From contig NC_014364.1 of the NCBI RefSeq assembly GCF_000143985.1, positions 1,798,001 to 1,862,000 of the forward strand: a DNA stretch of 64,000 nt. The letters run 5' to 3'. The stretch is from Sediminispirochaeta smaragdinae DSM 11293. GTDB taxonomy: Bacteria > Spirochaetota > Spirochaetia > DSM-16054 > Sediminispirochaetaceae. Shown piece after piece: positions 1 through 64,000 of this stretch. The translations under genes and the position numbers were made by a program. The notes under the pieces were generated by a model. It was not told where the DNA came from and made no database searches. It worked only from the letters and a program-made list of their open reading frames with translations. Numbering within the stretch: position 1 is the stretch's first letter; each line of letters starts with the position of its first letter.

Positions 1-1
1 G

Positions 2-973
2 ATGGGGGGATTGTCCGGCTCCAATCTGGCAGATGCCGCCATGGAAGCAAAAATGCTCGTTCCTGAAATGAGAAAACGCGGATACTCAAATGAATTTTCT
101 ACCGTCGTAACAGCGTCTTCCTCGCTGATCACTCCCATGATTCCTCCCGGAATTGCAATGATCCTGTATGGTTCTGTTGCCAACGTGTCGATTGGTAAAC
201 TTTTTGTTGCAGGTATCGGTCCCGGACTGATCATGTGCCTTTCTATGATGGCTCTGGTTAGTGTCATCGCACGGAAAAGACACTATGCCAGAATGAGGGA
301 ACGTCATGCATCTCCCAAAGAAATCTGGCACGTAATTAAACGGGCTTTTTTCCCTCTCTGTCTTCCTGTCATCATTATCGGTGGCATTCGCGTAGGTATT
401 TTTACCCCTACCGAGGCTGGTGCAATTTCCATTATCTATGCCCTGATATTGGGCCTGGTATATAAAGAACTTTCCTGGGACAAGCTGGTTCTTTCCATTA
501 TGGAAACAATTCGGACCACAGCATCGATCATGTTGATTGTCGGCATGGCATCGGCTTTTGCATGGATGCTGACAAGGGAGCGGATTCCCCAAACCATAAC
601 AGAAACAATTGTCAGAATTATCAGCAACAAGTACGTATTTTTGCTTGTCGTCAATCTGTTTTTGCTATTTGTGGGGATGCTCATCGAGGGGGGAGCAGCT
701 ACTATTGTTCTGGCACCGCTTCTGGCTCCTGCCGCTGCCTCCTTCGGCATTGATCCAATTCAGTTTGGTATGGTAGTGATTTTTAATCTTGCCGTTGGTT
801 GCATTACTCCCCCTTTGGGGACCGTTATGTTTGTTACCTGCCAGATTACCGGGTGTAAGGTTAATAAGTTTGCCAAGGAAGCGGTACCTTTCTTTTTTCT
901 GTTTCTTGGTATCCTGCTATTGCTGACATATGTACCCTTTTTCTCGACATTTCTTGTGAACTTAATATATTAA
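2..973 (+). CDS. dctM: TRAP transporter large permease DctM (5' truncated by window edge)
   Basis: This is the C-terminal 323 residues of the large membrane subunit of a TRAP transporter, which takes up organic acids or related solutes with a sodium or proton gradient and a periplasmic binding protein. The visible part starts in the conserved GGLSGSNLADAAMEAKMLVP stretch and continues through a GIFTPTEAGA motif and many hydrophobic helices, ending with a C-terminal helix rich in F and L. DctM proteins are usually about 425 residues, so about 100 residues lie to the left of the window, and the ATG at base 2 is an internal methionine rather than a start. The partner DctQ and DctP genes would be expected upstream. 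The substrate cannot be told from this subunit. Confidence 0.93.
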   Translation: MGGLSGSNLADAAMEAKMLVPEMRKRGYSNEFSTVVTASSSLITPMIPPGIAMILYGSVANVSIGKLFVAGIGPGLIMCLSMMALVSVIARKRHYARMRERHASPKEIWHVIKRAFFPLCLPVIIIGGIRVGIFTPTEAGAISIIYALILGLVYKELSWDKLVLSIMETIRTTASIMLIVGMASAFAWMLTRERIPQTITETIVRIISNKYVFLLVVNLFLLFVGMLIEGGAATIVLAPLLAPAAASFGIDPIQFGMVVIFNLAVGCITPPLGTVMFVTCQITGCKVNKFAKEAVPFFFLFLGILLLLTYVPFFSTFLVNLIY

Positions 974-985
974 GAAATAACATCA

Positions 986-1030
986 CCCCAATTATCATTT
1001 TTCTTGATAATTGGGGTAGTGGTTTTATTC
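986..1030 (+). terminator. Rho-independent terminator after dctM
   Basis: A perfect 12-bp inverted repeat (986-997 with 1005-1016, first arm CCCCAATTATCA, 7-base loop) begins 12 bases after the dctM stop and is followed by a T-rich stretch. It closes the TRAP operon. The rest of the gap to 1185 is AT-rich and holds the promoter region of the next gene, but I could not fix -35 and -10 boxes there. Confidence 0.75.
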
Positions 1031-1184
1031 TGCGTAAACTGTATGCAATTTTAAAAGTGATTCTTCTCTTTTTTTTGTAACAACTTTTGCTTATATTGTG
1101 AATATTGAGGCAAAATATTTTCTACCTCGAGAAGAGAGATGAGAATTCGACAAAAGGATTTCTCTGAGGGAGGTATAGTAAAAA

Positions 1185-3464
1185 ATGGAAAGAACGAAAT
1201 CAATTGCAGTTATTGGTAATTATCTACCGCGGAAGTGTGGAATTGCTACTTTTAGCACCGATCTTGTAAACGCGCTCTCTGGAGCCGACGGGGAACTTGA
1301 TTGCTGGAGCATTGCGATGAACGATATCCCGGAGGGGTACCGTTATCCCGAAAAGGTCCATTTTGAGATAAATCAGAACATAGCGGGAGAGTATAAGCTT
1401 GCGGCCGATTTTCTTAATATCAATCAAATTGACGTGGTCTGCCTGCAGCATGAGTACGGAATCTATGGAGGAGAGGCCGGAAGCTATATTATTTCGTTGC
1501 TACGAGATCTTCGAATGCCTATTGTTACGACGCTCCATACTGTACTCGAAAAACCTTCGAAAAAGCAGAAAGACGTCCTTACCGAGATTGCGGCCTTGTC
1601 TTCTCGGTTGATAGTGATGTCAAAAAAAGGCATTGAATTTCTTACTGATATTTACCATATTCCCAGGGAGAAGATCGTCTTTATTCACCATGGAATACCT
1701 GATATGCCCTTCATCGATCCGAATTTTTACAAGGATCAGTTCGGTGTGGAAGGAAAGCAGGTTATCCTGACCTTCGGCTTGCTTTCTCCGAACAAGGGGA
1801 TTGAGACGATGATCAAGGCCCTTCCTGCTGTAGTCGAGAAACATCCCGATGCCGTCTACATTGTAGTAGGTGCTACTCACCCGCATGTCAGAAAGGCTTC
1901 GGGCGAAGAGTATCGCCACAATCTTCAGCGTCTTGCTCGACTTCGCGGGGTTGATGATCATGTCATTTTTTTCAATCGTTTTGTGGAAGTGAAGGAGCTG
2001 TGTGAATTCCTGGCTGCCAGTGACATCTATGTCACCCCCTATCTTTCCAAAGCCCAAATCGTTTCGGGCACTTTGGCTTATGCCATGGGGGTCGGCAAGG
2101 CAACGGTCTCAACACCCTACTGGTATGCAAAAGAGATGCTTGCCGAAGGCCGGGGAATTCTTGTTGATTTTAAGGACTCGAAGGGGCTGGCGAGTGAGGT
2201 GATCTCTCTGCTCGACGACGATATCAAGCGCAATGCAATGAGAAAAAAGGCGTACACCTTTTCACGAGAGGCTGTCTGGAGCCAGGTTGCGGTCGACTAT
2301 ATCAATGTCTGTAACGAAGTAAAGGCCGAGCGGGCCTGCAAATCGCGTTTCTATTTGAAAACGAAGAATTTGGAACAGGACGAATCAAGCTTACCTGAGA
2401 TTAATTTTGATCATCTTAAGACAATGACAGATGATACCGGATTGATTCAGCATGCGGAGTTTACCGTTCCTTCACGGCAGTTCGGCTATTGTATTGACGA
2501 CAATGCCAGGGCCCTTATCGTCACGGTGATGGCCCAGGATCTTGTGCCGGAAGATCCCGAACTGGTTCGGCTGCAGAAGGAGTACCTTTCCTTCATAAAC
2601 TATGCCTATAATGAGGAGAATGGTTGGTTCCGTAATTTCATGGATTACGATAGACGATGGTTGGAGGAGAAAGGCTCTGAAGATAGTCAGGGACGGACCA
2701 TCTGGGGCCTCGGTGTCTGTTCCGCCCTCTCTCGGGAAGCGGGCTGCCTTGCATTAAGCACGACCCTGTTTCATAAGGGAATAAACATGCTTGAGGCGCT
2801 TGAACATCCCCGGGCCATAGCCTTTGCACTTGTCGGTATCCATGCCTACTTGGCCAGATTCTCCGGTGACAGTGAGGTAAGGAGAATACGGGATAAGCTT
2901 GCCGTCATGCTCTTTGATCACTTTGACCATGATGACGATTCCGGATGGCCCTGGCTTAAGGGGGATATCCTTACCTATGCAAGTGGAAAAATCCCTCAGG
3001 CGCTTCTCCTTTCCGGCCAGTGGATGAATAGAAAGGATATGCTTGAGACCGGGTATCGATGCCTCGATTGGCTCATCGATATTCAGAAAGAGGATGATCA
3101 CTTTTCTCCGGTAGGAAGCAACGGTTGGTATCGCCCTGAAGGAGAAAAAGCTCGGTTTGATCAGCAGCCTATAGAGGCACAGATAATGCTGGAGGCGACG
3201 CTCCTTGCCTACAACATGAGCGGGCAAGAGCGATATAGAGCCGCTGCCGATATGGCATTTAACTGGTTCCTCGGTCAGAACGATCTTAAGGAGCCTTTGT
3301 ATGATTATACGACCGGCGGATGTCGGGACGGACTTACCCCGGATGGGCCGAATATGAACGAGGGAGCCGAATCGACACTTGCCTGGCTCCTTTCTCTTTT
3401 GTCTATGCAGGGATTTCTGGCGAACCAGAAAAAGCTTCACTATACAAATTTTATTGAGGAGTAG
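1185..3464 (+). CDS. two-domain protein: GT4-type glycosyltransferase plus alpha/alpha-barrel domain
   Basis: A 759-residue protein. Residues 1-380 look like a GT-B fold glycosyltransferase of family GT4: the N-terminal half has the open KCGIATFSTDLVNAL stretch, and the C-terminal half has FGLLSPNKGIETMIKALP and a DIYVTPYLSKAQIVSGTLAYA segment where the usual E-x7-E motif would sit, with the first Glu apparently replaced. From about 400 to 750 there is a helical region with repeated W/Y/H-rich segments (DDNARALIV, WGLGVCSALS, GWYRPEG), which fits an alpha/alpha toroid of the kind seen in glycoside hydrolases and lyases. The start is set by GAGGGAGG at 1166-1173. The next gene (GH130) begins 6 bp downstream and another glycosyltransferase follows, so the three form one operon. 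Probable role: making or remodelling an intracellular or surface mannoside. The acceptor and linkage are unknown. Confidence 0.8.
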   Translation: MERTKSIAVIGNYLPRKCGIATFSTDLVNALSGADGELDCWSIAMNDIPEGYRYPEKVHFEINQNIAGEYKLAADFLNINQIDVVCLQHEYGIYGGEAGSYIISLLRDLRMPIVTTLHTVLEKPSKKQKDVLTEIAALSSRLIVMSKKGIEFLTDIYHIPREKIVFIHHGIPDMPFIDPNFYKDQFGVEGKQVILTFGLLSPNKGIETMIKALPAVVEKHPDAVYIVVGATHPHVRKASGEEYRHNLQRLARLRGVDDHVIFFNRFVEVKELCEFLAASDIYVTPYLSKAQIVSGTLAYAMGVGKATVSTPYWYAKEMLAEGRGILVDFKDSKGLASEVISLLDDDIKRNAMRKKAYTFSREAVWSQVAVDYINVCNEVKAERACKSRFYLKTKNLEQDESSLPEINFDHLKTMTDDTGLIQHAEFTVPSRQFGYCIDDNARALIVTVMAQDLVPEDPELVRLQKEYLSFINYAYNEENGWFRNFMDYDRRWLEEKGSEDSQGRTIWGLGVCSALSREAGCLALSTTLFHKGINMLEALEHPRAIAFALVGIHAYLARFSGDSEVRRIRDKLAVMLFDHFDHDDDSGWPWLKGDILTYASGKIPQALLLSGQWMNRKDMLETGYRCLDWLIDIQKEDDHFSPVGSNGWYRPEGEKARFDQQPIEAQIMLEATLLAYNMSGQERYRAAADMAFNWFLGQNDLKEPLYDYTTGGCRDGLTPDGPNMNEGAESTLAWLLSLLSMQGFLANQKKLHYTNFIEE

Positions 3465-3470
3465 GGTTTC

Positions 3471-4922
3471 GTGAACAGGGTGGAAGTGCAACGATTAGAG
3501 TTTGTGCTCAGGCCTTCCCATGACCGAGTACTTATTCGTCCCTTTATTCCCGGGGATGAAAATCAACGCTATAGGATCATAAGCAGGGTGATGTCTCTCG
3601 ACAAAGAAGAGGTTCATGTCCGACTTGAAAAGGTTTTGGCTGATTTTGCCGGTCGTCATCACAATATTCTTGAAGAGCTGATTGAACATTTTACCATGGT
3701 AAAACAGTGGACCATCACCGATGCCCCTTTGAGCGAGGAACAAAGGCTTTTGATCGGGGCCTATTTTACCCAGGAATATTCTCTTGAATCGGCCGCCTTA
3801 TTCAATCCGTCTATCGTTCTTCATCCCGATCAGTCCGAACTTCCGAAAGGGGCAATCAGATTCATCATAAGCCTTCGTGCCATCGGCGAGGGGCATATCT
3901 CTTCTATTGTATTCCGTGAGGGGATGATAACCGATGATTTTACCTTACGGCTGAGGCGCCCCGCTCCTTACGTGACGCAGCCGAAACGCATCCCCTGGCA
4001 GATCTATGATAAGACATTGTTTACGCGAAAGCTTGCCGAACTAAATTGTGAGAACAACTTCAGCGCGGGGGTTTTATCCAAGCTGGAAGATCAATTCTCC
4101 CTGGCAGAACTCTCCGATGCGGTGGAGCGTGCCAAACGGAGGGCTCCCGCATCCCAGGAGGCAGATGTGACCTCAGACGGCATGTTGACCCTTGCTTACT
4201 CCAATTATGCCGTCAGCTTCAGACCGGAACAGCGAACTTCGGAAAAGGCTATCTTCCCATTGACCCCAAGTCAGAGCAACGGGATTGAAGACGCCCGATT
4301 TGTTCTCTTTTACGACGATGACGGAGGCTGTCGCTACTATGGTACCTACACCGCTTTCGACGGCAGGATGATCTTACCCCAACTGATAGAGACCGAAGAT
4401 TTTATCTCGTTTAAATTTATCACTTTGAACGGACCCGCTGCAAAGAACAAAGGGATGGCACTGTTCCCGCGAAAAATAAACGGGCAGTATGCCATGATCT
4501 CCCGTCAGGACAACGAAAATTTGTATGTAATGTACTCCGACAATATCAATTTTTGGTATGATCCTCAACTTATTATACACCCCACCTTCCCCTGGGAATT
4601 TGTACAGGTCGGAAACTGCGGCTCTCCGATAGAATTGGATGAGGGGTGGCTTGTGCTCAGCCACGGAGTGGGGCCGATGCGGAAATACTGTATCGGCGCT
4701 TTTCTTCTGGATAAGAAAAAGCCTACGAACGTTATCGGCCGGCTGAGAGAACCTCTGATCGAACCGAACGAGAATGAACGCGAGGGCTATGTCCCCAACG
4801 TCGTCTACACCTGTGGCGCCCTGCGCTATAAGGAGAAGCTGCTCATTCCCTATGCCATGTCGGATTATGCGACCGGCTTTGCCTTTGCCGATATCAAAGA
4901 AATTCTTGATGCCATGGTGTAG
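3471..4922 (+). CDS. GH130-family glycoside phosphorylase/hydrolase
   Basis: A 483-residue protein of the GH130 type. That family cleaves (reversibly, with phosphate) or transfers beta-mannosides. The five-bladed propeller features are present: the catalytic-acid segment SNGIEDARFVLFYDDDGG (about residues 264-281, with the family ED-x-R signature), AMISRQDNENLYVMYSDN, and GSPIELDEGWLVLSHGVG. About 130 extra N-terminal residues precede the propeller, as in the longer GH130 subfamilies. The start is GTG at 3471, with GAGGAG of the preceding reading frame acting as ribosome binding site. It lies between two glycosyltransferases with 6-bp and 3-bp gaps, so the products are probably made together and act on the same glycan. 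Whether it is a phosphorylase, a hydrolase or a transferase cannot be decided from sequence alone. Confidence 0.85.
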   Translation: MNRVEVQRLEFVLRPSHDRVLIRPFIPGDENQRYRIISRVMSLDKEEVHVRLEKVLADFAGRHHNILEELIEHFTMVKQWTITDAPLSEEQRLLIGAYFTQEYSLESAALFNPSIVLHPDQSELPKGAIRFIISLRAIGEGHISSIVFREGMITDDFTLRLRRPAPYVTQPKRIPWQIYDKTLFTRKLAELNCENNFSAGVLSKLEDQFSLAELSDAVERAKRRAPASQEADVTSDGMLTLAYSNYAVSFRPEQRTSEKAIFPLTPSQSNGIEDARFVLFYDDDGGCRYYGTYTAFDGRMILPQLIETEDFISFKFITLNGPAAKNKGMALFPRKINGQYAMISRQDNENLYVMYSDNINFWYDPQLIIHPTFPWEFVQVGNCGSPIELDEGWLVLSHGVGPMRKYCIGAFLLDKKKPTNVIGRLREPLIEPNENEREGYVPNVVYTCGALRYKEKLLIPYAMSDYATGFAFADIKEILDAMV

Positions 4923-4925
4923 ATC

Positions 4926-5939
4926 ATGAAGATTGCAATGCTTGCACCCATTGCCTGGAGGACTCCACCGCGGCACTATGGCCCATGGGAGCGGGTTACT
5001 TCACTTTTAACCGAAGAGCTGGTCCGCCTCGGCGTAGATGTCACGCTGTTTGCTACCCGTGACTCCGTGACCTCCGCAACGTTGCGTGCCGTTTGCGACC
5101 GCGGTTATGAAGAGGATCCCGACATGAACGCGAAGGTGTGGGAGTGCCTTCATATTTCCGAATGCTTCGAGCATGCCGATGACTTCGATATCATCCATAA
5201 TCAATTTGATTTTCTGCCTTTATCCTACAGCGCCTTGGTCTCCACTCCTGTCGTTACGACGATTCATGGTTTTTCCTCTCCTTCGATCCTGCCGGTCTAC
5301 AGAAAGTACAACGACCGTAACTATTATGTCTCCATCAGCAATGCCGACAGAAATCCGGATCTTTCTTATGTGGCGACGATCTACCACGGTATAGATTTGG
5401 AACATTTTACCTTTCGAAAAGAGCCTGAGCGGGATCGCCTTCTTTTCTTTGGGCGGTTTCACCCCGATAAGGGGGCGAGGGAGGCCATTGAGATCGCAAG
5501 GCTCAGTGGGAAGAAATTGCTTATGGCTGGTATTATTCAGGACAAAGAATACTTCCATCGCTATGTTGAGCCTTCGATCTCATCGGGAGAGGTTTGTTAC
5601 CTCGGTAGTGTCGGCCCGGAAAAACGCGATGCGCTTTTAGGATCGGCGACGGCTTTGCTTCATCCCATAGATTTCAATGAGCCCTTCGGCCTTTCCGTTG
5701 TCGAGGCCATGGCATGTGGAACCCCGGTCATAGCCTTCGCAAGAGGCAGCATGCCCGAGTTAATTGAAAGCGGAAGAACCGGCTATCTTGTCTCTTCGGT
5801 TGAACAGGCGGTGGAATGTGTCGGAAAATTGGATCGTATTGATCGCTATCAATGCCGTCGTCTTGTCGAAAGGCGGTTTACCAAGGAACGAATGGTGAAT
5901 GAGTATGTACATGTATATGAGACGATTGCATCCATGTGA
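4926..5939 (+). CDS. GT4-family glycosyltransferase
   Basis: A 337-residue retaining glycosyltransferase with a complete GT-B layout. The N-terminal acceptor domain begins MKIAMLAPIAWRTPPRHYGP with the glycine-rich loop WERVTSLLTEEL. The donor domain has LLFFGRFHPDKGAREAIEIA, then the family nucleotide-sugar motif EPFGLSVVEAMACGTPVIAF (E-x7-E), then GRTGYLV. It is cytosolic, with no signal or membrane helix. It starts 3 bp after the GH130 stop and is the last gene of the three-gene glycan cluster. The donor is unknown; the GH130 neighbour makes GDP-mannose a reasonable guess. Confidence 0.88.
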   Translation: MKIAMLAPIAWRTPPRHYGPWERVTSLLTEELVRLGVDVTLFATRDSVTSATLRAVCDRGYEEDPDMNAKVWECLHISECFEHADDFDIIHNQFDFLPLSYSALVSTPVVTTIHGFSSPSILPVYRKYNDRNYYVSISNADRNPDLSYVATIYHGIDLEHFTFRKEPERDRLLFFGRFHPDKGAREAIEIARLSGKKLLMAGIIQDKEYFHRYVEPSISSGEVCYLGSVGPEKRDALLGSATALLHPIDFNEPFGLSVVEAMACGTPVIAFARGSMPELIESGRTGYLVSSVEQAVECVGKLDRIDRYQCRRLVERRFTKERMVNEYVHVYETIASM

Positions 5940-5990
5940 CTGGCACGCTATTATTGCCTAACCAATTTTTTCAAGGGAGTATGGAATCCT

Positions 5991-6446
5991 ATGATCATTG
6001 ATACGCTGCGTAATGCACACGTTTATTATGGATGTCACAAACGCTTTGAAGAGGCGTTTTCTTTTTTGTCGAAAGTAAGCAGCTTTGACGAGCTGCCTTC
6101 GGGACGGATTGATATCGACGGAGATAGATTATACGCCTTTACCCTCGACGGTGAGGGAAAGGGGAGTGATGCCGCCGTGTTGGAGACGCATCGAAGGTAT
6201 ATCGACATCCAATATACGGTTTCCGGAGAGGATCTCATGGGCTGGAATCCCCTTTCGCCGGGAACGATAGGAGACGGCTACGATCCGGATAAAGATATAG
6301 AATTCTATTCGAAGCTCCCCGTTCCTCATTGGTTTCCCGCCCCGGCCGGTGCCTTTTTTCTTTTTTTCCCTTCCGATATGCATGCACCCCTTGGTGCAAC
6401 CGGCCATATGCGAAAGATCATCGTGAAGGTGGCCACTTCCGATTAG
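5991..6446 (+). CDS. YhcH/YjgK/YiaL family (EbgC-like) cupin protein
   Basis: A 151-residue cupin of the YhcH/YjgK/YiaL family, small cytosolic metal-binding proteins usually found with sugar-acid, sialic acid or beta-galactoside catabolism. The likely metal ligands are in ETHRRYIDIQYTVSGED (the family E-x-H with H following) and in FFLFFPSDMHAPLGAT. The start is set by AAGGGAGT at 5972-5979. It lies 51 bp after the glycosyltransferase on the same strand, so it may be read with the glycan cluster and process a released sugar. The exact reaction is unproven for most of the family. Confidence 0.82.
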   Translation: MIIDTLRNAHVYYGCHKRFEEAFSFLSKVSSFDELPSGRIDIDGDRLYAFTLDGEGKGSDAAVLETHRRYIDIQYTVSGEDLMGWNPLSPGTIGDGYDPDKDIEFYSKLPVPHWFPAPAGAFFLFFPSDMHAPLGATGHMRKIIVKVATSD

Positions 6447-6484
6447 TCTCCCGATTAGACATCAGAACCCGTCGAAGACTTTTG

Positions 6485-6513
6485 TTGTGTCTATAGATAC
6501 AATATGTTATAAA
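6485..6513 (+). promoter_or_regulatory. sigma-70-type promoter of nhaC
   Basis: TTGTGT at 6485-6490 and TATAAA at 6508-6513 are separated by 17 bp, a good match to the sigma-70 consensus, and lie 39 bp before the nhaC start codon. The ribosome binding site is AGGAGT just before 6553. Confidence 0.55.
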
Positions 6514-6552
6514 GGTAACTTCATTATCATTTTTTAAACAACAGGAGTCTAC

Positions 6553-8109
6553 ATGGACGGCTTTACGTATGGTGCCCTTGCCCTTATTCCACCTGCTTTG
6601 GCAATTATTCTTGCGGTAGTAACCCGTCAGGTGATTGTTTCGCTCGTGCTTGGAATCTGGGCCGGGGCTACGATCATTGCAGGGTGGAATCCTCTCCTTG
6701 GTTTGCTGGACACCTTCAGCACCTATCTGGTACATAATTCACTCGCCGACAGTTGGAACATCGGTATTATCGTCTTTTGTCTGGTAATCGGTGGCATGGT
6801 CGGCGTCATTAATAAATTAGGCGGAACCAAGGCGATTGCCGATGCGGTGGTTCTCAAGGCACGGTCGGGAAGGACTACGCAGCTATCGACGGCCTTGATG
6901 GGGATTATCATGTTTTTTGATGATTACGCAAACTCAATGATTGTCGGAAATACCATGCGCCCTATCACCGATCGTTATCGCATCAGCAGGGAAAAGCTTT
7001 CGTATATTGTCGATTCGACTGCTGCTCCGGTAAGCTCTATGGCCCCTGTCTCAACCTGGATTGCCATGGAGCTGGGTTTGATTGCTGCGGGGCTAAAGAG
7101 CATCAATGTGGAAGCAAACAGCTTGATGGTCTTTTTTCAATCCGTTCCCTTTCGTTTTTATAGCATCTTCTCGATAGTTCTGGCCCTTACGCTGATCATT
7201 TCTCAGAAGGATTTCGGTCCCATGTATCGGGCGGAACTTCGGGCCCGAAAAACCGGAGCTGTTTACGAAGAAGGGACTACCCCGATGATTGTTGAGGATA
7301 AGGATATTCTTCCCGATGAGGGCTGCGTCGGCTCGGTATGGGATGCCGCCATTCCCATCATTGCCTTTATTCTTGTCACGGTATTCGGCTTATACTATAA
7401 CGGACACGAAGCGGGGAAGGGGATCATCGATTCTTTCGGTAATGCCGATGCATCGGTGGTGCTTACCTGGGCGGCGTTTATCGGATCCATTACCGCCATG
7501 GTCATCGGTATCGTAAAAAGAAAGTTTTCCCTCAGCTCTGCGGTAGATTCATGGATGGGGGGCTTGCGTTCGATGCTGATTGCCGTCGTTATTCTTGCTT
7601 TTGCCTTTGCTCTGAAGAGTGTTATCGGTGAAATGCAGCTGGCCGAGTGGCTCGTTGCGGTAACCGGAGGAATCCTTTCCGGCAAGGTTGTTCCGCTGCT
7701 TACCTTCATCGTTGCCATGGTGGTCGCCTTTGCAACGGGAACCAGCTGGGGAACCAATTCCATCCTCATGCCCCTTGTTATTCCCGTGGCAGCCGGTGTT
7801 TCCGGTGCCGACGGAACCTTAACGCCTACCATAATCGCAAGCATCGGTGCCGTACTTACCGGTGCCGTTTTTGGTGACCACTGCAGTCCAATCAGCGATA
7901 CGACCATCCTTTCATCCATGGCAAGCGGTGCCGATCATATCAGCCACGTACGGACACAAATCCCTTATGCGGCAACAGCCGCCTTGATTTCCGGACTCTT
8001 CGGTTTTCTCCCTGTGGGTTTCGGCGTTCCTGTGTGGTTCCTCTTGCCCTTCGGAGCCGCCATACTCATCCTTATCGTCAGGTTTCTGGGAAAAAAGATA
8101 GAACTTTGA
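6553..8109 (+). CDS. nhaC: NhaC-family Na+/H+ antiporter
   Basis: A 518-residue polytopic membrane protein of the NhaC/MleN family, which exchanges sodium for protons, or in some members malate for lactate. The signature region FATGTSWGTNSILMPLVIPV followed by GAVFGDHCSPISDTTILSS is present near residues 395-455, and MFFDDYANSMIVGNTMRPIT near 118 is also typical. I count 12 or so hydrophobic segments. A cytoplasmic loop rich in charged residues (RAELRARKTGAVYEEGT) sits near the middle. It stands alone with its own promoter, so it is probably used for sodium and pH balance in a saline habitat. A metabolite antiporter role cannot be excluded. Confidence 0.9.
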   Translation: MDGFTYGALALIPPALAIILAVVTRQVIVSLVLGIWAGATIIAGWNPLLGLLDTFSTYLVHNSLADSWNIGIIVFCLVIGGMVGVINKLGGTKAIADAVVLKARSGRTTQLSTALMGIIMFFDDYANSMIVGNTMRPITDRYRISREKLSYIVDSTAAPVSSMAPVSTWIAMELGLIAAGLKSINVEANSLMVFFQSVPFRFYSIFSIVLALTLIISQKDFGPMYRAELRARKTGAVYEEGTTPMIVEDKDILPDEGCVGSVWDAAIPIIAFILVTVFGLYYNGHEAGKGIIDSFGNADASVVLTWAAFIGSITAMVIGIVKRKFSLSSAVDSWMGGLRSMLIAVVILAFAFALKSVIGEMQLAEWLVAVTGGILSGKVVPLLTFIVAMVVAFATGTSWGTNSILMPLVIPVAAGVSGADGTLTPTIIASIGAVLTGAVFGDHCSPISDTTILSSMASGADHISHVRTQIPYAATAALISGLFGFLPVGFGVPVWFLLPFGAAILILIVRFLGKKIEL

Positions 8110-8129
8110 GAGGAAGCCGGCTCCCCTTT

Positions 8130-8684
8130 CTATTCGGTCGAAACGGAAAGGGGATGCAGGGTGATTTCGAGGCTTTGGATCGATTCCAGCTCTTCGAACT
8201 CTTCCTTGATTTTCCTCGGTGAAACCCGCTTCGGGAGGGTCACGATAGCCCTCATGTGAAATATCCTTGCACCGGTCATGGGGGCGCTGGCAGTATCGGT
8301 CTCCAGATCCTCTATGCTAATATCATATTTTTTAAGGATCGATGTGACGGCATGGACGATACCCGGAGTGTCGAGAGAAACCGTCTCTAAACGGAAAGCA
8401 ATCCGTTCTTCTCTGCTGTGTGGAGGTGTTGTCTTTTTTAAAAAGATACTTATTTCCCGTTCTTTTCCGAAGGAGGGGAGTGCATCAACCAGTCCGGTGA
8501 TAGCCTTGATATCTTCGGCGGATACCAAGACCAGCGATGCAAATTCGCCTCCGAGCACCGCCATCTTACTCTCTTCGATATTTCCATTATGCGAAAGGAT
8601 TTCCTTTGTTAGCTCGTCGGCAAATCCCACTCGATCCGCCCCTATGGTCGTAATGACAAGGTAGTGCTTTTCCTTGGGTTCCAT
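8130..8684 (-). CDS. GcvR-like double ACT domain regulator
   Basis: A 184-residue protein made of two ACT domains. The first opens KEKHYLVITTIGADRVGFAD, the second RIAFRLETVSLDTPGIVHAV, each with the conserved G/D-P/R-x-G ligand-binding turn. It has no DNA-binding domain. This matches the glycine cleavage system regulator family (GcvR), which binds small molecules such as glycine and acts by protein contact. GGAGG lies 8 bases before the ATG. It is convergent with nhaC. The target here is unknown because no gcv genes are in the window. Confidence 0.8.
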   Translation of the reverse strand: MEPKEKHYLVITTIGADRVGFADELTKEILSHNGNIEESKMAVLGGEFASLVLVSAEDIKAITGLVDALPSFGKEREISIFLKKTTPPHSREERIAFRLETVSLDTPGIVHAVTSILKKYDISIEDLETDTASAPMTGARIFHMRAIVTLPKRVSPRKIKEEFEELESIQSLEITLHPLSVSTE

Positions 8685-8804
8685 CCCTATTGTTCCTCCA
8701 TTATAACAAAATCAAGTATGCCTATTGTTCGGTCAAGGTACTTTTTCCTTAGCCTTTCCACGACAACAAGGAATATAATACATTACGTCACCGGAAAAGC
8801 GGTG

Positions 8805-9557
8805 TCAAACAGATTTATCAGCTTTCGTAATAAGCATTTCCAGCTGGCTGAGAGAAACGGCGGGTACGGATTTTTCTTCGAGCCACTGTGGAAGAATATA
8901 GCCCCAGGAGGCCAAAAGGCATGTGATGCGCTCGTCGTGAGGATAGAGTAGATGATCGATTTGATCGTCTACGAAGTAAGCCCCTGTTGATTCGCCTTTT
9001 TCAAGTAATTCGGTGATGATATCGACCTTTGGGCGCTTGCCGGAACAGATAATTCGATCTGCCCGCCATGTGATCCCGTGGTGATGGAGGATTTCCCGTA
9101 TGAAATGTTCGGGTTTTGTAGAAAGAATAAAACCTGCGCCACGGGCGGCCAGGCGAAGCAGGGAAGGAATTCCATCGAAGAGCGGATTGAGATCAAACCA
9201 TCTGGACCTGTCATAGTCGAGCAGTTCGGCTCTGCATTCCTGGAAGAGCGTCAGGGACGCTTTGTGAAACGCCTTTTGAGTCTCGGCAAATTGATCGAAA
9301 TCCTCCTGGCTGCTAAGCGTCTTCCCCTGTGAAAGGGCATGCTGGAGAAGCAGATAATCACCTCCATCCCTGATGAAGGGACGCAGGAGTCGAAAGGCCT
9401 TCGCGTGGTTCGCATCCGGCACGGTATTGTAGGCCTCGGCAGGATCACAGGCCCTGCCGTTAAGCTTCTCCCAGGCCAGACGCGATGTGAGATAGCATTC
9501 GGGAAGTGAGTCGCAGATTACGCCGTCGAAATCAAGAAAAATCAGTGAAGAAAGCAT
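8805..9557 (-). CDS. HAD-superfamily phosphatase
   Basis: A 250-residue haloacid dehalogenase-type hydrolase. Motif I is LIFLDFDGVICDSLPE at the N terminus (nucleophile Asp and acid/base Asp), motif II is in GAGFILSTKP, the lysine is near GKRPKVD, and motif IV is AYFVDDQIDHL. A helical cap of about 120 residues lies between motifs I and II. I chose the ATG at 9557 because the protein then begins directly at motif I and AAGGA lies upstream; a longer frame back to 9644 would only add residues overlapping cysE. It starts 4 bp after the cysE stop and is probably cotranscribed with it. The substrate is not identifiable. Confidence 0.78.
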   Translation of the reverse strand: MLSSLIFLDFDGVICDSLPECYLTSRLAWEKLNGRACDPAEAYNTVPDANHAKAFRLLRPFIRDGGDYLLLQHALSQGKTLSSQEDFDQFAETQKAFHKASLTLFQECRAELLDYDRSRWFDLNPLFDGIPSLLRLAARGAGFILSTKPEHFIREILHHHGITWRADRIICSGKRPKVDIITELLEKGESTGAYFVDDQIDHLLYPHDERITCLLASWGYILPQWLEEKSVPAVSLSQLEMLITKADKSV

Positions 9558-9561
9558 AGTT

Positions 9562-10464
9562 TTAGTATATCCTTGGGTGAGGGGCGGCCGGTTTAAAATT
9601 GATCTCGGGCTTTCCGGATGAGACTCTCGTATTTGGCGGGACATCCTCCATGACCCAGACGTTCCCGCCGATGACCGACCCCGATCCTATCGTGACATCG
9701 CCGAGAATGGTCGCTTCGGCATAGATGGTGACATCATCTTCGATGGTCGGGTGACGCTTTTTTCCCCTTATGATATGCCCCTCATCGTCGACGGGAAAGT
9801 TTGCCGACCCGAGGGTTACCCCCTGATAGAGCCGCACATGATTTCCTATAATCGTGGTTTCTCCGATGACGACGCCTGTGCCGTGGTCGATAAAGAAAGA
9901 ATCACCGATTTCTGCTCCCGGATGTATATCGATTCCCGTTCTCGCATGGGCGATTTCCGCCATGATACGGGGAATGAGGGGAACTTCGTTTGTGTAGAGA
10001 TGATGGGCTATACGATGGATGGAGATTGCCGTAATACCCGGATAAGCAATGACAATCTCTTCGTAGCTTTTTGCCGCCGGATCCCCCTCATAGGCCGCAA
10101 GAACATCGCTTCTGAGGGCTTTTCTGATCGAAACCAGATCGTCGAAGAGACGGCCGCAAGCCTCTTGTGCCTTACTCTCGCAGATGCAACGAGTACATGC
10201 ACCTATCCTGCATTCATGGCGGAAGGCCCGAAGCACCTGGTCATGCAGCTGCTTATAGGTGCTGCACAGGAGATCTCCGATAACATAGCGGACATTCTGC
10301 TTCGTAACCACTCTCCTGCCCATGTAACCGGGAAAAAGGAGTTCCAAAAGGGCTCCTATCAATTCCTTGATGGTCTCGTTCACCGGCAGGTCGGTATCGT
10401 CGATGAAATTGGTACCGCTATCTTCCTTATAGCTTTCGAGTAAAGCCTCGATCTGCTCTTCCAT
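9562..10464 (-). CDS. cysE: serine O-acetyltransferase
   Basis: This enzyme moves acetyl from acetyl-CoA to serine, making O-acetylserine for cysteine synthesis in the cytosol. The C-terminal half has the left-handed beta-helix hexapeptide repeats and the family signature: IDIHPGAEIGDSFFIDHGTG (catalytic Asp and His), VVIGETTIIGNHVRLYQGVT, and GKRHPTIEDDVTIYAEATIL. The N-terminal 150 residues are helical with four Cys clustered in CRIGACTRCICESK, which is unusual and could bind metal. The length of 300 fits the longer (EpsC-like) members. The ATG at 10464 has AGAAGAG before it; in-frame GTG codons at 10473 and 10488 are alternatives. Confidence 0.92.
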   Translation of the reverse strand: MEEQIEALLESYKEDSGTNFIDDTDLPVNETIKELIGALLELLFPGYMGRRVVTKQNVRYVIGDLLCSTYKQLHDQVLRAFRHECRIGACTRCICESKAQEACGRLFDDLVSIRKALRSDVLAAYEGDPAAKSYEEIVIAYPGITAISIHRIAHHLYTNEVPLIPRIMAEIAHARTGIDIHPGAEIGDSFFIDHGTGVVIGETTIIGNHVRLYQGVTLGSANFPVDDEGHIIRGKKRHPTIEDDVTIYAEATILGDVTIGSGSVIGGNVWVMEDVPPNTRVSSGKPEINFKPAAPHPRIY

Positions 10465-10651
10465 TCTGTTCACTCTTCTAATCTCCACAGGGAGGCACTG
10501 CTTGTCAAGTCAAAATTGCTCAGTTTATAGGGTCATTTTATACCGTAATGTGTCATTATTACTCTATTTTATCGTTCTTTTTTACCGCTTTTGTGTCAAC
10601 TCGACCTCATGTATGCCTGTGAAGTCCTTGGGGTAATGGCATATATAGATA

Positions 10652-10680
10652 TGTAATGTCTTGTAATATAAAGAATTACA
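10652..10680 (+). promoter_or_regulatory. possible enhancer-type repeat upstream of the hsp20 sigma-54 promoter
   Basis: TGTAAT occurs at 10653-10658 and 10662-10667, and its inverse ATTACA at 10675-10680, giving a 6-bp dyad with a 7-bp spacer centred about 25 bp upstream of the -24 box. The nonamer TCTTGTAAT (10659-10667) recurs upstream of the other sigma-54 promoter (47788-47796). The sites are closer to the promoter than most NtrC enhancers, so activator binding is only a suggestion. Confidence 0.3.
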
Positions 10681-10695
10681 CAAATTATCGATAAT

Positions 10696-10711
10696 TGGCA
10701 CGGAATATGCT
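10696..10711 (+). promoter_or_regulatory. sigma-54 (RpoN) promoter of the hsp20 pair
   Basis: TGGCACGGAATATGCT matches the -24/-12 consensus TGGCACG-N4-TTGCW with one mismatch. GG at 10697-10698 and GC at 10709-10710 have the required 12-bp phasing. Transcription should start near 10722, about 36 bp before the first hsp20 ATG. The remainder of the 290-bp gap after cysE is AT-rich and contains no CIRCE element. Confidence 0.8.
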
Positions 10712-10757
10712 TAATTACTAATAGCAAACATATCCTTCAAAGATAGGAGGCAAAGAT

Positions 10758-11213
10758 ATGAACCTTGTAAGATGGAACAAAGCAAACGCACTGGATCCCG
10801 GGAGGGAGTTCGATCGGCTTCAGAATGAGATTAATAAGCTGTTTGATTTCACCTATCCAGACGCCGGCGGGCTTTTTGATCGACACTTCAATCCCGCGGT
10901 GGATATCACCGAAACCAATGATGCATTCAAGGTCATGCTGGATTTACCGGGAGTCAACCGAAAAGATGTCGATGTTTCCATTGCCGGAAACGTTCTGACG
11001 GTCAAGGGCGAGAAGAAAGAGGAAAAAAAGCGTGAAGGTGCGAAGCTCTACCGCAGCGAGAGCTGGAACGGCAGCTTCCAGAGGACCCTCTCCCTTCCCG
11101 ACGGTGTCGATCCCGATAAGGTTAGCGCCGCCATGGCCGATGGGGTATTAACCATTACGTTGGCAAAGCGGGAAGAGGTAAAGCCGAAACAGATCAGCGT
11201 CAAGGTGCAGTAG
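10758..11213 (+). CDS. small heat-shock protein Hsp20, full-length type
   Basis: A 151-residue alpha-crystallin-type chaperone that binds unfolding proteins without ATP. The alpha-crystallin domain spans about residues 45-140: PAVDITETNDAFKVMLDLPG, VDVSIAGNVLTVKGEKKEE, and the DGVLTITLAKRE signature. The N-terminal 40 residues begin MNLVRWNKANALDPGREFD as in bacterial class A sHSPs. The end, KQISVKV, can serve as the I-x-I/V tail that docks in oligomers. GGAGG sits 7 bases before the ATG. It is the first gene of a two-gene operon under a sigma-54 promoter. Confidence 0.93.
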   Translation: MNLVRWNKANALDPGREFDRLQNEINKLFDFTYPDAGGLFDRHFNPAVDITETNDAFKVMLDLPGVNRKDVDVSIAGNVLTVKGEKKEEKKREGAKLYRSESWNGSFQRTLSLPDGVDPDKVSAAMADGVLTITLAKREEVKPKQISVKVQ

Positions 11214-11230
11214 AGAGGAGGAGGTGTATC

Positions 11231-11566
11231 ATGGAAGATGCTAAACGTTATAGGAATCCTGTAACCGATATCTGCGAAGATGAGGGAAAGGTTGTACTCC
11301 GGGTTGAGATGCCCGGGGTCGGTAAAGAGGATATCGATGTTCAGATCGACGGAGACGAGCTTATCATTTACGGGAAGCGAAGTGATGTTCGCCCCGAAGG
11401 TGACTCCTTAGTCCGGGAACGGATTACCGCCGATTACCGAAAGATTTTCACCCTTGATGAGACCATAGACCGCGACAAGGTCGATGCCTTTATGGAGAAT
11501 GGGGTCTTGCGTCTTGAGCTCGCCTTAAAAGAGGCTGTCAAGCCGCGAAAGATTCAAATCAGCTAG
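11231..11566 (+). CDS. short small heat-shock protein Hsp20
   Basis: A second alpha-crystallin protein of 111 residues, consisting almost only of the domain: PVTDICEDEGKVVLRVEMPG, VQIDGDELIIYGKR, and MENGVLRLELALKEAV. The C terminus RKIQIS supplies a canonical I-x-I tail. It lacks the N-terminal arm of its neighbour, which usually controls oligomer size, so the two probably co-assemble and the short one may act as a capping or modulating subunit. It starts 18 bp after the first gene, with GAGGAGGAGG as ribosome binding site. Confidence 0.9.
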   Translation: MEDAKRYRNPVTDICEDEGKVVLRVEMPGVGKEDIDVQIDGDELIIYGKRSDVRPEGDSLVRERITADYRKIFTLDETIDRDKVDAFMENGVLRLELALKEAVKPRKIQIS

Positions 11567-11583
11567 ATGGCATCGGCAGAAAC

Positions 11584-11620
11584 AAAAAGGGCGACCCAAA
11601 ACGGGCCGCCTTTTTTATTT
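11584..11620 (+). terminator. terminator after the hsp20 pair
   Basis: A GC-rich hairpin (left arm AAAAGGGCGACCC, right arm GGGCCGCCTTTT with one bulge) is followed by a T tract. The arms also carry flanking A and T runs, so it may serve the convergent FKBP gene from the other side. Confidence 0.7.
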
Positions 11621-11624
11621 TCTG

Positions 11625-12089
11625 TTAATGTACGTGGCCGTGGTCAAGCTCTTCCTGAGTGGCTTCCCGTACCTGGTTGATTGTTACATCAAAATGAAGG
11701 GTCATACCGGCCAGTGGATGATTTCCATCAAGGATAACCTTCTCGTCGCTTATCTTTGATACGGTCAGAATTTCAACGCCGCCGTCCTGCCGCTGTGCCT
11801 GGACCTGGATTCCCTCGGTAAGCTTATCTGTCTCTTCGAAACGATCTTTTGGAACTTCGATGATCCGTGCTTCATCGTAGGTCCCGTAGGCCTCTTCCGG
11901 CTGTACCGTTACCGTAAGCTTGTCGCCTTCATTCTTCCCTGTGAGTTCCTTTTCAAGCCCGGGAATGATCATCCCTGATCCGAAAATGAAGGCAAGCGGT
12001 TCCCTTCCTTCGCTTGTATCAATAAGGGTCCCATCATCGCTTGTTAAACGATAATCGATGCTGACCACACACTTCTCGCTAATTACCAT
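11625..12089 (-). CDS. SlyD-like FKBP-type peptidyl-prolyl isomerase
   Basis: A peptidyl-prolyl cis-trans isomerase and holdase of the SlyD type. The split FKBP domain is clear: DGTLIDTSEGREPLAFIFGS with IIPGLEKELTGKNEGD, then an inserted-flap region (PEEAYGTYDEARIIEVPKDR), then NHPLAGMTLHFDVTINQVRE closing the fold. The C terminus is short and only mildly His-rich (LDHGHVH), so nickel storage as in E. coli SlyD is unlikely to be strong. I chose the second of two close ATGs (12089, giving 154 residues) because AAGGTGG is better spaced from it; the first is at 12095. It is cytosolic. Its convergence with the hsp20 operon puts two chaperone-type functions side by side, but they are transcribed apart. 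Confidence 0.88.
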   Translation of the reverse strand: MVISEKCVVSIDYRLTSDDGTLIDTSEGREPLAFIFGSGMIIPGLEKELTGKNEGDKLTVTVQPEEAYGTYDEARIIEVPKDRFEETDKLTEGIQVQAQRQDGGVEILTVSKISDEKVILDGNHPLAGMTLHFDVTINQVREATQEELDHGHVH

Positions 12090-12213
12090 ACACATACCAC
12101 CTTATCATTTGATTACATTATCCACCGTATCAGAGCTCAGACAGAAATAAAAGGGGCACCATGGACAAAAACGAAACCCGCCGGTAAAGTAACGGTGCGA
12201 CGGAGGTGTTTTT

Positions 12214-15072
12214 ATGCAACGTATACGTAACCTTGTACGAGGTTTTTCAATACTAGTGTTTGCCGTTTTCCTTTGTACCACCTGTGCGACTGCACCGCGG
12301 GAGGATACACTTTCTCCCCAGTTGGGTCTTGATCCTGCAGTGGTTTCCGGTACCCTTGAAAACGGTTTGACCTATTACATCCGGCCCAATAACGAGCCGG
12401 AAAATCGAATTGTGCTCCGCCTGGCTGTCGATGCCGGTTCTGTCTTTGAACGTGACGATCAGAAAGGACTTGCCCACTTTGTCGAACATATGGCTTTCAA
12501 CGGAACCAAAGACTTTCCCGGGCAGAAAATCGTCGACTTTTTGGAATCGGTGGGGATGAAGTTCGGGCCGGAAATCAACGCCAGCACCTCTTCCGACGAA
12601 ACGGTTTTTACCTTGAGTGTTCCTGCCGATGACCTATCCGTCGTCAATCAGGGCATTCATGTTCTGCGGGAATGGGCGACGAACATAAGCTTTGATCCCG
12701 AAGAGGTGGAAAAAGAAAAAGGGGTCATCCTTGAAGAGTGGCGTCTCGGGCGTGGTGCGGGAGGACGTCTTCGTGACCGCTATTTCCCCGTTCTCCTTCA
12801 AGGCAGCCTCTATGCCGATCGTCTGGCGATTGGAGATCCCGATATCGTCAGGCATGCCAGCTCCGGGGCCCTTCGTGAGTTTTACCACACCTGGTACCAA
12901 CCGGAGGCTATGGCCGTTGTTGTTGTGGGCGATATAGATCCAGCGAAGGCTCAGGAGATGATTCATACATGGTTTGATCCCATTCCCGCTTCTCAGGATC
13001 CTCATCGTGGTGATGCGAAGCGTGTTGTCATCTCGCCCCCCGACAGCACTCATGCCAGGGCAGTGGTGGCCCTCGACCCTGAGGCACCAGGTACCAGAGT
13101 TTCTCTCTACTACCTTGCTCCTTCCAGGGCCTTAAGAACCGAACATGATTACCGCCAATTAATTGGCCTCGATCTTTTTTCCATCATGCTCAATGATCGT
13201 TTGGAAGAGCGGACCCGGGAGGGTAATCCCCCCTTTATCTATGGCTACAGCGGTTTGATTCCGGTAAATCGAAAAAGCCGTGCATTTGTCTTGACAACTA
13301 GAGTCGATGAGGGAGCTTCCGTCGGCGGCCTCGAGGCTCTCCTCTATGAGGCCGGTCGTGCCTCAAGCCTCGGCTTCTCAACCGGAGAATTGGAAAAAGC
13401 GAAGGAGAACCTGCTACGTTCCTACCAGAAGGCCTGGGATGAAAGGACCACTACCGATTCCGCCAGATATGCCGACGAACTTGTCACACTTTTCCTTGAT
13501 GGGGACGCGGCTCCGGGAATCGACCGGGAACTGGAATTGGTAAAGCGTTTGCTTCCGGAGATGAGCCAGGAAGAGGTACAGAGGCTTCCTTCCAGGCTTT
13601 TCTCTCTGGATACTCCTGTTGTCGTTCTTACCGGACCGGAAAAAGACGGACTTTCTTATCCAGACGAAGATGAGCTTTTGCACCTTGTTTCCAAGGTGAA
13701 AGATACGGATTTTCAGGCGTATGTGCCTGCTGAAGATCCCGATTCGCTTTTGAGCAACGAACCTGTCCCAGGAAGTATCCTCAAAAAAGAACCTCTTCAT
13801 TTCGGTTCTTCACTACCTGTTTCCAAGATCAGCCTTTCCAACGGCAGCCAGGTATGGGTGATGCGGACCGATTATAAGAGTGATCAGATTCTTTTCGGAG
13901 CGATAAGCCCCGGAGGAGCGAGTTTGGCGGATGATGAGAATTATGTTTCGGCGATACTCGCCCCCTCACTGGTCTCACAGGGAGGAATCGGGGAGTATGA
14001 TCTCTCGGCCCTTCGCAACTTTCTCGCCGGTAAGGCTCTTCAGCTGAACGCCTCTCTGGATGATCGTTTTTTCATCCTTTCAGGGACTTGTGGGGTCAAG
14101 GAACTGGAACCCCTTTTTCAGCTCGCCTATCTTTCCGTAGTCGATCCTCGCTACGATGACGCTGCGGCAAAAGCCTATGTGCAACGGCTTTCGGCCGCTT
14201 TGAAGAATCGGGAATCCGATCCCGAAACCCAGTTTAACGATCAGGTGCTTAAGATGCTGTACGACGACCATCCCCGTAGCCGTCCACTTACCTCGAAAAG
14301 GGTTGAGGAGGAAGCCTCTGTTCAGGAGGCCTTTGACTTCTACGACTCGATCCACAAGGGAGGTGCGGGTACTGTCTGGATTCTTGTAGGTAATCTGCCC
14401 GAAGACGAAGAGCTGGAGCCGCTTGTCACTCGTTATCTTGCAGCACTTCCCGCAGGTAATCCTACCGCCCCCGTGGACCGTGGAATGCAATTTTCCGAAA
14501 AAAAGAGTACTGTTCGTTCCTTCGACGGGATTGGGCAGAAGGCACAGGTAAAGCTCTTTTTCAGCGGCGGCTTTGACGGTTCACGTCGTACTGCGGTGGG
14601 AATGCGCCTTCTCAAGGAGCTTTATACCATTCTGCTGCGGGATGAGCTTCGGGAGAATGAGGGAGGCACCTACGGTGTATCCATCGGAACGAATTTTCGT
14701 TACGCACCAGAAGCCCAGTATCTCTTTTCCATTTCCTTCGGATGTGATCCTGAACGAAGCCAGAAGCTCAAGGAAAAGGCAGAGGAAATTCTTATGAAAT
14801 ATCGAACTACCCCCTTTCCTTCAGAGGCCCTTGTTCGTGCCAAGCAGATTATAAGGGCCGGACTTGAAGAATCGGATAGGCAGAATGGCTATTGGTTTTC
14901 GGCCCTTGTACAAGAGGCTACAGGCGGTCCCACGGCAGAACCTGTGAATGAAACAGATCAGCTGGTGGACCGTTTTGACAACAAAAGCCTTGTGGATCTT
15001 GCCGAGACAATACTCCGACCGGAACACCGTATGGAGGCTTTGCTCCTTCCTAAGGACTTTTCTAAGGAATAG
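12214..15072 (+). CDS. M16-family zinc metalloprotease, probable lipoprotein
   Basis: A 952-residue pitrilysin-family (M16B-like) protease. The inverted zinc motif HFVEH is at residues 88-92, with the third ligand Glu in EEVEKEKGVILEEW near 168. Residues from about 530 on form a second, inactive M16 half (SLSNGSQVWVMRTDYKSDQI, GRTAVGMRLLKELYTI-like region). The protein begins with a charged start and hydrophobic core (FSILVFAVFLC) ending in Cys21 and Cys24, so it is probably exported and lipid-anchored, although the lipobox is loose. GGAGGTG precedes the ATG. It is related to E. coli PqqL-type periplasmic proteases and probably degrades peptides in the periplasm. It ends 5 bp from the convergent rex gene. 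Confidence 0.9.
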   Translation: MQRIRNLVRGFSILVFAVFLCTTCATAPREDTLSPQLGLDPAVVSGTLENGLTYYIRPNNEPENRIVLRLAVDAGSVFERDDQKGLAHFVEHMAFNGTKDFPGQKIVDFLESVGMKFGPEINASTSSDETVFTLSVPADDLSVVNQGIHVLREWATNISFDPEEVEKEKGVILEEWRLGRGAGGRLRDRYFPVLLQGSLYADRLAIGDPDIVRHASSGALREFYHTWYQPEAMAVVVVGDIDPAKAQEMIHTWFDPIPASQDPHRGDAKRVVISPPDSTHARAVVALDPEAPGTRVSLYYLAPSRALRTEHDYRQLIGLDLFSIMLNDRLEERTREGNPPFIYGYSGLIPVNRKSRAFVLTTRVDEGASVGGLEALLYEAGRASSLGFSTGELEKAKENLLRSYQKAWDERTTTDSARYADELVTLFLDGDAAPGIDRELELVKRLLPEMSQEEVQRLPSRLFSLDTPVVVLTGPEKDGLSYPDEDELLHLVSKVKDTDFQAYVPAEDPDSLLSNEPVPGSILKKEPLHFGSSLPVSKISLSNGSQVWVMRTDYKSDQILFGAISPGGASLADDENYVSAILAPSLVSQGGIGEYDLSALRNFLAGKALQLNASLDDRFFILSGTCGVKELEPLFQLAYLSVVDPRYDDAAAKAYVQRLSAALKNRESDPETQFNDQVLKMLYDDHPRSRPLTSKRVEEEASVQEAFDFYDSIHKGGAGTVWILVGNLPEDEELEPLVTRYLAALPAGNPTAPVDRGMQFSEKKSTVRSFDGIGQKAQVKLFFSGGFDGSRRTAVGMRLLKELYTILLRDELRENEGGTYGVSIGTNFRYAPEAQYLFSISFGCDPERSQKLKEKAEEILMKYRTTPFPSEALVRAKQIIRAGLEESDRQNGYWFSALVQEATGGPTAEPVNETDQLVDRFDNKSLVDLAETILRPEHRMEALLLPKDFSKE

Positions 15073-15077
15073 GAGGA

Positions 15078-15725
15078 TTATACGATCCCCTGCTTCTTTT
15101 CGCTCATCCTGACCGACAGGACAGCGAGACCGGCGGAGAGATCTTCCCGCTGAACGGTCATACTCTCCGGTACATCGAGTTCGGCCGGAGAAAAATTCCA
15201 AATCCCGGTGATGCCTGCGTCCATGAGCGCGTGGGCGCATTGGGAGGCCGATTCGGCGGGGACGGTCAGAACTCCGATGTGGACCTGCATTCGTTTTGCC
15301 AGTTCCGCCATCTTAGAGATGGGGAACACCTCTTTTCCGTGAATCCTTGTGCCAATCTTTTTAGGATCAATGTCGAAAGCCGCCACGATTTGCAGCCCCC
15401 GTTCCGCAAACCCTCTGTAGCCCAAAAGCGCAGTGCCCAATGCTCCTGCGCCGATAAGAAAAGCATCGGTTGCCGAATCCCAGCCCAGAAAACTTTTAAT
15501 TGTTTCAATCAGTTCATCAGTTTTGTATCCGACCTTTGGCTTACCGACAATTCCGGTAAAAGCCATATCCTTTCGTACCTGGATCGGTTTAAGCCCTAAT
15601 TTATTCGCAATATCCGTTGCGGATACAAAAGAGATTTGTTCCGCCGCAAAATCTTCGAGAACATTTAGATAGCGCGGGATACGACGAATGGTGGGAAGTG
15701 GGGCTGCAATCAGATGCTCGCGCAT
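15078..15725 (-). CDS. rex: redox-sensing transcriptional repressor Rex
   Basis: Rex senses the NADH/NAD+ ratio and represses fermentative and respiratory genes when NADH is low. The 215-residue protein has the N-terminal winged helix (PTIRRIPRYLNVLEDFAAE, VSATDIANKLGLKPIQVRKD) and a C-terminal Rossmann domain with GAGALGTALLGYRGF and the NADH-binding Asp in IVAAFDIDPKKIG, ending with the domain-swap helix. GAGGAGA precedes the ATG. No clear Rex operator (TTGTTAA-N4-TTAACAA type) is visible in the 100-bp divergent gap, so autoregulation is not evident. Its presence fits an anaerobe that balances reductant. Confidence 0.95.
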   Translation of the reverse strand: MREHLIAAPLPTIRRIPRYLNVLEDFAAEQISFVSATDIANKLGLKPIQVRKDMAFTGIVGKPKVGYKTDELIETIKSFLGWDSATDAFLIGAGALGTALLGYRGFAERGLQIVAAFDIDPKKIGTRIHGKEVFPISKMAELAKRMQVHIGVLTVPAESASQCAHALMDAGITGIWNFSPAELDVPESMTVQREDLSAGLAVLSVRMSEKKQGIV

Positions 15726-15831
15726 GATTTCTCCTCTTTATTATGAAACGAATTGATTCGATAAAAGCTTATCAAGAGATCGCCCAAAACGCAAGCCGGA
15801 TTATTGATGCGCTTTCTCATCTTCTTTGTTT

Positions 15832-18800
15832 ATGTTACACTTACCTATCCCTATGATCACTCTACCGGGGTATACAGTCGAGCGTCTCGCCTACCGAGGA
15901 AATCGCACCCTTCTTTATCGCGGTTTTCGGGATAGTGACGGTTCGGCCGTTGCCCTGAAGAGACCTGTCAATACGGCCGATCCTGTTTCTCGTCAGCGAC
16001 TTCGTGAAGAACAATTGATTCTTAAACAGTGTATTGCCCCCTGCTTTCCCACTCTCATCGATTATCTTGAAGAAGAAGCCTTGCTTGTATTGGAGTGGAT
16101 AGAGGGATCTCCCTTGGGCCAGGTGGTTCCACGGGAGGGTTTCGAGTTGAAGCGCTGGTTTGATCTTGCCCTCCAGATCGCGAAAATTCTGACACTATTG
16201 CAGGAGTATGAGATCGTACATCGGGATATCACCGGTTCCAACCTGCTGCTTGAATCTGCCACGGGAAGGGTTGTTCTCGTTGATTTCGGCCGTGCCTTTG
16301 TCTTTGGCCGTGACGAGGTTATCGCGCGCGGTGGGATAGGATCCTTGGAAAGCAGAGTCGCTTACCTCAGTCCTGAGGAGACTGGGAGGTTACTGCGTCC
16401 TATCGATTATCGTTCGGATTTCTATTCTGCCGGGATCTGTTTGTATGAATTGCTTATAGGCCGCCCGCCCTTTGTCGGAAATGCCCTGGAACTCGTCTAT
16501 GCTCATTTGGCCAGGACTCCTGTTGAGCCCAAGGCAAGTTCCGAGGCGATTCCCGATGCCGTTTCGGCCATCGTTATGAAACTTCTTGCAAAAATGCCTG
16601 AGGAGCGTTACTCCAGTGCGCAGGGACTGATGAATGACCTGGAAGAGGCCCTGGAACTCTATCGAATGGGTAAAAACGGCCGCTTTGTTGCCGGAACCAG
16701 GGATCCCCATGCCGCTTTCTTACTGTCAGGAACATTATTCGGCCGTGACCGGGAGCTCGTTTCTTTAGGCAAGGCCATTGATAGAAGTAAGGGATCCGGG
16801 GCGGAGCTCCTTCTGCTTGCGGCTGAGACGGGGATGGGGAAAAGTGCTCTTTTACGTGAATTCGTCCGTCTGGAATCGGCCCAAACTCAGAGTGCATGGG
16901 TGGTATTGGGTCAGTGGCATGGTGAAGAGTTTGGGGGCAGTGCTCTTATAGAGGCTGCGAACGACCTTATTTATAGGATTCTTGGAGCCCATGAGAATGA
17001 GATAGCATATTGGGCATCGATATTTCGCAAGGAACTTGGTGATGCACTACCTCTCCTTCGACGCCAGATTCCGGCCCTTTCCCTGATAGTCGGGGCTGCC
17101 GGAGAACAGGGGGAACTTCCTGAAGAGGGAAAAACAATCGAGGCAATTGGATTGCTTTCACGTGCCATTGGTTCTCTTTTTCATGTGGTTTGTTCCCACT
17201 GCGACGGCCTGGTCCTCGTCCTCGACGATCTCCACTACGCTCCGAGATGGGAACTTGAGGTTTTGAAGAACATTCTCACCCTTGAAGCGACGAAACCGAT
17301 GTTGGTCCTATCCTCCTATCGTCCGGAGGAGATCGACGCTTCCTCTTCTCTTTTTACGATCTTCGCCAAAATACCAGAGGATGTGCGTATTTCCACCATG
17401 CTTTTGCACGGCCTCGAAGAGAAGGCCATCGGAGAGTGGATTTCCGAGAGCCTCGGACCGTCTCCCCATTCGTACATGCCTCAGGCTAAAATTTTTGCCG
17501 AACGCTTTTCGGGTAATCCAATGCATATAGCAGAGGCACTTCGTCATCTGCACGATTCGCAAGGCCTGGTATATCGAAAGGGCGAGGGCTGGTCTTTTGA
17601 TCAGCAGGCACTGGAAAAGCTTGAAGGGATCGAAAGCGTGAGAAAGCTTATCTTCGACTTTCTCGATCGTCTAAGTCCAGAAGCCCTGTCGCTGTTTGCT
17701 CTTATTCTCTGTTTCGGTGAACGAGTAAAAGAGTCGGAACTTGATCAGCTTCTTCCTGAGGTTGATATCCTTCCTTTGCTCGAAAACCTGTACCGGTTGG
17801 GCTTTATCAAACGCTCTGCAAACGGCGGTTGGGAATTGAGTTATCCGAAGTTACGGAAGCGGTTCCTGCGCGAGTTGCCTGCCGATCTTATCGAGGAAAA
17901 GCATCTTGCCATCGGCCGCCTGCTTTTTTCCTCGTACACTGCCGATGATGGCTTATCTTCACTTCAACGGGGCATATCCCATATCCTGAAAGCCGACATC
18001 AATCGCCTATCGGAGATGGAACGAAGGAATATTGGTGAGGCTGCCCTTTCGATTTCAACCGCCCATCTTGAGGCGGAAGAGTGCGATACGGCCATGAACA
18101 TGATCGATGCGGCACAACAGCTTATCGGAGCGGCACGCATTACTGCCGACGACGGGCTGTTTTCCCGTTACTACGGGCTACGCGCCCGATGCCTTTTTAT
18201 TCGTGGAAACATAGCCGAAGCGATCGGCCTTTTCGAAGATCTCATTAGGCGTGAACATGATCCCGTGGCCTGTTTGGAGCTGTATGGCGAGTTGATCGAT
18301 GCCTCTACTCAACTTCGACGCTATGACGAGGCAATGGCGAATGGAAGACGTGCTTTTGCTTTGGCGGGGATTGATTTTCCCGAGACCGAAAACGGTATCG
18401 AACCAATCGTCTCCGATCTGCCTCCCGTAAGCAGCGATAAAACAAACGATAAAACAATGGAAGCTTTTTCCCGTATGGCCGTACGTCTGCTTTCGGCGAT
18501 ACATGAGACAGACTATGGCCTCTACATCTCCTACATACGTGTGTTGACCGCCTATTTTTCCAAACACGGAGGCCCTCCCGCTACGAGCGTTTTGTTCATG
18601 CATGCCGCTGCCCTCCTTATTCCGGAGGGACGGTATCTCGAGGCCGGAAGGCTTGCTCTGAGGGCCCTGCGTGTAGCCGACGTGGCGAGAGACAATCGAT
18701 CCATGGTTTTGTGTAGAGAGGTCTACGGTTTTCGAATAGCCCCTTGGATCCTGCCTTTATCGGATGTTTCTCCCATCCTGACCGAGGGGTTTCGTATCGG

Positions 18801-21099
18801 ACGGGCCAATGGTGAAGGATGGTTTACCGGGGATATTCTCATCGCCTACCTGATCCACGAATTCTTCCTCTCCTCCGATCTTCATGAGCTTTACCAGAGG
18901 AGCAAGGAATATGGGCGTATCATCAGGACCTTGCGCAATGGGTCGGCCGGCCCCCTTCTTGATCTTTTTACCAGCTGTCTCGAACTCTTTCTGGCCGAAG
19001 AGAAAGAGCAACAGCAACGGCTTCTTCTCTCTCAAGAAGAGTTGTTCCACAGCCTTATCCAAGACCCCGACCACAAGGGATGGGTTTTGCTGTTCTCCTT
19101 TGGTTCCCTCTACGATCTTGTATTTGATGATGATACAGGGTTTCATTTCGACGAAGGCCAGATCAGGAAGAGAGCATCCTATCTCCAGGAAAGCTATCTA
19201 TTTGCTCCGTTTTTGCTGGCTCAGGCGCTTGGATATATCAAAGTCGGTAATCTCCAGAAAGCAGCCCCTGCCGTTGATCGGCTGCGCAGCTTTGAGAGCG
19301 GCTGTGCCGATAATATTTCCCATCTGCGGCTCATGCTCGAAGCGGAGCTACGATCCCGGGAGAGTAATTCCGTCGAGATCGCCAATCTCTACGATGAGGC
19401 GATCAGAGGAGCCCAGCGGCAGGGAGACCTGTTCCACTGTGCCGTGGCAAATGAACTGAGTGGACGTTATCACGCTCGGGCCTCGCGGGAAAAGGTTGCT
19501 GGCCTCTATCTATTGGAAGCATATCGATATTGGTCCTACCTCGGAGTCAGAAGAAAGGCTGAAGCCCTGCGGAACGAATGGGGATCGCTTTTCCCTTCCT
19601 TTGAATCTTCGAGTGATCGGACCGCTTTGCCTGATTTCCCTCGTGAGCCCGGAGAAATCGGACTCGATGCCTTTACCCTTTTGCGGGCCGGACGTGAACT
19701 GACGGAGGAACTGCGGGAAGAGGTACTCATAGAGCGGATGTTGCGCGTTATTTTGGAAAGTACCGGTGCCCAAAAGGCCTTTCTTATCCTTGTCCAGGAT
19801 GACGAGCTCTACCTCCGGGCTCGGTATCTGCCGGAAGAGGATGGCTTTACCCTCTATCCGCTGACGGATGAGCCGGGGCGCCGGGGACGCGAGCGGCTTA
19901 TACAGTCGATAAATCTCTCCATTGGGGTTCTTCGCTATACGCGAAAGCGGAAAGAGCCTGTGGTCCTTGACGATGCCGCGATTCGGGGCATCTTTACCAG
20001 CGACCCCTATTTCAGGACGGCGGGGGTTCGCTCCCTTCTTTGTTATCCCCTTCCCGACACGGTCATCGGCTCTGGTATGCTGTATCTGGAAAATGATGCG
20101 GTTCCCGGGCTTTTCACGCCGACACGGCTTGAAATTGTCTCCATACTTTCGAAGCAGGCGATTATCAGCCTTCAGAACGCAAGGTTGTATGAGCATGCAA
20201 AATCGCTCAATCGGAACCTGCAGGAGGAGATCCTAAGAAGAAGCCAGGTTGAAGAGGGGCTTCTTGCTGCGCAAAAAGAGCTGAAACGGCTCAATGAGGA
20301 GCTGGAGCATCGGGTGGAAGAGCGTACCAAGGATCTGCGAGATTCGTATCAGAAGCTGAAAGAGGCCCAGAAACAGCTTATCGAGTCGGAAAAGCTGGCT
20401 TCTCTCGGTTCTCTTGTCGCAGGAATCGCCCATGAGGTCAACACGCCGATAGGAGTGGCTGTTACGGCAGCGACATTGCTTCAAGATCAGATACATGCCG
20501 CTTCACTCGATATCCATGATCTGGAACAAACCTCCGACCTGATATTACGTAATCTCAAACGGGCAGGCGAGTTGATAGGCAGCTTCAAACAGGTTGCCGT
20601 CGACCAGGCCAGCGAGGCGTTACGCAGTTTTGACCTTCGCTCCTACATTGAAGATATTGTTCTCAGTCTCGGGCCACGATTGAAGAAGAGGCCGATCTCG
20701 GTTGAGGTCGAGGTGGCACAAGGTATTACCGTTATAGGCTACCCCGGTGCCATTAGTCAGATATTTACTAATCTCATCAGCAATTCTCTGATCCATGCCT
20801 ATGAGGCTGATGATACAGGAAGGATCAGAATCGATGGCTTTCAAAGAGAGGGGAGAATACTCATCCATTATCGCGACGATGGAAAAGGTATGGACGAAGA
20901 GAGCGTCAGGCGGGTTTTCGAACCCTTTTACACAACCCGTAGGGGAAGCGGCGGCAGCGGACTGGGGATGAATATCGTGTACAATCTGATTACCGGTAAA
21001 TTGGGTGGATCGGTTTCCTGCGAAAGTACTCCGGGCAAGGGAGTACTCTTTACCATCGACATACCTATCGCTCCGCCAAAGCTTGCTTCATCCTCGTAG
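15832..21099 (+). CDS. HstK-like hybrid Ser/Thr kinase - AAA ATPase - GAF - histidine kinase
   Basis: A 1755-residue soluble signalling protein. Approximate order: Ser/Thr kinase domain 10-270 (lysine in AVALKRP, catalytic IVHRDITGSNLL, metal loop VVLVDFGRAF); STAND/AAA-type ATPase 300-600 (Walker A AETGMGKSALL, Walker B LVLVLDDLHYAP); a long helical, TPR-like region 680-1250; GAF domain 1290-1430; coiled coil 1450-1510; histidine kinase (H box LVAGIAHEVNTPIG, N box FTNLISNSLIHAYE, G boxes DDGKGMDEES and GGSGLGMNIVYNL). The same order is known from cyanobacterial HstK-type kinases. No response regulator is adjacent. No clear ribosome binding site is seen; the ATG at 15832 is preferred over a TTG two codons upstream. 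Confidence 0.9.
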   Translation: MLHLPIPMITLPGYTVERLAYRGNRTLLYRGFRDSDGSAVALKRPVNTADPVSRQRLREEQLILKQCIAPCFPTLIDYLEEEALLVLEWIEGSPLGQVVPREGFELKRWFDLALQIAKILTLLQEYEIVHRDITGSNLLLESATGRVVLVDFGRAFVFGRDEVIARGGIGSLESRVAYLSPEETGRLLRPIDYRSDFYSAGICLYELLIGRPPFVGNALELVYAHLARTPVEPKASSEAIPDAVSAIVMKLLAKMPEERYSSAQGLMNDLEEALELYRMGKNGRFVAGTRDPHAAFLLSGTLFGRDRELVSLGKAIDRSKGSGAELLLLAAETGMGKSALLREFVRLESAQTQSAWVVLGQWHGEEFGGSALIEAANDLIYRILGAHENEIAYWASIFRKELGDALPLLRRQIPALSLIVGAAGEQGELPEEGKTIEAIGLLSRAIGSLFHVVCSHCDGLVLVLDDLHYAPRWELEVLKNILTLEATKPMLVLSSYRPEEIDASSSLFTIFAKIPEDVRISTMLLHGLEEKAIGEWISESLGPSPHSYMPQAKIFAERFSGNPMHIAEALRHLHDSQGLVYRKGEGWSFDQQALEKLEGIESVRKLIFDFLDRLSPEALSLFALILCFGERVKESELDQLLPEVDILPLLENLYRLGFIKRSANGGWELSYPKLRKRFLRELPADLIEEKHLAIGRLLFSSYTADDGLSSLQRGISHILKADINRLSEMERRNIGEAALSISTAHLEAEECDTAMNMIDAAQQLIGAARITADDGLFSRYYGLRARCLFIRGNIAEAIGLFEDLIRREHDPVACLELYGELIDASTQLRRYDEAMANGRRAFALAGIDFPETENGIEPIVSDLPPVSSDKTNDKTMEAFSRMAVRLLSAIHETDYGLYISYIRVLTAYFSKHGGPPATSVLFMHAAALLIPEGRYLEAGRLALRALRVADVARDNRSMVLCREVYGFRIAPWILPLSDVSPILTEGFRIGRANGEGWFTGDILIAYLIHEFFLSSDLHELYQRSKEYGRIIRTLRNGSAGPLLDLFTSCLELFLAEEKEQQQRLLLSQEELFHSLIQDPDHKGWVLLFSFGSLYDLVFDDDTGFHFDEGQIRKRASYLQESYLFAPFLLAQALGYIKVGNLQKAAPAVDRLRSFESGCADNISHLRLMLEAELRSRESNSVEIANLYDEAIRGAQRQGDLFHCAVANELSGRYHARASREKVAGLYLLEAYRYWSYLGVRRKAEALRNEWGSLFPSFESSSDRTALPDFPREPGEIGLDAFTLLRAGRELTEELREEVLIERMLRVILESTGAQKAFLILVQDDELYLRARYLPEEDGFTLYPLTDEPGRRGRERLIQSINLSIGVLRYTRKRKEPVVLDDAAIRGIFTSDPYFRTAGVRSLLCYPLPDTVIGSGMLYLENDAVPGLFTPTRLEIVSILSKQAIISLQNARLYEHAKSLNRNLQEEILRRSQVEEGLLAAQKELKRLNEELEHRVEERTKDLRDSYQKLKEAQKQLIESEKLASLGSLVAGIAHEVNTPIGVAVTAATLLQDQIHAASLDIHDLEQTSDLILRNLKRAGELIGSFKQVAVDQASEALRSFDLRSYIEDIVLSLGPRLKKRPISVEVEVAQGITVIGYPGAISQIFTNLISNSLIHAYEADDTGRIRIDGFQREGRILIHYRDDGKGMDEESVRRVFEPFYTTRRGSGGSGLGMNIVYNLITGKLGGSVSCESTPGKGVLFTIDIPIAPPKLASSS

Positions 21100-21122
21100 T
21101 GGAAAAGCATCTTTCTGTATCT

Positions 21123-22727
21123 TTATATCTCTGAGAGGTAGGCGAGAAGCCTTTCCGCTCCTTCACGAAAAGCCTCTGCAGCAGGGCGATGACGAAAACC
21201 GATGATCACACCCAAGCCGCTGTTAACCGCCTCGTGAAGAAAGGAGGCGGTTAGCTGGGTATAGGCCTGGACGTGAACCGATCCTGTTTTGTTCCGAAAG
21301 ATCAAATGTTCCAGTTCGAAGGTTTTTGCCATCGTTTTTACTTGTCGTGATACCACGGGAAGAAGCTGCTTTACCAATTCGATATGTTTTCCGTGATAAT
21401 GGTCGCTTTTTTCGATGAGGAGGGATATTTGCCTTCTTCTGTCCCGTTCTTTTTGTCCATTATCGTCTTCCCGTTTTGGTACGGAGGACTCGATCAGATT
21501 CCTGACTGAGGATGATGCAAGAAGCTTGAAAAGGGCAAATTGGAAGAGAAGTAGCCCCGCTGGATTACGTAATTCCGGAATGGTTTCGGCGGCAAGATCG
21601 GCACGCATCAAAAGGGCGGTAACCTCTTTCTCAAATACGAGCCGTTTCCGTTCGTCTCTGTTTCGAAGAAAAGGGGCGGTCCGTTCCGATGCCGCCTCTG
21701 ATGCCTCTCGAATAAGGGATAGAACCTTTTTTATCTGGAGAAAAAAGGGGTCGGAAAAAAGAGCATGGAAAAAATGTGCCAGAAGATCGATTTCAGTACC
21801 TTCCGCTATAAGAGGCATATCCATCTTGTTCCCCGAGTATGCGGCAAGGTATGCAAGAAGCTCTTTCGCGACCATCGGTGAGTCGGTGGCCGTGTCTATG
21901 TCAAGGGAATAGACGAACCCCTTGAGTACCGATGTCGTTCTGGCACCGGAAGAGATGTGGCCGACCTTTTCGTCCAGAAAGGCATCCAGCAACAGACCGC
22001 AGCTGCTTTCCATGGAGCGAAGAAGGAGTGGTTCAATGGCGGTGTCGCCCGAGAGAAGATCCAATGCCGGATCAGGTGGTAGGTAGGCAACATGGATCAG
22101 AGAAAACGATGAGGGATCAAGCCTTTCCTCTTCCGGAACATTATGATTGTAATTGCCCACCAGATCCCGGGGATCAAAACTGAGGGATTCTCTTCCCCGA
22201 TATTTATTATGCCAAAGCAGGACTGGAATCCTACGCTCAAGAGCTGCAGCTTTCCGCAGATAGGCTCCTGCCGCGGTGTGGCTAAGGGGATCGGGATTGG
22301 TTACAAGCAGCAGTGCCCGGGCAAAGGCAAGAAAGGCAATATTTTCTTCTTCATCCGTTCCTGCAGGCAGATCGAGGATGAGTATGTCACATCCTTGCTC
22401 CGCCTCTTTTGCACCTCCGTTATCCATGTACCGTTTGAGGTCGCGGTTGCGACCTTTTTGCGAAGCAGCGATGGGAAAAAGAAGTTTTACCCGGGGGAAA
22501 ATATCCAGGACGTAGTTCGATAAAGGCAGCCGTGAGTCAATTGTTTCCGGTATTGCCTTCAGTTTTTCAGGGGCGATGTCGAGGGCTGATGCCACATCGG
22601 AAAGGGGATCGACGTCGATAATGGAAACTTGTAGGCCTTGTTTCGCCCATTGAAGAGCCAGATTTACTGCAACCGTCGTTTTACCGACTCCACCTTTACC
22701 GGAAGCAATTGCAATCGTTGATCCCAT
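21123..22727 (-). CDS. MinD/ParA-like P-loop ATPase with a large C-terminal domain
   Basis: A 534-residue protein whose first 250 residues are a deviant Walker ATPase: IAIASGKGGVGKTTVAVNLA, the A-prime motif VSIIDVDPLSD, and Walker B CDILILDLPAGTDEE. Such proteins dimerise on ATP and position partners, as MinD does for division and FlhG for flagella. The C-terminal 280 residues are mostly helical (ALLMRADLAAETIPELRN, SDHYHGKHIELVKQLLPV) and match nothing I recognise. No membrane-targeting helix of the MinD type is visible at the end. The start at 22727 puts the P-loop at the N terminus as in the family; an ATG 8 codons earlier (22751) is possible. It is divergent from the GGDEF gene. Confidence 0.78.
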   Translation of the reverse strand: MGSTIAIASGKGGVGKTTVAVNLALQWAKQGLQVSIIDVDPLSDVASALDIAPEKLKAIPETIDSRLPLSNYVLDIFPRVKLLFPIAASQKGRNRDLKRYMDNGGAKEAEQGCDILILDLPAGTDEEENIAFLAFARALLLVTNPDPLSHTAAGAYLRKAAALERRIPVLLWHNKYRGRESLSFDPRDLVGNYNHNVPEEERLDPSSFSLIHVAYLPPDPALDLLSGDTAIEPLLLRSMESSCGLLLDAFLDEKVGHISSGARTTSVLKGFVYSLDIDTATDSPMVAKELLAYLAAYSGNKMDMPLIAEGTEIDLLAHFFHALFSDPFFLQIKKVLSLIREASEAASERTAPFLRNRDERKRLVFEKEVTALLMRADLAAETIPELRNPAGLLLFQFALFKLLASSSVRNLIESSVPKREDDNGQKERDRRRQISLLIEKSDHYHGKHIELVKQLLPVVSRQVKTMAKTFELEHLIFRNKTGSVHVQAYTQLTASFLHEAVNSGLGVIIGFRHRPAAEAFREGAERLLAYLSEI

Positions 22728-22814
22728 ATAATTATATGTACCATACATCAAACTGATTGTACAGTTCGTACTTTCATTGCGAAAAGTATACTACTGCTTC
22801 ATACTTATTGGTGT

Positions 22815-23843
22815 ATGGACGATGAGATCATTACTGTCCTGATCGATCAATCGGAAGATCGGGTCAAAATTACCACAATCCTGGAAGAAGAAGGCTATAC
22901 GGTAGTTTCATGCGAGCATCCGAACGAGCTCTATGAGTTGATTGGTACAGGATCGGTTGCCGTGGTCATCCTTGATCAGCATATTTCCGACCAGGCGGGA
23001 GATGCCGTTTGTGGAGTGATCAGAAGGCGTTTTCCCGGCATACCGCTTCAAATATTATTGGTTGCAAAGACCCCCAATTCCGTTCAGGACTGTTTAAATA
23101 GCGGAGGGGATGATTTCGTCTGCAAGCCCATCCTCCGTCTCGAATTCCTTACAAGAATTCGGGCCTCACTTATTCGGGAGCGGGCCCAGCGTGATATTTA
23201 CACCGAACGGGATTTCTTTCGGAATGCCGTTCGCTATGAAGAGGAACTTTCCAATCGCATTCTCGACCAGCACCTTCATCTGAAGGAGGCCTTTGCCAAT
23301 ATCGAAAAAATAAACCAGGAACTGGAGACCTCGAATCGAAGGCTTGAAAAAATTGCCCGTTTTGATATTCTCAGCGGCTTGTTGAACCGGATGAGCCTTT
23401 TTCATACCATTGATATAGAAATAGAACGAGCGGTACGGACCGGACGCAACTTATCGGGAATCATGGTTGATCTTGATTTTTTCAAAATGATAAACGATAA
23501 CCATGGGCATTTGGCGGGTGACGAGGCCATTCGGATGGTCGGTAAGGTACTGATTCAGGAGATGAGGCGATATGATCAGGCTGGTCGCTACGGGGGCGAA
23601 GAGTTTTTTGTTGTACTTCCCGACAGTAACGGAGAACAGTCATTAGGAATCGCCGAACGCCTTCGAAAGAAGCTTGAGTCATCGCCCTTTTTTTTCGATA
23701 GAAAGAAGATATCGCTTACCGCCTCCTTTGGTGTTACCACCTTCAAACCGGGGGAGAGCCGTGAACACTGGATCGGCAGAGCCGACAGGGCAATGTATCA
23801 GGCGAAGCAGGGGGGGCGAAATAGGGTTGTTCTTCTGGTTTGA
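22815..23843 (+). CDS. receiver-GGDEF diguanylate cyclase
   Basis: A 342-residue protein predicted to make cyclic di-GMP from GTP. Residues 1-125 are receiver-like: VAVVILDQHIS holds the phospho-acceptor Asp and VCKPI the conserved Lys, but the usual acidic pair near the start is reduced to LIDQSED, so phosphorylation may be altered. A coiled coil (residues 145-180) joins it to the GGDEF domain, with LDFFKMINDNHGHLAGDEA and the active-site GGEEF in AGRYGGEEFFVVLPDS. An RxxD inhibitory site (RRYD) lies 5 residues before GGEEF, so product inhibition is likely. This is the WspR/PleD-type layout. No adjacent histidine kinase is seen except the distant hybrid kinase. Confidence 0.92.
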   Translation: MDDEIITVLIDQSEDRVKITTILEEEGYTVVSCEHPNELYELIGTGSVAVVILDQHISDQAGDAVCGVIRRRFPGIPLQILLVAKTPNSVQDCLNSGGDDFVCKPILRLEFLTRIRASLIRERAQRDIYTERDFFRNAVRYEEELSNRILDQHLHLKEAFANIEKINQELETSNRRLEKIARFDILSGLLNRMSLFHTIDIEIERAVRTGRNLSGIMVDLDFFKMINDNHGHLAGDEAIRMVGKVLIQEMRRYDQAGRYGGEEFFVVLPDSNGEQSLGIAERLRKKLESSPFFFDRKKISLTASFGVTTFKPGESREHWIGRADRAMYQAKQGGRNRVVLLV

Positions 23844-23849
23844 TTGTCT

Positions 23850-24824
23850 CTATGAGACCCTGATCAGGGTCTCTTTGTCGATCCGAACCCATACCGGCTT
23901 TCCTTTATGTTCTTCGAAGTCGTCGATTCTCTGTTCCGGCACCATGGCGCTGATCTCTGTCTTGTCGGCCAGGATGATTGTAGCCAAAGCTCGTCCGCCA
24001 AGATAACGGAGACTCTTCATCTTTCCTCGAAGGGCAGAATCTTCCGGTTCCAAAAGAAGCGTGGCGTTTTCCGGGCGAAAAAAGCTTTTTTTGCCTTCTC
24101 GTGTGATGGTCGATCCCTCCCCCAAAAAGCGTGCCGTAAAAAGTGTTGCCGGCTTTCGGTAGAGTGTCCGGGGAGCGCCCTGCTCAATGACCCTCCCTTC
24201 GTTCATGATGACGATCAAATCGCTCATAGAGAGCGCTTCATCCCGATCATGGGTGACGTAGATTGTCGTAATTCCCAATTTCTTCTGTAATTCCCGTATC
24301 TCTTCCCTCAGCCGACTGCGAAGAGGGGCATCTAAGGCGGAAAGGGGCTCATCAAAGAGGAGAAGACGGGGATCCGGTGCTATGGCGCGGGCCAAGGCAA
24401 CACGTTGCCGTTCTCCTCCGGAAAGGGTTTCCGGTTTACGTTTTTCAAAGCCCTCCAGGCCGACCAGTGTAAGCATTTGAGAGACTCTGTCCGTAATCTC
24501 CTCTTTTTTTTGTCTCGCTCCCTGTCGTTGCTGTAGGCCATAGGCTACGTTTTCTTCAACACTCATGTGAGGGAAAAGGGCATAATCCTGAAAAACAAAA
24601 CCGATATCCCTTTTCCACGGCTCGAGACGCGAAAGTTCGATATCACCGAAGTGTATGTGTCCCGAATCCGGAGGAATCAGGCCTGATATCAGCTGAAGGG
24701 CTGTTGTTTTTCCCCCGCCCGAAGGCCCCAACAGGGTGATGAAACTACCGATGTCGGCCTGAAATGATGCTTCAAAAGAAAAATCGTCGAACTGTTTTAC
24801 CAGTCGCTCTACAATAAGTTTCAC
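23850..24824 (-). CDS. thiQ: thiamine-type ABC transporter ATP-binding protein
   Basis: A 324-residue ABC ATPase. Walker A is LLGPSGGGKTTALQL, signature LSGGERQRVALARAIAPDPR, Walker B LLLFDEPLSALD, and the H-loop VTHDRDEAL. About 90 residues after the ATPase form a TOBE-like beta domain (SLRYLGGRALATIILADKTE), longer than in E. coli ThiQ and more like the CysA/PotA group. The start is GTG at 24824, with AAGGAGA well placed and the codon right after the permease stop; a longer frame upstream is not needed. It is the third gene of the TPP-riboswitch operon, which is the main reason for the thiamine assignment. Confidence 0.83.
   Translation of the reverse strand: MKLIVERLVKQFDDFSFEASFQADIGSFITLLGPSGGGKTTALQLISGLIPPDSGHIHFGDIELSRLEPWKRDIGFVFQDYALFPHMSVEENVAYGLQQRQGARQKKEEITDRVSQMLTLVGLEGFEKRKPETLSGGERQRVALARAIAPDPRLLLFDEPLSALDAPLRSRLREEIRELQKKLGITTIYVTHDRDEALSMSDLIVIMNEGRVIEQGAPRTLYRKPATLFTARFLGEGSTITREGKKSFFRPENATLLLEPEDSALRGKMKSLRYLGGRALATIILADKTEISAMVPEQRIDDFEEHKGKPVWVRIDKETLIRVS
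23854..23873 (+). terminator. perfect 20-bp palindrome ending the GGDEF gene inside the thiQ 3' end
   Basis: GAGACCCTGA at 23854-23863 is followed directly by its exact reverse complement. It starts 11 bases after the GGDEF stop and is followed by TTT, so it probably terminates that gene, and it also encodes the last codons of convergent thiQ. With no loop bases the hairpin must open by several pairs, so efficiency is uncertain. Confidence 0.45.
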
Positions 24825-24825
24825 G

Positions 24826-26520
24826 TCACATCTCCTTTTTTCGGCGAGTCGATCGATCAAGTAGCAAAAAGGCGACGGCACACAGCACGATAAGTACCGT
24901 ACCGAGGGCACTTGCCCGATGAAACTGATATGAACCAATCAGGCGATAGATGGTGATGGGCAGAGTGGGGAAGCTGCCGCCGGAAAGGGTAAGGGTTGCA
25001 TTCATCTCTCCCACCGATAGGGCGAAGGCGAAGGCAGCGGCAGAAAAGAGAGATGATTCCAACATCGGCAATTCGATATCGGTGAAGGCCTTGGCAGGCT
25101 TTGCCCCAAGAGATATTGCAGCCCTGCGATACGATCCGTCGATTTTTGCCAGGGCGGTAACAATGCTGCGGAAGACAAAGGGAAAGGCGATAACACTATG
25201 GGCCCCGGCGATGAAGAGGGGAGCGGCCGTGAGCATGGGATATGCGACGGAGATGGCGAGATATCCACTCCCGAGGATGACGGTGGAAATACTCATGGGA
25301 AGGCTTGCCATCAGTTCAAACAGCTTTGCCCGTTTCCCTCCCGAACGAACCGTGGCCAGGGCAAAGAGGGTAGCCGTCGGTATCGTGATAAGCAGGGTAA
25401 GTCCCGAAAGTAAAAGAGAACCGGCAATAGACCTCGCTGCAGTTATCGAGAAGGCGTCCGGTCCTGAGACGGAGAAGATTCCGGCGAACCAGCGGAGTGA
25501 GAAGCGGGGCGCCGCAAGGGGACCTTCAACCTCGAGAAATCCGCTGGCAATTACCCCGAGAAGTGGTCCTATAACAAGAATAACCATTGCAAGTCCGTAA
25601 ACGGCACCAAAAAGCCTGACCTTAGGATTCCTGCCCCGAACGATGCGATGATCCCGATCGGATGCTCCCATGCCTGTGAACCTGCTTTCTGTACCAAAAT
25701 TTAGTAAGAGGGGAAGGATCGTAAGGCCTGCCGCAATGAGCGCCACTCTCCCTGCTGCCCGTAGATCCAGATTGATTCTGGCAAGGCGGAAGATTTCCAC
25801 TTCGATTGTCGTTGTTTTCGGGCCGCCGCCCAGTACCATGACCACGGCAAAACTTGAGAAACAAAATAGGAAGACCAAAAGCATACTTGAAACAACGGCA
25901 GGCATCAGCTGAGGTAGGGTGATGGTCCTAAAGACTGCCGAGCGTTTTGCTCCCAGAAGCTGTGCTGCCTGCTCCTGTTTTTCGGGGATTGCCTCCCAGT
26001 GAGAGGCTACGATTCGAAGTACGACGGGGAAATTGTAAAAACCGTGGGCCAGAAGTATTCCTTTCAGCGAGTACAAGATTTTCAGCGGCGGTGTACCGCT
26101 ACCGGTAAGCTGCATCAGAAAACGGTTTATGATCCCGTTGTTGCCGAAAATCGTCACGAATCCGAGTACGACCAGTATCGGTGGGATGACAAATGGGACG
26201 ACACTCAGGGACCTGAGAATCTTTTTCCCGGGAAAATCACACCGGGCAATAAAATAGGCGCCGGGAAGCCCCATGGCAAGGGCGATAAGGGAACTCAAAA
26301 AGGCCTGAAGAAAGGTGAATCCGAGAATTCTCAGCAGATTTTCGTCCCTTACGGTAGCGAGAAGCGGCAGCAAAGAAATTTTCCCCGCCTCATCGATGAA
26401 GGCACCGGAAAGAATGGTGAGCAGGGGAATGAAAAAGAACAGAAAAAGAAACATAAGCCCCGGCAGCGCTGCCAAAGCAACACCGCCGCTTATGCTTTTT
26501 TTTCGAGAAGCGTTATTCAT
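24826..26520 (-). CDS. thiP: thiamine-type ABC transporter permease (fused two-half type)
   Basis: A 564-residue inner-membrane permease with two repeated halves of about six helices each. Each half carries an EAA loop that touches the ATPase: KQEQAAQLLGAKRSAVFRTI in the first and YRRAAISLGAKPAKAFTDIE in the second. The internal duplication is typical of ThiP and of iron permeases FbpB/AfuB. The ATG at 26520 overlaps the thiB stop by 4 bp (ATGA), which implies translational coupling. The TPP riboswitch upstream and the ThiB-like binding protein point to thiamine or a thiamine precursor or phosphate. Confidence 0.87.
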   Translation of the reverse strand: MNNASRKKSISGGVALAALPGLMFLFLFFFIPLLTILSGAFIDEAGKISLLPLLATVRDENLLRILGFTFLQAFLSSLIALAMGLPGAYFIARCDFPGKKILRSLSVVPFVIPPILVVLGFVTIFGNNGIINRFLMQLTGSGTPPLKILYSLKGILLAHGFYNFPVVLRIVASHWEAIPEKQEQAAQLLGAKRSAVFRTITLPQLMPAVVSSMLLVFLFCFSSFAVVMVLGGGPKTTTIEVEIFRLARINLDLRAAGRVALIAAGLTILPLLLNFGTESRFTGMGASDRDHRIVRGRNPKVRLFGAVYGLAMVILVIGPLLGVIASGFLEVEGPLAAPRFSLRWFAGIFSVSGPDAFSITAARSIAGSLLLSGLTLLITIPTATLFALATVRSGGKRAKLFELMASLPMSISTVILGSGYLAISVAYPMLTAAPLFIAGAHSVIAFPFVFRSIVTALAKIDGSYRRAAISLGAKPAKAFTDIELPMLESSLFSAAAFAFALSVGEMNATLTLSGGSFPTLPITIYRLIGSYQFHRASALGTVLIVLCAVAFLLLDRSTRRKKEM

Positions 26521-27536
26521 TGCAACAAAGCCTTGGTCCAGAGCTCAATCAGCGTATCGACGGTTGTACCGTCCGGAGCAGGGTTGATCTGCAGCTGCTT
26601 ATCGGGTTTAGGGGCAAGACGGAAGGAATCGGGAAGTGGGGTCCCCTCCCTCACCGGATACATCCAGTTGGTCAAAGGGATCACCGCCTGTGCATCTTCG
26701 GAGATTAAGAAGTCGATAAAGGCCTCTGCTGCCTTTCTCTGCTTTGTGCCCGCCACCACGCCTGCGCCTTCAATTTGCATATAATGGCCTTCGGGAAATA
26801 TAAGGGCCTTGTATCGTTCTGTGCCTTCATATTCGAGATGATAGGGGGGGCTGGTGGTATAGCTAATCACCAGAGGAGCCTCCCCACTGGTGAAAAGGCC
26901 GTAACCAGTGTCCCAGCTGGAGCTAACCGTAAGGATATTCGGGGCAAAGGCCTTCCAAAAGTCAAAAAGCTTGTCACCGTAGATTTTTTCGCTCCACAGC
27001 AGAAGGCCCAGACCGGGGGTGCTGGTTCTGGGGTCCATGATGATGATTTTTTCCTTAAACCGCGGATCGGTAAGATCTGCAAAACTCTGGGGAGGATTTT
27101 CAAGCTTCTGGCTATCCCAAATGAAAGCAAAGTCGCTGTAATCGTAGGGGGTCAGGAGGTCGTCCTCGAATCTGAGAGAAGAATCGACCTTTTTGAGTTC
27201 CGGCGATGTGTAGGATAGAAAGATCCCCTCTTCTTCAGCCTTGGGAAAGAGGTTGTTGTCGATACCGATCGCTACATCGGCAACGGGGGCCTCTTTTTCG
27301 TTGATAAGCCGCTGGAGGGTCTGGCCGGCGTCTCCCGGTGCGACATAGTTTACCGTAATACCGCTTTGTTCGGTAAATTGTTTCGCGATCTCCGGACCTG
27401 GACCCCATTCGGAAATAAAACTGTCGTAGGTATAGACGGTAATCCCGTCTGTTTCGGGTTTTGTTCTTCCTACCATGATCGTTGCGATGAGAATCACACC
27501 GATCACAGCAAGAAGGAGGGGAAGGTAACGTTTCAT
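26517..27536 (-). CDS. thiB: thiamine-binding periplasmic protein
   Basis: A 339-residue solute-binding protein of the ThiB type. A signal or anchor helix (YLPLLLAVIGVILIATIMVG) is followed by a typical opening ITVYTYDSFISEWGPGPEIA, and by DVAIGIDNNLF, LTPYDYSDFAFIWDS and SWDTGYGLFTSGEAPLVISY, all characteristic of thiamine-binding members. The C-terminal ANxxxP-like end WMYPVREGTPLPDSF also fits. There is no lipobox Cys, so it is either soluble or held by the uncleaved N-terminal helix. AGGAGA precedes the ATG and the riboswitch ends about 60 bp upstream. Confidence 0.9.
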   Translation of the reverse strand: MKRYLPLLLAVIGVILIATIMVGRTKPETDGITVYTYDSFISEWGPGPEIAKQFTEQSGITVNYVAPGDAGQTLQRLINEKEAPVADVAIGIDNNLFPKAEEEGIFLSYTSPELKKVDSSLRFEDDLLTPYDYSDFAFIWDSQKLENPPQSFADLTDPRFKEKIIIMDPRTSTPGLGLLLWSEKIYGDKLFDFWKAFAPNILTVSSSWDTGYGLFTSGEAPLVISYTTSPPYHLEYEGTERYKALIFPEGHYMQIEGAGVVAGTKQRKAAEAFIDFLISEDAQAVIPLTNWMYPVREGTPLPDSFRLAPKPDKQLQINPAPDGTTVDTLIELWTKALLQ

Positions 27537-27593
27537 CTTCGTCTCCTGGTATAACGTGTCGGGTGAATCTGTGAGGGGCTTTGGATCGGATAC

Positions 27594-27680
27594 AGGACGC
27601 TCCCTTCGCCGGTATTAACCGGATCAGGTTCAACGGGTGTAATCTCAGGCTTTTCCCATCAGAGAAAAAACCACCCCACG
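27594..27680 (-). ncRNA. TPP riboswitch (THI element)
   Basis: Read on the minus strand, the segment contains GGGTGG near the 5' end, then the invariant CTGAGA followed by ACCCGTTGAACCTGATCC and GGTTAATACCGGCGAAGGGA, the conserved core of the thiamine pyrophosphate aptamer, with the P1 pairing partners at both ends. It lies between phoR and thiB, so TPP should shut off thiB-thiP-thiQ. No strong terminator hairpin is visible between the aptamer and thiB, so control of translation initiation is more likely than attenuation. Confidence 0.93.
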
Positions 27681-27721
27681 CGATTCAGCTTGTATGATGG
27701 TATGATCCTACCGCTATGGTG

Positions 27722-29533
27722 TCAAGAGGGCAGGGCGGGGAAGCGAAGAAGAAAACTGGCACCCTCTCCCCTGCTGCTTTCCAGTGCCACGGTTCCTCCG
27801 TGGAGCAGCATGATATGTTTCACAATGGCAAGCCCCAGTCCCGTTCCTCCCATGTCTCGGCTGCGAGCCTTTTCCACACGGTAAAAGCGTTCGAAGATCC
27901 GTTCCTGATCCGCTTCGGGGATACCCGGACCGTTGTCCTGGACCACAAGTAATATGCGCCTATCCTCTTCTCTCTCGCAGCGAACCAGCACAACACTGCC
28001 TTCCGGACAGTATTTGACGGCATTATCCACGAGGTTGACCACAGCCTGTTCTATGAGGTGTCCGTTGCCGAGAATTTCCAGCTCGCGATCACATTCCACA
28101 TGGATATCGATTGATTTTTCGTCGGCCCTGCCTTGACAAATGGAAATGGCCTCGTTTACCGGATGGCAGAGGGGGATTTTTTCCATGCTTATCCCCGACT
28201 CTTCATCATTTTGTTCAAGCCGGCTCAGGGTTAAAAGGTCGTCAATGATATTTCCCAGCCTCGTCGTCTGATTCTGAACGATGGTAAGGAATCGAAAAGC
28301 ATTTTCCCTATCGTCTATGGCTCCATCGAGGAGGGTTTCAACAAAGCCCTTGATGGAGGTAATCGGTGTCTTCAGCTCATGGGAAACATTGGCAACGAAC
28401 TCTTTCCGCATTCGTTCCAGCTGTTTTAAGGTGGTGATATCGTTCATCACCAAGATAAGTCGTTGCTGGGGGTAGCGGCTATTCTTATCAGCCGTAACAG
28501 CCTCTATTGTAGATGCGTTTACCTGAAGGTGTATCTCCTTTGCTTCGCCTGGAATGACAAGGGAACATTGACGAACCCCACGTGCAACAAGGGCTTCCTG
28601 CGCAAAGGTATTGAGTTCTGTGTTTCTCATAACCTGAATGAGACTTTTACCGATAACCGGATCGTAAGAGCTGCTCACAAGCCGTGCCGCCGCGGGGTTG
28701 ATCTCGGTAATGACCAGGTTACGGTCGAGTACGATGACCGCTTCGTTCATGCCGGTCAGTACCGCTTCCAGCTCCTGCTTTTGCCGTGTTACCTCGTCGA
28801 TTCTACTTGTCAGGGCCTGCGCCATTTTTTGCAAGGCGTCTGCCGTGTTGACAATTTCGGCAGGGCCGTCGACATGGATCGGCTGAGAAAAATCAAACCG
28901 GGCGTATGCAGAGGCGCTTTTGGATATGGCTGCAAGAGGTACGGTGATTTTTCGCGATACGGCCACCATGGCTGCAACGGCGAGTCCTAAAAGCAGGGCG
29001 GTGATGATCGTTATCGAGAGGGCTGCCGCGGCAAGCAGTTTTTTGACATTTGCTTCCGGGAGGCTCAGGCGGAGGACCGCAATGACCTTCCCTGCCGCAT
29101 CATCGATAGGAAAGGCGTAGTAGAGCATGGAAATCGCAAGGGTGGGGCTTTTCCTTAGGCTGAAGGAGGCTTCTCCCCGTATCGCTTGCCGAATTTCCAC
29201 TCGGTGTGCATGATTTTCCATCACCAAAGGGTCTTCATGACTGTCAGCGAAGACGGAACCGTCGGGTTTGATGAAGGTTACTCGGAATGGGCTGTCCGGA
29301 CCGATCTTCCGGGTTACCTCCTTGGCTTTCGTCTCCAGTTCTCCGTTTTCGAAAGGGAGGGCGGTAAGCAGGAGCTCTCCTGCCGTTTCCAGACGATGAT
29401 ACTGCTCCTGGAAGATCAACTGCCTGAAGTTTCTGAAAGAGAAAAAGGCTACGGATACGGCAAGCAGCAGGAACAGGAGCACAAGGGGAGGGAACATGTA
29501 ACTGAGAACAGAACGTCTTTTTGAAAGTACCAT
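27722..29533 (-). CDS. phoR: phosphate-regulon sensor histidine kinase PhoR
   Basis: A 603-residue membrane sensor kinase. TM1 spans about residues 12-33, a periplasmic region follows (35-165), TM2 is about 170-192, then HAMP (195-250), PAS (255-350), HisKA with EFVANVSHELKTPITSIKGF near 380, and the ATPase domain with NLVDNAVKYCPEG, DNGPGIPEAD and GGTGLGLAIVKHIML. The long periplasmic domain differs from E. coli PhoR, which has almost none, and resembles Gram-positive PhoR. It is the last gene of the pst-pho cluster and follows phoB by 20 bp, so it should phosphorylate PhoB when phosphate is scarce. Confidence 0.9.
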   Translation of the reverse strand: MVLSKRRSVLSYMFPPLVLLFLLLAVSVAFFSFRNFRQLIFQEQYHRLETAGELLLTALPFENGELETKAKEVTRKIGPDSPFRVTFIKPDGSVFADSHEDPLVMENHAHRVEIRQAIRGEASFSLRKSPTLAISMLYYAFPIDDAAGKVIAVLRLSLPEANVKKLLAAAALSITIITALLLGLAVAAMVAVSRKITVPLAAISKSASAYARFDFSQPIHVDGPAEIVNTADALQKMAQALTSRIDEVTRQKQELEAVLTGMNEAVIVLDRNLVITEINPAAARLVSSSYDPVIGKSLIQVMRNTELNTFAQEALVARGVRQCSLVIPGEAKEIHLQVNASTIEAVTADKNSRYPQQRLILVMNDITTLKQLERMRKEFVANVSHELKTPITSIKGFVETLLDGAIDDRENAFRFLTIVQNQTTRLGNIIDDLLTLSRLEQNDEESGISMEKIPLCHPVNEAISICQGRADEKSIDIHVECDRELEILGNGHLIEQAVVNLVDNAVKYCPEGSVVLVRCEREEDRRILLVVQDNGPGIPEADQERIFERFYRVEKARSRDMGGTGLGLAIVKHIMLLHGGTVALESSRGEGASFLLRFPALPS

Positions 29534-29553
29534 GGCGTTACCTCGAGGGTGCT

Positions 29554-30252
29554 TTACACCCGCTCCTTCATTCGGTAACCCACACCCCTAACCGTCTCGA
29601 TGTAGTCACCTTTATCTTTGAGTTTTTTTCTTAAACCGAGGATCTGTACATCCACCGACCGCTCTGTTACCGGATAGTCCTCACCCTTCACGGCCCCTAT
29701 GATCTGACTTCGGCTGAAGACCCAACCCGGATTGCGGGCGAGAAATTCCAGTATGGAGAACTCAGTGACGCTGAGATCCAATGAGACGTCAGAACATTTC
29801 ACCTCATGTCGTATCGTATCGATGACGATATCGTGGATTGTGATGACCGGTTCCTCTCTCGGGGGAAACTCTTTCAGCTGTTTGCGGCGGAGCAATGCCC
29901 GTATCCTTGCCACCAGAACCTTCGGACTGAAGGGCTTTGTCATATAATCATCGGCGCCCACTTCAAGGCCACTGATCACGTCGGAATCCTCACTCTTTGC
30001 GGTAAGCATGATGATCGGAATATCCTTGACCTCCTCCCGTGAGCGGATACGCTTACAAACCTCGACTCCGTCTATACCGGGAAGCATAAGATCGAGGATA
30101 ATGAGATCCGGTTGTTTTGCAGCCGCTGTTGCGGCCGCAGCCTCACCGGTTTCAACGGTGATGACCGAGTATCCCTCCCTCTCAAGGTTGTATTTCAATA
30201 GTTCAAGAATATCGTGTTCGTCGTCAACGACAAGAATAGTTTCGTGTGCCAC
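29554..30252 (-). CDS. phoB: phosphate-regulon response regulator PhoB
   Basis: A 232-residue OmpR/PhoB-family transcription factor. The receiver has the acidic pair in VVDDEHDIL, the phospho-Asp in LIILDLMLPGIDG, Thr in MLTAKSED and Lys in YMTKPFSPKVL. The winged helix covers 135-230, with SVTEFSILEFLARNPGWVFS, RSVDVQILGLRKKL and VRGVGYRM. It starts at a GTG with AAGGGGTG before it. Position between phoU and phoR, and the Pho-box-like repeats upstream of pstS, make the assignment firm. Confidence 0.93.
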   Translation of the reverse strand: MAHETILVVDDEHDILELLKYNLEREGYSVITVETGEAAAATAAAKQPDLIILDLMLPGIDGVEVCKRIRSREEVKDIPIIMLTAKSEDSDVISGLEVGADDYMTKPFSPKVLVARIRALLRRKQLKEFPPREEPVITIHDIVIDTIRHEVKCSDVSLDLSVTEFSILEFLARNPGWVFSRSQIIGAVKGEDYPVTERSVDVQILGLRKKLKDKGDYIETVRGVGYRMKERV

Positions 30253-30262
30253 GGATCACCCC

Positions 30263-30931
30263 TTACATATTTAGTTCGATATGCTTTCCTGTACAGTCAT
30301 AAACCACCCATTCACTGATGTTTGTGGCGTGGTCCCCAAAACGCTCGAGCCAACGTGATACAAAGAGAAGCGTTGTGGCCTGATCAATGTTCTTTACATC
30401 GCTCATCATGTAGGTCAGAAGTTCCCTCCATATCTGATTGTGAAGGCTGTCGATCCTGTCGTCTATCTTGGCAACAGCGATTGCCTTGTCCTGATCGTTT
30501 TCCGCAAATGCGGTCAGCACCTCATGGAGCATCTCGATACCGTATTCGGCCATCTTTGGGAGGTCGATCAGATCCTTGATATAGTGCTGCTCCGCCAGCT
30601 TTTTCGCCGCCTTTGCGATATGTACCGCATGGTCTCCCATCCTTTCCAGCTGGGTGACGATCTTCAAACTGGTGATGACATGACGCAGGTCTCCCGCCAC
30701 CGGCTGTTCGGTTGCAATGAGCAGGGTCAAGGTATCCTGAATTCTTAGTTCAAGATTGTTGATAACCTCATCGTCGCGAATAACCTTGTCCGCCAGGTCG
30801 ATATCCTGATCGAGCATGCACTGCATCGATTTTCTTACCGCTTCTTCCACAAAGGCCCCCATCTTCAGAATTTCTCTGTCGTTGGCCCTCATTTCATCGC
30901 TATAATGCTGTCGCAGCGTATTATGATCCAT
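30263..30931 (-). CDS. phoU: phosphate transport regulator PhoU
   Basis: A 222-residue all-helical protein with the two PhoU repeats: KMGAFVEEAVRKSMQCML in the first and YGIEMLHEVLTAFAENDQDK in the second, each followed by the metal-binding E/D-x3-D type segments (VIRDDEVINNLE and AKIDDRIDSLHN). It links the Pst transporter to PhoR signalling and limits phosphate uptake. It lies 10 bp upstream of phoB and 29 bp downstream of pstB, with AAGGAGA-rich sequence before the ATG. Confidence 0.95.
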   Translation of the reverse strand: MDHNTLRQHYSDEMRANDREILKMGAFVEEAVRKSMQCMLDQDIDLADKVIRDDEVINNLELRIQDTLTLLIATEQPVAGDLRHVITSLKIVTQLERMGDHAVHIAKAAKKLAEQHYIKDLIDLPKMAEYGIEMLHEVLTAFAENDQDKAIAVAKIDDRIDSLHNQIWRELLTYMMSDVKNIDQATTLLFVSRWLERFGDHATNISEWVVYDCTGKHIELNM

Positions 30932-30960
30932 ACCTTTATTCTCCTTACCTCAATGTATCA

Positions 30961-31746
30961 TCAACCGAATTTACCGGTGATATATGCCTCGGTTTTCGGA
31001 TTCGTCGGGCTGAAAAAGATCTGTTCTGTGGCACCGACCTCCTCAATGACACCGTTGAGGAAAAAAGCGGTGGTATCGGAAATCCGTCCTGCCTGCTGCA
31101 TGTTGTGAGTGACGATAACGATAGTATAACTTTTTTTCAGTTCATCAATCAAATCTTCGATTCTACTGGTGGAAATCGGATCAAGGGCGGATGTCGGTTC
31201 ATCCATCAGCACGACATCGGGTTCCACTGCCAACACCCGTGCTATACAAAGCCTCTGTTGCTGTCCTCCCGATATACCGAGGGCCGGTTTATGAAGCCTA
31301 TCCTTGATCTCATCCCAAATAGCGGCCTGTTTGAGACTCCGCTCGACAATTTCGTCCAAGGTCCTCTTATCTTTGATGCCGTGTATTCTTGGGCCATAGG
31401 CGACATTATCATATACGGACATGGGAAAGGGGTTCGGCTTTTGAAAGACCATGCCGATTTTTTTCCTCAGCTCAATGGGATCATAGTTCTTATATATGTC
31501 TCTCGTTTCGTAGCTGATCGTTCCGGTAATATGGACCCCGTCGATCACGTCGTTCATCCTGTTGAGGGTACGGATGAAGGTCGATTTTCCGCATCCCGAG
31601 GGACCAATAAGGGCGGTGACCTCCTGATCGGCAATATCGATGTTCAGTTTATGTAGGGCTTGGAAATCTCCATAGAAAAGGTCCAGGTCCCTAACGGTAA
31701 TTTTGATCTTTTTTTCCTGGTCCGTTGTTTCGTTGCTTATATTCAT
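30961..31746 (-). CDS. pstB: phosphate ABC transporter ATP-binding protein PstB
   Basis: A 261-residue ABC ATPase that powers phosphate import. Walker [21 protein letters not shown], the PstB-specific [20 protein letters not shown], signature [16 protein letters not shown], Walker [14 protein letters not shown] and H-loop VTHNMQQA are all present. The ATG at 31746 has GGAGAGG eight bases upstream, so I prefer it to the ATG at 31764, which has none and would overlap that site. Confidence 0.96.
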
Positions 31747-31766
31747 AGCATTATACCTCTCCATGG

Positions 31767-33413
31767 CTATTTCCCCGCTTTTTTGTTAAGACGCCCGATA
31801 AGCGAGGTAGTTGAGTAATTTACCAAAAGGATAATAAAAATCAGAATGGCCCCGGTTGCGAAGCTTCTGTCGAAGCTGATCGCTTCGGAGAAGAGATTGT
31901 AGAGGTGGAGGGAAAGCACCCTGGCGGAGGAACTGGGCCCCCGTACAAGCTCGTAGTTTGATCCGAGGGTATAGATGAGTACCGCTGTTTCTCCAACCGT
32001 CCTGCCTACGGCAAGGATGATACCGGTGAGAATCCCGGGGGTCGCCGCCGGAACAACAACCTTTGCAATGGTCTGTAGTTTTGTTGCTCCCAGGGCAAGG
32101 CTTCCCTCCCTGAAGGAGAGGGGTACCGATTTCAGGGCCTCTTCACTTGTCCGTATGATGGTAGGTAGAATCATCATGGTTACGGTAAGGGTTGCTGATA
32201 TGAATCCGATACCGAGGCCCAGCATGCCGACGAAGAAGATGAAACCAAAAAGGCCAAAGACAATCGACGGAATTCCCGCCAAAGTTTCCGTTCCCAGCCT
32301 CAGAATGCGGATAACCCTGCCTTGTTTGGCATATTCGACCATATAAATAGCCCCCAATACCCCGATCGGCGTGGAAAAGAGGAGAGTGAAAAGGATGAGA
32401 AAGAAGGTATTGATGATGATGGTTGATATTCCCCCCCATTTCCCGGATCGAGCCGGAGCCTCCACCAGATAGTGCCAGTCGAGGTTTTGCCGAACCTCTA
32501 AGCGATCGAAGGTGATCATCGGTCTGTCGTCGATATCCTTAACATCCTCCCAATAAGTCATGCCTATGGCCCCGGGTAGTGAATCTATCGTTTCGAAAAA
32601 CACTTCCGGTGTATCAACATACAGAATTCCCTGTTCTGCTGGTTCATTATTTTCTCCGAGGACCAGGTTGAGAATATCTCCCCGTATTCCTGCATTCTGC
32701 GAATAAGCAACAGGTCTGATGGGAAGGTCTATACCCCCGACCTCCTGCCAATTCTTTACTTTACCGGTAAAAATCGCCAGAAGATCATCATTATCGATTG
32801 TTTGAATCTGTACATTTTCGACGATTTTTTTGACCGATGCATTTACGGGAGCTGCTATTCTTCTGATCGGGACAGCCTTGACGCTCCGAGGAAGGGTTTC
32901 GACCATGGCTGAGGGGATAAAACCAATTCCTCCCGGAGTAGAGGAAACGGCCTTTATCATCGCCTCACCGTCTTTTTCCAGCGTGACATGTTTGCTGTAG
33001 TTTTCTCGATTTGCGAGAATTATCTCTGCCCCGGCAGTACCCTCCTCGGATTCGGTGGTAAGGGCGAAGAGTTCGACATCGAGATTTTGTCCTGTGATGT
33101 CCCCCCAATTGGGCTGACGCCGTTTCGTGTACATCTCAAACAGCTCGGCCGAGGTCAGGTCGTCTTTGAGTCTGACCTTTCGCTGAATAATCATCGAAAT
33201 TGGGTATGCCGGATGGTCCGGACCGGCGGCAGCAGTTTCGATGGTATCGGTCACTTGATAGTGGAGATGGTTTATGGAGACAAAGCCTCGATACAGAACA
33301 TAGAGGATAATCCATGCAAGGATGACGATTGTAAGGACAACAAAGAACCAGATGATACCCTTTGCAATGCCTTCCTGAAGATGCGCTTTTTTTGTCTGGC
33401 TAAGTGGGCTCAT
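31767..33413 (-). CDS. pstA: phosphate ABC transporter permease PstA with a large extracytoplasmic insertion
   Basis: A 548-residue permease, almost twice the usual 290. Residues 18-44 form TM1, residues 330-540 form the normal permease core with EAA-type loop [20 protein letters not shown]. Between them lie about 285 residues that would be outside the membrane. This part contains two segments resembling a lobe of Pst[21 protein letters not shown] with [14 protein letters not shown], and [19 protein letters not shown] with [14 protein letters not shown]. Compare DLASIYAGDITNWKEVGG and TPYAIGYVGLGF of PstS in this window. The frame is open and the gene overlaps pstC by 4 bp, so this is a real fusion and not an assembly join. 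Confidence 0.92.
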
Positions 33414-34303
33414 GCCGCTCCTTCCTTGTCGACTTTCCGTTTCAGCGTTCGCTGTACAACGAGATTGATAATGAGAATGAAAAGAAAGAGCACAATACCT
33501 GTCGAGAAAAGACTGGTTTCATGCAAACTTCCAACTTCCGCATATTTAAGATCGGTGACGATATTCATGGTAAGGGTTCTGACATGGCTCAAAGGGCCTG
33601 TCGGCATGATGGGAGAGTTCCCTGCAACCATGAGAACGGCCATGGTTTCTCCTACCGCCCGTCCGATTCCAAGTACTACCCCTGCAATGATACCGCTTCG
33701 TGCCGCCGGAATAATGGTTCTTACAATGCTCTGCCAGTGGGTCGCCCCCAAAGCCAGACTTCCCTCTTTGAGTTCGGAAGGAACAGCCCTGATGGAGACC
33801 TCGGTAATATTGATAATGGTAGGCAAAATCATGATGGCCAAAATGATCGAGGCCGTCAGGATTCCGAGGCCGGTGGTACTGTTTGAAAGGGTACGAATAA
33901 TCGGTGCAATGAAGAAGAAGCCGAATAGGCCGTAGATGACCGAGGGAATGCCTGCCAAAAGTTCGACACCGCTTCTGATGATTTTTGCCGCCCGCGGTTT
34001 TGCCATCTCCGCCATGAAAATTCCGACTGCCAGCCCCATAGGTACAGCGATAATCAATGCTCCCAGGGTGACCCAGATCGATCCGACGATAAAGGCCCAT
34101 ATGCCGAAGCTCGGTTCCTCAGCCGTGGGACTCCAGTCTGTGCTGAAGAGAAAGTCGGTAAGGCTCACACTTTTGAAAAGCGGAAGTCCCTCGGCGAGAA
34201 TGAAAAGCGTAATGAAGATGACACTCAACACGGAGATCGACGCGAAGATGAAAAGGATAGCTTCCACAACCTTTTCTATCTGTTTTCGTCTTGTTTCTTT
34301 CAC
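33410..34303 (-). CDS. pstC: phosphate ABC transporter permease PstC
   Basis: A 297-residue permease of normal length with six helices. The EAA loop is [20 protein letters not shown], and AGIPSVIYGLFGFFF and GIGRAVGETMAVLMVAGNSP are PstC/PstA family hallmarks. It starts at GTG 34303 with GAGGT 9 bases upstream. It overlaps pstA by 4 bp and so is coupled to it. It forms the transmembrane channel with PstA. Confidence 0.95.
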   Translation of the reverse strand: MKETRRKQIEKVVEAILFIFASISVLSVIFITLFILAEGLPLFKSVSLTDFLFSTDWSPTAEEPSFGIWAFIVGSIWVTLGALIIAVPMGLAVGIFMAEMAKPRAAKIIRSGVELLAGIPSVIYGLFGFFFIAPIIRTLSNSTTGLGILTASIILAIMILPTIINITEVSIRAVPSELKEGSLALGATHWQSIVRTIIPAARSGIIAGVVLGIGRAVGETMAVLMVAGNSPIMPTGPLSHVRTLTMNIVTDLKYAEVGSLHETSLFSTGIVLFLFILIINLVVQRTLKRKVDKEGAA

Positions 34304-34404
34304 GTTAGAAATACCTCATTTCGGTTTCGCTATGTGAAGAATGCCCGGCTTATGTGGCTGTTTTGTCAGGATAATGTTAAAAAACGGTTAATAGTGTCCC
34401 CAAA

Positions 34405-34434
34405 GAAAAGGCCGCCCGAGAGAAACGGACGGCC
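34405..34434 (-). terminator. hairpin between pstS and pstC
   Basis: On the minus strand GGCCGTCCG pairs with CGGGCGGCC (one G-U pair, 7-base loop), followed by TTTTCTTT. It lies 27 bp after the pstS stop and 100 bp before pstC. It probably ends most transcripts after pstS, so that binding protein is made in excess over the permease. Confidence 0.7.
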
Positions 34435-34460
34435 GACTTGAGAAGATTCTTTATTATAAA

Positions 34461-35315
34461 CTACTGAAGACGGATGAAATCGAGATCTTCGACAATATCC
34501 TGGCCATCTTCACTGAGAAGATAATCGACAAAGGCCTGCTCTACTTCACCGGCCTGAGAAAGGGGACCGATGTGTACCACGTTAAGGTAGCGCCATACAG
34601 GATAGCTCTTGTTGTAGACATTCTTTACATCGGGTTCGATTCCTTCAAGCGTCAAAGCCTTAACACCTTTTTCATGGGTAAATCCAAGACCGACGTAACC
34701 GATGGCATAGGGGGTTGAACCAACCTTAGCAGCCATATCCCCGTTTCCGGTGGTTACAGAAGCAGAAGCCATAAACTCCTTGTCGGCCTTTTCCATGACA
34801 TGGCCTTCAAAGGTCTCATAGGTTCCGGATGCCTCATCACGGTTGAAAACAACGATCGGAGCATCTGGACCACCGACCTCTTTCCAGTTGGTGATGTCAC
34901 CTGCATAGATCGATGCAAGATCTGCCATGGTGATGTTGCTGATGGAGACACTGCTCTGGTTTACAATGGCGGCAATGGCGTCGAGGGCGATATGAGTAGC
35001 TTCGACTCCCTGGGCCTTTTCCCCATCCTTGGGTTCACGACTGGCTGCTCCGAGGCTGTAGGTCCCGGCAATAATGCCCTTGATACCGGTACTGGAACCG
35101 ACACCTTCATAACTGATGTGAACATCGGGATAGAGCTCCTTCCATTCTTCGATAGCGGCCTGAATGATCGGATCGACGGTTGTGGAGCCTCCGAAGGCAT
35201 AGTCCCCGCTGAACTGCGAAGTACTTGCTGCTGCACCAGATTCTTGTTTACCTCCAGCGAAAAGAACAAAGCTTGCTGCAAGAAAAAGGACAAGCAGCAT
35301 GGAAATTTTCTTCAT
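34461..35315 (-). CDS. pstS: phosphate-binding periplasmic protein PstS
   Basis: A 284-residue phosphate-binding protein. The signal peptide KKISMLLVLFLAASFVLFAGG has no lipobox Cys, so the product is probably soluble in the periplasm or held by other means. Phosphate-contact segments are FGGSTTVDPIIQ, SYEGVGSSTGIKGI, FNRDEASGTYETF and GSTPYAIGYVG. The start is set by CGGAGGA just before the ATG at 35315; an in-frame extension to 35456 has no support and would run into the insertion sequence. It is the first gene of the pst-pho cluster. Confidence 0.94.
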   Translation of the reverse strand: MKKISMLLVLFLAASFVLFAGGKQESGAAASTSQFSGDYAFGGSTTVDPIIQAAIEEWKELYPDVHISYEGVGSSTGIKGIIAGTYSLGAASREPKDGEKAQGVEATHIALDAIAAIVNQSSVSISNITMADLASIYAGDITNWKEVGGPDAPIVVFNRDEASGTYETFEGHVMEKADKEFMASASVTTGNGDMAAKVGSTPYAIGYVGLGFTHEKGVKALTLEGIEPDVKNVYNKSYPVWRYLNVVHIGPLSQAGEVEQAFVDYLLSEDGQDIVEDLDFIRLQ

Positions 35316-35361
35316 ATTTTCCTCCGTTATGGATGATGTTGTGTTGTAGTAACAATGAAGT

Positions 35362-35394
35362 GAGGTAGTGAGGAAATAGTGAAGATAAAATGAG
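35362..35394 (-). promoter_or_regulatory. three tandem 11-bp Pho-box-like repeats upstream of pstS
   Basis: Read on the minus strand, the segment is three adjacent 11-mers: CTCATTTTATC, TTCACTATTTC and CTCACTACCTC. The repeated core is Y-T-C-A-Y-T-A. PhoB binds tandem 11-bp repeats in other bacteria, so this is a good candidate operator. It ends 47 bp before the pstS ATG. Confidence 0.55.
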
Positions 35395-35402
35395 AATTCT
35401 GT

Positions 35403-36664
35403 TAAAGAATTAGCTACTGTCCGGAATCGTGGTGATTCCTTTACCTTTAAGCCCATGCATAAGAAGGCAGATAGTCAATCATCCACCGTAAGGGTGTAGG
35501 AATACACCTGACCCACAGCTCCCTCCCACTTCGATTCATAGGCTGATTCCGTAAGAAAAACCTCCGCCTGGTATACAAACTCCTCAGCTCGGACGCTATC
35601 CTCTTTCCCTCTATCCCAGCCACCACCCCATGTGTCAGCCCCCGCTTCTCATCCTTTCCCCCAACCCGATAGGGCTTCATAAAGTTGTGATAATACCGGT
35701 AGATCTCAAGCCGCTCCAGCATATTCACCGTACTCCTTGCAAACTGTACCGTCTGCCTCACATGATCCGAGTCATCCTTCCGTATCTCCCTGTCAAGATA
35801 ATTCACACTAAAGAGGGGATTACACAGATCCCGAACCCTCTTCGAACTGATCCTGTGGTGCTCTATCATTCCTGCCATCTCTGCCGGTAGCCCCTTCATC
35901 ACCCTTTTGTATTGCGTATGCTCATCGGTATACAACTTCACCCTATCCCTCTCCGATTGCTCGATCAGGGCAAGCGTCTTTGCCACGACATTCTGAAACG
36001 ACTGATAAACACTTCCTCTATAGACCTTTAGCTTCTCTTTGATCACCCTGTTTTTCTTCTTCTGATAGCAGGTCATACGTCCCTTTCTGGTCAGCTGTGC
36101 ATAGTCGGAGAGAAACCAGAACTGGGAGTCTTTTCCTGCCAGGATGTGGATGTTGTTGGGGAGGTACTGGGAACAGACAAAGCTTTCAAAGCCGTCTGCG
36201 ACCAGGTCTTCGTGGAGGTTCATGTCTGAGGTGAGGGAGGCAGAAGAGGCAATGCACTGGTGGGAAAGACGACGGATACGGTCTGAGACGGTGGAGCATG
36301 AGACCTTAAGGATACGGGAGAGGTCTCTGATACCGGAGCTGGTGACGAGGTGAGAGAGGATGGTTGTGTAGGGGAGGTGGAAATGGGTCCAGTAGTCGAT
36401 GCTGAAGGTGCGAGTGGAGAAGGAGAGGTGGCAGGTTTTGCATTTGAACTTTTGGATGCGGGGAGAGGTTTGGGTAGAGTAGGAGCCTGTTCTAAAGAAC
36501 CAGTGGCCTTTTGGAGAGAAGTGGTTGAGGCAATGGGGGTTGGGGCAGAAGGGGGGATGGAACATGGGAAACTCCTTTTTCGTATTGTTCTTACTATAAG
36601 TAACTACGAGAAAAGGAGATTTTATTCATTTTCCACCACGATTCCGGACAGTAGTAAAGAATTA
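35403..36664 (-). mobile_element. intact insertion sequence with 10-bp target duplication
   Basis: The element runs from about 35413 to 36654 (1242 bp) and encodes one transposase. Perfect 21-bp inverted repeats are at 35414-35434 and 36634-36654 (outer end CTACTGTCCGGAATCG). It is flanked by the 10-bp direct repeat TAAAGAATTA at 35403-35412 and 36655-36664, a target-site duplication. The insertion lies 8 bp upstream of the Pho-box-like repeats of pstS and exactly at the stop codon of the neighbouring gene; the duplicated TTA (36662-36664) keeps that stop intact. The family is unassigned; the zinc-ribbon/DDE transposase and long duplication recall IS1-type elements. Confidence 0.9.
35447..36565 (-). 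CDS. zinc-ribbon DDE transposase
   Basis: A 372-residue transposase in one frame. The N terminus has a zinc ribbon (CPNPHC at residues 7-12 and CKTC at 42-45), then a helix-turn-helix (GIRDLSRILKVSCSTVSDRI, about 80-100), then a DDE-type catalytic region with LVADGFESFV (first Asp), KLYTDEHTQY (second Asp) and a candidate Glu in GVVAGIEGKRIASELRS. Codon use is pyrimidine-rich compared with the neighbours, as expected for acquired DNA. AAGGAG lies 6 bases before the ATG. The gene is intact, so the element may still be mobile. Confidence 0.85.
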   Translation of the reverse strand: MFHPPFCPNPHCLNHFSPKGHWFFRTGSYSTQTSPRIQKFKCKTCHLSFSTRTFSIDYWTHFHLPYTTILSHLVTSSGIRDLSRILKVSCSTVSDRIRRLSHQCIASSASLTSDMNLHEDLVADGFESFVCSQYLPNNIHILAGKDSQFWFLSDYAQLTRKGRMTCYQKKKNRVIKEKLKVYRGSVYQSFQNVVAKTLALIEQSERDRVKLYTDEHTQYKRVMKGLPAEMAGMIEHHRISSKRVRDLCNPLFSVNYLDREIRKDDSDHVRQTVQFARSTVNMLERLEIYRYYHNFMKPYRVGGKDEKRGLTHGVVAGIEGKRIASELRSLYTRRRFFLRNQPMNRSGRELWVRCIPTPLRWMIDYLPSYAWA

Positions 36665-37375
36665 CTGCTTTGCTGCAGCGGATTCCAAGGAACGGAAAAA
36701 TCCCCTGAGACTGGAGGTCCCGAAAAGCTTCATGGTCAGGGTCGTCCCTGGAATCGGATCAGGAAAGACCGTATTCACAAAATTCCTGAGATAGGTTCTC
36801 GGTGTTCCGTCGGAAGTCGGTTCAAGGGGTTTTACATACCAGGAACCGTAGAGCTCACTCATCTTTCCGTCGAGCGACTTTTCCAACTTCCATGCTATCA
36901 GAAAAGAACCGTCGGGAAAAAAGAGAGGGTAGCGTTCAAGTCTGTAGGAAAAGCTGTCTCCAATCCCCACAAAGGTGAATTCGGTCCTAACCTCCTGGAT
37001 ATGCGGTTTGTCAAAGGGCCTCTCCGGAGTAAGATCCTTAGAGTAGACCAGCCTTGGGTAAATTGAGGCTTCTCCGTCGTGGTCGAGTAGACAGAGGATG
37101 ATAGAGCGAGCAGAAAGCATAAAAAGGGCTTGGCTGTCGGTAATAGTAAAGAGTCCCTGAACACCCGGGTGTTCCTTATCGATCACCTGTTCTATTACTT
37201 CCGCTTTGGACCCTAACTTGTATGGATCGGTTCCCGCAGGGATCGCGGCGCGAAAACGATACTCTTTTTTGACTATGTCAGGAATGGGATCGGCTCCTGC
37301 TATGGGTAAAAAAAGAAAAAGGGGAAGCTCAAGAGACATACACAATAACAGCATGCGGTAAAGCCTTCGATGCAT
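36662..37375 (-). CDS. hypothetical exported protein
   Basis: A 237-residue protein with an N-terminal signal peptide (MLLLCMSLELPLFLFLPIAG, likely cleaved near AGA-DP) and a mature part rich in beta structure (FTFVGIGDSFSYRLERYPLF, DGSFLIAWKLEKSLDGKMSE, GSWYVKPLEP). I do not recognise the family. The end TMKLFGTSSLRGFFRSLESA has an amphipathic helix. An in-frame extension to 37561 would overlap murG, so I start at the ATG at 37375; the ATG at 37354, with GAAGG upstream, is an alternative. Its stop codon lies within the target duplication of the insertion sequence. Divergent from murG. Confidence 0.65.
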   Translation of the reverse strand: MHRRLYRMLLLCMSLELPLFLFLPIAGADPIPDIVKKEYRFRAAIPAGTDPYKLGSKAEVIEQVIDKEHPGVQGLFTITDSQALFMLSARSIILCLLDHDGEASIYPRLVYSKDLTPERPFDKPHIQEVRTEFTFVGIGDSFSYRLERYPLFFPDGSFLIAWKLEKSLDGKMSELYGSWYVKPLEPTSDGTPRTYLRNFVNTVFPDPIPGTTLTMKLFGTSSLRGFFRSLESAAAKQ

Positions 37376-37507
37376 GCCACATAATAAATAGCAGTGCCTC
37401 CTTTTGTCCAGTGCAAATGCAACAGTATGTGCGAATAATAGTGAAAGCTTTAATTGAATTAACACAGTGCTTTTCCTTCCGCCATCCTCCGTGTTATGGT
37501 ACTTTTT

Positions 37508-38617
37508 ATGGATGAAAAGAGACGCATCATTGCCTTCACAGGAGGAGGTACCGGTGGGCATGTTTTTCCCGCCTTTGCGGTATGGGAGGCCTTGAAAGAG
37601 GCAGACCGCGAAAGCAGGCTGAACTATTTGTGGATTGGATCCCGAGACGGTATGGAAAAACAGCTGGTTCGCACCAGAGGGATTGATTATGCAGAGATTC
37701 CCTCCGGTAAATTCAGGCGTTATTTCAGCTTAAAGAACCTTACGGATCTTTTCCGCATTGCGGCCGGTTTTATATGTTCGCTCCGGATTCTAAAAAATCG
37801 AAAGGTCTCTATTCTTTTTTCCAAGGGAGGCTTTGTCTCCGTACCTCCGGTGATTGCCGCCCATATTCTCGGTATCCCTGTTATCAGCCACGAGTCCGAT
37901 CTCGACCCCGGTCTTGCCACAAGAATCAACAGCCGTTTCTCCGATCTTCTATGCCTTGCGTACGAAAAGACGGCAAAGGCCTTTCCCTCGAAACGGAATA
38001 TCGTGGTTACCGGAAATCCCGTACGTAAAGAAATTCTCGGGGGAGACAGGGAAACGGGACGGCGCTTGTATAATATTCCGGAGGGAAAGCCTCTTTTACT
38101 GGTGCTTGGGGGAAGCCTCGGAGCCCTTCAGGTAAATGAGTTGGTTGCTGGAAGCCTCGACGGTTTACTCGACCGTTTTTTCGTTGTTCATCAAATGGGT
38201 GAGAAGCTCTACCAATCGTCGAATAGGAAGGGCTATGTAACGGTCCCTTTTCTCCGAGACGAGCTTCCTCACCTCCTCGCTGCTGCCGACCTGGTTCTTT
38301 GCCGTTCGGGAGCGGGGACCCTATGGGAGAATGGTGTAACAGCAAGTCCTGCAATATTGGTTCCGTTGGGAATGGGGGCAAGCCGAGGTGATCAGGTGCG
38401 CAACGCCGAATTCTTTTCGGAAGCGAAGGCCGCACTTATACTAAAAGGGAAAGATGGAGGGGAGCCGGATCCTTCCGATCTGCTCGAGGCGGCTTTTTCT
38501 CTCATTGATGATACAGCGCAGCTACGTTCCATGGCCGCTTCTGCTTCTGCTCTTTGCAATAAGGATGCCGCAGAAACGATAGCCCGTTTGCTGCTTTCCC
38601 AACTCGAAAAGGCATGA
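37508..38617 (+). CDS. murG: UDP-GlcNAc--lipid I N-acetylglucosaminyltransferase MurG
   Basis: MurG adds GlcNAc to lipid I on the inner face of the membrane, giving lipid II for peptidoglycan. The 369-residue protein has the N-terminal FTGGGTGGHVFPAFAV loop, FSKGGFVSVPPVIAAHILGI and HESDLDPGLATRI, and the donor-site motifs LLLVLGGSLGALQVNE and DLVLCRSGAGTLWE with VPLGMGASRGDQVRNAEFF. It begins at the ATG at 37508 (an ATG four codons earlier is possible). It is not in a mur/fts cluster but heads murG-cvpA-holB-like-HK-RR, the arrangement I recall from Borrelia and Treponema. Confidence 0.94.
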   Translation: MDEKRRIIAFTGGGTGGHVFPAFAVWEALKEADRESRLNYLWIGSRDGMEKQLVRTRGIDYAEIPSGKFRRYFSLKNLTDLFRIAAGFICSLRILKNRKVSILFSKGGFVSVPPVIAAHILGIPVISHESDLDPGLATRINSRFSDLLCLAYEKTAKAFPSKRNIVVTGNPVRKEILGGDRETGRRLYNIPEGKPLLLVLGGSLGALQVNELVAGSLDGLLDRFFVVHQMGEKLYQSSNRKGYVTVPFLRDELPHLLAAADLVLCRSGAGTLWENGVTASPAILVPLGMGASRGDQVRNAEFFSEAKAALILKGKDGGEPDPSDLLEAAFSLIDDTAQLRSMAASASALCNKDAAETIARLLLSQLEKA

Positions 38618-38629
38618 TGGGAGGCTTTC

Positions 38630-39124
38630 ATGGAATTTTCCGCCGTTGATGTCGTGGCTTTAATTATTGTCCTTGTCCTTGGTGTTCGCTGTGCCTTTCG
38701 AGGCTTTGTTGCGGAACTGATGGCCTTTGCGGCAATCCTTCTCGGCCTGGTTGCCGCAGTAGTGTTTGGTGGCCTCGTCGTTCCCTTTGCCCAGCGGTAT
38801 ATAGGGGATGGATTTTGGACGCCGATAGCCTCGTTCTTGGCTGTTTTCCTTGTAACCTATATTGTTGTAAAGCTCTTCGAAGGGGCCTTGTATCGCCTCA
38901 TCGACAGGGTCAATCTTGAAAAAATGGACCAGGCCCTCGGCTTTTTTCTCGGTATTGTGGAAGGTGTCCTGCTTCTTGCTGTCCTTCTGTTTCTCATTCG
39001 GATTCAGCCGGTTTTCGACCCGGAACCTTTGTTATCCCGAAGTTTTTTGGTCCCCTTTCTCGAAAAGCTGATCCCTTTGGGACAAGGATTTATCGAATCG
39101 GCGTTAGGGGAAAGTAGTGTTTGA
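38630..39124 (+). CDS. cvpA: CvpA-family membrane protein
   Basis: A 164-residue protein with four hydrophobic segments (VVALIIVLVLGVRCAFRGFV, MAFAAILLGLVAAVVFGGLV, ASFLAVFLVTYIVVKLF, FFLGIVEGVLLLAVLLFLI), which matches the CvpA family of inner-membrane proteins. Their role is linked to envelope stress in enterobacteria but is not settled. GGGAGG precedes the ATG. Its stop overlaps the GTG of the next gene by 8 bp. Confidence 0.85.
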   Translation: MEFSAVDVVALIIVLVLGVRCAFRGFVAELMAFAAILLGLVAAVVFGGLVVPFAQRYIGDGFWTPIASFLAVFLVTYIVVKLFEGALYRLIDRVNLEKMDQALGFFLGIVEGVLLLAVLLFLIRIQPVFDPEPLLSRSFLVPFLEKLIPLGQGFIESALGESSV

Positions 39125-40334
39125 AAATATCTTAAGACAGAAACGGGTTATTTCATTTTTGAAAGAGGATATCGCTTCGGGGCGGCTTCCGTCGTCATTG
39201 CTTTTTTACGGAGAGCCTTACTCGGGCAAACTTTCTACGGCGTTGGAGCTTGCCAGGGTTCTTTCTTGTTCGGCAGAGGGAAACTGGAACTGCTCCTGCC
39301 GCTCTTGCCGCGAATACAGGTCTCTAACCAGTCAGTATCTTCTCATGACAGGCGGTCGCTATTTTTACGAAGAGATCGCCGCCAGTGGTGATACCATGTA
39401 TCGCAATCCCTCTCCCGCCACCACCTATCTCTACATCAGATCTGTTCGCAAACTTCTTCGGCGTTTTGATGCTCAGCTGTGGGAGGGAAACGAGGCAAAA
39501 CTGAAGAGCGTCCGTGGCTCTGTCGAGGCTCTTGCCGCCTCGGTTGATGAACTTGAACCTGGGGAAAGCGAACACAAGCGGAGCGATCTGGAAAAGATTG
39601 TGAAGTCAAACGCCTCCCATGTGGAAAAGATCTGCGGCTCATCGGTGAGTAAGAATATTCCGATCGATCAAATTCGCAACATCACCTACTGGTGCAGGAG
39701 TCTCGGCGGCAAGCATCCCAAGTTTGTATTACTGGAAGGTGTTGAGAATATGGTCGATTCTTCCCGCAATGCCCTGCTAAAACTTCTCGAAGAGCCACCT
39801 GAGAATTGCTATCTTATCCTCCTTACTAGTCGAAAAGGTGGGATCATCCAGACGATCCTCTCCAGAGTGCGGCAGTATTCCTTTTCTCCCAGGGACCTGA
39901 ACGCTTCCGAAGAGGTCCTTAGGCGTATTTTTCGCATCGAGGATACGAATCAAAGTCTAAGACATTTTTTTCTTTCCTGGAAAGGGGTGCGTACCGATCA
40001 GCTTGCTGATGCCGCGGAACGGGTTATTACGACCATCCTTGAGGGCGGGAGATATGAGATAGAGGCATTTGACGAATTGATAAAGCAGTATGCTTCGGCA
40101 GAACAGTTTGAACCCTTTCTCGAGGAGCTTACCTCAAGGCTTTCCGCACTCTTGGCTCCGGCGGGGACGAGAAAGGGCTTTCCCCTCTCCCCCGAGTTGA
40201 TAGCCGAATGGAATGGCTATATTCGTGAGGCCTATGTGCGCAGGAGCGCTTATAATCAAAGTGGTCCCCTGCTGCTTGAAAGCCTCTTATATCGCATGGC
40301 TGAGAGTATAGAGAAGGAGCGAAGTGGTGCGTAA
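39117..40334 (+). CDS. holB: DNA polymerase III delta-prime-like clamp loader subunit
   Basis: A 405-residue AAA+ clamp-loader protein. It has the opening ENILRQKRVISFLKEDI, P-loop region LLFYGEPYSGKLSTALELA, a zinc module CSAEGNWNCSCRSC, and sensor/SRC regions KFVLLEGVENMVDSSRNALL, LKLLEEPPENCYLILLTS and TILSRVRQYSFSP. Between the zinc module and IPIDQIRNITYWCRS are about 100 extra residues (charged, helical, LEPGESEHKRSDLEKIV), so the protein is longer than the usual 330. The Walker A has L where T or S is usual after GK, fitting a delta-prime role without ATP hydrolysis. It starts at GTG overlapping cvpA. Confidence 0.82.
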   Translation: MFENILRQKRVISFLKEDIASGRLPSSLLFYGEPYSGKLSTALELARVLSCSAEGNWNCSCRSCREYRSLTSQYLLMTGGRYFYEEIAASGDTMYRNPSPATTYLYIRSVRKLLRRFDAQLWEGNEAKLKSVRGSVEALAASVDELEPGESEHKRSDLEKIVKSNASHVEKICGSSVSKNIPIDQIRNITYWCRSLGGKHPKFVLLEGVENMVDSSRNALLKLLEEPPENCYLILLTSRKGGIIQTILSRVRQYSFSPRDLNASEEVLRRIFRIEDTNQSLRHFFLSWKGVRTDQLADAAERVITTILEGGRYEIEAFDELIKQYASAEQFEPFLEELTSRLSALLAPAGTRKGFPLSPELIAEWNGYIREAYVRRSAYNQSGPLLLESLLYRMAESIEKERSGA

Positions 40335-41490
40335 ATTTATTCAAAGAGCCCTTGCAAAGCTTCCTAAACTTGATCAGGAACAAATTCGTCATCTCCTTAT
40401 TGCCGTGGCAGGCGAAAATGAGAGGCTTGAGGTGGTGCTTGATTCGATGACCGACGGTGTTATCGTCACCGATGGCAATCACCGAATTATTCTGACCAAC
40501 AAAAGCTCGGAGCGTTTGGTTCCCTTTGTAACATCCGATCTTGATGAAAAAATATTGTGGGAAGTGATCGACGATCGTGAGGTCGCAACTTTTTTGAAGG
40601 AGAGTCTTCTTTCGGGCGAGCGGGTCGAGGGTGTCGAATTCACCCTTGGTCACAGCGGATCGGTGCAGACCCTTTCGTTTAATCTCATGCCGATGGTAAA
40701 GGATGGGAGTATCGAGGGCTCTCTGCTTATTGTTGCGGATGTCACCGATCGTCGTCGACGAGAAGCCCGCCTGCGTCGTGCCGAGAATCTGGCCAGTTTA
40801 ACCACCCTTGCTGCAGGGGTTGCCCATGAGATAAAGAACCCCCTCGGTTCCATCGGTATCCATATTCAGCTTATGCAGCGCTCCCTTGATCGAGACGGTT
40901 GCCTTGATCGGGAGCATGGCCTTGAGTACCTCGACATCATGGAGGAAGAGGTCGAACGTTTGAATGGAATTGTTGTGGATTTCCTTTTTGCCGTTCGACC
41001 GATGAATACCGAGTTGAAACAGGCCGATGTCAATGCGGTGATCCACGATCTCCTTCAGTTTACCAAGTATGAGCTCCAGGAAGGCGGAGTACAGGTGGTG
41101 GAGGAGTACGACGATGGTGTTCCGAAGGTTGAGCTTGATGAAAAGTACCTCAAACAGGCTCTTTTGAATATCATCAAGAACGCCCAGGCTGCCATGCCCG
41201 ATGGTGGAAGTCTGACGGTAACCACCGGGTTTAAAGACGATCAGGTTACCATTGCCATCGCCGACACGGGTATCGGTATCGGCGAAGATATGGTCGGTAA
41301 AATTTTCGAACCCTACTTTACCACCAAAGAGTTCGGCTCCGGCCTTGGCCTTACGGTAGTATATAAGATTATCAAGGAGCATGGCGGGGATATTTCGCTC
41401 CGATCAAAGAAGGGTGAGGGAACGGTCTTTACCATAAGCCTTCCCGTTCCCCAAAAGGAGCGGAGACTTTTGGACTTCCAGGGAGAGTGA
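40324..41490 (+). CDS. NtrB-like PAS histidine kinase (Hk2-type)
   Basis: A 388-residue soluble sensor kinase with no membrane helix. A PAS domain occupies about 35-145 (DSMTDGVIVTDGNHRIILTN), HisKA begins at about 155 with the phospho-His in AAGVAHEIKNPLGSIGIHIQ, and the ATPase domain has LLNIIKNAQAAMPDGG, IADTGIGIGEDMV and GSGLGLTVVYKIIKEHGG. The start is a GTG-GTG pair at 40324 with AAGGAG before it, overlapping the preceding stop by 11 bp. It sits 3 bp upstream of the NtrC-type regulator, which it should phosphorylate. From memory, Borrelia Hk2 and Treponema TP0520 hold the same place. Confidence 0.9.
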   Translation: MVRKFIQRALAKLPKLDQEQIRHLLIAVAGENERLEVVLDSMTDGVIVTDGNHRIILTNKSSERLVPFVTSDLDEKILWEVIDDREVATFLKESLLSGERVEGVEFTLGHSGSVQTLSFNLMPMVKDGSIEGSLLIVADVTDRRRREARLRRAENLASLTTLAAGVAHEIKNPLGSIGIHIQLMQRSLDRDGCLDREHGLEYLDIMEEEVERLNGIVVDFLFAVRPMNTELKQADVNAVIHDLLQFTKYELQEGGVQVVEEYDDGVPKVELDEKYLKQALLNIIKNAQAAMPDGGSLTVTTGFKDDQVTIAIADTGIGIGEDMVGKIFEPYFTTKEFGSGLGLTVVYKIIKEHGGDISLRSKKGEGTVFTISLPVPQKERRLLDFQGE

Positions 41491-41493
41491 TCT

Positions 41494-42855
41494 ATGCAGT
41501 TTCATATTTTGATCGTCGACGACGAAAAAAACATCCGTGAAGGTCTTGGCAAAAGCCTTGAAATGGACGGGCATAAGGTCTTTCTCGCTGCCACGGGAAA
41601 GGATGGCTGGCACATCGTCACCACCGAAGAGGTCGATCTGGTGATCACCGATCTGAAAATGCCGGAGATGGGGGGATCTGATCTTTTGAAAAAGATTGTA
41701 TCTTCCTATCCTACCGTACCCGTTGTGATTCTCACCGGGCATGGTACCATCGAGTCTGCCGTCTCTGCCATACAGGATGGTGCGTATGACTTCCTGACTA
41801 AGCCTGTTGATCTTGAACGGCTCAGCCATATTGTCAGGAGGGCCCTTAGCAACCGGGAACTGGTCATTCAAAACAGGAACCTCCAGGATGAGCTCGACCG
41901 AATCAGCCGTCGAAGTAAATTCGACAAGATGATAGGAAAGAGCCCTCAGATGCGCAAGGTTATGGAGCTTATCGATCAGGTGGCTCAGACCAAAGCTTCC
42001 GTTCTCATCACCGGTGAGAGCGGTGTCGGCAAAGAACTGGTGGCCGATGCCGTTCATTTCCTTTCGAACCGGAGAGAAAAGCCCTTTGTGAAGGTTCACT
42101 GTGCTGCCTTATCGGAAACCTTGCTGGAGAGCGAACTGTTCGGCCATGAAAAGGGTTCCTTTACCGGTGCCATTTCACGGAAAAAGGGGCGATTTGAATT
42201 GGCCCACGAAGGGACCATCTTTCTCGATGAGATCGGGGAGATAAGCCAGCAGGTCCAGATTAAGATCCTTCGTGTACTTCAGGAAAAGCAGTTCGAGCGG
42301 GTGGGGGGAGAGTCGACCCTCGAAGTCGATGTCAGGGTGGTAAGCGCCACGAACCGGGATCTCAAGGCGGAGATCGAGGCTGGCACCTTCCGTGAAGATC
42401 TTTTTTATCGTCTCAATGTCGTCAATATCCATGTTCCCCCCTTAAGGGAACGAACCGAAGATATCCCCTTGCTTGCTTCGGCATTTCTGAAAGAATTCAG
42501 CGAAGAGAATGGCAAGCAGATCGAGGGAATTGATCCCAAGGCTCGTCTTACCCTTTACAATTACCGATGGCCGGGAAACATTCGTGAACTGAGGAACTGC
42601 ATAGAAAGCTCCGTTGTCATGTGTAAAGGCCAGGTCATCACGACGGACGATCTTCCCCCTTCTGTTACCCAAGGGGCCGAAGACAGCCTTATCCGTATTC
42701 CTGTTGGTATTGCTATGGAGGAGGCGGAGAAAGAGATTATTCGCGCTACCTTGAACCATGAAAAGGGAAACAAAACCCGCTGCGCGGAGGTCTTGGGTAT
42801 AGGGCGAAAGACCCTACATCGAAAGATCAAGGAGTATGGCCTGGAAGAAGATTAA
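41494..42855 (+). CDS. NtrC-type sigma-54 activator (Rrp2-like response regulator)
   Basis: A 453-residue activator. Receiver domain: [11 protein letters not shown], phospho-Asp in [13 protein letters not shown], Lys in FLTKPVD. Central AAA+ domain: Walker [17 protein letters not shown], the sigma-54 contact loop GSFTGA (canonical GAFTGA with A to S), Walker [12 protein letters not shown], and the R fingers in [13 protein letters not shown] terminus: Fis-type helix-turn-helix [20 protein letters not shown]. All parts needed to activate RpoN promoters are present. It is cotranscribed with the kinase, and two sigma-54 promoters lie elsewhere in the window. Confidence 0.94.
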
Positions 42856-43307
42856 ACGGCCTGGCCCCTGGCAATTTCCCATGCCCGTATTCTTCCGAAG
42901 GAGTAATTTATGTTCTGGGTCATTTTTGTTGCCCGTTTCAACATTTCGGGATCTTCGGCATGGTGATCGGGGTGATGCCGTTTCAGCATTGATCTGTGGG
43001 CCGCCTTGACATGCGGAAACTCTGCGCCGAAGGGTACACCCAGTAATTTGTAATCATCACGAAGTTCCTCGGGCGGAAGATCGAAACCGGAGTGCTTTTC
43101 TTCCCTCCCGGCATAACCACCGTTTCCTCGATCCGAACTTCTTTGTGACGAAGAGCCTCCGAGAAAGGACTCTAATTCTTCCCATGCCTCTTGGTAATCC
43201 CTGTCTTCATACGGATCACTTTCGTGAATATGAAAGTCGTAATCGCCGTCCGGGGTCCTAAACATCGAGCGAAGCAGTCGGTGAAATCGATCAAGCAGCG
43301 GGTCCAT
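42852..43307 (-). CDS. J-domain (DnaJ-like) protein
   Basis: A 151-residue protein with a C-terminal J domain (about 88-150): DDYKLLGVPFGAEFPHVKAA, then the HPD tripeptide in LKRHHPDHHAEDPEMLKRAT, which stimulates the ATPase of DnaK. The N-terminal half is acidic and low in complexity (PDGDYDFHIHESDPYEDRDY, SSSQRSSDRGNGG). There is no zinc or substrate-binding domain, so it is a type III J protein that probably directs DnaK to one partner. The start at 43307 has GGAGG; longer frames lack support. It overlaps the dapF-like stop by 17 bp and is convergent with the NtrC gene, overlapping its stop. Confidence 0.8.
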   Translation of the reverse strand: MDPLLDRFHRLLRSMFRTPDGDYDFHIHESDPYEDRDYQEAWEELESFLGGSSSQRSSDRGNGGYAGREEKHSGFDLPPEELRDDYKLLGVPFGAEFPHVKAAHRSMLKRHHPDHHAEDPEMLKRATKMTQNINYSFGRIRAWEIARGQAV

Positions 43308-44163
43308 CTTTTTCCTCCGTAGAGTAGTTGCCGGTAAAAACATAATGAGGAACGCCCCCGACGACAAGAGATCCGGACCCTGTCCACGTTACATACAGTT
43401 CTTCGGATTGATTTCGATTTACTTTTCGAGCGGTGACCTCCCGTCCCGAAGATCCACCTGAGGCACACAAAAGGGTGGCCGCCGCAGCCTCTATGACAGC
43501 ATCGCCTGGGCCCTGCGCCGGAAAGGGGCTGTAGGCGACCAGACTCTGCTGCTCGGCAACCGCAAATACGGCGGAACCGATATCCTGCTTTCGGACATGA
43601 CGGCAGAAAGCCTCTGCACGCTCTGTCTCCGGTATCCCTGGAACCATCGCCGTGGCTCGGGCCGGGAATTCAGAAAAGCTGCAACAGGTGTAGGCGATCG
43701 ATTGATCCTGCAGAGGCTTCCAGAGATGTACCTCTTGCCGATCGTCCTCCTTAATCTCCTCTCCGGAGAGGGAAATCGGGATGCCCAGTTCTATCTGAAA
43801 AAGGGTGCTATCTATACAGGTTATTTCAATATCTTTCGTCGGCCCCTCGATGACCAGGCGGTCTCTATTAAACAATCCAAAGTCGAAGGCAAATCGGGAA
43901 GCGCATAGAAGTGCCGATGCGTTTAGATCCTCTCGCTTTTTCTCTTGTGTTCCCGAAAGGGGAGAAAGAAAGTGTAGCCCGACGTTCTGCTCACGTGAGG
44001 GGTAGAGCAGAATGATACCGTCGCCCCCGACGCCCCTTCTCCTGTCGCAGATAAGATCCACGCTCTTTCTGTCGAATAGGTGTTCCGAAATATCATTGGT
44101 AAGAGCATTGATAAGAAGAAAATCACAGTCCGCAAGGACGAGCTTGTAAAAAGGAATATCCAT
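43291..44163 (-). CDS. degenerate diaminopimelate epimerase-like protein
   Basis: A 290-residue protein with the DapF fold but without its chemistry. The N-terminal DIPFYKLVLADCDFLLIN and RRRGVGGDGIILLYPS segments align with DapF, but the first catalytic site (normally N-x-D-G-x3-x-M-C-G-N-G) reads TQEKKREDLNASALLCASRF, and the second (G-x-T-x-A-C-G-S/T-G) reads GDAVIEAAAATLLCASGGSS. Both key Cys contexts are lost. DAP epimerase activity is therefore unlikely. That fits spirochaetes whose peptidoglycan uses ornithine rather than DAP. The function is unknown. The start could also be at 44172. Confidence 0.7.
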   Translation of the reverse strand: MDIPFYKLVLADCDFLLINALTNDISEHLFDRKSVDLICDRRRGVGGDGIILLYPSREQNVGLHFLSPLSGTQEKKREDLNASALLCASRFAFDFGLFNRDRLVIEGPTKDIEITCIDSTLFQIELGIPISLSGEEIKEDDRQEVHLWKPLQDQSIAYTCCSFSEFPARATAMVPGIPETERAEAFCRHVRKQDIGSAVFAVAEQQSLVAYSPFPAQGPGDAVIEAAAATLLCASGGSSGREVTARKVNRNQSEELYVTWTGSGSLVVGGVPHYVFTGNYSTEEKDGPAA

Positions 44164-44198
44164 CCAGACCATTGTACACAAATCAAGGCTTTCGTCCA

Positions 44199-46673
44199 AT
44201 GAAAAGCATCCGCCTGCTTGATCTTTTGGCGTCTACCATCATAATGGATACGATGAAAATCGGGGAACGACTGACGGTAGAGGCTGCTGATTATGCCAGG
44301 AATAGTATAGAAGAGGCGGAGGGAAACGAGGTTTTCTTTGTCGGTTCTTTCAATGGCTCCGGGAAGGTTGAGTTTCTCGAAGCGGTGGCCCGTGGCAACG
44401 AACATGCCGTACCTGCGCTTGCTCCCTTCGTTGAGACCGGCGATGTGGTGATCCACAATCATCCCTCCGGTGTTCTTAAACCCAGTGGCCCCGATCTTCG
44501 CATCGCATCGGAATTGGGTAACCGGGGAATCGGTTTTTATATTATCGATAGTGGTGCCACCAGGGTCTATGCTGTTGCCGAACCTGCCCGGAAACGGAGA
44601 ATCGTTCCCCTCGACGCTGAAAAATTATCGTCTCTCATGACTCCCGGAGGACTTCTGTCTCGTATCTTTTCCGACTACCAGATGCGGGATTCGCAGGTAC
44701 AGATGATGGAACGTATCATCGAGGCTTTCAATAGCGATGAAATCCTTCTTGCCGAGGCTGGAACCGGGGTCGGTAAAAGCCTTGCCTATCTCATTCCTTC
44801 TATAGCCTGGGCTGTGGCCAATGGCGAACGGGTAGTCATCTCTACCGCCACGATCAATCTTCAACAGCAGCTTATTGAAAAGGACATTCCCTTGGTGCGG
44901 CGCCTCGTAAAGGGGGAGGTGAAGAGCGTTCTCGTAAAGGGAAGGGGCAATTACCTCTGCCTTCGTCGTTTTGAAGAGGCTTTGGAGGAGAACTCGCTTT
45001 TTCGGGAAGATACTAGTGAACTGGAAGCGATTCGGAAATGGGTTTCTTCCACGGATACCGGAAGCCGAAGCGATCTCCCATTTTATCCCCTTCGGGAGAC
45101 ATGGGCAAAGGTGTGTTCCGAGACTGATGCCTGCATGGGCTTACGCTGTCGTCATCGCGAATCCTGCTTCGTTTTACGGGCCCGTCGGGAGGCCGCATCG
45201 GCAAATATCCTGGTGGTAAACCATCACCTCCTCTTTTCGGATCTTGCCTTACGTATCGAGGGAGCGGGCTTTGAGGGCGGTGCTGTCCTGCCGGCCTTTA
45301 ATCGGCTTGTTTTTGATGAAGCCCATACCATCGAGCGCAGCGCAACCAGTTTTTTTTCAAGAAGCTACCAGCTTCCCTCTTTGCTCAAACAACTGAACAG
45401 GCTTCGCCGCAGCCAGGGGCGCCGAACCTTTGGTTCGCTGGTTTCCTTACAAAAGCGGTCGACCCGGCCCGAGCTTTTTGAACGGTTCCCCGCTTTTCTT
45501 TCGAAACTGAAAGAAAGTGCCGAGAAACTCGACCAATTGGGCTTACAGCTTCTATCGGGAACAAACTCCTTACGTTGTCAAAGCCTCTCTTCCGATGAGC
45601 TCCGTCAACTCCTGGAGTCGATGGCCCTTGTTCGAAGTGATATCACCGCCCTGATTACCAGGATTGCCGCCGCCTTGGAGAGTGTCGATACCGAGGATGA
45701 TGACCAGGATCTTTTTGAGACCAAGACCATCTTGGAGCGGCTTTCAAACATGGCTTCTCTTCTCGGCTCATTTCGAGAGCTTACAGAGCGCCCCGAATCG
45801 GTATTCTGGATGGAGGTGAGGGGAAGCGGGGAACGACGCTTTGCCGTTTTCAACGAGACCCCCCTGGATATCGGTCCCGTGATGCGGGAGGCGGTATATG
45901 AACCCTTTAAGACATTAATCTGTACCTCGGCAACCCTGACCGTGAACGGACAATTTTCCTTCTGGATGGGGAGGGTCGGCCTCTTCTCTTCCGAGGAACG
46001 ACTTGTGGCCGAAATCTTTCCCTCTCCCTTCCGTTATCGTGATCAGGTACTCCTTGCCCTTCCTACCGACCCTCCGGATCCTTCTTCCCCAGGCTATCAG
46101 GAGTATGTGAATCGTTTTGTCAGGGATGCCATACTGACTGCGGGTGGAAGCACCCTAGTCCTCTTTACCAGCTACGGTATGCTCAACCAAACCTGGGAAG
46201 CCGTGGCACCGGACCTTGAGGCCGAAAAGATCCCTGTTTTGCGGCAAGGGGAGGACGATCGTAGCCGACTCATGAATGCCTTTGTGGGAAATGTCTCGGC
46301 TGTCCTTTTTGCCACCGATTCCTTCTGGGAGGGGGTTGATGCCCCCGGTGATGCTCTACGTATGGTCATCATCTGTAAACTTCCCTTTCGTGTACCAACC
46401 GAACCGGTTCTCCAGGCTCGCATGGAGGCCATCGAGGCAAAGGGCGGAAATCCCTTTTTCATGCTGAGTCTTCCGGAGGCGGCCATGCGTCTGAAGCAGG
46501 GCTTTGGGAGGCTCATGAGAAAGGCCGAAGATCACGGAGTTGTGGCGATACTGGACCCGAGACTGACAAGAAAAAGTTACGGCAAGATTATGCTTGCAAG
46601 CCTTCCCGAGACAGCAGTAAGCCGAAGGGATTCCACGGCTCTCATGGGTCAGATTGAAGAGTTCCTTTTTTAG
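44199..46673 (+). CDS. dinG: JAMM-domain / DinG-type XPD helicase fusion
   Basis: An 824-residue protein with two parts. Residues 15-130 form a JAB/MPN (RadC-like) domain with the complete zinc motif VVIHNHPSGVLKPSGPDLR: His86, His88, Ser96 and Asp99. From about 170 to the end it is a superfamily 2 helicase of the DinG/XPD type: Walker A AEAGTGVGKSLAYLIPS, an iron-sulfur cluster motif with four Cys (CSETDACMGLRCRHRESC), DEAH box RLVFDEAHTIERSA, motif V/VI FATDSFWEGVDAPGD and LKQGFGRLMRKAEDHG. It probably unwinds DNA in repair. The ATG at 44199 is preceded by AAGG; the ATG at 44244 is possible. Divergent from the DapF-like gene. Confidence 0.87.
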   Translation: MKSIRLLDLLASTIIMDTMKIGERLTVEAADYARNSIEEAEGNEVFFVGSFNGSGKVEFLEAVARGNEHAVPALAPFVETGDVVIHNHPSGVLKPSGPDLRIASELGNRGIGFYIIDSGATRVYAVAEPARKRRIVPLDAEKLSSLMTPGGLLSRIFSDYQMRDSQVQMMERIIEAFNSDEILLAEAGTGVGKSLAYLIPSIAWAVANGERVVISTATINLQQQLIEKDIPLVRRLVKGEVKSVLVKGRGNYLCLRRFEEALEENSLFREDTSELEAIRKWVSSTDTGSRSDLPFYPLRETWAKVCSETDACMGLRCRHRESCFVLRARREAASANILVVNHHLLFSDLALRIEGAGFEGGAVLPAFNRLVFDEAHTIERSATSFFSRSYQLPSLLKQLNRLRRSQGRRTFGSLVSLQKRSTRPELFERFPAFLSKLKESAEKLDQLGLQLLSGTNSLRCQSLSSDELRQLLESMALVRSDITALITRIAAALESVDTEDDDQDLFETKTILERLSNMASLLGSFRELTERPESVFWMEVRGSGERRFAVFNETPLDIGPVMREAVYEPFKTLICTSATLTVNGQFSFWMGRVGLFSSEERLVAEIFPSPFRYRDQVLLALPTDPPDPSSPGYQEYVNRFVRDAILTAGGSTLVLFTSYGMLNQTWEAVAPDLEAEKIPVLRQGEDDRSRLMNAFVGNVSAVLFATDSFWEGVDAPGDALRMVIICKLPFRVPTEPVLQARMEAIEAKGGNPFFMLSLPEAAMRLKQGFGRLMRKAEDHGVVAILDPRLTRKSYGKIMLASLPETAVSRRDSTALMGQIEEFLF

Positions 46674-46678
46674 GTGAT

Positions 46679-46851
46679 GTTTTCTTTATTTACTGTTCCG
46701 AATCCTGGTGGTCTGCATACCCTTTTTCCTGTAACAGACTCGATTTAGTGCCGGTGCTTGCTTTTTTTCCATGCTTTCTCCTCCAGGTGGCTACTGGAAA
46801 AGGAATTACGTTCCTCCAACCACCAGGATTCGGAACAGTAGGTTTTCTTTA
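46679..46851. mobile_element. 153-bp MITE related to the insertion sequence at 35.4 kb
   Basis: The element spans 46689-46841. Perfect 22-bp inverted repeats are at 46691-46712 and 46819-46840 (outer end TACTGTTCCGAATCCTGG). They match the ends of the insertion sequence at 35413-36654 in 17 of 20 positions, including TACTGT, AATC and TGGTG. A 10-bp direct repeat GTTTTCTTTA flanks it (46679-46688, 46842-46851), the same duplication length. It has no coding capacity and sits 5 bp after the dinG stop. Confidence 0.85.
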
Positions 46852-46856
46852 CAAAA

Positions 46857-46886
46857 AAAAAGACCGCTCATTTCGAGCGGTCTTTT
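46857..46886 (-). terminator. groES terminator
   Basis: A perfect stem of AAAGACCGCTC with GAGCGGTCTTT and a 5-base loop is followed, on the minus strand, by nine T. It lies just after the groES stop and may also stop transcription coming from dinG. Confidence 0.88.
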
Positions 46887-46901
46887 GGGTTGTGCACTTT
46901 C

Positions 46902-47165
46902 TTAGCCGATAACTGCAAGGATATCGGAAAAACGAAGTAGCAGATGTTCCTCTCCGTCGACTTTGATCTGAGTTCCGGCATATTTGTCGTACATCACCTT
47001 GTCGCCAGCCTTTACCTTGATCGTTTCGTCGTCCCCGATCTCGACAACCACGCCAGTCTGTGTCTTTTCCTGAGCAGTCTGGGGTATGAAAATCCCTCCT
47101 GCAGTCTTCTCTTCACCAGATTCAAGTTTTACCAAAACGCGGTCACCAAGGGGTTTTATCTTCAT
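46902..47165 (-). CDS. groS: co-chaperonin GroES
   Basis: An 87-residue GroES, the lid of the GroEL folding chamber. The N-terminal KIKPLGDRVLVKLESGEEKT, mobile loop GGIFIPQTAQEKTQTGVVVE and C-terminal VMYDKYAGTQIKVDGEEHLL are all present. GGAGGAT precedes the ATG. No groEL is adjacent: the gene ends at its own terminator, so the chaperonin gene must be elsewhere. The upstream region has a standard promoter and no CIRCE repeat. Confidence 0.96.
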   Translation of the reverse strand: MKIKPLGDRVLVKLESGEEKTAGGIFIPQTAQEKTQTGVVVEIGDDETIKVKAGDKVMYDKYAGTQIKVDGEEHLLLRFSDILAVIG

Positions 47166-47225
47166 ACCATCCTCCTGAAAATGTGTTTGAAATATGATTG
47201 ATTGAACTACTCAATAGCTGAAGCA

Positions 47226-47254
47226 AATATACGCATGAACCGGTTGGTGGTCAA
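47226..47254 (-). promoter_or_regulatory. sigma-70-type promoter of groES
   Basis: On the minus strand TTGACC (47254-47249) and TATATT (47231-47226) are 17 bp apart. The spacer contains the 8-bp palindrome AACCGGTT. Transcription should start about 55 bp before the groES ATG. Confidence 0.65.
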
Positions 47255-47273
47255 GAAAAAGCTGTAAAAAGTG

Positions 47274-47301
47274 TTGCTTGTCCCATGAGCTAAGTTATAG
47301 T
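47274..47301 (+). promoter_or_regulatory. possible promoter of the 115-residue hypothetical gene
   Basis: TTGCTT at 47274-47279 and TATAGT at 47296-47301 are 16 bp apart, about 27 bp before the preferred ATG. It is back to back with the groES promoter. Confidence 0.4.
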
Positions 47302-47328
47302 ATCTTAATGGGGGGAGAGTGTGTAGGT

Positions 47329-47676
47329 ATGGGAAATTCTGAAAACGGTATTATCTATCACGATTTCGGGTCAAGACGATGCGACTACCCTCAGAAAGGG
47401 GGGCTTCAGCAGCGGTATCGTGAGGACTGGCGCCGCTTTTATGTTATCCAGCTTCATCAATACCTTTCCGTCAAGCGTTCCGGCCGACTCGGCAGTCAAG
47501 CCGAAGGGGATATGATTCGGGATCTGCTTGCCGTTTACTGGGAGGAGATTCTTGCCTCGGGAGTTCTTGCCGGGATGGGTCTCTTTGAAAAGATCAGGAT
47601 GTTTCATGATATACAGATTGATTTCCCCTTTATCGAGGTACCCGCTCCGGAGGGCTTTATCCCTTTCAGGGGGTAA
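47329..47676 (+). CDS. hypothetical small acidic/aromatic protein
   Basis: A 115-residue soluble protein of unknown family. It is rich in R, Y and acidic residues (QQRYREDWRRFYVIQLHQYL, VKRSGRLGSQAEGDMIRDLL, MFHDIQIDFPFIEVPAPEG) with no signal or membrane segment. The ATG at 47329 is preferred because GGGGGGAGAG lies just upstream. It stands alone between groES and the sigma-factor gene. No function can be given. Confidence 0.6.
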   Translation: MGNSENGIIYHDFGSRRCDYPQKGGLQQRYREDWRRFYVIQLHQYLSVKRSGRLGSQAEGDMIRDLLAVYWEEILASGVLAGMGLFEKIRMFHDIQIDFPFIEVPAPEGFIPFRG

Positions 47677-47787
47677 TTCTGGCCCAGATTTCATCGCTTT
47701 TTAAGCTGTTGTTTCCTTTTGACACAATATTGAACTTCTTTTTGCTGATGTGCTCTTATCGTTTTTATGATATGGATTGTGTATGGA

Positions 47788-47799
47788 TCTTGTAATTAC
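47788..47799 (+). promoter_or_regulatory. TCTTGTAAT element shared with the hsp20 upstream region
   Basis: TCTTGTAAT at 47788-47796 is identical to 10659-10667 upstream of hsp20 and is followed here by TAC, giving a partial dyad TGTAATTAC. It lies 50 bp before the -24 box. It could be an activator site, but a nine-base match in AT-rich DNA is weak evidence. Confidence 0.28.
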
Positions 47800-47845
47800 T
47801 TATAATATATATAAATAATAATTCTGTTGTTTTGTAGTAACTTGT

Positions 47846-47861
47846 TGGCACGGAGTTTGCT
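47846..47861 (+). promoter_or_regulatory. sigma-54 (RpoN) promoter of the group 2 sigma factor gene
   Basis: TGGCACGGAGTTTGCT is a perfect match to TGGCACG-N4-TTGCW, with GG at 47847-47848 and GC at 47859-47860. Predicted start near 47872, only 12 bp before the ATG at 47884, and the ribosome binding site AGGAGG lies at 47873-47878. No competing sigma-70 promoter is obvious. Confidence 0.88.
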
Positions 47862-47883
47862 TTATATTTACCAGGAGGACAGT

Positions 47884-48759
47884 ATGCCTACAAAAAAGAA
47901 TATAAACAGCAGGTCCGGAGATTTCGGAAATGAGAATGTTATTTCAATATATTTAAAAGAAATCAACAAGGTACCCCTTCTCTCCAGGGAAGATGAGGAT
48001 CGTTACGCTCGGCTTGCTGCCGATGGTGATGAACATGCCAAGGAGATGTTGATCAAAAGCAACCTCCGCTTTGTGGTAAATGTAGCCAAGAAGTATCAGA
48101 ATCAGGGACTCCCCCTGGCCGATCTCATCAATGAGGGAAATATCGGACTGATGAACGCCATTGAGCGCTACGATGTCGATAAGGGGTATCATTTTATCAG
48201 TTATGCCGTGTGGTGGATTCGCCAGGCAATCCTGAAGGCCATCAGCGAGAAGGCTCGGATGATTCGTCTGCCTCTCAATCGTGCGAACGAGCTTGTTCAA
48301 ATCGAGAAGGCGAAAAAGGGGCTTCAGCTGGAAGGAAAGGAAGAACCCGAGTTTGAAGAGATCGCCCGGGTCGTCGGTATGGACGCCGAGCATGTCGCCT
48401 CCCTTGTCAATATCAGCCGTGATCTTGTTTCTCTGGAGTCTCCCATTTACACCGATCGAAGTCAAAGCGAGCTTGGCGATTTTATCGAAGATGTGGACTA
48501 CAAGAGTCCCGACGAGACACTGATGGAGCAGTCGCTGAAAGAGGATATCGCCAAGGTGCTTGATACCCTTTCCGAAAAAGAAGCGGATATTATCCGTCAT
48601 CGCTTCGGACTCGACGGAAGGGCGCCTCTTTCTCTCAAGGATATCGGCGATCGCTACAATCTTACCAAGGAGCGAATCCGGCAGATCGAGAAGAAGGCGA
48701 TCAAGCGACTTCAGCATCCTTCTCGCCGGCAATACCTTGAATCATACATTGCCGTATAA
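47884..48759 (+). CDS. group 2 sigma-70 factor (RpoS/SigA-like)
   Basis: A 291-residue sigma factor without region 1.1. Region 1.2 is ISIYLKEINKVPLLSREDED, region 2 has NLRFVVNVAKKYQNQGLPLA and YDVDKGYHFISYAVWWIRQA, region 3 follows RLPLNRANELVQIEKAKKGL, and region 4 has LSEKEADIIRHRFGLDGRAP and TKERIRQIEKKAIKRL. Length and layout match alternative group 2 factors such as Borrelia RpoS rather than the longer housekeeping RpoD. The start is set by AGGAGGACAGT. Being driven by a sigma-54 promoter, it should be the second step in a cascade and direct a stress or stationary-phase regulon. Confidence 0.92.
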   Translation: MPTKKNINSRSGDFGNENVISIYLKEINKVPLLSREDEDRYARLAADGDEHAKEMLIKSNLRFVVNVAKKYQNQGLPLADLINEGNIGLMNAIERYDVDKGYHFISYAVWWIRQAILKAISEKARMIRLPLNRANELVQIEKAKKGLQLEGKEEPEFEEIARVVGMDAEHVASLVNISRDLVSLESPIYTDRSQSELGDFIEDVDYKSPDETLMEQSLKEDIAKVLDTLSEKEADIIRHRFGLDGRAPLSLKDIGDRYNLTKERIRQIEKKAIKRLQHPSRRQYLESYIAV

Positions 48760-48789
48760 CGAGGATTTTTTTCTTGAACAAACGTGCAG

Positions 48790-48829
48790 AAAAAACCGGA
48801 ATTCTTCCACAGTTTTCCGGTTTTTTTTT
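48790..48829 (+). terminator. terminator after the sigma-factor gene
   Basis: AAAAAACCGGAA and TTCCGGTTTTTT form a strong stem around a loop of about a dozen bases, ending in a run of T at 48821-48829. Confidence 0.88.
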
Positions 48830-48858
48830 CTCTGAAACTATAGTAAAATAAGCAAAAC

Positions 48859-48887
48859 TTGACATGTACATTGTTATGGCTTAGTTT
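48859..48887 (+). promoter_or_regulatory. promoter of ppdK
   Basis: A consensus -35 TTGACA (48859-48864) is followed after 17 bp by a weak -10 TAGTTT (48882-48887). The ATG is about 45 bp further on. Confidence 0.5.
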
Positions 48888-48937
48888 TTATCTGCTTAGC
48901 AATTACGAAAATAATTCTGGAGGTCTATCGAAGATTT

Positions 48938-51604
48938 ATGGCTAAAACAAAAATGATCTATTTTTTTGGTGACGGAAAGGCGGAAGGCAACGCGAAGATG
49001 AAGGATTTGCTTGGGGGTAAGGGGGCAAATCTGGCCGAAATGACCAGCATCGGTGTGCCTGTACCTCCGGGCTTCACGATTTCCACCGAGGTTTGTTCTG
49101 CATTTTATGAGAACAAACGTTCTTATCCCGCCGGATTTGCTTCGGAACTTAAAGAGCATCTTGGTTCGCTTGAAAAGCTTATGGGAAAGAAACTGGGAGA
49201 TGCGAATGATCCTCTTCTTGTTTCCGTTCGTTCCGGTGCCGCTATATCCATGCCTGGTATGATGGATACCATCCTCAATCTTGGTTTAAATGATCAGGCA
49301 ACGGTAGGCCTCGGCGAAAAGACCGGTAATCCGCGATTTGCCTGGGATGCATATCGCCGTTTTATCCAGATGTTTTCGAATGTAGCCATGGGCATGAAAG
49401 GGGAGGTCTTCGAGGCTATTCTCGAAAAAATCAAGGCGGATAAAAAAGTTGAACTCGACACCGAACTTGATGCCGATGACCTCCAGAAGGTTGTAACGGA
49501 ATATAAGAAGGCATACAAGAAACACATGAAGAGCGACTTCCCTCAGGATCCTGTGGAGCAGCTCCAAAAGGCAATCGATGCGGTTTTCGGTTCCTGGATG
49601 AACGACCGGGCCATCCACTATCGTAAACTCAACAATATTACCGGTTTACTCGGTACCGCCGTTAATGTCCAGTCCATGGTCTTTGGAAATTTCGGTGACG
49701 ATTCGGGAACCGGCGTCTGTTTTAGCAGGGATCCTTCCACGGGCAAAAAGGTGTTCTACGGTGAGTTTCTTATGAATGCCCAGGGAGAAGATGTTGTCGC
49801 CGGTATCCGGACCCCAGAAAAGCTTAGCTCTCTGAAAAAGCGAAATGCCGCCGTATATGACGAGCTTGAGGCTATCAAGGACAAACTCGAAAACCATTAC
49901 CACGACATGCAGGATATCGAGTTCACCATTCAGCAGGGAAAGCTCTTCCTTCTTCAGACCAGAAACGGTAAGAGGACCGGACCTGCGGCGGTAAAAATCG
50001 CCGTTGACATGGTTGCCGAAAAGATGATCACAGAAGAGGAGGCCATCGGGCGGGTTAGCCCCGACCAGTTGGACCAGCTTTTTCACCCTGGTATCGATCC
50101 TAAAATGAAGAAGTCTCTTTCTCCCCTTGCCAAAGGGCTGAATGCTTCTCCCGGAGCAGCAACCGGCCAGATCGTTTTTTCAGCCGAAGATGCCGAGGCC
50201 TGGGCGAAGGATGGGAAAAAGGTCCTGCTCGTGCGAAAAGAAACCAGTCCCGAAGATATCGGCGGAATGGTTGCCGCTCAGGGGGTGCTTACCAGCACCG
50301 GCGGTATGACCAGTCACGCTGCTGTTGTCGCTCGTGGTATGGGTAAGCCCTGTGTCGCTGGTTGTAAGTCAGTGGTCGTTTCAGGAAAAGCCATGAGTGT
50401 TGATGGAAAGAAATTCAAGGAAGGTGCCTATCTCTCCATCGACGGTTCTACAGGTGAGGTTTTTGAGGGGGAGCTCGAGCTTGTTTCTCCCAAGATTACC
50501 AAAGACCTTGCCACCTTTTTGGGATGGGCCGATAAGGTTCGTCTCTCCGCAAAGAGGGAAGGCATTGCCGGTGTCGGCTTTCAGGTAAGGACCAATGCCG
50601 ATCAGCCGGCCGATGCCAAGGTTGCTCGGAAATTCGGAGCGGAAGGGATCGGGCTTTGCCGAACCGAGCACATGTTCTTCGACGAGGGAAAGCTGGAGAT
50701 ATTCCAAGAGATGATCATTTCTGAAACGGCGGAGGCACGTGCTGATGCCTTAAAGAAACTGCTCCCCCTCCAGAAAAAAGACTTTAAGGGAATCTTTACC
50801 GCAATGGAAGGGCTCCCCGTTACCATACGGCTCCTTGATCCTCCCTTACATGAGTTCGTTCCCAAAACGGCTGCAGAGGTGAAAGAGCTGGCGGCAAAGC
50901 TTGGAATCAAGCCTGCCCAGTTAAAAGCGAAGGCTGAAGCGTTGAAAGAGCTCAACCCCATGCTCGGCCACCGCGGTTGTCGTCTCGGTATTACCTATCC
51001 CGAAATCTACGACATGCAGGTTGAGGCCATTATGACGGCAGCCTGTGAGGTTCAGAAGTCGGGCAAAAAGGTGCATCCCGAAATCATGATCCCTCTTATC
51101 GGAACCGTAAAAGAGCTTCAGATGCTCCGGGCCAACGCCGAAGCTGTTATTGAAAAGGTTCTTAGCCAGAAAAAGATGAAGGTTGATTATAAGATCGGCA
51201 CCATGATCGAGATTCCCCGTGCCGCGTTGACCGCCGATAAGGTTGCGGCTTCCGCCGATTTCTTCAGTTTCGGAACCAATGACCTTACCCAGATGACCTT
51301 CGGCTATAGCCGAGATGACATCGGTTCCTTTATCGGAGATTATCTTGATCAGGGCGTCTTACCTCGTGATCCCTTCCAGTCATTGGATACCGAGGGCGTT
51401 GGCCAGCTTGTTTCCATGGGTGTCGAAAAGGGCCGGTCGGTCAAAGGCGACCTCAAGATGGGGATCTGCGGTGAACACGGCGGAGATCCCGATTCCATCG
51501 ATTTTTGTTATCGAACCGGGCTCAACTATGTCAGCTGTTCCCCTTACAGGGTTCCGATCGCCCGTCTCGCCGCGGCCCAGGCTGTGGCCCGTAGTAAAAA
51601 ATAG
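48938..51604 (+). CDS. ppdK: pyruvate, phosphate dikinase
   Basis: PPDK interconverts pyruvate, ATP and phosphate with phosphoenolpyruvate, AMP and pyrophosphate in the cytosol, and in anaerobes often runs as the last glycolytic step to gain ATP from pyrophosphate. The 888 residues show the nucleotide domain (LLGGKGANLAEMTSIGVPVP, SVRSGAAISMPGMMDTILNL), the swivelling phospho-His in TSTGGMTSHAAVVARGMGKP near 463, and the PEP-binding TIM barrel (EGIGLCRTEHMFF, MLGHRGCRLGITYPEIYDMQ, SFGTNDLTQMTFGYSRDD, GICGEHGGDPDSIDF with the catalytic Cys). Full length and intact. GGAGG lies 13 bases before the ATG, which is rather far. Confidence 0.97.
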   Translation: MAKTKMIYFFGDGKAEGNAKMKDLLGGKGANLAEMTSIGVPVPPGFTISTEVCSAFYENKRSYPAGFASELKEHLGSLEKLMGKKLGDANDPLLVSVRSGAAISMPGMMDTILNLGLNDQATVGLGEKTGNPRFAWDAYRRFIQMFSNVAMGMKGEVFEAILEKIKADKKVELDTELDADDLQKVVTEYKKAYKKHMKSDFPQDPVEQLQKAIDAVFGSWMNDRAIHYRKLNNITGLLGTAVNVQSMVFGNFGDDSGTGVCFSRDPSTGKKVFYGEFLMNAQGEDVVAGIRTPEKLSSLKKRNAAVYDELEAIKDKLENHYHDMQDIEFTIQQGKLFLLQTRNGKRTGPAAVKIAVDMVAEKMITEEEAIGRVSPDQLDQLFHPGIDPKMKKSLSPLAKGLNASPGAATGQIVFSAEDAEAWAKDGKKVLLVRKETSPEDIGGMVAAQGVLTSTGGMTSHAAVVARGMGKPCVAGCKSVVVSGKAMSVDGKKFKEGAYLSIDGSTGEVFEGELELVSPKITKDLATFLGWADKVRLSAKREGIAGVGFQVRTNADQPADAKVARKFGAEGIGLCRTEHMFFDEGKLEIFQEMIISETAEARADALKKLLPLQKKDFKGIFTAMEGLPVTIRLLDPPLHEFVPKTAAEVKELAAKLGIKPAQLKAKAEALKELNPMLGHRGCRLGITYPEIYDMQVEAIMTAACEVQKSGKKVHPEIMIPLIGTVKELQMLRANAEAVIEKVLSQKKMKVDYKIGTMIEIPRAALTADKVAASADFFSFGTNDLTQMTFGYSRDDIGSFIGDYLDQGVLPRDPFQSLDTEGVGQLVSMGVEKGRSVKGDLKMGICGEHGGDPDSIDFCYRTGLNYVSCSPYRVPIARLAAAQAVARSKK

Positions 51605-51638
51605 CTGACCTTTTGTTCTGCTAAAGGATTATCATCTA

Positions 51639-51677
51639 CACCGCTTCCGATTGTTTCGGGAGCGGTGCCTTTTTTTA
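51639..51677 (+). terminator. terminator after ppdK
   Basis: CACCGCTTCCGA pairs with TCGGGAGCGGTG (one G-U pair) around TTGTT, followed by CCTTTTTTT. It ends the ppdK transcript just before the next gene. Confidence 0.88.
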
Positions 51678-51690
51678 TGCGAGGAAAACT

Positions 51691-52413
51691 GTGATAGAGC
51701 CACAGACTCTTTATCAGCTATTCATGGAACTTTACGGCCCGCGTGGTTGGTGGCCCGTGGTGACCGATGCGGGAAACCAAGGCCACGATGCGAAGGGATA
51801 CCATCCCTTGGATTATAGTATCCCCGCCACGGCACACCGTCGTTTCGAAATTGCTCTCGGAGCAATATTGACCCAAAACACCGCATGGCGTAATGTCCGC
51901 CTTTGCCTGGAGTCCTTGGATGAAGCGGGGGCAATCGATATGCAGCGACTGCTCGCTCTTTCCGACGAGCGGCTTGAGGCACTCATTCGCTCCTCGGGAT
52001 ATTATCGGCAGAAGGCGAGGAAATTGAAAACTCTTGCCCGTTTTTTCCTGGAGAATGGCTACGGGGAAGTATCTGCCGCATCGACGCCGAGTCGCGAAGA
52101 ATTGCTTTCACTTTGGGGCATAGGCGAAGAAACCGCGGATTCGATTTTACTTTACGCTTTTGGTGTTCCGGTGCTTGTCATCGACGCCTATACCCGGCGG
52201 ATACTTGCTCGTTTAAAGGGTGAGGAACTCTCGGATAGGGAGATACGCGACTATCTTTCCTCCGCAACCGAGGGAAAAGCTGTAAAACAGCAACGTAGGA
52301 TTCTCAATGAATTTCATGCCCTCTTTGTCGAACATGGAAAAACCAGATGTGCCAAGCGTTCCCCCGATTGCGACCATTGCGGAATAAAAGCCTGGTGTAA
52401 AGGCCCGTTCTAA
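51691..52413 (+). CDS. endonuclease III-related DNA glycosylase
   Basis: A 240-residue helix-hairpin-helix GPD protein with an iron-sulfur cluster. The hairpin is ELLSLWGIGEETADSILLYA, the catalytic Asp is in VPVLVIDAYTRRILAR, and four Cys in CAKRSPDCDHCGIKAWC have the C-x6-C-x2-C-x5-C spacing of the endonuclease III cluster. The Lys of endonuclease III (GRKTA) is replaced by Glu (GEETA), so beta-lyase chemistry is unlikely and a glycosylase of the MutY/MIG kind is more likely. Residues 17-45 (GWWPVVTDAGNQGHDAKGYH) are typical of the COG2231 branch. The start is GTG at 51691 with GAGG upstream. The lesion it acts on is unknown. Confidence 0.85.
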   Translation: MIEPQTLYQLFMELYGPRGWWPVVTDAGNQGHDAKGYHPLDYSIPATAHRRFEIALGAILTQNTAWRNVRLCLESLDEAGAIDMQRLLALSDERLEALIRSSGYYRQKARKLKTLARFFLENGYGEVSAASTPSREELLSLWGIGEETADSILLYAFGVPVLVIDAYTRRILARLKGEELSDREIRDYLSSATEGKAVKQQRRILNEFHALFVEHGKTRCAKRSPDCDHCGIKAWCKGPF

Positions 52414-52512
52414 GGGGCCGGAACCGTGTGTTCCGGTTGACAGCCCCGCCTCTTCCGTGAACAATGGGGCCATACTAAACAGGGAAAACCACACCGAATA
52501 AGGAATAGTTAA

Positions 52513-54147
52513 GTGATTACTGCAAGCAATATCATGCTCCGTTTCGGGGAGCGGGTCCTTTTTAAGGACGTTACTATCAAATTTACTCCGGGGAACTGCT
52601 ATGGAGTCATAGGCGCCAACGGAGCGGGAAAATCCACCTTTCTCAATATTCTTTCGGGAGAGTTGGATTCCGATGCGGGAGAAATCATTATCAGCACTGG
52701 AGAACGGCTCTCGGTGCTCAGACAGGACCATTTTGCTTTTGATGAACATACCGTGCTTGAGACCGTCATCATGGGGCATAAGGAGCTCTATTCCGTCAAA
52801 GCGGAACGGGACGCCATCTATGAGAAGAGTGATTTTACCGAGGAGGATGGTATTAGGGCGGCAGAGCTCGAGGGGCAGTTCGCCGATCTCGGCGGGTGGG
52901 AGGCAGAGGCAGAGGCCGGACAGCTTCTTTCCGGCCTTGGTATAGCGGAATCCCTACTTGAGACCAAAATGGGGGAGCTCGAACCTGGGGATAAGGTTCG
53001 AGTTCTTCTTGCCCAAGCCCTTTTCGGCAATCCCGATATTCTCCTCCTTGACGAGCCGACCAACCATCTTGATCTTGAGTCTATCAACTGGTTGGAAGAT
53101 TTTCTTCTTCGCTTTTCCAACACCGTAATCGTTGTCAGCCACGATCGCCATTTTCTCAATACCGTTTGTACCCATATTGCCGATATCGACTTTGGGAAGA
53201 TCCAGCTGTACGTCGGAAACTATGATTTCTGGTATATGTCCAGCCAGCTTGCTGCCAAACAGCGCAAGGATGAAAAGAAGAGGAGAGAGGATAAGTCTGC
53301 GGAATTGAAGGAGTTCATTCAGCGTTTTTCATCCAATGCAAGTAAGGCACGACAGGCAACCAGCAGAAAAAAACTTCTCGAAAAGCTGACCATTGACGAC
53401 ATCAAACCATCGAGCCGCCGTTTCCCCTATGTCGGTTTTAAGCCTGAGCGGGAGTGCGGAAAAAATGTCCTTGAAGTGAAGGGGCTTTCGGCCTCCTTTG
53501 AGGGAGAGAAGCTGTTCGAGAATCTCGATTTTGCCGTTAACAGAGGAGATAAGATTGCCTTTGTCGGCCCTATGCACCAGGCAAAGACCACCCTTTTCGA
53601 TATTCTCAGCGGAAAAGCAGATCCCGACGCGGGAAGCTATGATTGGGGGGTAACCATCACCCCAAGTTACTTTCCAAAGAATAATATCTCCTTTTTTGAA
53701 AATGAGATGAACCTCACCGACTGGCTCCGGCAATTTACCGAAAGCGACGATGAGGCGTGGATCAGAGGCTTTCTCGGTCGTATGCTCTTTTCGGGCGATG
53801 AGGCCATGAAATCGGTTAAGGTGCTTTCCGGAGGGGAAAAGGTGCGTTGTATGCTCAGTAAGATGATGCTCAGCGGCGCAAATGTTCTGATCTTCGATGA
53901 ACCGACCAATCACCTCGACCTCGAATCCATCACCGCCTTGAACAACGGCTTGATTGAGTTCCCCGAAGTCCTCCTTTTCACAAGCCACGACCATCAGTTC
54001 GTCCATACCATTGCCAACAGGATTATCGAATTTACTCCAAGCGGTATCATCGACAGGATGATGCCCTTCGACGACTATCTGGCCAGCGAGGATGTAAGGG
54101 CCGTCCGTGATCAGATGTACCACGAGCATCTCAGGTTGACAATCTGA
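52513..54147 (+). CDS. ABC-F ATPase, YbiT-like
   Basis: A 544-residue soluble protein with two ABC domains and no membrane part, a family that acts on ribosomes. Domain 1 has Walker A GVIGANGAGKSTFLNILSGE and Walker B ILLLDEPTNHLDLESI, but its signature reads ELEPGDKVRVLLAQALF. Domain 2 has signature VLSGGEKVRCMLSKMML and Walker B VLIFDEPTNHLDLES, but its Walker A is VGPMHQAKTTLFDILSG, lacking the usual G-x-G-K. The linker between domains is charged (KQRKDEKKRREDKSAELKEF). The start is GTG at 52513 with AGGA upstream. It follows the glycosylase on the same strand after a 99-bp gap. Confidence 0.9.
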   Translation: MITASNIMLRFGERVLFKDVTIKFTPGNCYGVIGANGAGKSTFLNILSGELDSDAGEIIISTGERLSVLRQDHFAFDEHTVLETVIMGHKELYSVKAERDAIYEKSDFTEEDGIRAAELEGQFADLGGWEAEAEAGQLLSGLGIAESLLETKMGELEPGDKVRVLLAQALFGNPDILLLDEPTNHLDLESINWLEDFLLRFSNTVIVVSHDRHFLNTVCTHIADIDFGKIQLYVGNYDFWYMSSQLAAKQRKDEKKRREDKSAELKEFIQRFSSNASKARQATSRKKLLEKLTIDDIKPSSRRFPYVGFKPERECGKNVLEVKGLSASFEGEKLFENLDFAVNRGDKIAFVGPMHQAKTTLFDILSGKADPDAGSYDWGVTITPSYFPKNNISFFENEMNLTDWLRQFTESDDEAWIRGFLGRMLFSGDEAMKSVKVLSGGEKVRCMLSKMMLSGANVLIFDEPTNHLDLESITALNNGLIEFPEVLLFTSHDHQFVHTIANRIIEFTPSGIIDRMMPFDDYLASEDVRAVRDQMYHEHLRLTI

Positions 54148-54197
54148 TTTCTTGTCTCATCCTCTGTGGTTGATTGAAAGCCCCCAGCGGCTCTGGT

Positions 54198-55457
54198 TCA
54201 AGAACCAAGTCGCCGGGCAGCTTCAAGAAGCAGGCGCCTGGCTGCGGCATCTTTCAGGCTCAAGGGCAGGTCGATCTCTTCTCCGTCTTTGAAAAAGAGG
54301 TGAAGCTGATTGGTTTCTGTCTCAAAACCGGATCCCTCTTTTGAGACATCGTTGACAGCAATCATATCGGCACTCGCCTTTTTCATCCTCGCAAGCGCAT
54401 CCTTACGAAGCTCCTCCTCGCTCACCTTATGCAGAGCCCTGAAGGCAATGAGGTAGGTTTTGGGAGAGAGTTCCTTGATCCTGTCGAGTATCTTTGGGGT
54501 CGGAGTCAGGGTGAGGTTAAGCTCCTTTCTCCCGTGGGTCGATATTTTGGTCGACGAGACCGAATCGCATTGCCAGTCGCCAACGGCTGCCGCCGCCACA
54601 TAGATATCGACATCCTTTTTGTCCAGGATCCGTTTGCTGGCAGCAAGAAGAGATTCTGATGTATCGCACCTGATAAGCTCTACGCCGGCGGGAGGCTTTA
54701 CACCGATCTTTCCCGCAAGAACCGTTACACGGGCTCCCGAAAGCATTGCCGTCCTGGCAATAGCCATTCCCATGCGTCCGGAGGCGTTGTTTGTGATCAC
54801 ACGAACAGGATCGATATATTCTACGGTTCTTCCCGCCGTGACCACGACATGCTTTCCCGAGAGCGGGGCCGAGTTCTGAAGCAAAAGAGGCAGGGCCGCG
54901 TGAAAAATGGTGTCGGGATCGGGGATCTTCGCCTTTCCCTCTTCGATTTTTGGATCAAGAACCGAGATTCCCAGTTTTCTCAGGCTTGCAATGTTTTGGA
55001 CCACCATGGGATGACGCCACATTGGCTCATGCATGGCGGGGACGATCAAAAGGGGAATACCCTGACCTATGGCGGTCGTCGCAAGGGTCGTCACCGTGGT
55101 GTCGTCTATTCCTGCGGCGATCTTGCCGATGGTATTGGCAGTAGATGGCGCGATGAGAAGGAGGTCAATCTTCTCCGGAACATCCCCTGCAAGGGCGACA
55201 TGTTCAATTTTGCCGGTGAGTTTTGTGATGGTTTCGTGACCTGTTGCCCACTCCATGAGGTCGGGATGGATGATACCGCAGGCGGCTTCGGTCATGACGG
55301 GGTAAACGTCGGCACCGTGACGCATAAGTTGTCTTGCCAGTTCCGGACTTTTCACCGCTCCGACACTTCCGCAAATACCAAGGGCAATCCTCTTGCCCGA
55401 AAGGCAATCGCTGGCAGTGCCGATGATATCCTTCGACGGATGATTATTCATGCTCAT
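54198..55457 (-). CDS. coaBC: phosphopantothenoylcysteine synthetase/decarboxylase CoaBC
   Basis: A 419-residue bifunctional enzyme that joins 4-phosphopantothenate to cysteine and decarboxylates the product to 4-phosphopantetheine. The CoaC half (1-180) has the flavin-binding GICGSVGAVKSPELARQLMR, the active His region IEHVALAGD, LLIAPSTANTIGKIA and IVPAMHEPMWRHP. Bacterial enzymes normally have PAMN where this has PAMH; I recall PAMH from archaeal ones. The CoaB half has VVTAGRTVEYIDPVRVITNN-ASGRMG and DIYVAAAAVGDW. It is last in the operon and overlaps the mfnA stop by 4 bp (ATGA), with GAGGAG upstream. Confidence 0.93.
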   Translation of the reverse strand: MSMNNHPSKDIIGTASDCLSGKRIALGICGSVGAVKSPELARQLMRHGADVYPVMTEAACGIIHPDLMEWATGHETITKLTGKIEHVALAGDVPEKIDLLLIAPSTANTIGKIAAGIDDTTVTTLATTAIGQGIPLLIVPAMHEPMWRHPMVVQNIASLRKLGISVLDPKIEEGKAKIPDPDTIFHAALPLLLQNSAPLSGKHVVVTAGRTVEYIDPVRVITNNASGRMGMAIARTAMLSGARVTVLAGKIGVKPPAGVELIRCDTSESLLAASKRILDKKDVDIYVAAAAVGDWQCDSVSSTKISTHGRKELNLTLTPTPKILDRIKELSPKTYLIAFRALHKVSEEELRKDALARMKKASADMIAVNDVSKEGSGFETETNQLHLFFKDGEEIDLPLSLKDAAARRLLLEAARRLGS

Positions 55458-56632
55458 GCTATTATCTCCTCGAGGTCATGTAAAAAGGCATCCAACATCT
55501 TTCTGCTTACATGCGGCATTACCGTGATTCTGAGAAAGCCGGGGAAGAGGCTGAGGGCCCAGCCGCGACCTCGCAGTCGGCGGGCCAGCTCGTCTGGATC
55601 GATCCTACGATGTTTTGTGGGGCTGAACCCTACTACGTTCATTTGCGGTTCGATTACGGCATCTACACCGCTCATGGAGCGTAATCGATCGTAGAGATAA
55701 CAGCTGTTTTCCATGCACGTTGCCACGGTTTCAACATAGCCTTTTCTTCCAAGACGATGTAACGTGGCCCAAATCGACGCCACCGAGGCCCCGGATCTGG
55801 TTCCCACGATGGTACGCTGTCGTGTTTTCCCTCCGGCAAGATAGCTCACTTCGGTTTCCGATGCCACCGCAGCATCGTGATTTCGAAAAACAATAGCGCC
55901 GGCCGGAATGGCACAGCGCCCCATTTTATGTGGATCAATGGTGATACTGCTAACACCCGGCAGGGAGAAATCAAAGGCTGGTGCGGTGTATCCTGCTTCG
56001 GCAAGGAAGGGCAGGACAAATCCGCCGAAGGCGGCATCAACGTGGAGAGGAAGCTTCCATGCCGTGGCCGCATCGGATATCTCGGTGATAGGGTCGACCG
56101 CCCCGAGACCTGTTGTCCCGGCAACTGCCACAAGTACCATGGTCTTATCATCTATTGCTTCGAGATATCGTTTCAGATCGACCCTGCCGTCATCCTCCAC
56201 CGGAATCTTACAAAGATCAAGGTCCATGATGTCGGCGGCCTTGTCGAACGAGAAATGGGCACTTTCGGGAAGTACCACCTTCCGTTTTTCTCTATGTTTT
56301 CGTTTGGCAGCCCAGAGGGCGATAAGGTTTGCCTCTGTTCCGCCCGTGACGATTGCGCCTTCCGCGCTCCGACTTCCCAATAGACGACCCAGCATCCCGA
56401 TTGTTTCCCGCTCCAGCTGCTGAAGCCGTGGATGCAGCCCCGGATCTCCTATATTTCGGTCGAGATAATGTTCATAGACCTTTGCACTGGTGGGGTGGGG
56501 AAGGGTACACATCGATCCGAGAATTCGCTCTCCCGAAAAAGAGAGATCACCCTCCAGTTTTCTGCCCAGCGCACCAAGTACATCGGCTTCCCCAGAGCCT
56601 TGAAGGGGAATTCCTTCTGTCGTATCTTCCAT
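55454..56632 (-). CDS. mfnA: MfnA-type PLP decarboxylase (probable aspartate 1-decarboxylase)
   Basis: A 392-residue group II PLP decarboxylase of the archaeal MfnA kind. The PLP lysine is in SSITIDPHKMGRCAIPAGAI, the cofactor-contact segments are GAIVTGGTEANLIALWAAKR and PLHVDAAFGGFVLPFLAEAG, and the N-terminal SMCTLPHPTSAKVYEHYLDR with NIGDPGLHPR is typical of MfnA. In Archaea this family decarboxylates tyrosine (methanofuran) or aspartate (beta-alanine for CoA). Between panB and coaBC, aspartate to beta-alanine is the logical role, replacing bacterial PanD. The start at 56632, with AAGG upstream, is 11 bp after the panB stop and fits the family N terminus; longer frames overlap panB. Confidence 0.9.
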   Translation of the reverse strand: MEDTTEGIPLQGSGEADVLGALGRKLEGDLSFSGERILGSMCTLPHPTSAKVYEHYLDRNIGDPGLHPRLQQLERETIGMLGRLLGSRSAEGAIVTGGTEANLIALWAAKRKHREKRKVVLPESAHFSFDKAADIMDLDLCKIPVEDDGRVDLKRYLEAIDDKTMVLVAVAGTTGLGAVDPITEISDAATAWKLPLHVDAAFGGFVLPFLAEAGYTAPAFDFSLPGVSSITIDPHKMGRCAIPAGAIVFRNHDAAVASETEVSYLAGGKTRQRTIVGTRSGASVASIWATLHRLGRKGYVETVATCMENSCYLYDRLRSMSGVDAVIEPQMNVVGFSPTKHRRIDPDELARRLRGRGWALSLFPGFLRITVMPHVSRKMLDAFLHDLEEIIA

Positions 56633-56642
56633 CGCCGCAACC

Positions 56643-57425
56643 TTAGTGATAGGTGTGAGCGGCGTCCGGGAAACTGCCGCTACGAACATCTTCCCCGTAG
56701 GAAGATACGGCCGAGCGAATTGTTGTTCTAAGATCTGCATAGGTTTTGACAAATTTAGCAAGATGCCCGCTGGTGAGTCCCAACATATCGTTTATGACAA
56801 GCACCTGGCCGCCGCATCGCGCTCCCGCCCCGATACCTATGGTGGGAATCGAGACCGCCGCGCTTATTCGTTCGGCAAGGGACTCGGGGATACATTCGAG
56901 GACAATGGAAAAAGCGCCGTGCTCTTCAAGTCTTTTTGCATCTTCTATCATGACTGCGGCGGACTCGGCATCCTTGCCCTGAACCCTGAAATTTTCCGCT
57001 GTCTGCGGAAGCAGTCCGAGATGCCCCATTACGGGAATTCCCGCAGAGCTAAGGGCCTCACAAACGACAGTATCGGCTCCTTCGAATTTTACTGCGTCCC
57101 CTCCCGCGTCCATCAGCCTCTTACCATTTTCGAGGGCCAAGGCGGCGTTCGAAAAGGAGCCGTAGGGCATATCGGCAACAACCGGCATATCCGGTGCCCC
57201 ACGGCGTACCATAGCGGTGTGGTAGGCCATGTGTTCGACCGTCACCCCTTTGGTCTCGTTTTTTCCCTGAACAACCATACCAAGGGTATCGCCGACGAGA
57301 ATCCAGTCCGCCTTCGCCTCCTGACAGATGGATGCAAAGGTTGCGTCATAGGCGGTGATCATCACGATAGGCGTTTTACTTTCCGTTACTTTATGCTTTT
57401 CTTGCCACTGCAGAATTCTATTCAT
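56643..57425 (-). CDS. panB: 3-methyl-2-oxobutanoate hydroxymethyltransferase PanB
   Basis: PanB adds a one-carbon unit from methylene-tetrahydrofolate to ketoisovalerate, giving ketopantoate. The 260-residue TIM-barrel protein has VMITAYDATFASICQEAKAD, the metal-binding VGDTLGMVVQG, TVEHMAYHTAMVRRGAPDMP, VVADMPYGSF, and the catalytic Glu region FSIVLECIPESLAERISAAV with GIGAGARCGGQVLVINDMLG. It starts with an ATG that overlaps the preceding stop by 4 bp. Confidence 0.96.
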   Translation of the reverse strand: MNRILQWQEKHKVTESKTPIVMITAYDATFASICQEAKADWILVGDTLGMVVQGKNETKGVTVEHMAYHTAMVRRGAPDMPVVADMPYGSFSNAALALENGKRLMDAGGDAVKFEGADTVVCEALSSAGIPVMGHLGLLPQTAENFRVQGKDAESAAVMIEDAKRLEEHGAFSIVLECIPESLAERISAAVSIPTIGIGAGARCGGQVLVINDMLGLTSGHLAKFVKTYADLRTTIRSAVSSYGEDVRSGSFPDAAHTYH

Positions 57426-58192
57426 GATGCATCTCCCGCAAGGGCTTTAAGTCTGGCCGAAATAAAACGCAGGGCCTCTGCAAAGGCCTTGTCATTGTCG
57501 AATCCGTCGAGAACGGTCAGACATTCGGTTTTGTTTAGTTTTTTGAGTTCGATCGCCGCCCTGGTCATTGCCGGGACCGCTCTGACGATATGATCCATAA
57601 TAGAGATCGAGGCGGTTCTGCTGGTGCGGCTCAGGGGATTCAGATCAATGGTGATAACCCGTTTACCCATCTTCACAAGGGCCTCGGTCCTGTCTCCATC
57701 CTCAAGGGGAACAAAGACAGTATCGGCAATTAAGATTCCCTCCGAATCGACCCGCTTGCGTTCGCTGCCTATCTCCGGAATTTGACCTTGGCGGGCTTCA
57801 TCGGTGCCGAGGATTTCTCTTGCCCCGGCCTTTTCCATTAGCTTTGTAATGGCCTCTATCCGCTCCCTGCTGCGGTAAAAAAGATTAATCTCCAGTTTTG
57901 CCCCGGTAGCTTCGGCAAGCTCGACCATCGCTTCGGGACAAAGAGCAGCAGCATTTCCATTTAGAGAAATGATCGGCCGCTCAGCAGTCAAAAGTGCCGC
58001 TGCCGCAGCCCTGATCGGTCCCAGCACACAGTCGGGAGTTTTTTCTCCTATCAAATAATCAAAGGCCTCTCCCCGCCCGTGGGCAATCAATCCTTCGGGG
58101 GCAAGGACCTTTGCATCGACCATATCGACAAGGTGTTCCCTCATCCGAATCGATTCATACCGGGGATGATCTTTCGGTAAAAATTCACTCAT
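57422..58192 (-). CDS. archaeal-type 4-phosphopantoate--beta-alanine ligase (phosphopantothenate synthetase)
   Basis: A 256-residue protein of the archaeal phosphopantothenate synthetase family (Pfam DUF137), which condenses 4-phosphopantoate with beta-alanine using ATP. The whole protein is of the family: PKDHPRYESIRMREHLVDMV, GLIAHGRGEAFDYLIGEKTP, PIISLNGNAAALCPEAMVEL, LEINLFYRSRERIEAITKLM, FVPLEDGDRTEALVKMGKRV and ITIDLNPLSRTSRTA. Bacteria normally use PanC on free pantoate instead. The ATG at 58192 has GGAGG upstream and overlaps the kinase stop by 8 bp; the longer frame to 58318 is not needed. It overlaps panB by 4 bp. The family is rare in Bacteria. Confidence 0.93.
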   Translation of the reverse strand: MSEFLPKDHPRYESIRMREHLVDMVDAKVLAPEGLIAHGRGEAFDYLIGEKTPDCVLGPIRAAAAALLTAERPIISLNGNAAALCPEAMVELAEATGAKLEINLFYRSRERIEAITKLMEKAGAREILGTDEARQGQIPEIGSERKRVDSEGILIADTVFVPLEDGDRTEALVKMGKRVITIDLNPLSRTSRTASISIMDHIVRAVPAMTRAAIELKKLNKTECLTVLDGFDNDKAFAEALRFISARLKALAGDAS

Positions 58193-59126
58193 GGATAACA
58201 CATCCTCCCTGTTTCGACGAGGTAGTGGTAAAAAGATACCCCTTTTCCTCGCTTCTGGAAAGAGCCTGCGCCTCTGCTTCGGCACTCTCCCTGTCGGGAA
58301 ACAAGGCAAAGGCGGCATTCCCGAACATTAGCATTGCCGTAGGCGTCCCAATTGCGTCGAAGTGATCGAAAAGCCTGCGCACTTCGGGGGTAATGAGCCC
58401 TGAACGTTCATCAAAGGCCCTACTTGCCCAGAGAAAGGCTTCGAGCGTCGGAGTGCGAAGAAGATCTTCGATCAGCTTTTCACCGGTATCGTTGATACGT
58501 CGCCTGATATCGGGATCCGAGAGGGCGGAACTTGTCGAAATTTTACGATAGACGACGAAAAGAAGGTTGAGATCGCCGGAAATGGGTATCGATACCACCT
58601 CGCCTGTTCCGGGAGCCCCCGGTTTCCTGCGAATTTCAACACCGCCACAGAATTCACCAATGACCGTTCCGAGTCCTGTCTTACACAGGACTTCGGCGCG
58701 ATGGGCCATTGTACCTGCCTCCTCTGCGGAGAGGGGAGAACCAAGGGCTCGGTTAAGAGCCAGCGCCAGGCTGAGAGCCCCTGCTCCGCTGCTTCCGAAG
58801 CCGCTGCCTTGCGGAATTTCGATCGAATGAGATATTTCTCTGATGACAACATCCTTCAAAAGGGCGGCATCTTGAAAGAGAGCGATGAGCCTCTTGCTTA
58901 CCACAAGGTCGCTACGTTCTTCGCCGTTTGAACGGTAGATTGTCTTCTCCTCGGCACTGTCGCCTCCGGACTGTGAAGCGGAGGAGAGCGTGACCGTGGT
59001 CGTTACCCCTCTTGCAATGGAAAAACCGGCCCCGATCGAGCCCTTGCTGTCTATTGAATCCTCATCGTCCCGTATGGAAAAGAGTCCCGTTATATGTCCT
59101 GGGGAAAAAGCCTTTGCAGTAATCAT
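58185..59126 (-). CDS. archaeal-type pantoate kinase (GHMP kinase)
   Basis: A 313-residue GHMP-superfamily kinase of the archaeal pantoate kinase type, making 4-phosphopantoate. The N terminus AKAFSPGHITGLFSIRDDED and GSIGAGFSIARGV, the ATP-binding motif IPQGSGFGSSGAGALSLALA (P-x-G-x-G-S-S) and the C-terminal GTPTAMLMFGNAAFALFP all fit that family. Other GHMP kinases (homoserine, mevalonate) were considered, but direct coupling to the synthetase gene settles the assignment. It is the first gene of the five-gene CoA operon. No clear ribosome binding site is seen before the ATG. Confidence 0.92.
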   Translation of the reverse strand: MITAKAFSPGHITGLFSIRDDEDSIDSKGSIGAGFSIARGVTTTVTLSSASQSGGDSAEEKTIYRSNGEERSDLVVSKRLIALFQDAALLKDVVIREISHSIEIPQGSGFGSSGAGALSLALALNRALGSPLSAEEAGTMAHRAEVLCKTGLGTVIGEFCGGVEIRRKPGAPGTGEVVSIPISGDLNLLFVVYRKISTSSALSDPDIRRRINDTGEKLIEDLLRTPTLEAFLWASRAFDERSGLITPEVRRLFDHFDAIGTPTAMLMFGNAAFALFPDRESAEAEAQALSRSEEKGYLFTTTSSKQGGCVIHE

Positions 59127-59136
59127 AACCGGATCA

Positions 59137-59166
59137 ACGATACTTCAGCAGGAGGGAAAAAGTCAA
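59137..59166 (-). promoter_or_regulatory. possible promoter of the CoA operon
   Basis: On the minus strand TTGACT (59166-59161) and TATCGT (59142-59137) are 18 bp apart. The predicted start would be only a few bases before the pantoate kinase ATG, implying a nearly leaderless message, which agrees with the missing ribosome binding site. The -10 box is weak. Confidence 0.35.
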
Positions 59167-59190
59167 TCGACAATCGATCGATACTGTGAT

Positions 59191-60930
59191 ATGAGATGTA
59201 GAGTGAGAAAATTCGGAAGCCTGCTTCTCATTATCCTGTTGTATGCTCTCTCCCTCGTTTCCGCCGATCCACTCTCTTTTGAACAAAAGAAGATTGCGGT
59301 GGGCGGGCGGGTCACGGGGTGCCTTGCCGCAAGGCTTGTACCGGCGTTCTGGTTTACCTCGCGCGACCGCTACCTCTACCGATATCGCGAGGGGGATGAG
59401 GCCCCTGTTCGATGCAGGCTTCCCGATAGGGCCGCTTCATCTCCGGTAGAAGGGGCCGAGGGGAAGATCTATCTTCTGCTGGAGGACGGCAGGCTTTTCG
59501 CGGCCACTCCCGGCTGTATCGGGGCCTGGTTCTTTCAAAACCCAAAGGGATTTCTTTCTCCCATGGCGGGGGAAGGGGACGGGACGCTCTACTTAGCGGG
59601 GAAAGGTGGAGGCCTTTTTGCCGTGGCCCATACCGGAAGGCTTCGCTGGTCTTTGCAGCTTCCCTCCCAGCCTCGGAGTGGACCGGTACTTGTACGAACC
59701 AAGACGGGGGAGAGACTCATCGTGGTCTCATGCGAGGGGCGTAGAAGCTATGCCTATGGTACCGACGGGGTCCTGCGATGGACCTTTCTCTCTGCCGGCG
59801 AGGTCCTTTTTCCCAAAAGCGATGGAAGGCGACTTTTTTTACCGACGGATGCGGGAACCATTACTGCGGTGGATGATAGCGGCGTTCTTATCTGGGAGCA
59901 CCAACTGCCTGCTCTCGCGGCCGACTGTGCCGTCGATGTGAAACGGGGGCTGCTCTTTATCGCCGATAGGCTTGGCAATGTCACATGCCTCGATGCCACC
60001 TCAGGTACTGCTGTCTGGGAATTCCCTGCAGGTCGTGCCATCTTTTCCCTTGTGGTTCTTCCCGATTCTCATCCTGCGGAGAGGGAAAAAGAGGCAGCCC
60101 TTGCCATCTGTGCAGAGGCCGGCGGGATCGTCTTCACGGATGAAGCAGGCAGGGTTCTCAACCGGATTTCAACCCCTGCACCGGCGGCTCCTCTTTCGAC
60201 GGATGGGCGAGGTCTTCTTCTCTTCGGGGGAAGTGATTGGCTTTTTCGCCTCTATCGTTTTTCTTCCGGTTCCTCAGCCTCTCAAGACGCCGAGGACGAG
60301 GGAGAACCGAAACCTCTTTTTTCGATAAAAGAGCCTCCCTTTGACTTTCATTATCTTCAATCCATTGCAAGCTCTGCAGATCGCAACGGCCAGGTCGCCG
60401 CTTTGGCGGAAATACAAGATCGACTTGAGTCCGGAAAACCAGATCGCGGCAGCTCCTATCTTCCTATACTGCTTCACTATTTTGCAAGCGCCGCCATTGA
60501 TTCTCCGATCAGGGAGGGGGGAGCCCTTCGAAATGATTTTCCCACTCTCCGCATTACCGCCGTCAGGATGCTTGCTCGATACGGACATCCCTCTGCTTCC
60601 CGAGTCCTGTCACGTTTGATCCGGTATGAGTGGGATCCTTCGGTCCGTATTGCCGCCTATCACGCATTACGTACCCTGTTGGACGACCCGGAAGGCGATG
60701 CAAGGGCTGCGGTTCGGGACCGCTTGTCTTCGATGGTCAATAGTAGAAAGGATGAGCAGGAGGTCTCTGCCGCCAGCGATGCGCTTTTTTACCTCGCCGC
60801 CTACCATGGGGGTCTGGAAGAGAAGGATCTTGAGCTGTTGCTTGCCGTTGCCTACGGCCCCTTTGGAAGGGAAACGCGGTCATCGGTGCTGGATACCCTT
60901 CGACAGGGCGGAAAAAGACGATTATACTAA
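59191..60930 (+). CDS. exported PQQ-type beta-propeller protein with C-terminal HEAT repeats
   Basis: A 579-residue protein with a signal peptide (KFGSLLLIILLYALSLVSAD, cut near SA-D). Residues 30-390 carry repeated blades of the PQQ-like kind: GTLYLAGKGGGLFAVAHTGR, RLFLPTDAGTITAVDDSGVL and LFIADRLGNVTCLDATSGTA, resembling BamB-type scaffolds rather than PQQ dehydrogenases. Residues 430-579 are helical pairs (FPTLRITAVRMLARYGHPSA, VRIAAYHALRTLLDDPEGDA) like HEAT repeats. Both parts bind proteins, so it is probably a periplasmic or outer-membrane assembly scaffold. The start at 59191 places the signal peptide at the N terminus, though without a clear ribosome binding site. The next gene follows after 32 bp. 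Confidence 0.75.
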   Translation: MRCRVRKFGSLLLIILLYALSLVSADPLSFEQKKIAVGGRVTGCLAARLVPAFWFTSRDRYLYRYREGDEAPVRCRLPDRAASSPVEGAEGKIYLLLEDGRLFAATPGCIGAWFFQNPKGFLSPMAGEGDGTLYLAGKGGGLFAVAHTGRLRWSLQLPSQPRSGPVLVRTKTGERLIVVSCEGRRSYAYGTDGVLRWTFLSAGEVLFPKSDGRRLFLPTDAGTITAVDDSGVLIWEHQLPALAADCAVDVKRGLLFIADRLGNVTCLDATSGTAVWEFPAGRAIFSLVVLPDSHPAEREKEAALAICAEAGGIVFTDEAGRVLNRISTPAPAAPLSTDGRGLLLFGGSDWLFRLYRFSSGSSASQDAEDEGEPKPLFSIKEPPFDFHYLQSIASSADRNGQVAALAEIQDRLESGKPDRGSSYLPILLHYFASAAIDSPIREGGALRNDFPTLRITAVRMLARYGHPSASRVLSRLIRYEWDPSVRIAAYHALRTLLDDPEGDARAAVRDRLSSMVNSRKDEQEVSAASDALFYLAAYHGGLEEKDLELLLAVAYGPFGRETRSSVLDTLRQGGKRRLY

Positions 60931-60962
60931 GAGAAAACATGGGGAAAAAGAAAAAGGAGTGT

Positions 60963-62573
60963 ATGATGAAAGGATTTCCGCATCTGACGATGCGTTTTGT
61001 CGGTCTGGTAGTGGCCCTCTCGGCCGCACTCCTCCTACCGCTTTCGGCGCAGGAAGTGGCAACCGGTGAGCTTTTCACCGTCAAGGCCGGAAGTGTTGAG
61101 TTCCTGAACTACGAGGGGCCTCATCAGAAGATTGAGAGTGCCGGTCAGATTCGGGGAATAGGTGCGGCTATGGCCGAGGGGAGAAGTTCCTCCTATCTCG
61201 GAAAATATCGCATCATCTCGATAGTTCCGAGCTCTCCCGATGTGCTGGGTGCCGATATCGTTGAAATACTTGATGGGGCGCTTGTCGACCATATTGATAA
61301 TGTGAGGCGCATCCTTTCCGGTTTTGTGGCCGCAAAGTACGGCTATGACCAGGAGAAGGCCGATACGATTGCGCTTTTTACCACCTACTATAATGCGGTT
61401 CACCGTGGTGATCTTGAATATGTTCGTTCCCGCTACACCGAGGCGGTCCTCTCCCGTTTGGATGAGAAGAAGATGGGAATCTCCACGAGCTACAAAGAGT
61501 GGCCGGGAAATACCCAGATGCTTATCCCTCTATCGCTGGATGGAACGGGGAGTGCCCGGATTTCCGCCGATACCGTAGGTGGGGATGAAGTTGTCCAGGA
61601 ACTTCGAAGCGATGAATCGAAACAAGGGCTTGATGATCGGAAATCGATGGTGGAGTTGCGGGAAGATCAGCTTGAAGAAGATAAGGCAGCCACCGCAGAA
61701 GAGCGAAATCAGCTTGAAGAGGATACAGTTGATCTGCAGCAGAAACAAGAGGCTGCGGAGGCTCAGCAGGAGGAGATTGACCGTCGTCAGGACGAGGTTG
61801 CTTCGGCCCTTGAAGGGGCGGAACCTGGCAGTACAAAGGAGGCTGAGCTAAAGGGGCAGCAGGAGGAGCTGGCGAAGCAGGAAGAGCAGGTTCAGGCGGC
61901 CAAACAGGAGCTCGAAGAGCAGCAGCAGGCGCTGGATAAACAGGAAGAACAGGTTGCCGCCAAGGAGAAAGAGCAGGCCAGTCGGGAAGAGGCAATCGGG
62001 CAGGAGCGCGATCGGATTGCAGGGGATGAGCAAAAGACGATTGCAGAAGAGGAGGCTGCCGCCCGCCAAAGGGCCGCCGGTGCAACTGCTCCGGGGTTTA
62101 CCTTTATGCATGTACGGGAGGAAAACGGGATTATCCTTTCCTCAATGGTTATCTACGACTCTGAAAGCGGAAAAGAGCGGGGACGCTCCGCTGTCAATGC
62201 CATTCGCGGTAGAAAAGTCTATCCTGTCTCGGGTGCTTATCTTGCCGTTGTCGGCATGGATGCCCCTCCCAAGGCTGTGAAGCTGATGCTCTTGAATAGT
62301 GATGATCTTTCCGTGTCTTCGGAAAGTGAACAGCATCTCTACGGAGAAAGCTGGGTGTTGTTAGACAATCAGCGTGCATATGTGGTGGCATCCTTTGACG
62401 GAATATGGAAGATAGCTGCCTTCGACAGTGGCAATCTGAGCTTGTTGGCACAGTCCGATGTTGAGGTTGACCCGAATACGGTCATTCAGAAAACAGGAAA
62501 GAATATCATTGTAGAAAGCCGGGATGGATCACTTCTGAAGCTCGATCCCGAGGGCCTTTCCGTGGTTCAATAG
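60963..62573 (+). CDS. P83/100-family surface antigen-like protein
   Basis: A 536-residue exported protein. The signal peptide ends PLSAQ-E near residue 30. The N-terminal domain (35-200) has VEFLNYEGPHQKIESAGQIR, RIISIVPSSPDVLGADIVEI and the segment RGDLEYVRSRYTEAVLSRLD, which match the Borrelia P83/100 antigen family as I know it. Residues 210-375 form a long Q/E/K-rich coiled coil (EEQVQAAKQELEEQQQALDK). The C-terminal 150 residues are beta-rich (GIILSSMVIYDSESGKERGR, YVVASFDGIWKIAAFDSGNL), perhaps a propeller fragment. AAAGGAG precedes the ATG at 60963; a frame from 60939 would place that site inside the gene. Function unknown, probably envelope structure. Confidence 0.8.
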   Translation: MMKGFPHLTMRFVGLVVALSAALLLPLSAQEVATGELFTVKAGSVEFLNYEGPHQKIESAGQIRGIGAAMAEGRSSSYLGKYRIISIVPSSPDVLGADIVEILDGALVDHIDNVRRILSGFVAAKYGYDQEKADTIALFTTYYNAVHRGDLEYVRSRYTEAVLSRLDEKKMGISTSYKEWPGNTQMLIPLSLDGTGSARISADTVGGDEVVQELRSDESKQGLDDRKSMVELREDQLEEDKAATAEERNQLEEDTVDLQQKQEAAEAQQEEIDRRQDEVASALEGAEPGSTKEAELKGQQEELAKQEEQVQAAKQELEEQQQALDKQEEQVAAKEKEQASREEAIGQERDRIAGDEQKTIAEEEAAARQRAAGATAPGFTFMHVREENGIILSSMVIYDSESGKERGRSAVNAIRGRKVYPVSGAYLAVVGMDAPPKAVKLMLLNSDDLSVSSESEQHLYGESWVLLDNQRAYVVASFDGIWKIAAFDSGNLSLLAQSDVEVDPNTVIQKTGKNIIVESRDGSLLKLDPEGLSVVQ

Positions 62574-62595
62574 AAAAAGGGAACCGAAAAACATT

Positions 62596-63045
62596 TTACA
62601 GGGGACGGTCCTGCTTTTTGTCAGGCCGTTTCCTTTTTTTCTTTCGTCCATCCCCACCGAAAAGCATGGAGAAGAATCTCTTAATTGCATTCCATATTCT
62701 ACGGAACACGGAGGGATGTTTCAGTTTGTCGAGACGATTGTAGCCATCGGCAAGTTCATCGGCCGCAAGGCTTCGACGGTGGAGATTTTCCTCGATCTCA
62801 AGCTCCAGCATCTGTATGTCCGTTTCGACATTGACAACCCTTGCTTCGATACTTCTCCAACCCAGGGCCTTTGCCGCCTCCAGGCGGCGGTGGCCAGCGA
62901 TGAGCTCGCCGTCCTGGTTGACGACAATCGGATTCATAAGGCCGAAGGTCCTCAGGCTTTCCATAAGCGGTTTTAGATCTCCGAGTTCCTTTCTGATACG
63001 CTTTCCGATATAGATCTCTTCGATTTGCTTATTCATATTTCCCAT
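62596..63045 (-). CDS. ParB-domain protein with basic C-terminal tail
   Basis: A 149-residue protein. Residues 5-100 are a ParB/Spo0J N-terminal (ParB-NTD, sulfiredoxin-like) domain with PIVVNQDGELIAGHRRLEAA and LELEIEENLHRRSLAADELA, the CTP-binding and box II regions of ParB. There is no HTH or dimerisation domain. The last 45 residues hold an amphipathic hydrophobic stretch RRIWNAIKRFFSMLFGG followed by a run of Lys and Arg, which could bind membrane. It follows the penicillin-binding protein gene after 9 bp. It is not a chromosome-partition ParB; its role is unknown. Confidence 0.75.
   Translation of the reverse strand: MGNMNKQIEEIYIGKRIRKELGDLKPLMESLRTFGLMNPIVVNQDGELIAGHRRLEAAKALGWRSIEARVVNVETDIQMLELEIEENLHRRSLAADELADGYNRLDKLKHPSVFRRIWNAIKRFFSMLFGGDGRKKKRKRPDKKQDRPL
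62605..62640 (+). terminator. terminator of the P83/100 gene inside the ParB-like 3' end
   Basis: ACGGTCCTG pairs with CAGGCCGT (one bulged T) around an 8-base loop, and is followed by CCTTTTTTT. It overlaps the last codons of the convergent ParB-like gene. Confidence 0.6.
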
Positions 63046-63054
63046 CCACTCAAC

Positions 63055-63999
63055 TTATTCAAGCAACGGATTGTAATCGGGGGTGTCGTTTCCTCCGCTT
63101 CCATCGTCGGAGAAATTGATGTCGGGAAGCGTTGAGCTGTCAAACAACGAGTCGCTTGTGTCTACATTAAAATCCTCGATGGTGAGAATATCTTGCAGAT
63201 TACCAACCAATTCCTTATCCCGCTCCTGTTCAAAACTATGTATGGGGCAAAGCTGTTTTGGTTCCGTACCCGCAATAAAAACCTCTTCAATGGTATGGTC
63301 GCATAGTTTCGTGGGCAGCATTCCCGATTCGGCACAAACCCTGACGGTTACGATGCCTGAGGGCCTTTCAAACTCCTTTGGTTCGAGCCCCGCATGGACC
63401 TTTTTCATATATTCAGCCCAGATCGGTCCTGCGGCAGTTGCACCGGTGATCTCACGACCAAGAGAGTTGCCGGGAGTATCGAATCCAAGCCAGACTGCGG
63501 TGGTTATGTAGGGGCTGAATCCCACGGTCCAGGCATCACCCCAGTTCTGGGTGGTTCCTGTTTTTCCCGCCATGGGCATGCCGTCGAATCCTCCCACGTT
63601 GATGCGCCTCCAACGCAGCGTTCCGAATTCAACGGTACTTTGGAGCAGGCTGACCATGATATAAGCGGCCTGAGGCGACATGATCTGGAGGTCCTTTCCC
63701 CGGTTTTTCTGCATTTCACGCAGCCGTTCTTTTTCCGGTTCAAGAATGGTATTACCGTTTCGGTCGAGAACCTGGGTAATGGCGATAGGCTCAATTCGTT
63801 TTCCATGATTGGGAAAGGTCGAAAAGGCCTGCACCATATTGATCGGAGCTACACTGGTGACACCAAGGCCGAGTGGATAGGAGCGGGGAAAGAGTACACG
63901 ATCCTCTTTCCTATCCTCCATGCCAAGTAGTTTACTTATTCGGTCGATGGCAGTTTCGAAGCCGACTCCCTCAAGCACCTGCAGACTGGGTACATTCAT
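63055..63999 (-). CDS. class A penicillin-binding protein (PBP1A-like), C-terminal part
   Basis: The last 314 residues of a bifunctional peptidoglycan synthase; the N-terminal glycosyltransferase domain and the SxxK and SxN motifs lie to the right of the window. The third transpeptidase motif is in MAGKTGTTQNWGDAWTVGF, preceded by PLGLGVTSVAPINMVQAFS and followed by VWLGFDTPGNSLGREITGAT. The C-terminal 100 residues carry four Cys (VRVCAESGMLPTKLCDHT, PKQLCPIHSF) and an acidic tail ending in PDYNPLLE. The tail is typical of PBP1A proteins. It is followed after 9 bp by the ParB-like gene. Confidence 0.93.
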   Translation of the reverse strand: MNVPSLQVLEGVGFETAIDRISKLLGMEDRKEDRVLFPRSYPLGLGVTSVAPINMVQAFSTFPNHGKRIEPIAITQVLDRNGNTILEPEKERLREMQKNRGKDLQIMSPQAAYIMVSLLQSTVEFGTLRWRRINVGGFDGMPMAGKTGTTQNWGDAWTVGFSPYITTAVWLGFDTPGNSLGREITGATAAGPIWAEYMKKVHAGLEPKEFERPSGIVTVRVCAESGMLPTKLCDHTIEEVFIAGTEPKQLCPIHSFEQERDKELVGNLQDILTIEDFNVDTSDSLFDSSTLPDINFSDDGSGGNDTPDYNPLLE

Positions 64000-64000
64000 C

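Follow-up and report, generated by a model that had tools for sequence, protein, structure and literature searches.

A probable MITE family in Sediminispirochaeta related to an IS1-like insertion sequence lineage

The window analysed here, that is, the whole stretch of 64,000 nt from Sediminispirochaeta smaragdinae, carries at 46689-46841 a non-coding element of 153 bp with perfect 22-bp end repeats (TIRs). The element, called a MITE from here on for reasons given below, and its neighbourhood comprise the following features (window positions; TSD, target duplication):

44172-46673, plus strand: ORF resembling a helicase, of DinG type by eye, with its 3′ end towards the MITE
46679-46688, no strand: left TSD of the MITE, 10 bp, GTTTTCTTTA
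46689-46841, plus strand: MITE, 153 bp, of which 2 nt and 1 nt lie beyond the TIRs
46691-46840: MITE as bounded by its TIRs, 150 bp
46691-46712, plus strand: left TIR of the MITE, TACTGTTCCGAATCCTGGTGGT
46759-46840, plus strand: right half of the MITE, homologous, according to the family model and the TIR-free profile, to the resident IS at its 5′ (promoter-side) end
46819-46840, minus strand: right TIR of the MITE, exact reverse complement of the left TIR
46842-46851, no strand: right TSD copy of the MITE, GTTTTCTTTA
46858-46886, minus strand: intrinsic terminator adjoining the MITE insertion, towards the minus-strand gene
46902-47165, minus strand: GroES-like gene (by eye) beside the terminator

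The span 46679-46851 takes in the MITE and both duplications, and its layout is GTTTTCTTTA, TT-TACTGTTCCGAATCCTGGTGGT ... ACCACCAGGATTCGGAACAGTA-G, GTTTTCTTTA. A first-pass annotation of this DNA had described a 153-bp element with perfect 22-bp end repeats, and the two arms are indeed identical 22-mers when read inward. No ORF of at least 90 aa overlaps the element, a transposase gene is absent, and the length lies below the approximate limit of 600 bp for MITEs.

The same window holds a related autonomous insertion sequence, referred to as the resident IS:

35403-35412, no strand: left TSD of the resident IS, TAAAGAATTA
35413-36654, minus strand: resident IS, 1242 bp
35415-36653: resident IS as bounded by its TIRs, 1239 bp
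35447-36565, minus strand: IS1-related transposase, 372 aa
36655-36664, no strand: right TSD of the resident IS, TAAAGAATTA

The TIR of the resident IS is TACTGTCCGGAATCGTGGTGAT, with 21-bp ends CTACTGTCCGGAATCGTGGTG. As the first-pass annotation had claimed, the ends of the MITE match those of the IS in 17 of the first 20 positions, the only differences being at positions 7, 9 and 15, and the two elements have duplications of equal length, 10 bp (GTTTTCTTTA vs TAAAGAATTA). The 2/1 end spacing is likewise common to both window elements.

About 10 near-complete copies of the 372-aa transposase occur in the S. smaragdinae genome, the genus also has copies, and relatives of it are present in 26 of 98 spirochaete genomes. 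The NCBIfam IS1 model was matched by all 21 aligned transposases. The window protein, however, scored 30.5 bits, with the cut-off at 100, and this over residues 35-131 only rather than the full length. Since this score is under the cut-off, the putative partner transposase is, as judged from its sequence, called IS1-related and not a member of the IS1 family. TSDs in the IS1 family range from 8 to 11 bp, and the 10-bp duplication of the resident IS falls within this range, whereas its single 372-aa ORF and its TIR (TAsTGTyCsGAATCG...) set it apart from that family. No Pfam transposase domain was found in the IS1-related transposases and no related solved structure was found; one transposase scan of genome contigs gave no match. 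Three of the IS copies are 2.52 kb long and carry an insertion (3935561-3938082, 4161719-4164241 and 4267827-4270348); the one inspected, at 3935561, has an IS3-like two-ORF element within the transposase gene. A clear TSD is missing in 12 of the 13 IS copies of the genome, even though most are about 97% identical, which suggests that their flanks were shuffled via recombination or adjacent deletions. In the stretch upstream of the transposase ATG (window 36566-36625), CTCCTTTTCTCGTA is able to pair with TACGAAAAAGGAG, and this predicted pairing would mask the ribosome-binding site of the transposase. Some IS transposases are guarded against read-through by hiding their ribosome-binding site.

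The S. smaragdinae genome (G000; a single contig of 4,653,970 bp) contains about 65 full-length MITEs of 147-151 bp, and about 30 MITEs are found in a congeneric genome, G001. The first-pass annotation had proposed searching the genome with the 22-bp end for further copies, and when this was done with the degenerate 22-mer TASTGTTYCGAATCCTGGTGRT, 76 exact matches were obtained against 0 for a reversed-pattern control, while an older TIR type, AATATTGG, gave 41 further matches vs 0 in the control. BLAST with the window element returned 113 matches in its own genome. A TIR weight matrix identified 219 TIRs within 594 kb of extracted DNA and none in the reversed sequence; when these TIRs were paired, the resulting lengths clustered sharply at 148-150 bp. 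A family sequence model built from 54 copies gave 99 matches in S. smaragdinae and 71 in G001, totals that take in IS 5′ ends and fragments; G008 gave a single weak match and 28 other relatives gave none. No convincing MITE copy was found in 29 spirochaete genomes besides the two of Sediminispirochaeta, and plasmid and phage collections held no match to the element. Among 55 aligned copies the pairwise identity has a median of 65% (range 42-97%, maximum 97.3%) and no two copies are identical, yet their lengths are 148 bp (8 copies), 149 bp (44 copies) or 150 bp (3 copies). Length changes are rare, with 15 indel runs vs 296 substitutions. This strict length despite high divergence is the oddest feature of the MITEs, for which MITEAba12, discussed below, is a precedent.

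G001 also carries the window MITE at the orthologous site (C23:10338-10486), the locus being 94% identical over 3 kb and the element itself 88.6% identical. The insertion is therefore old and predates the species split. In total, 27 MITE sites are common to the two species. The flanks of ten unshared copies were joined and then searched in G001, and clean empty sites were recovered for six of them (4559703, 4395155, 4303880, 12814, 1391816 and 133150), in which the match was continuous across the junction and contained a single target copy. This means that those insertions, or their precise losses, were real events. A single copy with no empty-site allele in relatives had been named at the outset as evidence against the MITE reading; the window copy is indeed shared and has no empty allele, but the family is far from being single-copy. 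With many dispersed copies, a target duplication and empty sites at six other copies, the first-pass reading of the element as a MITE holds.

The bases flanking 130 ends reveal a target palindrome, TAAWNWTTA, at -11 to -3. With the TSD register fixed (spacers of 2 nt on the left and 1 nt on the IS-5′-like side, 10-bp duplication), a TSD with at most 3 mismatches was found for 24 of 65 MITEs (37%), compared with 4.4% for re-paired flanks. The fraction was 18 of 40 among copies without a detected counterpart in G001 vs 6 of 25 among shared copies, which would fit a decay of the duplications over time. All but one of the 65 MITEs are intergenic, and a stop codon is often near (median 25 nt). The frequent stop-codon distances of 8 nt and -3 nt follow from the TAA in the target and the TAG at the start of the TIR. 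The sequences give no sign of present MITE activity, the copies never being identical, and the window copy probably moves only rarely now, if at all.

About 20 solo 22-nt TIRs, lacking a MITE interior or a nearby partner, also occur in G000 (C1, among others at 956274, 1028332, 1049782, 1099305, 1187992, 3089756, 3312271, 3685482, 3706317, 3974184, 811142 and 817831). Of the 21 solo TIRs examined, nearly all could be matched to an orthologous site in the sister species, which makes them old. TIR-only remnants seem commoner than uniform deletion breakpoints predict. In-place selection on solo TIRs was considered and rejected: the conservation signal was strong at first, but many of the TIRs had been chosen by exact pattern, and those chosen otherwise showed a weak excess (19/264 vs 64/528 mismatches, p=0.04) that can be explained by the choice of near-perfect TIRs in G000. 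One solo TIR (G000 C1:3706317-3706338) is in frame with an ORF, HlyD-like by eye, close to its 3′ end, and codes there for SVPNPGG, as if the coding region had absorbed the TIR sequence. Mini-elements of 59-76 bp, which consist of two TIRs and a short loop and little more, are found at G000 C1 501569-501630, 4233752-4233810, 3485722-3485787, 3858994-3859057 and 140154-140229.

The relationship between the MITE and the IS lineage extends beyond the TIRs. The 5′ ends of the IS match positions 69-149 of the MITE model. To rule out that this match merely reflects the TIR, IS subterminal DNA was scored against a profile built from the right-half interior with the TIR excluded. The score of the resident IS was 16.4 bits, a value reached by none of 1500 dinucleotide shuffles (best 4.8), and a 74%-identical IS lineage scored 6.5 bits (1 of 1500 shuffles). 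IS 3′ ends gave no score against this profile. The idea that the IS 3′ end gave rise to the left half of the MITE was rejected, the left half being without a score in the profile test. A direct deletion derivative of the resident IS, 147 bp long, is found at 938684-938830; in it the 3′ end is joined to the 5′ end, giving a layout like that of the MITE. Another element, of 87 bp (1710448-1710534), has GAATCC-type TIRs joined to IS 3′-end sequence, and from this composition we read it as a relic of a predicted sister IS, which probably existed and was then lost. The first-pass annotation had expected such a sister element to be still present elsewhere; the 87-bp relic supports the existence of one, but no full-length IS with GAATCC-type ends was found in the S. 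smaragdinae genome. The MITE has probably been moved by a transposase of the IS1-like lineage, and by its sequence it appears mobilisable by a related transposase.

Which transposase this was may be answered in more than one way. It is possible that the resident IS, with its GAATCG ends, mobilises the MITE in trans and that a sister IS is unneeded, since the TIRs match at 17/20 positions, the duplication length and the 2/1 end spacing are the same, the right end is homologous, and about 10 nearly full IS copies are in the genome. Moreover, positions 3, 7, 9 and 21 of the MITE TIR vary within the family anyway. However, nearly all MITE TIRs have CC (or AT) at positions 14-15, where all full-length IS copies have CG (two with CA at one end), and the 87-bp relic testifies to the former presence of an IS-related element with CC ends, so that we regard mobilisation by the resident IS as a serious candidate but not the likely one. 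A non-mobile inverted repeat made by chance or recombination would accord with the lack of an empty allele for the window copy in the sister species; this idea is refuted by the six empty sites, as well as by the approximately 65 dispersed copies and the zero matches in controls, and can practically be dismissed.

The element could also be a fixed repeat of the REP/Correia-like kind, once spread and now kept for a host function, e.g. as a bidirectional terminator, an RNA-stability hairpin or a protein-binding site. The near-invariant length would fit such a role, as would the intergenic location of 64/65 copies, often near stop codons, but the latter proximity is explained by the TAA/TTA in the target TAAWNWTTA. 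At 25 shared sites, substitutions avoid the most family-conserved columns (1.8% vs about 10-13% in variable ones), which could reflect either selection or ectopic gene conversion; conversion among copies predicts the same sparing, and conversion-like tracts were seen. That is, in one orthologous MITE pair (G000 C1:664443-664591 and G001 C3:235003-235151) the differences are clustered in one stretch, and the tract of the G001 copy fits another family member (2 vs 10 differences), suggesting ectopic gene conversion. Furthermore, RNAalifold gives the TIR stem only, and changes in the TIRs comprise 1 compensated case vs 19 one-sided breaks; as these changes are not compensatory, a kept RNA hairpin is unsupported. 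In the interior, a single weak hairpin was all that folding showed (mean Z about -1). A structured RNA was likewise rejected, RNAalifold, windowed folding and Rfam yielding nothing past the TIR stem, with no Rfam match above the gathering score for the MITE. Host selection of this kind thus appears improbable.

We conclude, with a probability of roughly 0.9, that the element is a MITE, i.e. a non-autonomous, non-coding relative of an IS1-like lineage in Sediminispirochaeta. Counting against this reading are the failure to find an intact IS with TIRs of the MITE type, the 12 of 13 IS copies without a clear TSD, the left half with no match to the IS 3′ end and the absence of identical copies. 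The MITE TIRs would be bound either by a DDE transposase encoded by a sister IS whose TIRs are of the GAATCC type or by the resident transposase, if it tolerates three TIR changes. The transposase would then excise or copy the MITE and insert it at a cut staggered by about 10 bp, repair of which would leave the target duplication of about 10 bp. The window copy would have entered beside the terminator, between two convergent genes, ahead of the species split. More speculatively, and rather doubtfully, the length of the MITE and two inner motifs, AAATCCTT near position 50 and GAAAArGAATT near position 115, may be needed for transposition, the element acting as a substrate of fixed size. The spacing of about 149 bp between TIR ends that was held through divergence might be read in this way, and so, just as tentatively, might the 147-bp IS derivative, which would have nearly reached this length independently.

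Correia/NEMIS and RUP-type MITEs are short (about 100-160 bp), intergenic and high-copy elements with IS-related TIRs and a TA target duplication. The present MITE has unrelated ends, involves other transposase families and has a TSD of about 10 bp instead of TA. A closer parallel is MITEAba12 of Acinetobacter, with 90 copies, 90% of which are exactly 113 bp long, the TIRs being most conserved, the centre variable and no orientation preferred; about 40% of copies have TSDs, which are 9 bp and AT-rich, and active transposition has been observed (PMC6382973). Both families are non-coding, share TIRs with a resident IS and have a near-fixed length, but the IS of MITEAba12 is ISAba12, and length and TIR differ. 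The present family, in turn, has about 65 copies in one genome, a much wider divergence and a recognisable palindromic target. Among the papers searched, none was found to describe MITEs in the genus Sediminispirochaeta, and the word MITE is absent from the text of the S. smaragdinae genome paper (PMC3035371). The family is new, but of a kind that is already known and ordinary. The associated spirochaete transposase group is widespread yet falls under the cut-offs of curated family models. The MITEs themselves constitute a natural series of diverged, length-fixed elements, in which the copies of the two species include orthologous, polymorphic and converted ones; such a series is useful for studying length limits and the homogenisation of copies.
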